Positions 1 through 50,074 of a DNA stretch of 50,074 nt are shown piece by piece. Source of the DNA: Chromera velia (taxonomy: Eukaryota; Sar; Chromeraceae); NCBI GenBank assembly GCA_018398765.1, contig JAHBMJ010005362.1, forward strand, positions 1 to 50,074, in the 5' to 3' direction. Every line of letters begins with the position of its first letter. Positions within the stretch are counted from its first letter, which is position 1. Below the pieces are notes generated by a model, which saw nothing but the letters and a program-made list of their open reading frames with translations, was not told the origin of the DNA and did not search any database. Both the position numbers and the translations under genes were made by a program.

Positions 1-27
1 AATAGAGAAACAGAGAGAGAAATAGAG

Positions 28-64
<37 letters not shown>

Positions 65-116
65 AAAAAAGAAAGAAAGAAAGAAAGAAAGAAAGAAAAA
101 AAGAAAGAACGAACAA
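1..116. repeat. GA / AAAG microsatellite
   Basis: Purine-only simple repeat: AGAGA-rich up to about 60, then AAAG tetramers to about 108. No coding content. The stretch up to 133 holds nothing else. Confidence 0.95.
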
Positions 117-133
117 ACGCACGAAAGGAGAAG

Positions 134-271
134 CACATCGTTTTTGACTCTTCCATCATCAAGGCCCCCTTCTCAAAATTTTTGCTTGATGACGGAAACA
201 GGGCTGTTTCCGCCATCAAGCAAAAATTCTAAGAAAGGGGCCTTGATGGTGGAAAGGTCGAAAACAATGTG
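134..271. repeat. Long perfect-length hairpin (67-bp arms, 4-bp loop)
   Basis: The left arm 134-200 and right arm 205-271 are reverse complements over the full 67 positions, with no indels, and are separated only by the four bases 201-204. I count nine mismatches, all transitions. The arms contain the words CATCAAGG and TTTTTGCTTGATG. A transcript from either strand would fold into a single stem. It could be a foldback MITE or a small-RNA precursor. I see no flanking target duplication. Confidence 0.85.
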
Positions 272-1325
272 CAATTAAGAAGGATTGAGGGGTGTAGGCG
301 CCTCCGGTATGCTTCGGCAAGCGAGTCAATCTACTTTTCATAGTCAGAAACCCCATGGTTCGCATATGGCAGCCTCCATATGATCGCTCCGGGGTCTTTG
401 CGGGTTATTGTGATGCCGCTGGCCCCGGTCCTGGCCCCGGCCCCGGCCCCGGCCTAGACAGGACCCTGGCCCGGGCCCGCCCCCCCCCCTCAATTCCCGT
501 GCGCCCCCCCCGACACAAACAAGAACTCTCGCTGATCCCAGATGCTTTGCTCCCGACCTTCCGCTCCAGCTTAATTGCCGCTCATTAGCGCTTCGTGCCG
601 TCTCCTTGTCCGTGCCGTCGGCCCTGCGACCGATTCCGGGCCTGACCCCAGCCCTTATCCCAGCCTAGACACGCCCCGGTCCCCGTGGCCCGCCCAGCCT
701 ACTCACTGTACCCGCGCCTCCCCGCCGTCGACAGAAACGCTAGACTATCGAGACGTTCAATTCCTGATCTTCCACTCCAGTCTGCCTCTCGCTGGTCGCT
801 TCAGAACTGCTACCTGTCTGTACCGTCGGCTCCGGCTCTGGCTGCGACACCGGCCCGCCCTGGACATGGCCCCAAGACAACCTTGGCCCCCGCCTATCAC
901 TCATCTGACTCTACCCGCTCCTCCACGCCCCTCCACAGCACAAACAGGCACTCCTACTCGGGAGATTCCTCACCTTCCGATCCAGTCAGTTGCTTCAGGC
1001 CTTCCACATATGTCCTTGGCCGCGAAGCACTTCCCGGTCCCGCCCGGAATAAGGAAGCCGGCCCAAGCTTTCCATAACCCAGTGGTTATCTCCCTCATCC
1101 CCCAGCTCCCTCTCCTCGATGGCATCGCCTCACTTGCTTCCTGCCACATTCTGCCACCCCCCCCTTTTTCTAACCTCTCCTCTGTGACATCCTCTCTTGT
1201 TTCCTCATACCATAAAATATGCCTCAGTACCACCACTCCCGCACCCTCATTCATATGCAACTTATAATGTAAGTAAGAAGTCTTAGACTGACACATGAAT
1301 AGAAATCCTAAAGAGGTCTCACATG
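272..1325. repeat. Degenerate ~210-bp tandem repeat with G/C-rich tracts
   Basis: The word pattern 'ACCTTCCGCTCCAG' recurs at about 557, 768 and 972, and a 'CACAAACA..'-like start recurs at about 514, 729 and 939. This gives three decayed units of about 205-215 bp. A CCCCGG-rich block (411-500) lies at the corresponding place in the first unit. Open frames of 77-230 codons here are proline-rich and low complexity, and several overlap in different frames, so I do not call a gene. The part from 1010 to 1325 shows nothing I recognise. Confidence 0.6.
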
Positions 1326-1855
1326 CAGCTTCTGCTCCTCTGAGGTGCTTTAAACCTGCATCCAACGAGTAGAATGGATCTAAATGACTGAACTGACCTT
1401 GGCTGCAACGGGTGACCTAGTTGAGATAGCCTCTGGGTGGACCTGGGGGCTCTTTGCTCTCCATTCGCACAAACTCTACTGCAAAAATTAAAGCAACAGA
1501 CTCTTCAGCCCCACCAAAAACTTCCACAAGCATCAACGTTAGTTGCAGCCGGCTGCAATACAAAGAAACAAAAAAGAGACGTTGAGCAGCATGGCTAGGC
1601 AGAGAGAAAGCAACCTAATTGGTGTCAGACAGCTAGGTACTGATGGAGGGGTTGACGGGTGTTGCCGACACCGTCTCGAGATACATCCAGACTAGATGGA
1701 TGGAAAAGGTCTTATCACATAACCGAGGCAAAAGGTAAATCCCAGGCACAAAACAGAGTCTAAAGGTCTTGTAAAAACATAACTGTACCAGTTTGCTGGA
1801 AAGATCTACTTCATAGCCACTCCTGTATATTGAGAACGGTCAGACTGGGTGTGAC
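1326..1855 (+). repeat. Dispersed repeat, left copy (inverted partner at 10235-10795)
   Basis: Read on the plus strand, this matches the reverse complement of 10235-10795 over about 530 bp. Shared blocks include 'CCTCTGGGTGGACCTGGGGG', 'GGCTCTTTGCTCTCC', 'ACGGGTGTTG' and 'TCAGACTGGGTGTGAC'. The two copies have diverged with many small indels. The similarity resumes after the inserted foldback element, near 2083-2110 ('CATAGGGGTCTAGA'). No intact ORF. It may be the 3' part of another retroelement, but I cannot name the family. Confidence 0.75.
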
Positions 1856-2083
1856 TGAATGTATCTGTCGAAGCCGATTTTTCTCAGTGACGCACGCATA
1901 CATCGGGCCGGCCCAGCCGGGTGCATGCATGGCCTAGCTACTATGCCCTCCTCTGTGCGTGTGACCTGCGGCCCGGCTGTCACGCGTCTCTGCGTGCGTC
2001 ACTGATAAAAAAAAATCGGCTATCGATCAAAATCGGCTATATAAAAGCTTAAAATCTGCTTAGTCAGATACTTTCAGTCACAT
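1856..2083. mobile_element. Nested foldback / MITE-like insertion
   Basis: This segment interrupts the dispersed repeat: the partner at about 10240 reads straight through from GGTGTGAC to CATAGGGG. Its ends are inverted: CTGAATGTATCTG at the left, and at the right the complement of CTGAAAGTATCTG. A second, inner pair of inverted arms (GCCGATTTTT.. with CAGTGACGCACGCA) lies at about 1873-1902 and 1990-2020. No ORF. The nested inverted arms and small size fit a non-autonomous DNA element. The target duplication is not clean. Confidence 0.6.
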
Positions 2084-2295
2084 CATAGGGGTCTAGATAC
2101 GGGAGGGGGGGTGGTGTAGTATATAGAAACATGCCTAGAGGCTACGCTTTAAGGGCGTTGTATATAAAGGCGTTTTATTCTAGAGGCAACGCCCCTATAG
2201 AGTATTGTGTTGTATGTATAAAGTCCTAGATAAAGTCTTAGACAAGCTATGCCCTTTTATTCACAAAAAAATGAACTGAACACACGAATAATCTA
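2084..2295. other. Remainder of dispersed repeat, no gene
   Basis: Short GGGCGTT / AACGCCC blocks resemble those around 10100-10230 in inverted orientation. I see no coding sequence. The copia LTR begins directly afterwards. Confidence 0.5.
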
Positions 2296-2732
2296 TGATG
2301 GTGTGAATGTTCTCTAGACGTCTAGAAGGCTGCCACTACTCAATGCATACGACATATAAGGGTCTATTCAAACTCACCGTATGCATTGCTCCCTTTCCGA
2401 GAAGTTCTTTTGCTGATCGATCTAGAAGCCTCAATTAATTCAGGCTGGAGACGAGACACACACACAAGCTGCCTATGAGAACGTGTGTCTAAAATGCGTG
2501 GTGTCCGTTTATCTTATGATCTGCACTGTCTGACGCACGACAACAGACTAACAATTCTCAATATTACACAACCATCAGATCAATCAGTCTAAATCAACTC
2601 TGTCTCCTCAGCAAAGCACGTGGCCCCCGCATGCTCGCGTATGCCGTGGCCCCCCAGGAATTTACGCTGCGGTATCTGATCGGGCCCGGCCCGCGCATGT
2701 CAGCCCCACCCCGACCATCACATTCACAATCA
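2296..2732 (-). repeat. copia LTR, downstream (3') copy
   Basis: 437 bp, starting TGATGGTGTGAATG and ending CATTCACAATCA on the plus strand, so the ends are inverted (TGAT..ATCA; TGTGAATG/CATTCACA). It matches 8554-8941 plus about 9827-9869 at high identity. It lies downstream of RNase H in the element's own orientation. Confidence 0.88.
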
Positions 2733-2801
2733 CCTCCCATGAATTCCATTCATGGGCGCATGCACAGAATATGACTGCACGCAACGCCAATACCAGAAGG
2801 T

Positions 2802-4401
2802 TCAGACTTTCAAAAATTTGGTCTGATAATCAGCTCTCTGCTGACTAGTGGGCACCCACTTGACCGTTGCCCCCAAATCTGCCAACTCCTGCAAGACATA
2901 CTCAAGCTCAGCCTGCTGATGAGGCTCACTCTTGCTCTGCTTGCTGGCCAACTGATTCATTAAGGGCTGCGAGTCACTCACAACGAGAACCTTGGGAAAC
3001 ACCCCCCAAACTTTCTTAATCAAGTTGAACACACTGAAGGAAAGCTTAACACTATCACGCAATGCCATCGCAAACAACTCTGCAGTGGTGGTGGACCCGA
3101 GCTTTCAAGTATACTTCTTGCTCGCCCACACAATGGTGTTGTCCTCACTCACTCTCTCCAAATCATCCACCTCCTCTTAATCGAGGATCTGCATCTCCCA
3201 TCCCAATGTCCCCTCTCTCAAACTTAATTGGTAGGATGCATCGACCCACACAACAAGTATGGGCACCCCTCTTATCTTTTTCAACTTCAAAGGCTTGGCC
3301 GTCACCTTTGTGTGCCAGAGTGCTTTTTCAGGAGCCAGCAGAGAGGCAGGAGATGGACGGGTGTTCGAGCGGGACAGGTGAGAAAACAAAAATGAGAGGC
3401 TAGGCTGGGTGTGAACCACCCATCCCAATGCCTCCACATTCTTCTACTGCTCCTTCTATAATGAAGGATCGATATCCTTCTCGGTTGGGAAAAGGAGGTC
3501 TTTGTCTGTGATCGGCTTCTTCGCTTCTGGACTGACAGACTCTAGGACAGACTCTACCATGTTCATGATGTAGACGCTCTGATCAAGGAGCATCTCAACA
3601 TCCCTCATGCGCACCGACATGCCAATATAGGTGTGCATCTCTCCGTTGTCTATGCACTCGGGCTCATCTGTGTTGAACATCGTATGTACTGCTGCTATAT
3701 CGTTATCAATAGATGGAGAAAACACAAACAGGTCGTCTACATGCATCACCATCAGACCAATCGCCTCCCCCTTCTTGTTTCTTTTCACGAGAATCGACTT
3801 ACAAACCTCTGTCCACCAACCTTCTTCTTGAAGAAATCGGTATAACACTTGGGAGCATCGGCCAGTCCGTAGACGGCCTTCACAATCTTGATGTACACCC
3901 CATAACGCAAGCCAGGTCATGAGGCAAACGAAGCCACACACCTTCACCGATCGGAGCCTGCAGGAAGGCAGTCGACACATCGACCTTCACTGCTTGCCAC
4001 CCCCGACTGAGGGCCCAAACAAACGCAACCCTTGCCAGGCCTACATCTGCAGTCTTGGAGTAGATTTCGAGAAGCTTTGAATCTCGAGGGTCCTGAAACC
4101 CCCGGGTAACGAGCCTGGACTTCGCAACTCTCTTCTCCTCCTTCAGCTTCCACATCTGGATCCAACGGAGGGTGATACCTTTCACCCCTGGCTGGGGAGT
4201 CAAGATCTGTGAAGACAAATCAAAAACAGAACAAACACACCACCGGGCCAGCTCTTTCCAATCTGCCTCTTTGAAGAGAGCTTGCTTTATCTCCTCTCTG
4301 GTGGCCAAAATGTGTCCTTTCGCTTTGTTTTCTCTGTGCAAAAGCTTTTTCGCTCTCTCTGCTTTCAAGACGGCACACACAACTTCAAAGTGCGTGTCCA
4401 T
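2802..4401 (-). pseudogene. copia reverse transcriptase and RNase H, broken
   Basis: On the minus strand the RT begins near 4401. It shows the copia signature (KSRLVTRGFQDPR, then DVSTAFLQAP with the first catalytic Asp), a frameshift near 3900-3950, and then GLMVMHVDDLFVF with the catalytic DD (HVDD in place of YVDD). RNase H follows, with VVWVDASYQL (catalytic Asp), VSDSQ, and a final ADYQTKFL tail as in copia. Stops in the RNase H frame fall at 3456 (TAG), 3444 (TAG), 3177 (TAA) and near 3105 (TGA). All pieces from 3458 down to 2802 share one frame, so decay there is by point mutation. It would have made cDNA from the element's RNA. It is inactive now. Confidence 0.9.
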
Positions 4402-5214
4402 TGCCTTATGATAAGAACCTAGAGATGTATGTGCTCTTCAGATAGCTGAGCGCTTTAAGTTCTCCTACGGTGCACTGTTTGTTGAGAGAGGACACGGTCT
4501 CCATCGGGTTAATCAATCATACCTTCCTCCATAGATCGATCAAGGTGATACATGCAAGCGCAAAAAAGATAAAATGCACGCAAAAAAAAAGAAAAATCCA
4601 AAGAGCCAAAAAAAGATAAATGTATGCATCTTGCTCACACCGCGCGCACAATATATTCGTCCGGTATAGCACATCATCACAGTGCTGTATAGTCACTCGA
4701 TCCCAGGATTAACAAACCGCCCGCGCTAGAGAACGCGCGCCTCCCCCCCCGTTCCGCCACTGTCTTTTCTCTATCGCTGTAGGCTTTGTGTACAAAGAAA
4801 AGAGGCAGGTGATGCAGGGCATCTAGAACAAATCAGTCAAAAAGTTCAGAAGTTATGCCTACACGTTGGAATACCATGCATTTAATTAAGTCAGAAAAAC
4901 ACAGAGTCTATGTAACAACCCTTGCACACGCATCCATTCATGAATTAGGAGAGGAGAAGCAGTGCCTTGCTAATCCACTCCTCTATCAACTTGCATCGCT
5001 TCTCTCTGTTCTCCCTCACTGCTGCTTTCCTTTGTTTCTTTGTCATCTGTGACTAACAAACAAACTCAGCTGCTCTCGCTTCAGAAGAATCTTTGGCAAC
5101 TTGCTCTACTACCCCATCAACGGGGGACGGAAAGTCAATATCAACGGGATCGGAGTTCTCAGCGACAGGCTGAGGGACTGGGGGCTCTGGCTGTGGAGCC
5201 TCCTCTGCAAGGCG
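4402..5214. other. Non-coding stretch inside copia pol
   Basis: This lies between the integrase-RT linker and the RT start. It contains A-rich runs (4560-4620), a C run near 4743 and a CGCGC-rich patch, and no frame resembles pol. It may be an insertion or a badly decayed linker. No second element ends could be identified. Confidence 0.45.
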
Positions 5215-7449
5215 CTACAGAATAGACTCGGGGAGTCTGCCCTCGGCAGACAGATCAAAACGCTCCACGATGTCTTTCTGTATGATTCGATCAAACTCGA
5301 CAAGACAAAAAGAACCATCCTCCTGCTTCTTCAGTCTTGCAATGCTCACCCCCCTAAACTGCTGTTCCCCTTCCCTAACTATCTGAGCAAGGAAGAGGGC
5401 GCTCTTGGACTCTCTAGCGAGAACGCCCTTCAGCACAGAGGAACGAACACCTCTGGGTGGATCTACAGGAGGCAACTCATCCTCTGCATCCACATGGTCT
5501 GACAACGCATCATCAGACCCGATCACGCCATCTGTGCGGTCATCATCGGCATCCCACCCAACCCAGAAGTCTCCGTCTGACTCTCTGCTGGGAATCTCCT
5601 GCTCCTTCCTTCCATCTATTCCCCTTCAGTCAGCATAGAAGTCTCTTATTCTTATGCCAACCCACTCTTCTAGAACGATATGAAATGGATGGACCCGTAG
5701 TGCTTTCCATCTCCCTCCCCGGCAAAAAAGAACCAAAACGACCCTCAGCCCTATTACGCCCCCAAAAAGAATACGCTCACTCTTTTTGAAGGGTGAGGAA
5801 CGACAGAAAGAAGGATCCATGATGCACACAACATCACCGCAAAAAATGGAAGGAATGCCAGACGGCCGACCAAACACACACGCATTCGGAGAACGGCCGA
5901 TCGAATTGTGCACCACATCATTCACTGCATTGGCAACATCCGGCAAGACAGCTGGCCATATGAAAAATAGAATGCGTGCTTGCAATAAAAATTTGTTCAG
6001 AAGAGAAATGAAGGTCAAATTGGCTCTCTCTACAAATGTCTGAACCTCAAAAGTGCCTGGTAGGCCAAATTCATTATCAACCCCCTCATTTTTATACACC
6101 CGAAGATACCTTTCCTCTCCCGAAAACTCCCTACCGTTGTCTGACCGAACAATCAGAAGCTTTCCGAAACTAGCAACCTCCCAACGGCAGATCCACGAAA
6201 GAAGGTGCCTCTCTGCATGGTCCTTCGACAGAAGGGCCTTTAGAGAGAGGCGATAGAACTTCTAATCAACAATCACGGAGACGTATCTGAACCTCCCGTA
6301 ACCCTTCTTCTTCATGTCCTTGATGTCGTGATAGATGATCCTGTTGAACTTCTCCGAGGGACGCCAGGCCCTGTCCCCCGAAGACGACTCTTCGTCACTC
6401 CCCTCACTCTCATCGTCACCCCCCACTCTGGAGGGCGCCTCCTCTGCCCCAGCTCTCTTTCTTTTTCTACGCTTCTTGGCCTTCCACCCCTGACGCTTCA
6501 AACGTTGACGGTGGAAGTTGACTTCGCGACACGCCCTACACTCCCTCCGCACATCCCTGCACTCTTGCAGACTGTACGAGAGACCGACCCCCTTCTCTCT
6601 CAACGTCAAAAGGAGTCGCTCCCCCGTTGCGTACGCAAGACGAGAATACAGCACATACAGGAGATGCTTTCTATTCTTTGCAGAAAGAGATGTCTCATCT
6701 TTCCCTTCCTCTGCACACGCAGAGAAAAAATAAGAATGAAGAGACTTGGCTGGCTGGACTGCCATGTCTGCACTCCTCCTTAAGTACGCCGACGCCACCC
6801 CCCATCGGTCTTTCACCTCAGTTTCAAAAAAGAGAACAAAAAGAACGGAACCAGACTGATCAACAGGCGCAATAAAACGATTCCCATCGATGTTAGTAAG
6901 TCTCAGCCAACTCGGCCTCCCACTTTTTCTCCTAAGATAAAGCTCTTTCTTTGCACACGCGAAAAGAGCATGACCAACAGACGAGTAAATGACGGCTTTT
7001 TCAGGCACCAGACGCACCCTCCCCATTTTGTCTTTAACGGGGAGGTGACACGTCTTTACCTTATTACTCTGGAGGCCTGCAACATCAGAAGTGAGACGGA
7101 ACTGCACTGTCCTACTCTCTTTCGACACAACAAACTTCTTACAGCAAGGAGGCAAAAGAGATAAAGAACAACCACTGTCAGTCAATCCCGACTGACAGTT
7201 GTCTTCCTCTTCTCCAATGAAAGCGATAAGAAAAGCCTCAACAGGATTCACAGGTCTATTCTCTACCACTTCATCAAACTTATCATCAGCAAACTTCTTA
7301 GCGTTACGGAGGGTGGCTTGAATGAACCCCCCCCGCACTGCAGCTCTTCTAGAATTTGCCCTGCGTTCCGGGGAGGAGCTGCTTTGCCCCCCGGAGGCAG
7401 GGATACTCACAAACCCGAACTGGCAGAGGAGGAGGACATCTCGTCCCAT
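5215..7449 (-). pseudogene. copia protease-integrase region, in-frame TAG
   Basis: From 7449 downwards the minus frame reads an aspartic protease motif (GLTDSGCSLSLLP). A pre-integrase zinc-binding segment follows (HLLYVLYSRLAYATGE..., then CRACREVNFH). The integrase core begins at YHDIKD and ..SVIVD. A TAG at 6262-6264 interrupts it, but the same frame continues with RSDNGREF (second catalytic Asp), VERANLTF (third acidic residue) and IGRSPNACVFGRPSG. The frame ends near 5626. An acidic linker is read at 5526-5215. The single TAG in an otherwise open 600-codon frame suggests recent inactivation. Confidence 0.9.
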
Positions 7450-8520
7450 TTATCTCCCTTTCTCATGTTAAAGGTGGTGCCAAAGACTCGTGGAATCGCT
7501 GCCCCGGCGGCCTCTCTCCCCCGCTGTCTTTTCTTCGGGCAGCAGCTTACAAAATGCCCCTTCTCACCACACTCAGGCGTGTCTTTCATGCCGCAGGTGG
7601 CGTTTTTGGCAGGGCACTTCTCTCTCCTATGTACAAACCCACAGCTGGAGCAGCGGGAACTGGAAGGACCGGATAGGGAGCTGCTGGACGAAGCAGCATT
7701 GGCATCATAGAAGGGAGTCACTTCCCTCTTGCCCTTCTTCCCCTTTCCTTTCTAAGACTTTCCTTTCTTCACACGTCCCTCTGCCGCCCCAGAAAACTCT
7801 TGGCCGGTGCTTGGGAGGTGGGATCGTTTTGGGCTTGGACGACTCCTCCACCTACCTGCCAACCCTCTTCTCATGGAGGATCTTGGCATCCTCGATGAGA
7901 CGGGGACGGATCTTGGCATACGTCAGAGCATCGGACTCCTTCTTCAATTCACTGGCTGCCCTTCTCACTCCATCCAGCCACTCCTTGTCCAAACACATCT
8001 TCTCAAGAGTGCGCTTTTGAGTAGAAGGATCAAACTTGTAGCCTTTCACCTTTGCCTTGGCAAAAAGCTTATCCTCCTTCACCAGGGTTTGGAAAAGGTC
8101 GTTTCCCCTCTCCCTGTTCATCGCAATATACCTCTCCTCGAACTGTCTGCGCTCCGGTTCCTTGGGATCAAGAATTGTAGCAGCGACAGCGGTGAAAAGA
8201 TCCTCCCCAAACTTCTGCTCCTACTCTTCGATGGTGAGTGTGCTGTCTTTAAGGTCGTCGAACTTCTTGAAAACATGCAACAACACCAGGGTCCAGAGCT
8301 CTTTCCTCTTATCATCATTCGGAATGAACTTGGCCTTGAGCTGAAACTTGGCAAACTTCAGGAACTGTCTTTTCCAAAGGTTGAAACCTTCCACGGAGTT
8401 CAGTTCGTTCACCCAGTTGAAGTCATGGGGCTTGGGAGGAGAAGGGCAAGCACTGGCAGCTGCAGAAACCTGGGAGTTGTCTCCCGGTATTTCGAGATGT
8501 CTGCAACAAAAAGAGAATGA
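7407..8520 (-). pseudogene. copia gag with zinc knuckles, broken
   Basis: Minus-strand pieces read a gag-like helical region (NLWKRQFLKFAKFQLKAKF) at 8412-8221. After a TAG at 8221 the same frame continues as 8121-7852 (..CLDKEWLDGVRRAASELKK..) to another TAG at 7852. A different frame then gives two cysteine-histidine knuckles at 7721-7560 (CSSCGFVHRREKC and CGEKGHFVSCC). Order and motifs fit a copia capsid-nucleocapsid polyprotein that would bind genomic RNA. The start codon is uncertain: the open frame extends upstream of 8412 without a clear ATG. Confidence 0.85.
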
Positions 8521-8941
8521 AACGTTTGAGCCCGCATGGAGAACACCAAATTATGATGGTGTGAATGTTCTCTAAACGTCTAGAAGTCTGCCACTACTCA
8601 ATACACACAACACATAAGGGTCTGTTGAAACTCACCGTATGCATTGCTCCCTTTGCAAGAGGTTCCTTTACTGATCAATCTAAAAGCCTCAATTAATTCA
8701 GGCTGGAGACGAGACATGCACACAAGCTGCCTATGAGAACGTGTATCTAAAACGCGCGGTATCCGTTTATCTTACAATCTGCACTGTTTGATGCACGACA
8801 ACAGACTGACAACTCTCAATCACACAACTATCAGATCAATTGGTCTGAATCAACTCTGTCTCCTCAGCAAAGCACGTAGCCCCCGCACGCTCGCGCATGC
8901 CGTGGCCCCCCAGAAATTCATGCCGCGGTATCTAATCGGGC

Positions 8942-9826
8942 TGTGCATAGTGTATGGGAAGCAATTACTGCAATTACAATTATTGCAATTAATTGGAAGC
9001 AATAATTGCTTGCTGGCATCTAGCTCTCAGCAATTTATTGCAATTAATTATATACTTTAGGGGTCTGAAAGATGTTAAAGAAATGCTAGCAAATAGCGGT
9101 GATGCAGTACCGGTGCCATGATCGCGTGCCGCGTCGCACACATGGGCAGGCCGCATGTGTAGGGCGCCACAACATATAGTAAGGCGCCAGTCCACCGTCT
9201 ACTGCATGTGGTGCAAAATTATTCGGCTCTGCATGCAACAAAACCGGCTTGGACAGATGCTCTAGACGGACAGATGCGATTGCAACGTGTATGTGTGATG
9301 GTGTGTCGTGGTTGCATACATATGGCATTCATTTAAAAACATTGGTTATATAAGTGTCTTTGTTATACCACTTGCAGTGATGAACACTCAAATTTTTTAA
9401 TTGCAATTCATTCAAAAGAATACGTTTTTTCTATTCAAGAACATGTTATGAATACTAGACTATAAGTCGTTACCTAGTTGTTGTATGTATAGCATAGCAT
9501 ATATTATAAATTATAATATATATTGTAGTATATATACCAACAAGTTGATAACTTAACAACTATTTTCCATTATCAATCACTTTCATATAAGTTTTAACTC
9601 TTCCCATTTAGGTTTGAACTCTTTTAATCTAGCAAAAAATCGTTTTAAAACATTGAATAAGGCCTTATAAACGCTCTATAACTCATATATTCGGTTTAAA
9701 TAAGTCAATTCTTAAAGATATAAACAATTATTAACAATCAATTGCAATTATTGCAATTATTGCTTGGGCCAAGCTTCTTTTAGCAATTAAATTGCAATTT
9801 GATTATCCCATGCACTGGCTGTGGCC
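8942..9826. mobile_element. AT-rich insertion with inverted CAATT-rich ends
   Basis: The left end reads GTGCATAGTGTATGGGAAGC followed by repeated CAATT/TTGCAATT. The right end, reverse-complemented, reads GTGCATGGGATAATC followed by the same CAATT/TTGC words, so it has imperfect terminal inverted repeats. An inner palindrome spans 9469-9552. No ORF codes for a recognisable transposase. The short ORFs at 8989-9328 look random. The ends (CAGTGCATGGG at the right) recall hAT-type termini, but the 8-bp duplication expected for hAT is not visible, so the class is open. Confidence 0.7.
9469..9552. repeat. Imperfect palindrome
   Basis: GTTACCTAGTTGTTGTATGT.. at the left pairs with ..TATATACCAACAAGTTGATAAC at the right, centred near 9511 with a TATAA/TTATA core. 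It sits inside the AT-rich insertion. Confidence 0.7.
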
Positions 9827-9869
9827 CACGCACGTCAGCCCTGCCCCGACCATCACATTCACATAATCA

Positions 9870-10234
9870 TATGGAACTAGCGAGCTTACAACTTTCTCTT
9901 TGTTCTTCCACAGTTCCAATTCAACAAATAGCTTTTATACAGGGTCATGATACAAAAACAGATGTAGAGTAGCAATCCTTTGAAATCAATCAGAGTTGTA
10001 GCTCCTGGAAGAAGGTCCTTGCCGGCATCTAGGCCGGTATACAAGTCTGAAAAAAACGGTTCTTAAACTTAGATTTGAAGGCTCGTGCATAGCCCCAGAA
10101 AGGGCCCTCCCAACGCCCCCCTACGCCCCTACAGAAGCGTTGTATATAGCTGTCGGCCGAAGGCCGACACCCTCCCCCCGAAGTGCTATATAGACGCAAG
10201 GCCTATAAGGCCCCTTCATAGGGTGTTGTGATAG
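9870..10234. other. Intergenic, G/C-rich palindromic words, no gene
   Basis: Contains GTCGGCCGAAGGCCGAC (a perfect inverted repeat near 10152-10168) and AAGGCCTATAAGGCC. No coding frame. The part after 10085 seems to belong to the dispersed repeat. Confidence 0.5.
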
Positions 10235-10795
10235 CAATTCTAGACCCCTATGTCACACCCAGTCTGAATCGTTCTCAACGTATAGCAGTGGCTGGAAAGC
10301 AGATCCTTTCACCAAAGTAGTACAACTGTCTTTCGACAAGACCCTTAGACTCTGTAACAGTTCTGTGTGCAGCTTTTACCATGTCGAATGGCTGTTGAGA
10401 AGAGACCCTTTCAATATCTGGAGACGGTGTCAGCAACACCCGTTGACCAGCGCTTAAGCAATTAATACATCTCTAACACTAAGTAGGCCTAGCGATTAGG
10501 CTTATTTCTCTCTTTCCAGCCATGCTGAGCAACATGTCTCCCTTGTCTCTTTGCATTGCAGCCGGTTCCACCCAATATTGATGCTCCTGGAACCTTTTGG
10601 CAGGGCTGAAAAGTGTATTGCCCTCTTGTGGAAGCTTGTGTGCGGACGGAGAGCAAAGAGCTAGGCAAAGAGCCCCCAGGTCCACCCAGAGGCTCTTCCG
10701 TCTAGATCATCCACTACAACCAAGATCAGTGCAGTGATTTGGATCTATTATACTCGTTAAATGCAGGTTTCAAGCACTTTAGAGGAGCAGAACCC
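10235..10795 (-). repeat. Dispersed repeat, right copy (inverted)
   Basis: Reverse-complement partner of 1326-1855. This copy is not interrupted at the GGTGTGAC/CATAGGGG junction, so it shows the empty site of the foldback element. It lies about 370 bp beyond the copia LTR, so the copia sits between two inverted copies. Confidence 0.75.
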
Positions 10796-11401
10796 CTCCA
10801 ACGTCTGCACATACTGGTGAGTGGGAGGGATATATGGCTATATGTGATCTGATTCAGACTCAGTGCATATCTGACAGACACTGTGTGACCAACCCTCGCC
10901 AAACTCTGTAAAAAATGCTTTGCCTGGATTGTTTAAACCTTATGGATGTGTGTTTGGTAACTCAGGATTCATAACTGCTCTTCTCTGCAAGCAGGCCCAA
11001 AACGGCCTAAAACCAGGTTCCCGGCCGGGTTCCAACCTGGTTTTGCCCATGAAAATCCGGGGTCCTACCCGCAATCTTGTTGTCGCCATGGGTTCACACG
11101 TGTTATTCCACAGGTCAGTGCTTTTTTTTGGTTTGGTTTCGGATGGAGCATCTGAGGTGTTTTTTAGACCCCGGTCTAGGTCTACCACGTATATATGTCA
11201 GTACATGTAAACCATAACTCGGACGTTTCACTACATTGAACGCTGATGCTTCTGATCTCACAAGTGGTATACAGCATCTAAACATACAACAAACTCTGCA
11301 CTATGCATTTTTTTTTTGTTCTAAAACGCTGCATAAACATTTTTTTTTTTTTGGTAAAATTTCAAAGTCTGAAACACTGATGAAGTCCGGTGGTGTATGA
11401 T
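10796..11401. other. Unassigned, with T-runs
   Basis: A palindromic CCAGGTTCCCGGCCGGGTTCCAACCTGG lies near 11012-11040, and two T-runs near 11308-11317 and 11341-11352. The open frames of 82-96 codons on both strands are not convincing. Confidence 0.4.
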
Positions 11402-13520
11402 TTCTCATCCTTCTGATAGATGAAAGACTGAGAGAATGGACCATGTTGGACAACCGACAGCTGGGGTTTTGGAAAAGGATAGGGACTAGGGAGGCTATCG
11501 CTGCTCTAGCGGGATTTATAGCGAGCTTGAAAGCCTGGAAATGCCCCCTTTTGGCTACTTTTATCGATTTTTCAAAGACTTTTGACAAGGTCCCTCGGGG
11601 TCTGTTGTTGAGACGGCTTTGGGAAGAGGGGGTGTCGGAATATGACGGCTTGATGATATATGCCATGTATATCGATGTCTGGGCAAGAGTTGATAGAGCA
11701 GATAGGGAGATACCGGAGGGGGTGGGGGTAAAGCAGGGCGATCCTCTCTCTTTTCTGCTTTTTCTTTTGTTCCGGAGGGGGTGGGGGTAAAACAGGGCGA
11801 TCCTCTCTCTTTTTTGCTTTTCTTTTTGTTCATAAATAACCTGTACCGCTACGTTAGCTCCTCGGCTGACCAAGAGAATGGACACGGGGGGGAAGAGTCA
11901 GAGGAGGATGGAATAGTGAATGCTGAGAGCCCAATAGAAAGCCGAATACGAGATAACCCTTGGGCAGGTAGATTGACTCTAATTGAGAGGGGCAAGCAGT
12001 GAAAAAGCGAATGAGAAGATCAAAGTGGGGGAGAAGAGAAAAAGAGGGAAAGATTGGGTTAGTCAGGATGATACGATTGGTTTGGAGTCTCAGCCTCTCA
12101 AACGTATCGATTACGCTGATGATCTTATTTTGTTTGATCGTTTTTCATGGGAGCTTCAATCAAAAATGAATAAATTGGGTGAATACTGTCGGACATGGGG
12201 CCTCACGGTCAATCTAAAAAGAACTAAAGTGATGAGGCTTTCTAATAATGAAGAGAACATTCGGGAGCTGATCTTCTTTGAGGGAAAGGAAGGAGAGAGA
12301 ACTGATCAGTACAAATATTTAGGCTGCACTTTCTTTGAAGGCGGCTCTCTCTGTCCCTCTGTGAGACATTGGCTGGGGGCGGGGGGGCTCATAGGGCTCT
12401 GTGCTTCCCTTGGTCGTCTCTTCTCTGCCTCCAAAATTATGCTTTTTCGGGGTTTATGGATTCTTGTGCCCCTTTACGGGCTTGAAACGTTTTCTCTCAG
12501 TTAAGCAGACTGTGCTGCAGGCTGCAGACATAAAGGCGCTAAACGATCTGCAATTACGTTTTGTTAGATAGGTTTTCGGCCTCCCCTACAATTCGTTTCG
12601 TGTCCTCTCCCTTTTCATCTCTGGCCTTTGCCCGATATGGGCTCTCTTGACAGAAAGAGTGGGGGGATTTTTACGCAGCCTCTCCTTAACATCCCACTGT
12701 ATACCAGCCGGATTTTTAGATCTTTGCAACGATGACTTTTACGGAGAATGGTAAAGGTCTGTCAAGCTGTTGGTGGGACCTTTTGCTCCTGAATTCTTCT
12801 CTCATACGGAGGTACACTCGGGCCCGGGTGAAAAAGCAGCAATGAAAAGAAAGCTTGCTGTCGAAAGGAGAGGTAGGGAAGCACAAGAACGCAATGCCAT
12901 AAGAATGGTTGGATGACTGGTTTGTTGCAACCTCCCGTTCTCTGCAGAAAGAGCACCGGTAGGGTAGGGGAGGGCAGGCAGGACGGGGGAGTGTTTTCTT
13001 CAATGGAGTGAGGCCTTCGGTCTTCCAAATTGAACATCCGTCTAGACAGCGCTTGGCCCGTCTTATCATAGGAGGATGGACCGGCTCAAGCGGGCAGCGA
13101 GTTCCTATGGTTTGACCTCTCCCTAGGAGGCTGCTCTGTTTGGAGGCCAACGTTAGGCCGATTGCCCGTGCACTGCTGGGGGGGGGGAAGAGTTTTGAAC
13201 GAGGAAGTAGAGTCTGTCTGCAAGCACTGCCCCCTTGACATGCATGGATGGAGTAAATTGAATGATGTTGTTCACAAGTTAACAGAATGCAAAGGGATGG
13301 AAATAGAAAGAAGACATATGGATAGGCTTTTAAAGAAAGTAAGAGACGCACGCTCTGAGTCGGACTTGATCGTGTGGGCATAACAGATGGCAAAGCAACA
13401 GTTAGGACGGGGGGTGTGCGAGAACGAAAAGAAAGTAAAAGAAATTTTCACACTACTTCTCAAGAAATACTCTGTTGCCAGTGCACGGGCAATTTCAGCT
13501 TACCTTCATAAACGGTAAAG
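11402..13520 (+). mobile_element. LINE copy A, 5'-truncated
   Basis: Begins abruptly within the RT domain, at the position equivalent to about 43392 of copy B. It follows copy B to the end of ORF2 with many substitutions and indels. 5' truncation is typical of target-primed LINE insertion. Its 3' end is near the final stop at about 13517. Motifs of the same family as copy B: DFSKTFDKVPRG and DYADDLILF. Confidence 0.9.
11443..13518 (+). pseudogene. LINE reverse transcriptase, C-terminal half (copy A)
   Basis: RT motif A is FIDFSKTFDKVPRG at about 11560. YADD lies at 12112-12123, followed by GLTVNLKRTKVMRLS. A C-terminal cysteine-histidine motif (CKHCPLDMHG..LNDVVHKLTEC) lies at about 13221-13292, and the tail runs to KR-stop near 13517. 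A 59-bp tandem duplication (11713-11771 and 11772-11830) shifts the frame. Further frameshifts follow near 11990, 12500 and 12890, and a stop at 13381. Unlike copy B, copy A keeps the catalytic Asp of motif A. It is dead through frame damage. Confidence 0.88.
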
Positions 13521-14054
13521 TCTTAATCCGATTGCTTCTAGATGGTTCTTTCCTGTTTTTCTCCGTTTGAGTGTATGAGGTAGGTTCAGAGCTAAAATGT
13601 AACAGAGAGAGAAATGTGAAACGCGCGGGGGGGGACGTGCTCAAGCTCGCGCGGGTGCAGGGGGGCAGGGCGCTCATATTTGCACAGCGTGGATACAGCT
13701 TTTTTGGGTGGTCTCTCTGTTTTTCTCTTTCTCATCTTCTTTTCATCTCTTCTTTTTTGTTTCTGTTTCTTTTTCCTATCCAGTTTTTTGCTGATAATTT
13801 CACTGCCTCCGAGTGCTTTAAAAATAGATCGTGCCCTACGGAGTTGACCTTTGGCCTTACCGAAGGACAGGAGAGACTGATAGGACTACGGTAGGTACTG
13901 TACTCCAGTCAGTCTAGTCAGCCCCAGGGAAGCAAAGTCACTGTGCCTGCGTCTCGTCTGATTCTCGTTTGATCTTGTATATATTCTTTCTTTGCTGCTG
14001 ACTGTCCACTGTGCTCAGCAGCCGAGCCCTTCCTCAGGAGCATAGTTGCACAAG
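13521..14054. other. LINE A flank
   Basis: 13610-13675 resembles part of the ~620-bp repeat that flanks LINE B (GTGCTCAAGCTCGCGCGGGTGCAGGGGGGC against GGGCTCGAGCCTGCACGGGTACAGGGGGGC, compared by eye). That repeat may therefore be part of, or habitually adjacent to, the family's 3' end. The rest is pyrimidine-rich, with no gene. Confidence 0.5.
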
Positions 14055-14136
14055 TACACTGTACTACACTGTACTACACTGTACTATACTGTACTACTGT
14101 ACTATGACATCTACACTGTACTGTACTACTGTACTA
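14055..14136. repeat. ACTGTACT(AC) minisatellite
   Basis: About eight copies of CACTGTACTA-type units with slips. A related array lies at 15186-15245. Confidence 0.9.
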
Positions 14137-14257
14137 GACCTTAAAAAACAATTTCTTCTATTTTTAGCGTCCTAAGGGGTCTCTTAACCTACGTTAATGC
14201 TCTATAAACGTGTGCTAAGTTATGATATAGTGATAATGAATTATAGTGACTTAGAAA

Positions 14258-14640
14258 AGAGCCTCTCTGAACTCCAGTCCGATGCTTTTCAGGTATTCAA
14301 TCGCCATCTCTCCATCTAGCTTGTTATCAAATGCCTCGGCAGACTCGTACGATGCAAGGTTGAGTGCTTCGAGTCCCAAAAACTAGCCCAAAATCTAGGT
14401 CTCTTTCCTGTGGTGCCTGGCGTTCCTCTGATGAACCCTCTGAAGGTGGAAGTTGGTGTGTGTGGTGACCAACAAGTTCTAGTGCGGCTGGGTGAGACGG
14501 TTTCTCTTCTCAAAGTAAACCTGGTCGTAGAAAAAGAACCTTTGCTCATAGACCCGCGGCTTGAAAGACCTCTGTGGCAAGGAAGGCGTTCTTCGGGGCT
14601 TGAGCAGCTCTCACATGTAGCTCGCAGAGAGTACTAGTCA
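14258..14640 (-). pseudogene. Decayed ORF of unknown type
   Basis: On the minus strand one frame reads RVYEQRFFFYDQVYFEKRNRL.., then ..LGLEALNLASYESAEAF and ..MAIEYLKSIGLEFREALF before a TAA at about 14258. Three TAG codons interrupt it. The composition looks like real protein rather than a shadow frame, but I recognise no domain. It lies between the two ACTGT arrays and may be part of a decayed element. The region 14640-15185 upstream shows nothing clear. Confidence 0.4.
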
Positions 14641-15185
14641 AAAAGACAGGAGTTTCAAGATTTTTTTGAAAGTAAGGGGTACTTTCAAGTTGCTGTGAAG
14701 AGTATTGCTCCTCGATATAAGTGGATCATCATCGAACCTGTATTGTAAGCAGGTATGACGCTGTCATCCCCGACAATATATAGTTAAGCTGAAGAGGGGG
14801 CGTCGCAGCCTGTACTACCTTGCGCCATTCCAACGTCATCTACAAAGACATCGTTACCCTAGATTTCCTCCGCCCCTTGACTTCAACATGAAAAGCCTCG
14901 TCTAAGTACCTGAGGAGTAGAACAGAAACCTTGTATTCTCGTAATTGAGAGGCTTCATTTAAAGCCATCTTCTTCTCTAATTTAAATTTATGTTTACTAT
15001 AAAAATATAATGAAAACTCACTAAAACGCTAGTAAAAAGTTACTAAAAACACAAGGAAAAATATGCTAAAAGTGGGCTTTAAGTAGCTTAAAACTTAGCT
15101 TAATTAAAGGCTTATAAAAAGGTAGTGGGACGAGCGGCAGGCGGCCCGCCCAACTTAGTGAAGCAGGTCAGGGCGGGCCGTTCGA

Positions 15186-15245
15186 ACTGTACTATACTGT
15201 ACTGTACTGTACTAGTTTTGCTTCTACACTGTACTGTACTAGTAC
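15186..15245. repeat. ACTGT minisatellite, second array
   Basis: GTACTGTACTGTACTGTACT-type units. Shares its unit with 14055-14136, about 1.1 kb upstream. Confidence 0.9.
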
Positions 15246-15517
15246 AACTATGCTCAGGAGTCGGTATCCAAGGAAGTATTCCGTAGGGTTCCTACCCTGT
15301 AGACTGCACTCCTTACCATTTCTCAGTCTGACATGGACGCGTTCTTTTGCTTTTCTTTTTTGGTCTCCCTTTCTGGCTTTGTCTTCCCTCTCGGTCGTTT
15401 CCCCTGCCACTGCAAATCTGTTCCGATGCAGGTGGTTTTTAACCCAGGTTGCTTGAGAGTGGAGCTACCCTCTCTTTTTATTTCCATTTCCGCCCTAGCT
15501 AGGCTTTGATCCATGCA

Positions 15518-15617
15518 AATGCCCCAGTGGGGCCTAGGTCGAGGGATCGAATCTATGCAGGAAATACTAGGTTGGCCAGAGCCTATATGGCTCACCGGCT
15601 TTAACCTCATACATCAT
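15518..15617 (+). repeat. Dispersed ~100-bp repeat, upstream of LINE C
   Basis: Starts CCCCAGTGGGGCCTA and includes CTAGGTTGGCCAGAG and CCGGCTTTAACC..CATACATCAT. A second copy lies at 46574-46691, where it ends in (ATC)n. Weaker similarity extends upstream (about 15440 and 46520). It may be the 5' leader of this LINE clade or a short element inserted beside it. Confidence 0.75.
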
Positions 15618-15871
15618 GAAAAGTTTGGTAAAGGCTGTAGAGATACAGTTGAGTGTAAGCCTTGAAACTCTTGTATCAAATCTCCCTGAAACGAGAGAGT
15701 TCTCGTCAGAAAATAACAGCCATCTCCGCCGAGTGTATCTTTCCCTCTTCGTTGCTGAAACGCCATCATGATATCCTGTAGAATATTGGCTGGCCCTCTT
15801 AGTGGCTCCGATCTCCCCTCTGGCAACGGGAGGGCCACGCTTCCTGAAATAAAAACCAATAGACAGCTTCT

Positions 15872-17069
15872 TAGAGGGAGTACTTCGACGGCAGATTTGA
15901 CATCATTGTAAAAAGAATTGATAACCTTGATAACCGGATTGGTCAGAATGAGAGAAGGCTTGAGAAATGTGAGAAGTCAATTGAGAAGATCGAATCAACT
16001 GTGCTGAGTCTTCAGCCCTCCGATGAGGAGAAAGACCCCGTCCCTCGCTCACGTATGGTGCTGGGCCTCTCTCTCAATGAGACAAAGAAGTGGCAGCAAT
16101 TCCAATCCTTCCTCAGAGACTTGCTCACCTTTTCTCTCTCCCTCAATGACTAAGTGTGCCAGACAGATGAAGTGATCTCCCATTCTTTCCGGCTGTACAA
16201 CGCTGCGAAATCCATCTTCTGTAGCAAGAACTACAAGTGGGTCTCCAAACTCACTGTCGAATTCAAACGCAAAAAAGATGCGGAAGAGTTTGACGGTCTG
16301 TTCAAGGCCCACGCCTCTGACTGCTCCGTGCAGTACAACGTCCTCTCCCTTGCTCCCACCGGATTTGTTAAGTGTATGCTCAGAAAGATGGAGAAAGAAG
16401 AGAAAGCTCAGCCTGGCAGAATTTTCTGGGTGCAAAGCACACTTGGCGATGCCGGGGCATCCGCTAAGGACAAAGAGAGGGCTCAGGCCCTTCTGCGGAA
16501 GGAAGGGGTGAGTGAATCCGCTCAACCGATTCCCAGGGCACCTGCACCGCCACTGCAGCAGCACCCATTCCCCCCTATGCCGCCCCAATAAAATTCGGCC
16601 GCCGACTCTCACATGATGGGTTCGCCACTGGCAGCCGCGGTCGCGCAGCAGAATGCGGTGGCAGCTACGGTGCCGCAAACCTCGAGCGCTGCTGTATTAA
16701 ACTTTGCAATGCACGCCTAACAGTAACAATAGCAAGCCAGACAGCTCCCGCAGCCGTCTCATGAGGGTGGTATGGTTTTTTAAGACCCCGGTGCAAGTGA
16801 GACCCGAGTTGAGAAACGGAGATGGGGGTGCTGCCCCCGGCTTCGGTCATTAATTTCGGATGGACACGGGAAGAGTTGGGGAGAAGGGCGTATGGTTGGG
16901 AGTCTTCCTTCCCCCTCCGAACCGACTGGACTCCCACGGCTGAAAAGGAAATTGTTAGGTCTCCTGGAAGAGAGGGAGGCTCTCAGAAAGGAGATGTATG
17001 ATTTGCGTGCCTGGTTGTCTTCTGTCTCTGTCAATAAGTTGTGTTCTCCCTCAGGCACATGTCTTTCTT
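15872..17069 (+). pseudogene. LINE C ORF1: coiled-coil RNA-binding-type protein
   Basis: One frame from just after a TAG at about 15871 reads FDIIVKRIDNLDNRIGQNER.. followed by LEKCEKSIEKIES.., which is heptad-patterned and predicts a coiled coil. VLGLSLNETKKWQQF.. and, after a TAA at about 16151, a folded-looking segment ([20 protein letters not shown].., [14 protein letters not shown]) follow, as expected of an RRM-like ORF1 core. More stops lie at 16589 and about 16710-16790. Then LKRKLLGLLEEREALRKEMY adds a second helical segment near 16960. Product would coat LINE RNA and assist target-primed reverse transcription. The RRM assignment is inference. Confidence 0.65.
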
Positions 17070-20000
17070 GATTCATTGAAATGGTGTGACGTGAAATTCA
17101 ATCTATGTAGAAAAGGGTACTCGGCCCCTGTCTCTCCCCCTCCCTCTGCCTTTCATGGTAATCGTTTTGATGTTCTGTCGGAGTGCACAACGGACGAAGG
17201 ATCTGTGAGCGGCGGCGAGCTTGATGCCCTTGCAGGCAAGTCAAACTGTTCTTCTCCTCTATTTAATTCTTCTCCGTCCCTTCATGCCCCTGATGTTGAT
17301 TCTCTCTCCTGTTCCCCTTCACTTTGCAGTCAGGCACCTTCTCCTTCCGGTGAGGGCTTGTCTGTTCTGTCTTTTGTATCTGATGTGTTTTTTATTTCGA
17401 AGGAGAAGTCGGTTAGGAAGCGTCGCAGGGGGAAAGGGAAAAAGCGTGGGGGAGGCAACCGTAAGCATGGCACGTTACAGTAGCCAAGTGAAGCGGAGGA
17501 GCCTGCCAGCCCAGAGCCAGAGTGGGAGATCGTGCGGGTGCTTCGTACTCGCACAAACGGGGAAGGGGGGGAAAGGGAATACCTGGTTGACTGGGGCGGG
17601 AATTTCTTTCACACGTGGGAGCCGGCAGCAAACCTGAATCACTGCGAAGAGCTGCGAAGGGAGTTTTGGAAAGAGTGGCGGAAAGAAAAAGAGAAAGAGA
17701 TGGCAGCCGCGGCTAGAGTGAGGGATGCCTCGGTCTGCTTTTCATTGTTGAATGTGAATGGGGTGAGAAGTAAAGAAAACAACGGTTCCCTTTCCCGTTG
17801 GCTGGCCGAGAAAGATCCCAACCTAACCATCTTCACAGAGGCAATGGACGTAACGAGGGACATCTCTTGTGGGGGGTGGAAAGGTAAAAACTTCAGCCAC
17901 CGTGAGTGGTACCGGCAGCAACTAGGTATACGCAGAGCAGCCCATGATAGGGACGGCAGGAGTGGAGGTGTTTGTATGCTTGCAAAAAAAGAACGGTGGA
18001 GCGAGCTAAAACCCAAAATCTCCCTTATGGGCCCGAGTCTAGTTGAAGTGAAGATTACAATGGGTGGGCGCAGGGTGCATATATTCGGTCTTTACCTTCC
18101 TAGGTCCTGGTCCGATCACAGGGACAGTAGGGTCCCTGACCTCTTAAAAGATCATGTATTTGGGGGAGTCCCTCTTGAGGCACACAGGGTGGTGATGGGG
18201 GATTTCAATGCACACTCAGGCAACCTCGTCCCCGAAAATCTTTTGTGGTCCCGTGCAGATCTCCTCCTCCCACCGAAGGATTCTGGGGGGGTTGATGGGA
18301 GGGGAGAAAATGATGAAGGCTCGGAGGAGCCTAACCAACCCTCGTTCGTCCGCACGTCTCAGTGCAGTAAAGACGTTGACCGCAGTGGGAGGGACTTTAT
18401 TTAAATTTGTAGTGATACGAATCTTATTCCTTTGAATGGACTGATAGAAGAAGCAGGGGGAGAGTCCTTTATTTTTTCTGGTGAGTGTACCCACTATTCC
18501 AGACAGAGCAGCATGTCTACGCCCACTTCCCTCATTAATTACGTACTTACTGATCTATTTACCACACAGAGGGTTTCTAATTGGGAGGTTGACTTTGATG
18601 GTATTGCCTCCCCCGACCATACGACCGTTTCCTTCTCTTTCTCCCCTCCCTTGGCCCAACTCGAATCCGAAGATGCTCTCTTACCCCACCAAAACCTCTT
18701 TGATTGTCCTCCTTTTTTCTGTTCAAACCGCACAGCCCCGGTCTCTGATGAAGAAATCGCGCCGCTTGTAGCAGCGGTGAGATCGTTTACTGAGGATCAA
18801 TAGCCTGGCTTGTGGGCCTATCATGAGCAGATTGAACCATTTGAGGAGCCGCCTGCTCCTCCACCTCCCCCCGTGTCCCCGTATCCCCGACGAGGGCTGA
18901 CTTCGGAGGGCGGTGACGATCGTACGTGTCTGCACAGGTTAGTTGAGGAATGGTCGCATATACTAGTAGGGCCGATCAAGCAGACAGGGGACAAGGGGCC
19001 TGGCCCAGAAGGTAGACGATCAAAGAAAGAGGCATGGTTTGATTTGGAATGTAAAGCTTTACAGAAAGAGGTTGGAGAGGCAGACGGGAGATGAAAGCTA
19101 GTGAGAGATGGGAATAGAAGGGGAATAGAGTTCGATAGACTGCAGAGGCTTCTCTAAGTCCGTTGTACTCTGTTCAAAAGAAAGAGAGTTACGTGGGAGA
19201 GAGCACAAGCCCGGAGGGTACAAGAAGAGTTGTTAAAAGACCCGCTTGCTATCTGGAAGAGAAAGAAAAAAGCTGCCTCAGCTGGGGGAGCCTCCCGTCC
19301 TTCTCCACGTGAGTTCTCAAATCATTGGGCGGGGGTGTTTGACGACAAGAATGAAGAGCCTCTCCCTTCCGCCCTCCCACCTGCCCCTCCTCTTTTCCAC
19401 CGTTCTATTTCGCCCTTCTCTTTCCATCAAATCTCCTCTGCTCTAAAGAAAATGAATAGAAAGAAAGCCTCCGGCCTTAAAGGAATCTCCCCTGCTCAGC
19501 TTGACCTTTGTTTTGCACACTCGGCGCTCTCTCGTTTTTTACTTTTTGTTTTGTTTAATTGTATGCATATTTTTGTATGCTGGCCTCCCTCCTGGAATGT
19601 ACTGCATATCTGCCTTGTCCCTAAAGGCCCTGCCTCTCCCTCTCTCAATGAATGGAGGCCTATTCACATTGTTAACCCTTTCGCAAAACTTTTTGGTTTG
19701 CTGATGGATGGCCGTGTGCGCTCTCAAGTTGAGCTTGACGTCAGGCAGTTAGGTTTCAGACAAGGGGTGGGAACGAGAGAAGAGGTAGGCGTGCTTGTCT
19801 CTGCCATTCTCTCCTCTAAAAAGAAAAAGAAAGCTCTGCTGGCAGGCTTTGTTGATTTCTCCAAAGCCTTCGACACTGTGCCGAGAGGTAAGCTAATTCA
19901 GAAACTGAGAAGAGAAGGTATATGTGAGGCAGATGTGTGTATGATATGTGAAATGTACAGGGAGGTCTGGGGAAAGGTGGATGGGGACTCTTTGCGTTTT

Positions 20001-21593
20001 CGGGAGGGCGCTGGGGTAAAGCAAGGTGATGCTCTCTCTCCTATTCTCTTTTTTATCTATATCAATGAACTTCCCCGTGTGTGTTCAGTTAGTAAGAACG
20101 AGGGGGCCTTAGACAGAGAAGCAGAGGAAGTAGGATGGTCAGATAAGAGAATGGGGGAGGGCAGCGTTGAGGAGCCCAAGAGAGAGCCCAAACCTGTCCT
20201 CCCTGACAACTGCATCTTAGGCAGTCTGGGATACTATGCGGATGATCTCTATTTCCTTGTTCATTCTGTCTCAGATTTGCAAAAGAAGTTCTCAGCCTTG
20301 GAAGGGCATTGCATGGAATGGGGACTGACTGTGAACTTAAAGAAAACAAAAATCTTGCGCCTGTCTGCCTTGGCTCTGGGACAGTCTGCAGGGAGAGTCA
20401 TGTATGGTGGGAGGGAAGTTGAATGGACATCCGAATACAAATATCTGGGGTATGTTTTCTTTGAAGGGGGGTGCTTAAACAAGACAATTGAGTCCCGTAT
20501 TGCTTCTGCTTCGCGGGCTCTGAGAGGGGTAATTGGGTTGATTGCGAGCATGGGCCTGCTCAGCATTGATGCGCAGGTAACAGTTTTTAGAGCCTGCTGG
20601 ACCCCTATAGCACTCTACTGCCTTGAATGTCTGCTAGTGCGGGATGCAGACCTGCTCGCTTTTGATGCTTTGCAGCTTTGGTTTGCCCGTTGGTGTGGTC
20701 ATTTGTCTGCTTGCAGCCTCCGCCTGCGCTCTCTTTGCATCCTTGGTCTTCTTCCCTGGAAAGCCCTTCTCTGCTTCCGCGTAGCTGACTGGTAGCATTC
20801 TCTTTCCATCATAACACACACTATTCCTGCAGCCATGTTGCGTGCCTGGAAGAATAACTGCTGCCAACAATTCACAAGGTCTATAGACAGGCTGCTTTGT
20901 TGGGCTGATTTGATTTCTGTCCGCTCACTGAGGGTCGAGCCCGATCTGTCTTCCCAATGCGGGCAGAATGGTCATAGGACATAAGACACTGGCTCACTTT
21001 TCTTCAAGGGCAAGGTGAGACAGACAGTTGCAAAGGAATGCATGAGGGCTTCTAAGGATGATGGGCAACCTTCTTCTCACTTTCTCCTCCTTGCTAGACT
21101 CACCCCTCTGCAGCGGGACTTCCCATCCTCCCGCCGTATGTTTGTCTTCCTCCTGTGCAGCAAGTCGTCCTCCGGTGTTCCTTCCATCTTTGCCCTTCCC
21201 CGTTCTGCCCTGTCGGTTACGAATGGCTCGATCTTTTCTTTTTTGCGCATGCTGACATACAACCCGATGGGCGGGCAAGGTGGGCTGCCTGTTGGTTGCT
21301 CTGATAGAAAGCTGTGCATCTATGAAGCCTGCTGCCGGTGTGTAGATGATTTTATTCATCAGCTCTCTGTCTGCCCCCGATGGATTGCCGAACAAGGCTT
21401 TTAATTTGCACTGAAATTTGCAGTGGTTGGCATTAATTCAATCAGACCGCTTCACTCGTTATGACTCACCCTGGGGCCTTTGCATCCGCCTCCTTTTCTG
21501 ATCTGGGGGTTCACAAATTCATCACATCGCTCTTGCGTTCTCAACCCTCTCTCCTCTTTATGATTTCTCGTCATATTGTAGTAAATGATTGAT
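17070..21593 (+). pseudogene. LINE C ORF2: chromodomain - AP endonuclease - RT - CCHC
   Basis: A single frame from about 16998 to 21404 holds stops at 17481 (TAG), 18402 (TAA), 18801 (TAG), 19092 (TGA), about 19155 (TAA), 20793 (TAG) and about 20982 (TAA). In order: Ser-rich linker; chromodomain (17517-17680); endonuclease (LLNVNGVRSK, IFTEA, GGVCML, VVMGDFNAH, INYVLTD, SPDHTTVSF) at about 17730-18640; proline-rich linker; RT (19230-20795) with GFVDFSKAFDTVPRG, EGAGVKQGDALSPILF and YYADD at 20235-20246; and a cysteine-histidine tail (CCRCVDDFIHQLSVC, about 21328-21375). A final frameshift leads to the family tail LGVHKFITSLLRSQP. All RT catalytic residues are present. Only the stops and tail shift disable it. 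Confidence 0.88.
17517..17680 (+). other. Chromodomain in LINE C ORF2
   Basis: Reads EWEIVRVLRTR, then EREYLVDWGGNFFHTWEPA, then NLNHCEELRREFWKEW. This is the chromodomain layout: a beta strand with an acidic-aromatic start, Y-L-V-x-W-x-G, T-W-E-P, and a C-terminal helix beginning with EEL. The positions of the HP1-type aromatic cage are occupied by Trp (EWE), Trp (DWG) and Phe (NFF). It lies about 15 residues before the endonuclease start. In chromoviruses such a domain guides integration to methylated histone H3; a similar role here is inference. The stop at 17481 lies upstream of it. Confidence 0.82.
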
Positions 21594-21639
21594 TAGATTA
21601 AGTTCGAATAACTGTCGTCCACTTAGCCTGCAGCTGGCA

Positions 21640-21800
21640 TAACTACATAGTACGGTTAGGAGTAACGATAGTACGATGGTTACCAGGCGGCCACTAGGCC
21701 GCCCGGGTTACCCATTTCACGGTTATGGTAGTAGTTTGTAGTACCATGACCATGGTAGTGGTAGTATTGCATATTTTTCCTAATACTAGTGAACTTTAAA
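21640..21800 (+). repeat. Dispersed GGTAAC/ACCATGGTAG-rich repeat
   Basis: Shares GGCATAACTA..AGTACGGTTAGGAGT and ACCATGGTAGTGGTAG with 26560-26712, which is in the opposite orientation for the first block. Many internal short palindromes (ACCATGGT, GGCGGCC..GGCCGCC). Probably a foldback repeat family. Confidence 0.6.
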
Positions 21801-22278
21801 CCTGTTTTATCTAGTTTTACCATCAAATGTACAATCAACAGAGGCTACAGAGTAAACACCATTGTTACATCAATGTTGCTAAACTCTTAGATCTGAGATA
21901 ATAATCATAATATCAGAGATATTACTCTATCAGTATAAATGATAACATTATGTCATAATTATGATGCTGTAGTTCCATGTCAATTGTTCAACTGTGCAAT
22001 GAAACATATCATGAATGCGAGCTCACTTAGTGAGGCCTGCCAGTGACATACTGATTGATTGATTGATCCAGCGGACTCCAACGAAAATGCGACCTTGGAG
22101 GGTGACTAGGGGGGAGGTGTGTCGCTGCCTCTCCACCGAGACTTTGGCCGGTCAACCCTAAATGAATGCGTGGTTTGCCTCTTCCAGCCGGGGGGGAAAC
22201 ACAGAACAAAAAAAAGAAGAACGAAGAGAGGAACAAAAGAAAAAAGATTGTTTCTCTTCATGTATATGTGTATGTATA

Positions 22279-22309
<31 letters not shown>

Positions 22310-22567
22310 ATGTACGTGTGTATGTGTGTATATGCGTGTGTGTGTATGTGAGTGACAGAGAGCGAGGATGGTCGTCAACCCGGCCCTCATAGGCATACAC
22401 AAACAAAGACAAAATCAAGATGTGAGCAAAGGAGAATAAGGCCTGGACGTGTGGACGGAAGGCTCCCTTCCAGTCAGCTTAAGCAAGGGGAATACAGATA
22501 GAGACTGACGAAGCTGAGAGAGTCTCTTTTCGTGTGTTTGTATGTGTGTGTATGTATGTGTGTGTGT
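21801..22567. repeat. AT-rich spacer and TG/TATG microsatellites
   Basis: 21801-22020 is AT-rich without a gene. A (GATT)n tract lies near 22052-22067. Poly-A/GAA tract 22206-22245, then (TG)n with TATG interruptions at 22259-22352 and again at 22531-22570. ORFs crossing these are artefacts of the repeat. Confidence 0.85.
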
Positions 22568-22842
22568 GTAACATAATCAGTAGTCTCGGTAACGGAGCTC
22601 ATATTCCAAGGCATAAAAGTAACGATACGAAGAAGGAGTGAACGGTTGGCTTGTTCTAGAAACGTTCATCCTAATCTAGATGCCATGAACACAAGCCGTC
22701 CTGAAGCTATATCGATTGGAGTGGCTACGGGCACGCGCGCTTCCGCTCGGTCCCGCAAAGCAGGCTCAAGCGTTCTCTCAACGCCACCAACCGGCCCACG
22801 CCAACACTTAGAGGCGGCGCGGCTACAAGCATTCACGTCACA
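22568..22842 (+). repeat. 275-bp dispersed repeat, copy 1
   Basis: Nearly identical to 25588-25863 in direct orientation, starting GTAACATAATCAGTAGTCT and ending GCATTCACGTCAC. A TG microsatellite abuts its start, and a TG microsatellite abuts the end of copy 2. The start word TAGTCTAGCGGT (copy 2) resembles a pol III A box, but I find no good B box. Confidence 0.85.
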
Positions 22843-23500
22843 CATGCCCATCCTCCTAAGGCGTATGTCCACACACGATCTCAGATCTTGTACTCAATTT
22901 CAATCGCTTCATTTCTCCTTGATGCTCTTTCCTTTCTCCCTCGCATCAGATTCGAATCACACAAGAAATCGGTATGCAACGACCGACACGGGTTGTTGGA
23001 CACTGTCACAAGCGTGTGCGTGGAGTGCCAACCATTCATCTTGAACATCGCTGCCTCAAATAAACGAGAACGGGATAACGGCGCGTGCAAGCGATCAGTC
23101 ACCATAAGAAGCTTCACGAATCTGTCACTGCATATGAGCTCATATAAAGATCGCCCCACAGCCAGTCATACACTTTCACTCATCATCCATCCACTCACTC
23201 TGCAAACAATAAATGATGACACCACAGGCACTCAAGAGGCGGTGTCTGCGCAGTGGAGCTCTCCTCCTGCAAAGTGGTTCTGGTTCGGCATGCATCAGGG
23301 AGAAAACACCAGAAACATTTTCACAGTCGGAAAAGACAAAGAGATCCTGCGAATGCATATGTCAACTCGCTTCAGAGAGGAGGTACACAAGAATACATAG
23401 AGAGATCAAATGTGTATGAGAAGATAAGAATCAAGAGACAGAGAAAAGAATCTGTATCGAGATGCATTAAAAGAAAAATAAAGAGAGATAGAAAAACATG
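22843..23500. other. Possible coding segment, strand unresolved
   Basis: The plus frame 22888-23400 ends with a natural-looking stretch (AVSAQWSSPPAKWFWFGMHQ.., IFTVGKDKEILRMHM) before a TAG at 23398. The minus frame 23159-22881 (FVKLLMVTDRLHAPLSRSRL..) is equally open. Neither has a recognised domain. One of them may be an exon; I cannot decide which. Confidence 0.3.
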
Positions 23501-23532
23501 AGAGGAAGTGTCCTCGAGTCGTTCCATTCAGC

Positions 23533-23866
23533 GTCAGTGTGTCAGTGCGTCAATCAGTGTGTCAGTGCGTCAATCAGTGTATACCTCTCCCTCCTCACGG
23601 GAGAAGTGCGTTAGCAACTTCTCAAGCTGTTGTCTGTATTTCCTTTTCTTTCTTTCTCTTTCCACCTTTCCCTTGTTTTCATTCTTTCTTGTTCCACCTT
23701 TCGTTCGCTAAGCCTTTCATTTCTTCTTCTTCTTCCCTTCATTCTCTTTCTTTCATTCATTCATTCATTCAATCATTCTTTCATTCACTCTTTCCTTCTT
23801 TTCTTTCTTTCCTTCTTTCTTTCTTTCCTTTCTTTTTTTCTTTCTTTCTTTCTTTTTCTAAGCAGC
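23533..23866. repeat. 20-bp tandem repeat and pyrimidine tract
   Basis: Two and a half copies of CAGTGTGTCAGTGCGTCAAT at about 23533-23580, then a CTTT/TTCATT-rich pyrimidine tract at 23640-23866. ORFs of Ser/Phe-rich residues here are repeat artefacts. 23940-24200 is also pyrimidine-rich, without a gene. Confidence 0.85.
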
Positions 23867-24240
23867 AAGGCGCAAGGAAGTCAAGGAAAAGGGTGAGGAA
23901 GCGAAGACGGACGGGGACAAGGTTAGAGACAAGACAAAGATAAAAACATTCATTCTTTCCTTCTCCATTCCATCCTTTCAGTCTTTCTTCATCTCTTCAA
24001 TCCCTCTTCCATTCTCCTATCTCTCCTTCTCACCTTCATTCTTTCTGCTTCCTCTAATCCATTCTTTCTCGTTCTCTCCTGCACCGACAGATACTGCCAC
24101 ACCAACCACCATCCCCCTCTCTCACAAACGATTGTCCTCAATTGTAAGGAGAGCTCGACTGGTCACAAAGCATTCAGTCATTGACTAAAGCAATAGACTC
24201 ATGAATGTTTTTGGGGTAGGACGGGTGGGTAGCAACGTGG

Positions 24241-25553
24241 ATGCAGTCGGTCAGTCGTCTTTTGTTCATTCGGATGCACCCCTACATCCCCACTCTCCCG
24301 TTCGTTCTCTCATCATCTCTTCTCAATCCAGTGCACTTTCATCTACTTCCGACACTCATGATGTCGGCAATGTGCACTCATCTATTCGATTTCTTTTCGT
24401 CCTTCTACTCTTCTTCATCCATTCTCTCCTACCGGGCGCCCTCACACAAAGTGAGTACTGAGGATTTCCAGGCGCTCTCGCTGACTGTCATTTCCCCGTC
24501 TCCTCCTTTTTCATTTTATGAAAACGGAAACACAGGGACAATGCGCACATACAGTCAGTTGACTTGTTTTCTTCTTGTCTGGGGTCCTGTCCGGGCGACC
24601 AGGTGTTCTCACACCCTGCCGTCTCCTCTTCCTTCGTCGCTCTTCACGGCATGCCACCTGCCTCCACGGGAGGCAGCCCAACCTCACAAGAGTCTACACG
24701 AAAGGAATCAGAAAGACGCAGACTCGTTTCTTCATGCACAGGTCGGCACGACCGGAAGTGCGGTCCATGCTCTGTCTGCCCGTTTCCTCAGTTACTCCTT
24801 GTTCTATCGTGCCCTGCCCTCTCTGGAGTCTACAGCAAGCAGCTCCTTCTCCCGATTTGCGCAGGTCCCTACACAATATGACAAGATGACTGAGAGAAGC
24901 ACGCACAGAAACACTTCCTCTGCACTCCGATCTCATGCGGGCTTTCCATCGATCTGCCGTATCGAGTCCTCACCATCAGACTGACAACAGTCCGAATTGA
25001 TAACAGCGTCTCACCCTTTTCGGACTCACTGTTTCTCTTTTCCTTCCTTCGCTCTCGATTCACAGAGTCACCTGCCTCCCTCTCCTTCCGTTTCTGTGGA
25101 AGCAATCTTCAGAGAGGGGACCAGAGAGAGGTTTTCCATCAGCACGCTCGATCTGCCATCAACGAGGCCTTCGTTCAGTCTCATCTTCCTGAGGTTTGCG
25201 TCTCAGGGAACACTAAATCTTCCGAGGCCGACAGAACCTCACACACAGCCTCGGCAGAGAGCCAATCAGCACGGTGTTTTCCTCTTCCTCTGTGCTTCTA
25301 TCGCAACAATCCACATACATCAGTGGTCTGGCTTCATCTGGTTCTACCCTTCCTCAAAAAAAAATTCTCTCTCTGTAGATCACCATTCACGGTCTCTTTC
25401 CACAGGCAGTCACATTCTCTTCAAGCACAACACTTTCTCTCGTGCGGCTTGCAAAGGAAGGACCAGATCAATCTATCAGACCAACTGTTCTATGGAAGCA
25501 CCACACTCAGTTTGAACAGGGAGAAATCTGTGACTCTGTCTGCCTTGGATTGA
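24241..25553 (+). CDS. Candidate spliced gene, unresolved exons
   Basis: Two long plus-strand frames (24241-24984; 24997-25515) are open. A third frame from an acceptor-like CGATTCACAG at about 25056-25065 reads a natural-looking segment (HQHARSAINEAFVQSHLPEV.., SLQAQHFLSCGLQRKDQINL..) to a TGA at 25551-25553. Another acceptor-like GATTTGCGCAG lies near 24858. I could not chain the exons in phase. No domain recognised. The proteins are Ser/His/Thr-rich. A cDNA would settle whether this is a gene or a relic. Confidence 0.3.
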
Positions 25554-25587
25554 GCCGTCTGTTTGAACAAAGCTCTGCTATCCACCT

Positions 25588-25863
25588 GTAACATAATCAG
25601 TAGTCTAGCGGTAACGGAGCTCATATTCCAAGGCATAAAAGTAACGACACGAAGAAGGAGTGAACGGTTGGCTTGTTCTAGAAACGTTTATCCTAATCTG
25701 GATGCCATGAACACAAGCCGTCCTGAAGCTATATCGATTGGAGTGGCTACGGGCACGCGCGCTTCCGCTCGGTCCCGCAAGGCAGGCTCAAGCGTTCTCT
25801 CAACGCCACCGACCGGCCCACGCCAACGCTTAGAGGCGGCGCGGCTACGAGCATTCACGTCAC
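25588..25863 (+). repeat. 275-bp dispersed repeat, copy 2
   Basis: Copy of 22568-22842 with about a dozen substitutions, mostly transitions, and a 2-bp difference at TAGTCT(AG)CGGTAAC. Followed directly by (TG)n. Confidence 0.85.
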
Positions 25864-25918
25864 AGTGTGTGTGTGTGTGCGTGTGTGTGTGTGTATGTGT
25901 GTATGTGTGTGTATGTGT

Positions 25919-25963
<45 letters not shown>

Positions 25964-26114
25964 TGTATGTATATATGTATGTGTGTATGTGTGTGTGCAT
26001 GTGTGTGTGTATGTATGTCTTGTTTGGACTTCCGTCTATTTCTGTGCTTCAGTGGGAATCCGTGCGCATTTGTTTCCCTATTGAGCAATTCGCCCGAAAG
26101 TGGAGGTGTGTGTC

Positions 26115-26147
<33 letters not shown>

Positions 26148-26159
26148 GTATGTATCACC

Positions 26160-26191
<32 letters not shown>

Positions 26192-26200
26192 AAGAGAACA
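25864..26200. repeat. TG, TA and GA microsatellites
   Basis: (TG)n with TATG slips at 25864-26018. A unique piece 26019-26105. Then (TG)n, (TA)n and (GA)n at 26106-26192. No gene. Confidence 0.95.
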
Positions 26201-27036
26201 ACCTACTTCGCCTCAAACGCCCCTGCAGCTTAAACTTCACTGCACTGCGTCTCACGACAAGACAAGAAACCCGAAAATTACTAGACACAGTGAACAGTAA
26301 ACCAGGAAGAAGTGGACCACTCAGTCTTGTTTCCCAGTTTCCCACATACAGTGAGAAAGCACTGATCACTGCCGAACTGCAGCCTTCGTTAATTATCCGT
26401 CTGCTCTGACAGGGGACAGAAGAGAAACAATTCCATAATTTTGACCACAAGTAAGGTTGACCTTCATTTAAAAATTGATTTTCGAAAGTTGAAACGGATT
26501 TGAAGGAGACGGATTTTTTTTTAATCCATGCGTCGCGTTTTTTTTGTATCCTTTGCCGGGGTCTTGGCCCGAACTACCATGGTAGTGGTAGGCGCCCTTG
26601 GGCTCCCAAGTTACCGCCCCATGGTTACCAAAGTGACGGTAACTCGCCGCCTCCCCAAGGGGCCCGGTAGTAACTCCTAACCGTACTGTGTAGGCATAAC
26701 TAAACAGACCCATGCATGTATGCGCCGCCCGGGAGTTCTAACTCCACCTAGGGTTTGGCATCAATCAATCAATCATCATCATCAGTGCTAGAACTCTAGT
26801 GAATTAAAAAAAAAGAAATAAATAACTATATAAATTTATATAACATTTAACTATAAATGTTATATATATCTAAAAATAAACAACAAAAGTATATGATCAA
26901 TGTAGAACTGCATGCGGGGGTGGATGATTTACGCATATGCATTTGATTAATTGCAAGTTTTGCGGACAAGTGTGACAAGATACGGGCTGCAGACTGGATA
27001 GAGTTCTCCTTCGGATTTAAGCTGCCTTTTCTCGCT
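26201..27036. other. Intergenic with inverted dispersed repeat
   Basis: 26560-26712 is the opposite-orientation relative of 21640-21800 (ACCATGGTAGTGGTAG; GTTAGGAGT as its complement). 26755-26785 has (ATC) repeats, and 26805-26880 is AT-rich. No convincing ORF. Confidence 0.6.
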
Positions 27037-29826
<2,790 letters not shown>

Positions 29827-30917
29827 GATGATGTCACGCGGTTGGGAGGAGAGGGGCCCCAAGGGGTTCCTGCCGAAGCCGCGCCTTTCGCTCCGGCTTG
29901 GCGGATAAATCAGTTGGCGTCTCTCTCAGATGTTCTCGTGTGAGGCGACTAGCCAATCGCTTTTGCCCACAACTCCTGAGGACGAAAAGTCCTATATACG
30001 TACATGCACCTTCACGCTGATGTCTGACAGCTTGTGCGAGCACGGCACAGGCGCCATATGGACGATCATTGATTTTCCGCAGACGCAACATGACTCGTAT
30101 GCACATATATATGAATGAAACCATATGATCGAGACCTCATGCATGCAGTGGAAGGTACAACATGCAGTCCTTTTTTGTCATTTTTTTGCCAGCCTTTTCC
30201 ATTTCGCGCGCAGAAATATTTTTTTTTTTTTCAATATATATTTTACTTTGTGGTCGTTTTTGTTAGATGCAACTGCTAGGCCTGCCTAGGGGCCTAAGCC
30301 CAGTCACCATCGCCTGCATTGCGCAGAAATAATTTCATCGCAAAATGTATATATATATGATGCCGCAAACGGCTGAGATCAGCTGAGTGATTCAGATCAT
30401 TTCAGATCTGATTCAGAGACATTCAGAAAATTTCAGTGACAGACTGCAGAATGCTGGGGAAAGATGAACAACTCGAGTCTAAGCTGTCAAGCCTCTTGTC
30501 ATGCAAAGATCATGGAGAAGCATCTTGCCAGCTTCATCTCACAGCGCATAACAGCACACCCAGGCTGCAGCTTCATTCCCAACGCTTGTGTCAGAAGTTT
30601 TTGCGTCAATAGTGGATACATAATTACTCCCAAGTCACGTCCTATTGTGTCATGTTCATTCTCCTCAATGCCTGTTATGGTCATCACGCTCCCCGTTAGC
30701 TTTCGATCTGCTTTCCAACAAAGGCTGATAAATTTGGAGCGAAGCGAAATATTCATGGCTGGACGAAAAGGGGTCCAACTGGATATTAAACACTCGAAGT
30801 GGAAAGGAATTCTTTCAGGTCTGTCGAATGGACATACACTTGCCGCGATTAGACTTTTTCACTTCACTCGACTGTTCCAATAAATCTTCCCTTGCAAATG
30901 TGTTGAAGTGCAGAGGA
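29827..30917. promoter_or_regulatory. Putative divergent intergenic region
   Basis: Lies between the start of the minus-strand gene and plus-strand exon-like DNA. Contains T-runs (30176-30189, 30220-30230), ATATATAT patches (30099-30110, 30349-30358) and a repeated TCAGATC/TTCAG set at 30375-30440. An ORF at 30464-30883 (139 codons) is AT-rich and lacks domain features. No defined promoter motif can be claimed. Confidence 0.3.
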
Positions 30918-31441
30918 TGGAGCTGGAGGATCTCCAAGCAAGGCGAGGAGACGGAGACGCGGACGACAGATTTGGAGGGACACTCTTTTATGTAAAAGAA
31001 TTAAGGCTTCGTGTACCTCAGGCAGAGGCGCACCAGCCTCTCTCGTTCTGGTAAACCAGATACTATCATCCCCCTGCATGGATTTGCTTTCTTTGGAAGG
31101 AGATCGAAATGTCAGGGTTTTGTTTTGTAAATTGTTTTTAACTATATATACAGTTGAGAGCCCTTCTCAAATATGTCACGAGAGGGAAGAAAAAAATATT
31201 AGAGAGAGCGATCACGAACGTTGACTCTGACATCTATGCATCAGACTTTATAAAAAGAGGGACTTTGTATGTCTACAAGAAAATTTTTCTGGTTTCACGA
31301 TCTCTTCTGTTTCTGCATGTGTCCCTCTCCTCCCGCTACCCTCTTCTCTCTCTCTCTTTCTCCTTTATATTCACAGGCACACACGTACACACTCTTCTTA
31401 TTTCTGTTTTTAGGGAAAGCCCCCCGGGAGCCCCTCCATGA
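30918..31441 (+). CDS. Exon-like segments, possible small gene
   Basis: An ATG at 30918 opens MELEDLQARRGDGDADDRFG.. GTLFYVKELRLRVP to a good GTAAAC donor near 31053. A second segment after an ACAG at about 31150 reads LRALLKYVTRGKKKILERA.., DSDIYASDFIKRGTL to a GTATGT donor at about 31268. A pyrimidine-rich intron then leads to TTTTTAG at 31413, where a phase-consistent end is ESPPGAPP-stop at 31441. The first two segments do not join in phase with the donor I prefer, so the model is incomplete. Confidence 0.35.
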
Positions 31442-32367
31442 TCTCTTGGCGGAAAAGAAGGACTGTCATTCCCTTCCGTTCCCTGGGTCTGCATGTATGA
31501 GGGGCCATGAGAGCCTAGGCAGAGAGGGCCCGCCTTGTCTTGTGTGGAAGAGATCGAACGCCGCTTCTGAGAGACTTTTTTCTGATTCTAAGTGGGTGCA
31601 TCCTCCTTCTGGGAAGGAAAGGGATGCGAAAGGTTTGACGTCGCATACCAGAATTAAGAGACAGATGACGGGAACTGGGCGCGAAAAGTCGAAAACCGTT
31701 CTTATCTCTGTGCATGGTGCTCTTCTTAGCTCTCGACGGTCCGATGCAGACGAGCTCCAGATGGTGGCCCAGCTCTTCTTGTCTGAGGTGAACCCGCACT
31801 TTCTCAAAGAGGATCGAACTTCCCCAAGAATCCCTAAAGAAGGTGGTTCGTGATTGCAGTGGAAACACAAAGACTGGCTGGATGACTCGATCCTTCAAGC
31901 GGATGTCTGCATGGATGATTTTTTTGGGTGATCTTCTCCATCATTTTTTTTTTTAACACAGGTCAGCCGGGGAGGAAAAGACAAAAACTTTGACTCACTC
32001 TTTGTCTATCTCCCCGCTTGACCTTCTGGTTGCTTCCTTGTCTGGCCCCAAAAGCATTTCTACCTACTTGCAAACCCACATTTGTCCAGCGTCTTTTTGA
32101 ACAGTCTGTCTGTCAGTTGTATCTAGATTGGTCTCTCTCTCGTATCTCTATCTCTTCTCTCTACACTGAAATGTTTCTTTTCATTTTGTTTTTTTATCTC
32201 CGTATAGAATTTGCATGTGTCGCCTTCTTCGGACAGACGGAACCAAAAAAAGGACATTGTGTCATCATTTGTCTGCCTGCAGGAAGCAACTCCTGCATGC
32301 CATTGGATCCCCTCGAAACTCACGTCTGTCTTTTGATCTCCTGACCTCCGAGGGTTTTTCGAGGTCG
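31414..32367 (+). CDS. Upstream exons of the plus-strand repeat-protein gene (tentative)
   Basis: Exon 31414-31787 (ends ..MVAQLFLSE at a GAG|GTGAAC donor), exon 31860-31927 (WKHKDWLDDSILQADVCMDD), exon 31962-32090 (SAGEEKTKTLTHSLSISPLD..) and exon 32208-32367 (RLLRTDGTKKRTLCHHLSAC..). All phases agree with each other and with the exon at 32524. Weak points: the intron at 31928-31961 would be only 34 nt, and two donors (GC|GTCTTT, TCG|GTGTTC) are poor. The first exon's 5' partner is not found. No domain recognised. It may instead be two genes. Confidence 0.4.
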
Positions 32368-32523
32368 GTGTTCTCTTCATTTTGGAATTAAGTAGAAGGG
32401 GGCCACACTACGGAAACTTCTTTAAACTCTGCTCAATTCTCCAGAATTTCTCTAATAGAAAGCCTCCCTTCGGATCTGAGAGATCTTCTGAGCAATTCAG
32501 TCACTTGTGTGTGATATTGGCAG

Positions 32524-33300
32524 ATCATCGGAGGGAAGGACAGCCAGAACGAGGATGTTGGCCACGGCAGAGACGGGCACAAAGGTGCGGAGGACAGCCA
32601 GAAGGAGGATGTCGGCCATGGCAGAGACGGGCAGGAAGGCGCGGAGAGAGCGAAGGACAGCCAGAAGGAGGACGTCGGCCATGGCAGAAACGGGCACGAA
32701 GGCGCGGAGGGAGCGAAGGACAGCCAGAAAAAGAACGTCGGCCACGGTAGAGATGGGTACAAAGGCGCGGAGGGAGCGACGGACAGCCAGAAGGAGGATG
32801 TCGGCCATGGCAGAGACGGGCAGGAAGATGCGGAGGGAGCAAAGGACAGCCAGAAGGAGGACGTCGGCCATGGCAGAGACAGGCAGGAAGGCGCGGAGGG
32901 AGCGAAGGACAGCCAGAAGGAGGACGTTGGCCACTGCAGAGATAGGCAGGAAGGCACGGAGGGAGCGGCAACTTCGCAGGTCTGTCTACAGGCAGGTGAC
33001 CCCTTGTGTGGAGAGAGAGTAAGTGAACAGGCAGGCGCCCCTTTGTGGGGAGAGTAAGTGAATTCAGGGCTTTTCTTCGGACTTTTTGTATGTCTGCGGG
33101 TGTGTGATTCCGTATGGGTGTGTTTGTGCATGTGTGTATGGGATTTTGGGGGGGCTGCTTGCCTGCCTGCCTGTCCGAATGCTCTGCAGGGCAACGAGGG
33201 CGAGGAAGATGGGGAGAGCGCGGTGACAGAGATGCAAAAGAAGCTGGCCAGGTAACGAAGAGCTAGAGAAATCTATCAAACTCTCGTCAGCAGATGGATA

Positions 33301-33333
<33 letters not shown>

Positions 33334-34003
33334 ACATAGAAGAAACTCTCAAAGTCGTAAACAAAGAAGTAGACACAGATAGACAGACACAACGGTGGAC
33401 AGGCAAACAAGCAGCTAGACCACTGTGTAATACGATTGAGGCTTAATTCTTTCACGGCGCGTCTTTCTGTATGGGTAATTCCTTTTTCTCTGTCTTTCTT
33501 CTCTTTCCTCTGTGATTGATTCGTCTAGTTTTTTTTTCAAATTTTTGACCGATAGCCTGTGACACTTATCCATCTACAGATTGTATTGGCATTCATGTGT
33601 TGAGTTTATAAATGGATTTGAATGATTGTAAATGAGGTTTCTTTGCACTTGTTGTCTAGCTTGTTGTCTTTGTTTTAGCAATCCTCACAGACCACCGTGC
33701 CTACGGGCCTCACTTTTCGACGACCTGAAGTCCCTCCATGTGAAGTACTCCGAGGATGAGCACAGCAACTTGCAGTAGTGTAAGCAGTGAGTGTGAATCG
33801 ATGCGTTTGTTGTGGCCAACGTCTCTCGTAGCCGCAAACTCAGGCACGATTGCAGGCAGGCACCGATGTGCTTTTCCAACACTTCGCAGCCGGGTGATCC
33901 AATGAGAAAGGATCTGAATTTGCAGCGCTTGCCCGTCGCTTTTGTCACACATTTTCTTGAAAAGGAAAGACGTTTTTGCACACATTTGCACAAAAACGTC
34001 TAG
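32524..34003 (+). CDS. Spliced gene with 21-residue repeats
   Basis: Exons 32524-33018, 33190-33251, 33679-33774 and 33856-34003, all bounded by GT-AG (donors GTAAGT, GTAACG, GTAGTG), with agreeing phases and a TAG at 34001. The first exon encodes seven repeats of AKDSQKEDVGHGRDGQEGAE type, very hydrophilic and probably disordered, then ATSQVCLQAGDPLCGER. Next come GNEGEEDGESAVTEMQKKLA, ASLFDDLKSLHVKYSEDEHS and a C-terminus with DPMRKDLNLQRLPVAFVTHF and ..RRFCTHLHKNV. The repeat frame has no start codon in the exon, as expected for an internal exon, so the 5' end lies upstream (31414-32367 is my candidate). Function unknown. Confidence 0.6.
32536..32970. repeat. 63-bp coding minisatellite
   Basis: The word GACAGCCAG recurs at 32539, 32593, 32656, 32719, 32782, 32845 and 32908: one 54-bp unit, then 63-bp units, all multiples of three. 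The array is nearly stop-free in all six frames, which produces long artefact frames on the minus strand (up to 253 codons). Confidence 0.95.
33300..33335. repeat. (CAGG)n microsatellite
   Basis: About eight GGCA units, within the intron 33252-33678 of the repeat-protein gene. Confidence 0.95.
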
Positions 34004-34279
34004 TTCGATTCACTGTTCAAATCTAGATACGCTTCTTACCTCACGCACAGACTGATACTCAGCAAAAAAGAGAGGAAAAAAGGGATGAATTGTGTATTGT
34101 ACGTACGTGTGGAGTTTCTGGTTTATGTCTGTTTATGGATGTGCGTAGGTTGCTGGGTAGGTAGGTGGGACAGGGAGAGCCAAAGAAAACAGACTGACGG
34201 ACAAGCGATCAGTGGCATCGACGCGACGAAGCTCTTGGGAGACCGTATATCTCTTTCCTTGCTATTGTTTGTCTTCAAG

Positions 34280-35354
34280 ATGATTGGGGAGGCAGCAGAC
34301 AGGGGCGACGATGTCTCAGACGACCTCGCCGAAGAAGAGGCGACAGCAGAGGATCTGCTCATGGCGGCGATGCATGAGGGTGTCTTGTACGGTCTGATTC
34401 ATTGGGACTGGCGCACTCTGTCAGGGCAGACGAAGCCCTGAGATATTTTTGTGAATACGCTTCTCAGAGACACAACAATCCCATGGACTTGGGGCCTCGG
34501 CCTCCATTTTGTTTTGCAGTCCTTTTGTACTGCATTTTTGCTCCTTTTAGTATCTTTTTTCTTTTCAATGTTCGCTTTTTTTCTTGCGTTCTTTCTTACT
34601 TTTGTTTGTTCTTCCTCCTCACGCACTTCCGCTCGAGAGCACCCAGTTTTATCCTCTTTCCTGCTTTCTTCTCCCATATATTCCTTTTTTGTATTCAAAT
34701 CTTTTCTTTGTTGTATGTTTTTTTCTTTAGAAGCAATGGCTACTCAATCCGTCTACTCTTGTACTTCTCCTCTGTCCAGTTGAGGTTTTCCTGGCTGACT
34801 TGGCCGTGTCTCTCGAAGTGCTTCCGTATGATATGGGTTGACTAAAGCCCCACACATGATATGCTGCTAGACGTATAAATGCTTTCAGGAAGACTCAGCC
34901 CGCGACAAAGGACCATGCTTAATCGTGCTTTCAGATTTCGAAGGTGCTTCCATTTGTCAAAAATTTGCCTCTGCCCTGGAGTGACCGGTGTTTTCCTTTG
35001 CTCGGTCGGAAGCATGTGCTGTTTAGTCACATCCTCAGAGGCCGTTCATATGATTTAAATGCCGATATCGATACGATTGATTACAAGGATTGCAGATTGC
35101 TCGAGGAGCTTTTCAAGGTGCTGGAGAAGTTTCAAGGACATCAGACGTTTGTATACCTTTTTTGCTCTGAGGATCGTCAGTCCCTATCGCCATCTCTCTC
35201 TCGCATGCATGCACGGTTGGGTGCATTTCACTCCACTCAGACCGATCGACCTGTCAACGAGCAATTGCCTTGCATGCATGGCTTACACTGTCTTGTCTAC
35301 TCAGCAGAACAGTTTGGCATGCACCAATCGGTCACAACCTGCCTAGACAATTAA
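34280..35354 (+). CDS. Three-exon gene, unknown function
   Basis: Exon 34280-34419 starts at an ATG after a pyrimidine-rich tract (MIGEAADRGDDVSDDLAEEE.., YGLIHWDWRT). Exon 34731-34836 follows TTTTTTTCTTTAG and reads NGYSIRLLLYFSSVQLRFSW... Exon 34935-35354 follows GCTTTCAG and reads FVKNLPLPWSDRCFPLLGRK.., then RGRSYDLNADIDTIDYKDCR and LLEELFKVLEKF. Total 666 nt, 221 codons plus stop. The first donor (GTCAGG) resembles one in the minus-strand gene; the second is GTTGAC. The first exon may be longer: its frame is open back to 34085. A GTATAC at about 35155 could instead be a donor, making the last ~65 codons intronic. No domain recognised. Confidence 0.45.
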
Positions 35355-35507
35355 GTCTTGATTGAAAATCAATTCTCTTTGAGACTGTTTTCTTTAATTC
35401 AAATTGCTCTCGCCTTTTCGGGTCTCTTGACTGTCTCTTAATTGTCAATGATCACTCACGTAGGCTTCCATCTCTATGCCACTTCCTTGTAACCATTCTA
35501 TTCATAC

Positions 35508-36135
35508 ATATGGGGGGGGAAACGTGAGACGGACGACCCCATGAGGCCCAGGCTGCGGGGCTCGGATGAAACCCTTCGCGTAAGCACGGGAGGCGGTGGG
35601 AGGTGACGGGCTCGAGCCTGCACGGGTACAGGGGGGCGCGCGGGGTGCTCGTGCTCGTACGGTCCACAAGCAGGTCTGCGAGCGGGATGCAATGCCATAC
35701 TATGTGTGGCATCTCCGTTCTTCTCCCTTTTTCTCCCCTTTTTGAACTTCTTTATCATGCTTACTACTCACAATTTCACTCCCCTGGAAAAGAAGTCATG
35801 CCTCAGGGATGAACCGACCAAACCGACTGAACTGACCGAACTGCAGGAACTAAACAGAGAGAGAAACCTTTGCTCGTACGTCTTCGGCAGAAAAGATAGG
35901 GGATCAAAGGAGATTGGGAGTTCTGATCTTTTTCTCTCTCTGTCTCCTCCCGTTCCGCCTCGGGTGATTTTCTTTAGAGGTCATCTGACAGACCTCTAAC
36001 TGACACGAACTGACAGAGGGAATCTCCTGGCCCGTGACCCTGAGGGGAAAAGACACAGAAACAGAGTAGTCCGTCTCCGTCCTTTCTGTTTCCCCTGGGG
36101 TACTTGTCACTTCCCTTTCCTTCTCGTTTCTTTTC
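35508..36135 (+). repeat. ~620-bp direct repeat, left copy
   Basis: Begins CATATGGGGGGGGAAACGTG and runs through GAGCCTGCACGGGTACAGG to about 36135. It matches 45746-46380 in direct orientation with very few differences in the first 450 bp and more at the 3' end. The pair brackets LINE B. Contains no conserved ORF. Confidence 0.9.
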
Positions 36136-36137
36136 TG

Positions 36138-38971
<2,834 letters not shown>

Positions 38972-39595
38972 CCGGTCTCATCTTCTTCTTCCTCCTCCTC
39001 CTCTGCCGGGGTGAACGTGGGGGAGTCGGGAAAGGGATTTGGGGGGGAGGTTTAGGTGGGGGACAGAAGATAGTTTTGGTAGGCAGAGACCTCCCTCCTC
39101 CCTCTCTTCTCTCCTTCTCTCAGACAGCCGGTCAGACAGTCAGTCGTAGAAATTTCAAAGGGGTTAGGGCAGGCTTCAGGCAGGCAGACACACAAATAGT
39201 AATTGATAGACTTCCCCCCTCACCTCCTTGTTCTCACCCCCCTGCTGTGAAGGATGGATTCCTTTCTTGTGATGAGGTGGAGGCCCTCATACAAGTGACT
39301 GTGCATGAGCGACCCTTCACCCTGGTTAAGAGGGGGGGTGAGAAATTAGGGAATGTAAGGAACTTTTCGCCCTCTCTCCCTCCCCGATCTGAGAATTAAA
39401 AAAGAGCGCTTTCTTTCATACTTTGCTCCTTTTGCATCTGATGATGACTGCATCTTATATCTTCCTTCTTCCTGTAGTCAGGAGAGTGCAGGAGAGTGCC
39501 ACGGCCGGAGGGACAGGGGGCAAAGAAGAATGTATAACAGAAGGAAGAGGACCGTCATTGAATCTTCCGATCCACAGAAGCGCTCTTTTTCCCCC

Positions 39596-39760
39596 CGACC
39601 TCCTCCTCCTCCTCCTCCTTCCTCTCTCTCTTCTTCTCGCTTTTCTTCTTCTTCTTCTTCTTTATCTGCTTCTTCTTCTTCTTCTTCTTCTTCTTCTTCT
39701 TCTTCTTTTTCGTCTTCTTTTTCTCCTTCTTCTTCTTCTTCTGCTTTGTTCTTCTTTTCC
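39596..39760 (+). repeat. (TTC/TCT)n tract encoding poly-Ser
   Basis: Trinucleotide pyrimidine repeat that is in frame with ORF2 of LINE B as Ser-rich sequence. Shorter similar tracts follow at 39855-39975, 40220-40255 and 40360-40460. The Lys/Glu-rich minus-strand ORFs here are artefacts. Confidence 0.9.
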
Positions 39761-40942
39761 CCCTCCCCCGGCTCTGGTGTAGGCAAGAACAAGGGTGAAA
39801 ACGGACAAGGAGGGGTGGGGGGGGTGAGACCAGACCACCGAGAGTATCCCTCGTCTTCTTTCTCTTTCTCTTTTTCTCCATTTTCTTCTTCTTCTCCTTC
39901 CCTTTCCTCTTCTTCTTCTTATCCTTCTCCTCCCATTCCTTCCGCATCAGATTCTCCTTCTTCTACTTTTTTCCTTTCTTTCCCCCCCTCCAGTACTGGT
40001 GTGAGGGTATCCGCCTATGACAGGGCTGGGAGGGAGGGACGGGTAACGCCTGTGACACGGCAGCCCGGACCCTCCCCCCACCCGATTCGATTCGATTCTT
40101 TCTCAGGACCTTGCAGGTGTTGTGCCGGAGGGGAGGGGGGCCTCCGGGTCGGACCCTCCCCTCACCCAATTCGAACCGTCTCGATCGATCGACCGACTGA
40201 TTCTCTCCCCCGTGCGTTTTCTTCTTCTTCTCATTCTTCATCTTCCTCTCCTCTTCCTATTTATAAATCGATGAATGTCCCTCCTGTTCGCGTTTAAACA
40301 GAGGAGGGGTGCGTTGGGGGTGTCCGGGAGGGTGGGGGTATGGGTCGGGCTTTTTTTCCCTCTTCTTCTTCCTCTCCTCTTTTTTCTCCTCTTGATCTGT
40401 CTTTCCCTTCCCCACCCCTCCCGTCTTTTTCTTCTTCTTCTTCTCCTATTTTCTCATCATCTCTTCCCTCTCTCCCTTTGCCTCCTCTTCCCCCTCCTAC
40501 CCCAGAAACGCACGTGCAAGATACAGTTGAGCCTGAGTGTCGGGAAGCCCAGGTCATCTCCCCATGGGAGGTGCCTTTGCTTGCTGCTCCACCATCGTCC
40601 CCACGCTCTGCTTCTCCTGCCCCCCCCTCATGCCTTCACTACAGCTCTCCCATGGTTGGGGAAGCTGGGATCAGAGGGGCTCTCGGTGTTCCTGAGACCT
40701 CTCCCCGAGACATTCTTGAGAAATGCAGGAGAAATGCTGACAAAAAGATTGTTAGAAGACTCAGAGAGAGGGAGGGACTACGGAGAGGGCTTTGGGGGAG
40801 AAGAAAAAAAAACTGCTCTATATGTGGAGGCGCTCTGAGAGGAGGCAGATGCCCTGACTTCCTCTACAGTACCAAGGAGGAGGTGCAGGCAGAGGAGGAG
40901 GAGTCTTTCCCCTTGCCGGGGGAGGGCGGGGGGCTAATCACT

Positions 40943-41065
40943 CGTATCGTGAATGTGAGGGGGGGGAAGGGAAAGAGGAGGGAATATGAAGTAGTTAAGA
41001 CTGGGTGGGATAGAACGTTCTGGGTAGGGGCAGCTGCTGTTCCTCCCTTCCTTCGGACATCTTTT
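40943..41065 (+). other. Chromo-like module in LINE B ORF2
   Basis: Reads RIVNVRGGKGKRREYEVVKT followed by GWDRTFWVGAAAVPPFL. It aligns with the LINE C chromodomain (REYLVDWGG..TWEPAANL) at the same place relative to the endonuclease. Y-x-V and the second Trp position are kept, but TWEP has become FWVG and the VDW Trp is not in register. It is divergent, and the cage may not be functional. A TAG follows at 41066. Confidence 0.6.
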
Positions 41066-42814
41066 TAGGTTGAGAAAAGACGTAAGAGAGACAACCTTCC
41101 ACCTCCCTCGTCCCCCTCCCCCTCCACCCCCCCTCCTTCCCTTTCTCCTTCCGCTGACCTCTCTCCCTCTCCTTTTATTTCCCCATCTGCCCTTTCCCTT
41201 CCTTCCCTCCCTCCATCTCCCGATTTTGTTTCTGATGCTCCGTGTCCCTCGCCCTCTTCTCAATCAGTATGTAGCATGGCCTCTGGAGAATTGTATGAAT
41301 CTTTTGTTAATCATAGTGACAAGAAGAAAGGGAGGGGGGGCGGTTTTACCATAAGTGCGCTCAACATGGGACCCTTAGAAACGAAGTTGGGGGGCGGTTC
41401 TCTCGAGAGCTGGCTGTCAGGTGTAGATATCGCCATGATTCCCAAGACGTGCATGCCTACAGAAAAAGTTCGCACGGCCTTCCACTCGGGGGAGAATTTC
41501 TCCCATATAGAATAGAAAAGAAGAAAAATGGGGGTTCACTCTAGAGCTGCCAAACGGGATGTACGAACAAGGGGTATGTGCATCCTTGTCAGGAATTCGT
41601 TAATTCCTGTTCTCCATCCGACCTGGGAACTAGTGGGGCCCGACCTGGTCAAACTGATGGTCAAGGTGTAAGAGAAGAAAAGGGGGGGGGGGGGGAAAGA
41701 TAGTTCACGTACCCGAACGCTGCACGTCTTTGGTGTGTATCTTCTGCATGCCAATTCGGACCATAAAGGTTCTAGAGAACGGGTAAATAAAGAGAAGGAA
41801 GAATTGTTGGAGGCATTATACACTGTCCCTTGTCAGATCTGCGAATAGTGATGGGGGACCTGAATGCACACCTGGCTAGTGAGTGCCCAAAAGGGGTCAC
41901 GTGGGAAAGGGAAATAGATACTGAAACCGGGACGGGGCATGAAGGGAATAAGAATGCAGATGGACACTCACTGGAATTCACGCGTAAGTCTCTATGTTCA
42001 AATCTTGACGAAGCAAGTCGTTGGATCCTTCACTCGCTTTGCGAGAAGTCCAATTTCCTGCCAGCCGCCGGTTTGTACCTAAAGGATGAAAGAAGGGAGG
42101 TGGAGGTCAGACTGACCGGGGCATGGACCTTTAAGAGTGGGAAGTCTAAGTCGGTAATTGACATTCCTTTGATTGACCCTCTGCTTCTTTGTTATCTCTC
42201 TTCTTACGTGGTCGAGTCACGTTCAGAGGTTGCAAAGCAGCATGCGGCTGTCTCCCTTTCTCTTGACTTCTCTTCTCCTCCCTCTTTGTCTATGTATGAA
42301 TGTATTTCTGACTCATCCCTCTCCCGGCCTCTCTCTTATCTGAGTGAAGTAGGCAGATGTACCCCCTGTTTGCGACGATGAGTTGATGGGGGTGGCCCTC
42401 TCTCTGAAAGCGTTCATAGAGAATGGGGGGCTAGACTTATGGGATGAGGGTTTACATCAAGCGCAGGAGTGGGGAGACGTTGTTCCTCACTTCTTCGATC
42501 CCCCAAAACCTCTGCCCGAGCCGCCCCCATCAGATGCAGTGTCTTTCTCTCTGACAGAGCAGTTACGACAGATTTCTGACTCCTGGCAGACATGCCTAGC
42601 CAGTGGGAATTCCGAAGGGGTAGGGATGGGAAGCAGAAAGGAAAACAAGAAAGAAAGAAAGGACATAAGTCAATGGGAGTCGTCCCGGTCAGACTGGTGC
42701 GATGAGGAATGTTCGGCTAAATAAAGGGAGGTAAGAGAGGCCGAGAGAGAATGAAAGGACCTGAGAGGAATATGGGGGGCAGATGAAGGTGACCGGGGAG
42801 GTCCTACCCAGAGT

Positions 42815-45109
42815 GTGAAGCGAAAGCTTGAGTCCCTTCACAAAACAAGGAAGAGACTGTTTGCTCGTAAAGAAACTGAACACGCTAACAGACAAGCAGA
42901 GAGGTTAGCAAGGGAGGCTGCGACCGACCCCTCGGCAATTTGGAGGTGGAAGAAGGAAACGAGCAGTGCGAGAGGTGGGGGAGACAGACCGACCCCCGCG
43001 GCTTTTACCAATTTCTGGGCCTCTGTATTTGAGGGTGAAGGGCTCCCTCCTCCTCCAGTTGCTTCCCCTGCTTTCTCTCTCTCTTCCCCCCCTCCTCTCC
43101 CAGCCTTCTCTTATAAAAGGATTATCGGTGCACTCCGATCGATCGATACGAGTAAGGCTGATGGAATTGGGGGCGTTTCCCCCAGGCATCTTGACCTTTG
43201 TTTCAGCTCCTCTCCCCTTTCTCGTTTCCTTCTTTTTGTCCTCTTTAATTTATTTTATCGTTATTCCTATTGGCCGTCTCTGTGGAATTTGATCCGTGTA
43301 GTTCCTGTTCCGAAAGGCCTCCCCTCTCCTGACTGCTCGGAATGGAGACCTATCCATATTGTGTGTTTGCTTGCAAAACTGTTTGCCCTCTTGACGGACG
43401 AGAGATTGAGGGAACAGACCTCATTAGACAACCACCAGCTGGGGTTCAGGAAGGGGGTTGGGACCAGGGAGGCCATTGTGGCGCTGGCGGGACTCGTAGC
43501 GAGCTCCAAAGCCCGGAAACTCCCCCTTCTGGCTGCGTTCATTAACTTTTCTAAGGCGTTTGATAAGGTTCCTCGAGGTCTGTTGCTGAGACGGCTTCGG
43601 GAGGAGGGTGTGTCGGAATATGATGTTTTAATGGTGCATGCTATATACTTTGATGTCTGGGCGAGGGTCGATGGTGCTGATGGGGAGATACAGGAAGGGG
43701 CGGGGGTGAAACAGGGTGACTCTCTCTCTCCCCTGCTCTTCCTTCTGTTCATTAATAATCTGCACCGCCACATCCGCCTCTCAGCTCACCGAGAGGATGA
43801 GCTCGGGGGGGAAGAGTCAGAGAAGGATGGAACAGTGTCTGACGAGAGGTCTATAGAAAGCAGAGCACGTGACTACCCTTGGGCAGGCAGATTGAGAGGG
43901 GTTAGCATTGGGAAGGGGAATAAGAAGACCGAAGTAGCGGTGAAGAAGAAAAAAGGGAAAGTCAGGGTCAGTCAGGACGATACGATCTATGTTGGGCCGG
44001 AGCCTATCAAAAGCCTTGGTTATGCTGACGACCTTGTTCTGTTTGGTCATTCTTTGCATGAGCTTCAAGCGAGAATAGATAAATTGGCGGAATATTGTCG
44101 GATGTGGGGCTTCACGGTCAATTTGAAAAAGATAAAAGTAATGAGGCTTTCCTGCAGCAAGGAGAATATTAGTCAGCCAATCTTTTTTGAAGGGAAGGAA
44201 GTCGAGAGAACGGGCCAGTATAAATATTTAGGCTGCACCTTTTTTGAAGGCGGATCTCTCCGTTCCTCTGTGAGACATCGCCTAGGGGTGGCAGAGAGGG
44301 CACTCGGGGGGGTCATTAGGCTCTGTGTTTCTCTTGGTCGTCTCTCCTCGACTTCGAAAATTATGCTCTTTCGGGGCCTGTGGTTTCCTGTGGCCCTTTA
44401 CGGGCTAGAAACGTTTTTCCTCAGTCAGGCAGACATGAAAGCGTTGGATGATTTGCAACTACGTTTTATTAGATGGGTTTTCGGCCTTCCTCACAATTCG
44501 TTTCGTGTCCCCTCCCTCTTCATCTCCGGCCTTTGCCCAATACGGGCTATCTTGACTGAAAGAGTAGGGGGTTTTTTACGTAGCCTCTCCTTAACATCCT
44601 ACTGTGTGCCCGCTGGCTTTTTAGATCTCTGCAAAGACGGCCTTTATGGCGATTGGTGGAGGTCCGTCAAGCTGTTGGTGGGACCTTTCACTCCTGAACT
44701 CTTCTCTGTCGAGGGGGTGCCTTCGGGCCTGGGAGAGAAAGCTGCATTAAAAAGAAAGCTCGCAGTAGAAGGGAGAGGTAGGGAAGCACAAGAATGGTTG
44801 GACAACTGGTTTGTAGCTACTTCCCGTTCTTTGCAAAAAGAGGGCCGGCAGGGCAGGGGAGGGCAGGCAGGACGGGGGGGGGTTTTCCCTAACGGAGTGA
44901 GGCCTTCGGTCTTCCAAGTCGAAAATCCGTCTAGACAGCGCTTGGCCCATCTTATCATAGGAGGATGGACCGGCTCAAGCGGGCGGCGTGTTCCTATGGT
45001 TCGACCTCTCCCTAGGAGGCTGCTCTGTTCGAAGGCCAACGTCAGGCCGATTACCCATGCACTGTTAGNNNNNNGGGGGGGGGGGGGGGAGTTCCAAACG
45101 GGGAGGTAG
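42815..45109 (+). CDS. LINE B reverse transcriptase frame, catalytic Asp replaced
   Basis: 764 codons open, including the N run. Thumb/finger motifs: NHQLGFRKGVGTREAI, motif A AAFINFSKAFDKVPRG (about 43530-43580), motif B AGVKQGDSLSPLLF, motif C YADD at 44021-44032, GFTVNLKKIKVMRLS. Motif A normally has DFSKAFD; here the first Asp is Asn (codon AAC), so the polymerase should be inactive although the frame is intact. Copies A and C keep Asp. A charged insertion of roughly 90 residues lies between motifs B and C. It would have performed target-primed reverse transcription in the nucleus. Confidence 0.85.
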   Translation: MKRKLESLHKTRKRLFARKETEHANRQAERLAREAATDPSAIWRWKKETSSARGGGDRPTPAAFTNFWASVFEGEGLPPPPVASPAFSLSSPPPLPAFSYKRIIGALRSIDTSKADGIGGVSPRHLDLCFSSSPLSRFLLFVLFNLFYRYSYWPSLWNLIRVVPVPKGLPSPDCSEWRPIHIVCLLAKLFALLTDERLREQTSLDNHQLGFRKGVGTREAIVALAGLVASSKARKLPLLAAFINFSKAFDKVPRGLLLRRLREEGVSEYDVLMVHAIYFDVWARVDGADGEIQEGAGVKQGDSLSPLLFLLFINNLHRHIRLSAHREDELGGEESEKDGTVSDERSIESRARDYPWAGRLRGVSIGKGNKKTEVAVKKKKGKVRVSQDDTIYVGPEPIKSLGYADDLVLFGHSLHELQARIDKLAEYCRMWGFTVNLKKIKVMRLSCSKENISQPIFFEGKEVERTGQYKYLGCTFFEGGSLRSSVRHRLGVAERALGGVIRLCVSLGRLSSTSKIMLFRGLWFPVALYGLETFFLSQADMKALDDLQLRFIRWVFGLPHNSFRVPSLFISGLCPIRAILTERVGGFLRSLSLTSYCVPAGFLDLCKDGLYGDWWRSVKLLVGPFTPELFSVEGVPSGLGEKAALKRKLAVEGRGREAQEWLDNWFVATSRSLQKEGRQGRGGQAGRGGVFPNGVRPSVFQVENPSRQRLAHLIIGGWTGSSGRRVPMVRPLPRRLLCSKANVRPITHALLXXXGGGGEFQTGR
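45069..45090. other. Assembly gap with G homopolymer
   Basis: Six N followed by about 15 G. Copy A has a shorter G run at the same place (about 13180-13189). The gap is most likely a sequencing failure at poly-G, so the frameshift of ORF2 here may be artificial. Confidence 0.9.
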
Positions 45110-45427
45110 AGACGGTCTGCGAGCACTGCCCCCTCGATTTACATGGGCGTGGCCATCTGAATGATGTTGTCCATAAGTTGACTGAATGCAAAGGGACCGA
45201 AGGAGAGGGGACACATGAATAGGCTTTTGGATGAAGCAAGAGACGCTCGCTCTAAGTTGGACTTGATTGTGTGGGCACAACAAATGGCTAAGCAGCAGTT
45301 GGATTGGAGTGTGAGCGAAAATGAGAAGAAAGTGAGGGAGATCTTCACACTTCTCCTCGAAAAGCACCCTGTTGCAGGCGTACAGGCGATCTCCGATTGC
45401 CTTTGTAAGTAGCTGTGTGTGTTCCCT

Positions 45428-45469
45428 CAGTCTGTCCTTCTTTCTCTTTTCTTCCTTTCTTTCTTTTTT

Positions 45470-45506
<37 letters not shown>

Positions 45507-45514
45507 TTTTTTCC

Positions 45515-45548
<34 letters not shown>

Positions 45549-45590
45549 CTCTTTCTTTCTTTCTTCCTTTCCCCTCACTTCCTCTCACTC
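45428..45590. repeat. (TTTC)n microsatellite at LINE B 3' end
   Basis: TTTC/TTTCT units directly after the ORF2 end, consistent with a simple-repeat tail or later expansion. 45591-45745 is unique DNA with a (GATT)4 tract near 45676-45693. Confidence 0.9.
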
Positions 45591-45745
45591 TTTCCCCGTC
45601 GTTGTTCATTCTTGACGACCGTACTTGTTTTTTAGGGGAGTATTTCATTATGTCTGTCCGAGTGTGTTTCATCCGATTGATTGATTGATTGATTGAGGAA
45701 CAAACAAGGGTGGAACGGAATCAATCGGGGGGTGAGCGAAAAGCA

Positions 45746-46380
45746 TATGGGGGGGAAACGTGAGACAGACGACCCCATGAGGCCCAGGCTGCGGGGCTCG
45801 GATGAAACCCTTCGCGTGAGCACGGGAGGCGGTGGGAGGTGACGGGCTCGAGCCTGCACGGGTACAGGGGGGCGCGCGGGGCGCTCGTGCTCGTACGGTT
45901 CACAAGCAGGTCTGCGAGCGGGATGCAATGCCATGCTATGTGTGGCATCTCCGTTCTTCTCCCTTTTTCTCCCCTTTTTGAACTTCTTTGTCATACTTAC
46001 TACTCGCAATTTCACTCCCCTGGAAAACAAGTCGTGCCTCAGGGATGAACCGACTGAACTGACTGAACTGACCGAACTGCAGGAACTGAACGGAGAGAGA
46101 AAGCTTTGCTCGTACGTCTTCGACAGAAAAGATAAGGGATCAAAGGAGATTGGGAGTTCTGATCTTTTTCTCTCTCTGTCTCCTCCCGTTCCGCCTTGGG
46201 TGATTTTCTTTAGAGGTCATCTGACAGACCTCTAACTGATACGAAATAATAGAAGGAATCTCACTGCCCCGTGACCCTTGGGGGAAAAAAGGATACAGAA
46301 ACACAGGAGTCTGTCTCCGTCCTTTCTGTTCCCCCTGAGATATTTGTTTTTTCCCTTTCCTTCTCGTTTCCCCCTCCGCT
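45746..46380 (+). repeat. ~620-bp direct repeat, right copy
   Basis: Direct copy of 35508-36135. Followed by unrelated sequence (CAGGCGTGCCAGTGC..) up to the 100-bp dispersed repeat at 46574. Confidence 0.9.
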
Positions 46381-46573
46381 CAGGCGTGCCAGTGCTGTTC
46401 TGGCGCTTTGATCGGTCATGGGAACCCTCTTACAGGCGAAATGCAGGCAGTCCTCAATCGTCTTAAGGGTGGGATAGAGAGCGTGTTGTAACTCAGCCTG
46501 TAAGAAAACTACTAGATGAAGCAAAAGCCTGTTTGCTGAGAGGTGGAGTCCCACCCCTGTCAGGCTCCCATCG

Positions 46574-46691
46574 ATTTAATTTACCCCAGTGGGGCCTAAG
46601 TCGAAAGTTTAACTCTATGTATGACGCTCTAGGTTGGCCAGAGTCTATACGGCTCTCCGGCTTTAACCCCATACATCATCATCATCATTCT
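46574..46691 (+). repeat. Dispersed ~100-bp repeat with (ATC)n tail
   Basis: Second copy of 15518-15617 (CCCCAGTGGGGCCTAA.. TTTAACCCCATACATC), ending CATCATCATCATCATT. The trinucleotide tail is what some LINE/SINE 3' ends look like. Confidence 0.75.
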
Positions 46692-48780
46692 TAGCCTCCC
46701 TTGACGGTGATTTTCCACTGCGGCTTCAAGGCACTTTTCACTTTCGTTTTTGGGAGAAACATTCGACTCTCCATAATTTTATATTTGTAACTGAGAGGAT
46801 GTGCATGCAGTGATCAAGACGTACTCCAAGCCGAAGTACAGGTTCCAGCATACGACTTGAGAGCAGATCGACGCCATCAGAGACCGTCAATTGATTGGGG
46901 TGAACTCTGCATGCTCGAGGCCATAGATCATTCTCTTCTATTACGACCTTCTATCCATGCTTTTCCAATCTATATCTATGCTTCTCAGTCATAGATCTCC
47001 TTCCTGGATGACAAAGGGCTGTCAAATTTATTTGTGGTTTACGACGATCCTTTACATATCTCAATTTTTCCTCTCCCAGTATTCATAATATGCCTAGTAA
47101 TATGCTCATAGATCAGCTAAAAACTATATGGAGATCGAGGGTTGTGATCGGATGCTCTCAATCTTATGTTGTCTCTTTGTTTTGGTAGGAATGGTACAGA
47201 TCTTTTGGGGAGAGGATCTATCTTTTGCTTTCTTCAGTGAAGTTAATCTTTCCAGCGGGTTGCCTCAATGCAATGAGTATAGACTTTTGTGTTCACCCAT
47301 CAATTTAAAAATTGCCTCTTCATTTTCATGCATTATTGAATATCGTACAGACTTCGTATGCACTCCTAGTCTAACGTCACCTGTCTCTTGTGCCTTCATT
47401 ATGGTGTCTCCGGCTCATTCAAGGATTTCATTCAATTAGTTTGCATTCAAATTTGTTCTGTTCCCCTTTCCCCTTCTATGCAGGCAATGCTCTCCCCCTT
47501 ACTATAGAGAAGACTCAATTCTCTATCATTACGAAGAACCCAAGAGAGTTCAATACGATGAAGGGGAGAGAGGAAGGGGAGGGGCCGGCACTCTTTTTCT
47601 GACTAACCGGGAAGCCCTTCCCTGCAGAGGAAGGGAAAGATGTACTGATTTTTAGGAGCGAGACTGTCGGACAGAAATAGAAGTCTGTCACTATATGGTT
47701 GTATCAGGAATACGACCTCTTGTTCTGGAGAGAGACAGTGAGAGAACAAGTAGGCGCCCCTTTGAAACGCTGTATTCTGAAAGATACCACGGGAGTGCGA
47801 GCTTTTTGCCATCTTCTTCGCCCGATATACTCTTCCAGGCTTTCACCATCTTTTAAGTACCCCTCCCACTTTTTGTGTACGCCTTTTCACGTCTGAGAAG
47901 ACTTCAGCGCCACAGAAATTATCTGCTGGGTATTTTTGAAGCATGTCTCTTCGTAAAACGAGCAGGCCTCTAGGACCCAGCAGACATCATTTGATCGCAT
48001 TTTGCCGTCAGCTAGAGCTTTAGAAATGGAGAACTGCAGCTATGCAGACACCCTCCCAGCGGAGGAAGGTAGGTCCTACTTGTGGCATATTCTTTGATTG
48101 TCTTTTCCCTTTCCTTATTCCCTCTCACGTTTTTTTCTGTGCTGCTATAGTATTACCTTATGGTGTTCCTCTTTCCCTCATAATTTTCTCAGTCCTGGAA
48201 ACAGATAGCCGATCTCTTCTTGTTCTTAGCTTTCCTCTGACAGAATTCTTTTTTACTTCTACATCAGCTAATGTGTGATGATACACCTTCTTCTCCTTTC
48301 CGTCTCCTTTTCTTTCCATGCAGGCGTTTCCAGACGAGCCGAAATGTTTCCCCTCCTGCTGCCAGCTTTGACTCATTTCTCTGACTATCTACTGACATCT
48401 TTGGATGCCTGCCTTCCTGCTATTCACAGGCTAAAACCCCCCAGGGATTTCCAGCGAGATCCTCATCTGCTGCGGGACTCAGTCCCGCAAAGTCACCTAC
48501 AAAGAGTATATCACAGAACTGAGCCGGTGGGTGGGTGGGACAGCTAGTCACTCACCGCATGCAAGTCTTTTTGATGACTCAGCTCCAACGGAGGGCTGTC
48601 CATGCATGCAGCAGCAGCTTTATGGGGCCCGGCAGCTAGTCAGACAGAAACCAACGCACACTTTTGCCCAGCACGCTCCATTGAGAGGTTTTGACGTCGA
48701 TCCATGTCTGATTCAATGCCTACTGCGAAAGCCGACCAAACTGCGGGGTGTATGGTGTTGATTTTGGAATGTCTCCATGG
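46692..48780 (+). pseudogene. Exon-like segments, possible decayed gene
   Basis: After TTCTATGCAG at 47483 a frame reads PYYREDSILYHYEEPKRVQY.. and GAGTLFLTNRE. A neighbouring frame continues FPAEEGKDVLIFRSETVG, (TAG), QEYDLLFWRETVREQVGAPL, KRCILKDTTGVRAFC. Farther on, an ATG at about 48027 (MENCSYADTLPAEE) meets a GTAGGT donor. A segment after TTCCATGCAG at about 48323 reads AEMFPLLLPALTHFSDYLLT.., DFQRDPHLLRDSVPQ to a TAG at 48545. Frameshifts and stops suggest a relic or an incomplete model. GTLFLTNRE faintly recalls PH/GRAM-type strands, but I do not assign a family. Confidence 0.3.
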
Positions 48781-49480
48781 TTGAACTCAGGAATGTTCGC
48801 TTCATCCATTACTGGTGCAGAAGGAAGGAGTGGGAAAGACTTTAACCACCGCGAGCCTGGAAGCACACCCTCAATCCGGAAGTGAGTGAGTACATATTAT
48901 TGATAGCATGCAGCGTCAAGCAAACCATTTAATTTTCTCTCTCTCTTCATGCACTCGCTTCTTCATTTTTTGACTTTCTTGGTTTTCGAAACCGCGGGAT
49001 TTCGATTTTATTAAGTTTTGCCCCCTTTGTTCGCTGCGTCGTTGTGCCGTTTAAGATTACCATGCAGTGATGCTCGACACTGTGTCCCTTTTTTGCATGA
49101 CTATACATTCTATTCATCTTGATGCGGGCGTCTTCTTTGCCCAATCCCTTCTCAATGCTTTATTTTATTCTAAATTCGTTGAATATTGGACAAATGACTC
49201 AATTTTTCTTCATGCATGATTTCGAGCTTCAACGGTCCATGCAACGGATCGAAGCGTGTGATATAAATATGCTAATAAGACAGAATGCATGCATAAGAAG
49301 AACGAAGTTCTTGGAAATAGCATTCACAGTGTCATGTCGGCTTTTCGACTGTTCATTCCCTTGTTGACATTTGAAAATTCATCGATCGAAGACTTACGCA
49401 ATCGATCGATCGATCGAGGAGTTGCGACTGCATCCACAACTCATACAGTCTTTTTTGGCTGATTTTCTGACTGCTTTTCT
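48781..49480. other. Intergenic, no supported feature
   Basis: Short ORFs of 65-82 codons on both strands without protein-like features. Contains CATCGATCG/CGATCGATCGATCG palindromic words at 49380-49425. Confidence 0.5.
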
Positions 49481-49499
49481 TACTTGCTAATTAATTCAA

Positions 49500-49704
49500 G
49501 TCTTGTTGTTAGCTTTCCTTTTTTTTCTTTCTTCCTTCCTTCCTTCCTTTTCTTTCCTTTTTCCTTCCTTTCTTTTCTTTTCTTCTTCCTTCCTTCCTTT
49601 TTTTTCCTTCTTCCTTCCTTTCTCTCTCTCTCTCTCCGATACATTCTCTCTCTTTTTGTGTGCTTTCTTTCTTTCTTTCTGTCTTTCTTCCTTTTTTTTT
49701 CCCA
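49500..49704. repeat. Pyrimidine (TTCC/TTTC)n tract
   Basis: CTTCC and CTTTC units. ORFs on both strands (Phe/Ser-rich or Lys/Glu-rich) are artefacts. Confidence 0.95.
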
Positions 49705-49782
49705 CCTGCAGTCGGAGGAGCAGCAGGACGCCCCGAGGTCTGACACGTACAAGGACTATAAGAAAGTCTATAGCACGTAACC

Positions 49783-49783
49783 A

Positions 49784-49828
<45 letters not shown>

Positions 49829-49975
49829 ATACACCAAACGCACAGACAAGAACAGGTGAACAGAGACACATGCAAGAACAGGCAGACAGAATACACAGAC
49901 AAGAACAGACAAACAGAGATACATGTAAGAACAGACAGACGGAATACACAGACAAGAACAGACAAACAGAGACAA
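49783..49975. repeat. (CA)n and 53-bp tandem repeat
   Basis: (CA)n at about 49789-49820. Then two and a half units of about 53 bp beginning ACAAGAACAG (near 49847, 49900 and 49953) with AGACAGA and ATACACAG words. The last ~100 bp of the window show nothing further. Confidence 0.85.
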
Positions 49976-50074
49976 CGGTATACAGTTAAGCAGGCAGATT
50001 GTCCGATATGATTTAACTTTGCTTCTTTTTGGTGCTTATCTCCGCATTCAATGACATTTCATCCTCTCTCTCCT

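Follow-up and report, generated by a model that had tools for sequence, protein, structure and literature searches.

A chromodomain directly N-terminal to the AP endonuclease in a multi-copy LINE family of Chromera velia

Chromera velia is an alveolate, and the window analyzed here, the whole 50,074-nucleotide stretch taken from its contig JAHBMJ010005362.1, carries on the forward strand a copy of a LINE that we place in family A. The copy extends from near its 5' end to an inserted DNA transposon (15650..21642), as delimited by blastn against other copies at 86-92% identity. This comparison drew on 13 loci with 5' regions, whose alignments start between 15650 and 15796 of the window (that of L049 through a second alignment), and on 14 loci with 3' regions; the 3' locus L063 was unmatched. 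The 3' tail of this copy, which ends in (TCAA)n, lies displaced at 26694..26779 (forward strand; 96% identity to L047, 92% to L048). A (TCAA)n-type tail is present in 13 of the 14 3' loci, 5' ends are spread over about 150 bases and insertion flanks differ among the other copies. Target-site duplications were sought in 10 copies and none was convincing; one of the 10 has 24 bases common to both flanks, away from the junctions. The transposon that displaces the tail is about 5 kb long (21643-26693) and is inserted in the LINE 3' end, with 21-bp inverted ends (CTACAyAGTACGGTTAGGAGT) and an apparent 6-bp duplication, GCATAA. Pfam searches for a transposase in three of its open reading frames gave no match.

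All coding remains of the LINE are on the forward strand. ORF1 survives at 15875..16588 with a stop at 16151, its N-terminal part coiled-coil-like by eye; the ORF1 of the L047 copy gave nothing over the Pfam cut-offs. The N-terminal part of ORF2 (16784..17483) is divided between two frames in the window copy and includes a basic stretch, RKRRRGKGKKRGGGNRKHG, at 17415-17471. It is followed by the chromodomain with its C-terminal helix (17520..17684) and by an AP (exonuclease III-like) endonuclease (17745..18629) with the motifs LLNVNG, IFTEAMD, FGLYLPRSW, GDFNAH and SPDH, the last past the stop at 18402; we assume for these the catalytic roles of LINE-1 and APE1. The reverse transcriptase (RT) at 19623..20456 matches Pfam RVT_1 (PF00078) with 88.5 bits over residues 156-433 of the stretch 19158-20792, in the chromodomain frame past four in-frame stops, and has FVDFSKAFD at 19848, VKQGD at 20016 and YADD at 20235. 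Near the C-terminus, a CxxC...H...C motif that is presumably zinc-finger-like can be read at 21330..21383. Because of five in-frame stops (17481, 18402, 18801, 19092 and 19155) and a frame change between about 17040 and 17068, the window copy is dead.

The original prediction named chromodomain peptides in the ORF2 frame shortly before LLNVNGVRSK of the endonuclease, and both their content and their place are right. EWEIVRVLRTR...WRK reads at 17520-17684 on the forward strand, in the same frame as the LLNVNG that begins at 17745, and a 306-codon open stretch (17484-18401) holds the chromodomain together with the start of the AP endonuclease. Within this stretch, Pfam Chromo (PF00385) scores 29.0 bits over residues 14-63 (17523-17672), so that the segment proposed as a chromodomain, 17517-17680, exceeds the curated cut-off of 25.1 bits. 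Exo_endo_phos (PF03372) scores 30.5 bits over residues 89-248 (17748-18227), with a cut-off of 24.5 bits. Against PDB chains, phmmer matches the chromodomain part to CDYL (2dnt, E 6.3e-6) and CBX5/HP1 (2rvl, E 6.9e-6) and the endonuclease part, weakly, to the LINE-1 endonuclease (E 0.05). The chromodomain match is beyond chance because of these Pfam and phmmer scores. AP endonuclease and RT belong to one ORF2, in a single frame with stops in the window copy and unbroken in the single ORF2 of L039, a member of the related family C. The element is an APE-type LINE, and its ORF2 protein has a chromodomain directly N-terminal to the endonuclease.

This arrangement recurs across the genome. A light-harvesting protein encoded in the same genome matches one from C. 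velia CCMP2878 at 98% identity along all 211 residues. The excerpted text of the C. velia genome paper gives about 30 Mb of transposable elements and describes no LINE domains. We searched 178 Mb in 4040 contigs with a 306-residue query, and at least 17 family-A copies besides that of the window cover module and endonuclease at 84-89% identity (129 of 513 candidates scored); at 17 of the 18 loci L009-L026, a single tblastn alignment runs through both. Between one and four stops interrupt the module-endonuclease stretch in 16 of the 17 other A copies. A 64-residue module query gave at least 84 matches (150 of 206 candidates scored), among them at least 23 family-A modules, the window counted, and at least 13 modules of a second family, B, at 51-63% identity; the remainder comprises two host-like genes, 44 weaker matches (E 9e-4 to 9e-3) and a pair of short partial ones. 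The A and B modules sit in broken copies nearly throughout, and no whole unbroken copy of either family was seen. Four A copies without a full module (L027, L028, L030 and L032) are truncated or rearranged. The claim had concerned one LINE: the fusion holds in family A, and what falls away is its confinement there, as B has it too and D and C have it in diverged form.

Comparison of six A with five B copies indicates how the module has been kept. Its pN is 0.220, close to the 0.229 of the endonuclease, and the non-domain stretches before, between and after give 0.334, 0.404 and 0.284; since pS (0.50 to 0.98) is mostly saturated, only the comparison between regions is meaningful. Amino-acid identity between A and B is 62.7% (95% range 51-74) in the chromodomain and 61.1% in the endonuclease, and the identity excess over non-domain columns was matched in 28 of 5000 permutations. 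The proposed chromodomain on a LINE endonuclease is thus held under constraint in a multi-copy family, and constraint equal to that of the endonuclease makes it seem that the module was selected as part of a working ORF2 protein.

These observations bear on whether the chromodomain might lie outside the ORF2 protein, brought there by a chance join or by misassembly with a gypsy element, or sitting in a stretch that is never translated. The methionine at 17700, after the module, and the window-copy stop at 17481, just before it, would suit such a reading. Against it, the join recurs in 17 A copies besides that of the window, in family B and in C and D frames that are open, the module is under constraint and its sequence groups away from gypsy chromodomains; we regard this reading as very improbable. 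An odd single copy and an assembly artefact are both ruled out by the many copies, 17 further A copies and B, with the identical join.

Chromodomains of the HP1 type hold methyl-lysine in a cage of three aromatic residues, Y24, W45 and Y48 in HP1 (as quoted in PMC3350952). By analogy with HP1, the candidate cage residues of the window copy are W at 17523-17525, W at 17592-17594 and F at 17604-17606 (forward strand). The first is W in all 20 A modules. The second is W in 18 of the 20, a stop being read there by eye in the other two, and F stands four residues beyond it (W+4) in all 19 pattern-matched A modules and, by eye, in the twentieth. The two W of A and B are in register with the cage aromatics of HP1 and CDYL; the loop for the third cage residue lacks two residues in A and B, and the third position is deleted in the alignment. 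The short loop recurs in family B and in the two host-like genes, where the W+4 place is taken by F or W. With the loop shortened in this way, it is a guess that F at W+4 substitutes for the third cage residue. In one subfamily of C (VLGHKRLHGGERWFEIRRSPDSGLEW) and in D, the cage residues are gone.

In Ty3/gypsy chromoviruses, a chromodomain at the C-terminus of the integrase guides the element to H3K9me chromatin. As a source of the LINE module, the integrase link raised with the original prediction is not likely. The nearest chromodomains are those of the two host-like genes, L083 (C1119; 49% identity, 38.2 bits) and L084 (C884; 47%, 37.2 bits), which have the VDWGPx(F/W) short loop in common with the LINE module. 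Chromo is the sole Pfam match in each, at 29.3 bits in L083 (528 of the 638 residues of the open frame scanned) and 21.5 bits, below the cut-off, in L084. Known integrase chromodomains of the same genome score 26.9 bits (L008, C454) and 24.1 bits (L085, C3994) with the LINE module, and the other 42 weaker matches score at most 27.3 bits (150 of 206 candidates scored). Profile scores with the LINE module are 82 for host-like and 58 for gypsy chromodomains. A chromodomain tree of seven of the 20 A modules, five of the six B modules fetched, two host, eight gypsy and three PDB rows splits LINE and host from gypsy and PDB with support of 97/96, with the warning that long branches may meet. Integrase_H2C2 lies beside the chromodomain in six of the eight gypsy rows, and none was found in the scanned piece of L005 or L006. 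By sequence, the closest kin of the A/B module are the two host-like genes rather than the integrase chromodomains found elsewhere in the genome; a gypsy integrase is disfavored in score, loop length and tree, and L083 and L084 are likely relatives of the module donor. Chromodomain matches are numerous in the genome as a whole (150 of 554 candidates scored; L001-L006, L008 and L085 scanned).

Such kinship with host genes would also suit a chromodomain that acts after or instead of targeting, by retention of the element's protein or its copies in heterochromatin or by competition with chromodomain silencing factors of the host, and the decay of the A copies makes silencing pressure plausible. 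In 16 A copies (that of the window and 15 loci among L010-L029), 1870 of 2354 counted changes (79%) are C-to-T or G-to-A, most strongly at CpG (9.8%) and CpA (about 8%) on both strands. The pattern agrees with the frequent stops at W and Q codons, and it resembles repeat-induced mutation or dense cytosine methylation. The same changes, however, make up 165 of 190 (87%) in eight copies of family C2 (L040-L044, L046, L098 and L099). Because C2 decays likewise, the decay is not peculiar to A and B with their canonical chromodomain. The fixed position of the module beside the nicking enzyme suggests, moreover, a role at the target, and we give an action after or instead of targeting only a small chance.

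Related endonucleases define three further families, C at about 40% identity and D and E at about 35-40%; L088 and L093 are not assignable to a family. In C, a module lies directly N-terminal to the endonuclease. In D (L086, L089 and L090), it is further upstream, with a serine-rich linker after it. No chromo module was seen in E (the upstream region of L091 and L092, L087 being largely masked), where the upstream region has a cysteine cluster or a serine-rich stretch. The module join lies in open frames in L039 (family C, 1658 codons) and in L086 and L089 (family D), and modules N-terminal to an endonuclease number 35 C-type matches and, with partial ones included, 79 of D type. A cysteine-rich cluster, which we take to be CXC-like, occurs in the N-terminal part of ORF2 in L039 and L040 (C) and L092 (E); in C, it precedes the chromo-like module. 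The cluster had no Pfam match in L039 or L040. We set aside a RAP1 match in L039 (26.8 bits, cut-off 26.3), which overlaps the serine-rich part.

Profile comparisons connect these modules unevenly. Scores are 32.1 for A/B with D, 25.8 for gypsy with D and 25.0 for D with C, none of which was reached in 200 column shuffles; A/B with C scores 15.4, as high in 11 of 200 shuffles, so that a direct match between these two is no better than shuffles. The host-D, host-C and gypsy-C comparisons gave nothing. Against a chromodomain profile built without D, single D modules reach E 2.4e-6 at best; of the 23, nine fall below 1e-3 and 14 below 0.01. The C modules have no match. Pfam Chromo matches two of the 20 rows of alignment A2 (one A, one B, one C and 17 D), and the family C frames L039 and L040 have no Chromo match in Pfam. 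With fair confidence, then, the D module can be called a diverged chromodomain, and that of C appears chromo-like solely by way of D; the case for a single origin of the module across A-D comes from profile scores that span about 40 residues.

The RT phylogeny proposed for placing the element could be realized in part. Eight RTs from our families form one isolated group (support 100/100), whose stem measures 1.39 changes per column in a tree with 98 other RTs; these represent 98 of 99 LINE-like proteins, one being too short; the B and D1 RTs are partial. As the reference sequences are without clade names, the group is set apart from those 98 only, and placement in a named clade did not follow. 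With a root outside the group, the branching order is E, D, C, B, A, and the simplest reading would be that the module was gained once, before the divergence of D. We tentatively, at slightly less than even chance, envisage an isolated C. velia LINE group in which one gain of a host reader led from the canonical form in A and B to cage-less forms in D and C, with E as an outgroup lacking it.

In the model we propose, a chromatin gene of the host gave the ancestor of families A-D its chromodomain. In A and B, the domain would read a histone tail through a cage of W, W and the displaced F, and would dock the complex of ORF2 protein and RNA on marked chromatin, most likely of the H3K9me type. The adjoining endonuclease would then nick DNA at the marked chromatin and so start target-primed reverse transcription. 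In C and D, the module would have kept its place before the endonuclease and lost its cage residues, passing to a new ligand or a structural part. That the domain binds a methylated histone tail and guides the endonuclease is inferred by analogy, because the chromodomain of the chromovirus MAGGY interacts with H3K9me2/3 (PMC3350952) and the Toxoplasma chromodomain protein TgChromo1 binds heterochromatin (PMC3302879). Profiles of Pre-SET (H3K9 methyltransferase) and of the chromo-shadow domain gave no match in the genome, and neither did their controls, so these searches carry no weight in either direction. Taken as a whole, with uptake from the host, histone-guided targeting in A and B and an altered role in C and D, we consider this explanation somewhat better than an even proposition.

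One C subfamily and D, where the module remains N-terminal to the endonuclease and the cage residues are missing, raise the thought that a chromodomain-like fold does another job throughout, such as binding RNA or DNA, contacting ORF1 or supporting the endonuclease, the cage being a leftover. The unusual loop of A and B would agree with this. However, the A/B residues and loop length are common to the host-like genes, and the module is constrained like the endonuclease; another job is, to us, unlikely, if still a serious contender.

Histone-guided targeting in A and B would have partial parallels. CR1 and L2 LINEs with a PHD finger, for which a targeting role has been suggested, likewise combine an APE-type LINE with an epigenetic reader (PMC4120745). 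Their reader is a PHD finger, however, mostly in ORF1, although in L2 subgroup 5 it is probably at the start of ORF2 (PMC4120745), whereas in C. velia it is a chromodomain in ORF2 before the endonuclease, within a separate RT group. No PHD finger was matched by Pfam in the L047 ORF1 and two ORF2 pieces, in L039 or in L040 (1223 codons). Chromoviruses such as MAGGY, of which this genome has chromovirus-type elements (L008 and L085), similarly join a retroelement chromodomain to DNA-breaking machinery, but they are LTR elements that carry an integrase and have the chromodomain at the C-terminus, whereas A and B have an AP endonuclease, an N-terminal chromodomain and a module of another sequence group; Pfam found no integrase in the LINE pieces scanned. 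Protist capture of chromodomains is also on record for Chronos, an oomycete gypsy element, and CoDi-I, a diatom copia element (PMC5348765). Both are LTR retrotransposons, and the Chronos chromodomain adjoins the integrase at the C-terminus (PMC5348765), unlike that of A and B, which precedes the endonuclease. HP1/CBX and CDYL are similar to A and B over the whole domain, with two of three cage aromatics in register; the A/B domain differs in its shorter loop and in its fusion to a retroelement enzyme.

Searches of proteins with a family-C query gave 4 + 96 LINE-like matches at 35% identity or less (best 8000 candidates scored in each). PF00385 is listed for none of the 100, and a local profile found no chromodomain in the 99 scanned (best E 0.3); this rarity holds within the 99 proteins found, in databases whose coverage of eukaryotic elements may be partial. 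The original prediction knew of no described LINE clade with this domain order, and we likewise found no chromodomain LINE in the openly licensed PMC literature, among the matches listed. In what was found, a chromodomain in a LINE is new; a PHD reader in LINEs and chromodomains in LTR elements were already known.

How most LINEs choose their target sites is largely open, and in the literature found, guidance by a chromodomain is described for integrase-bearing LTR elements. If the proposed model is true, target-primed reverse transcription would be steerable by a histone mark, and both great groups of retrotransposons would have acquired chromodomains. The series A-E, in one genome, makes histone-mark targeting testable by insertion maps alone.

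The window itself holds two further LINEs of the group. One, of the family D type, spans 38114-45109 and has a chromo-like module (40928-41065), a cysteine motif, a Ser-rich stretch, endonuclease remains and an RT. The other is an RT fragment at 11983-12501, with an RVT_1 score of 28.9 bits, just below the cut-off of 29.6.
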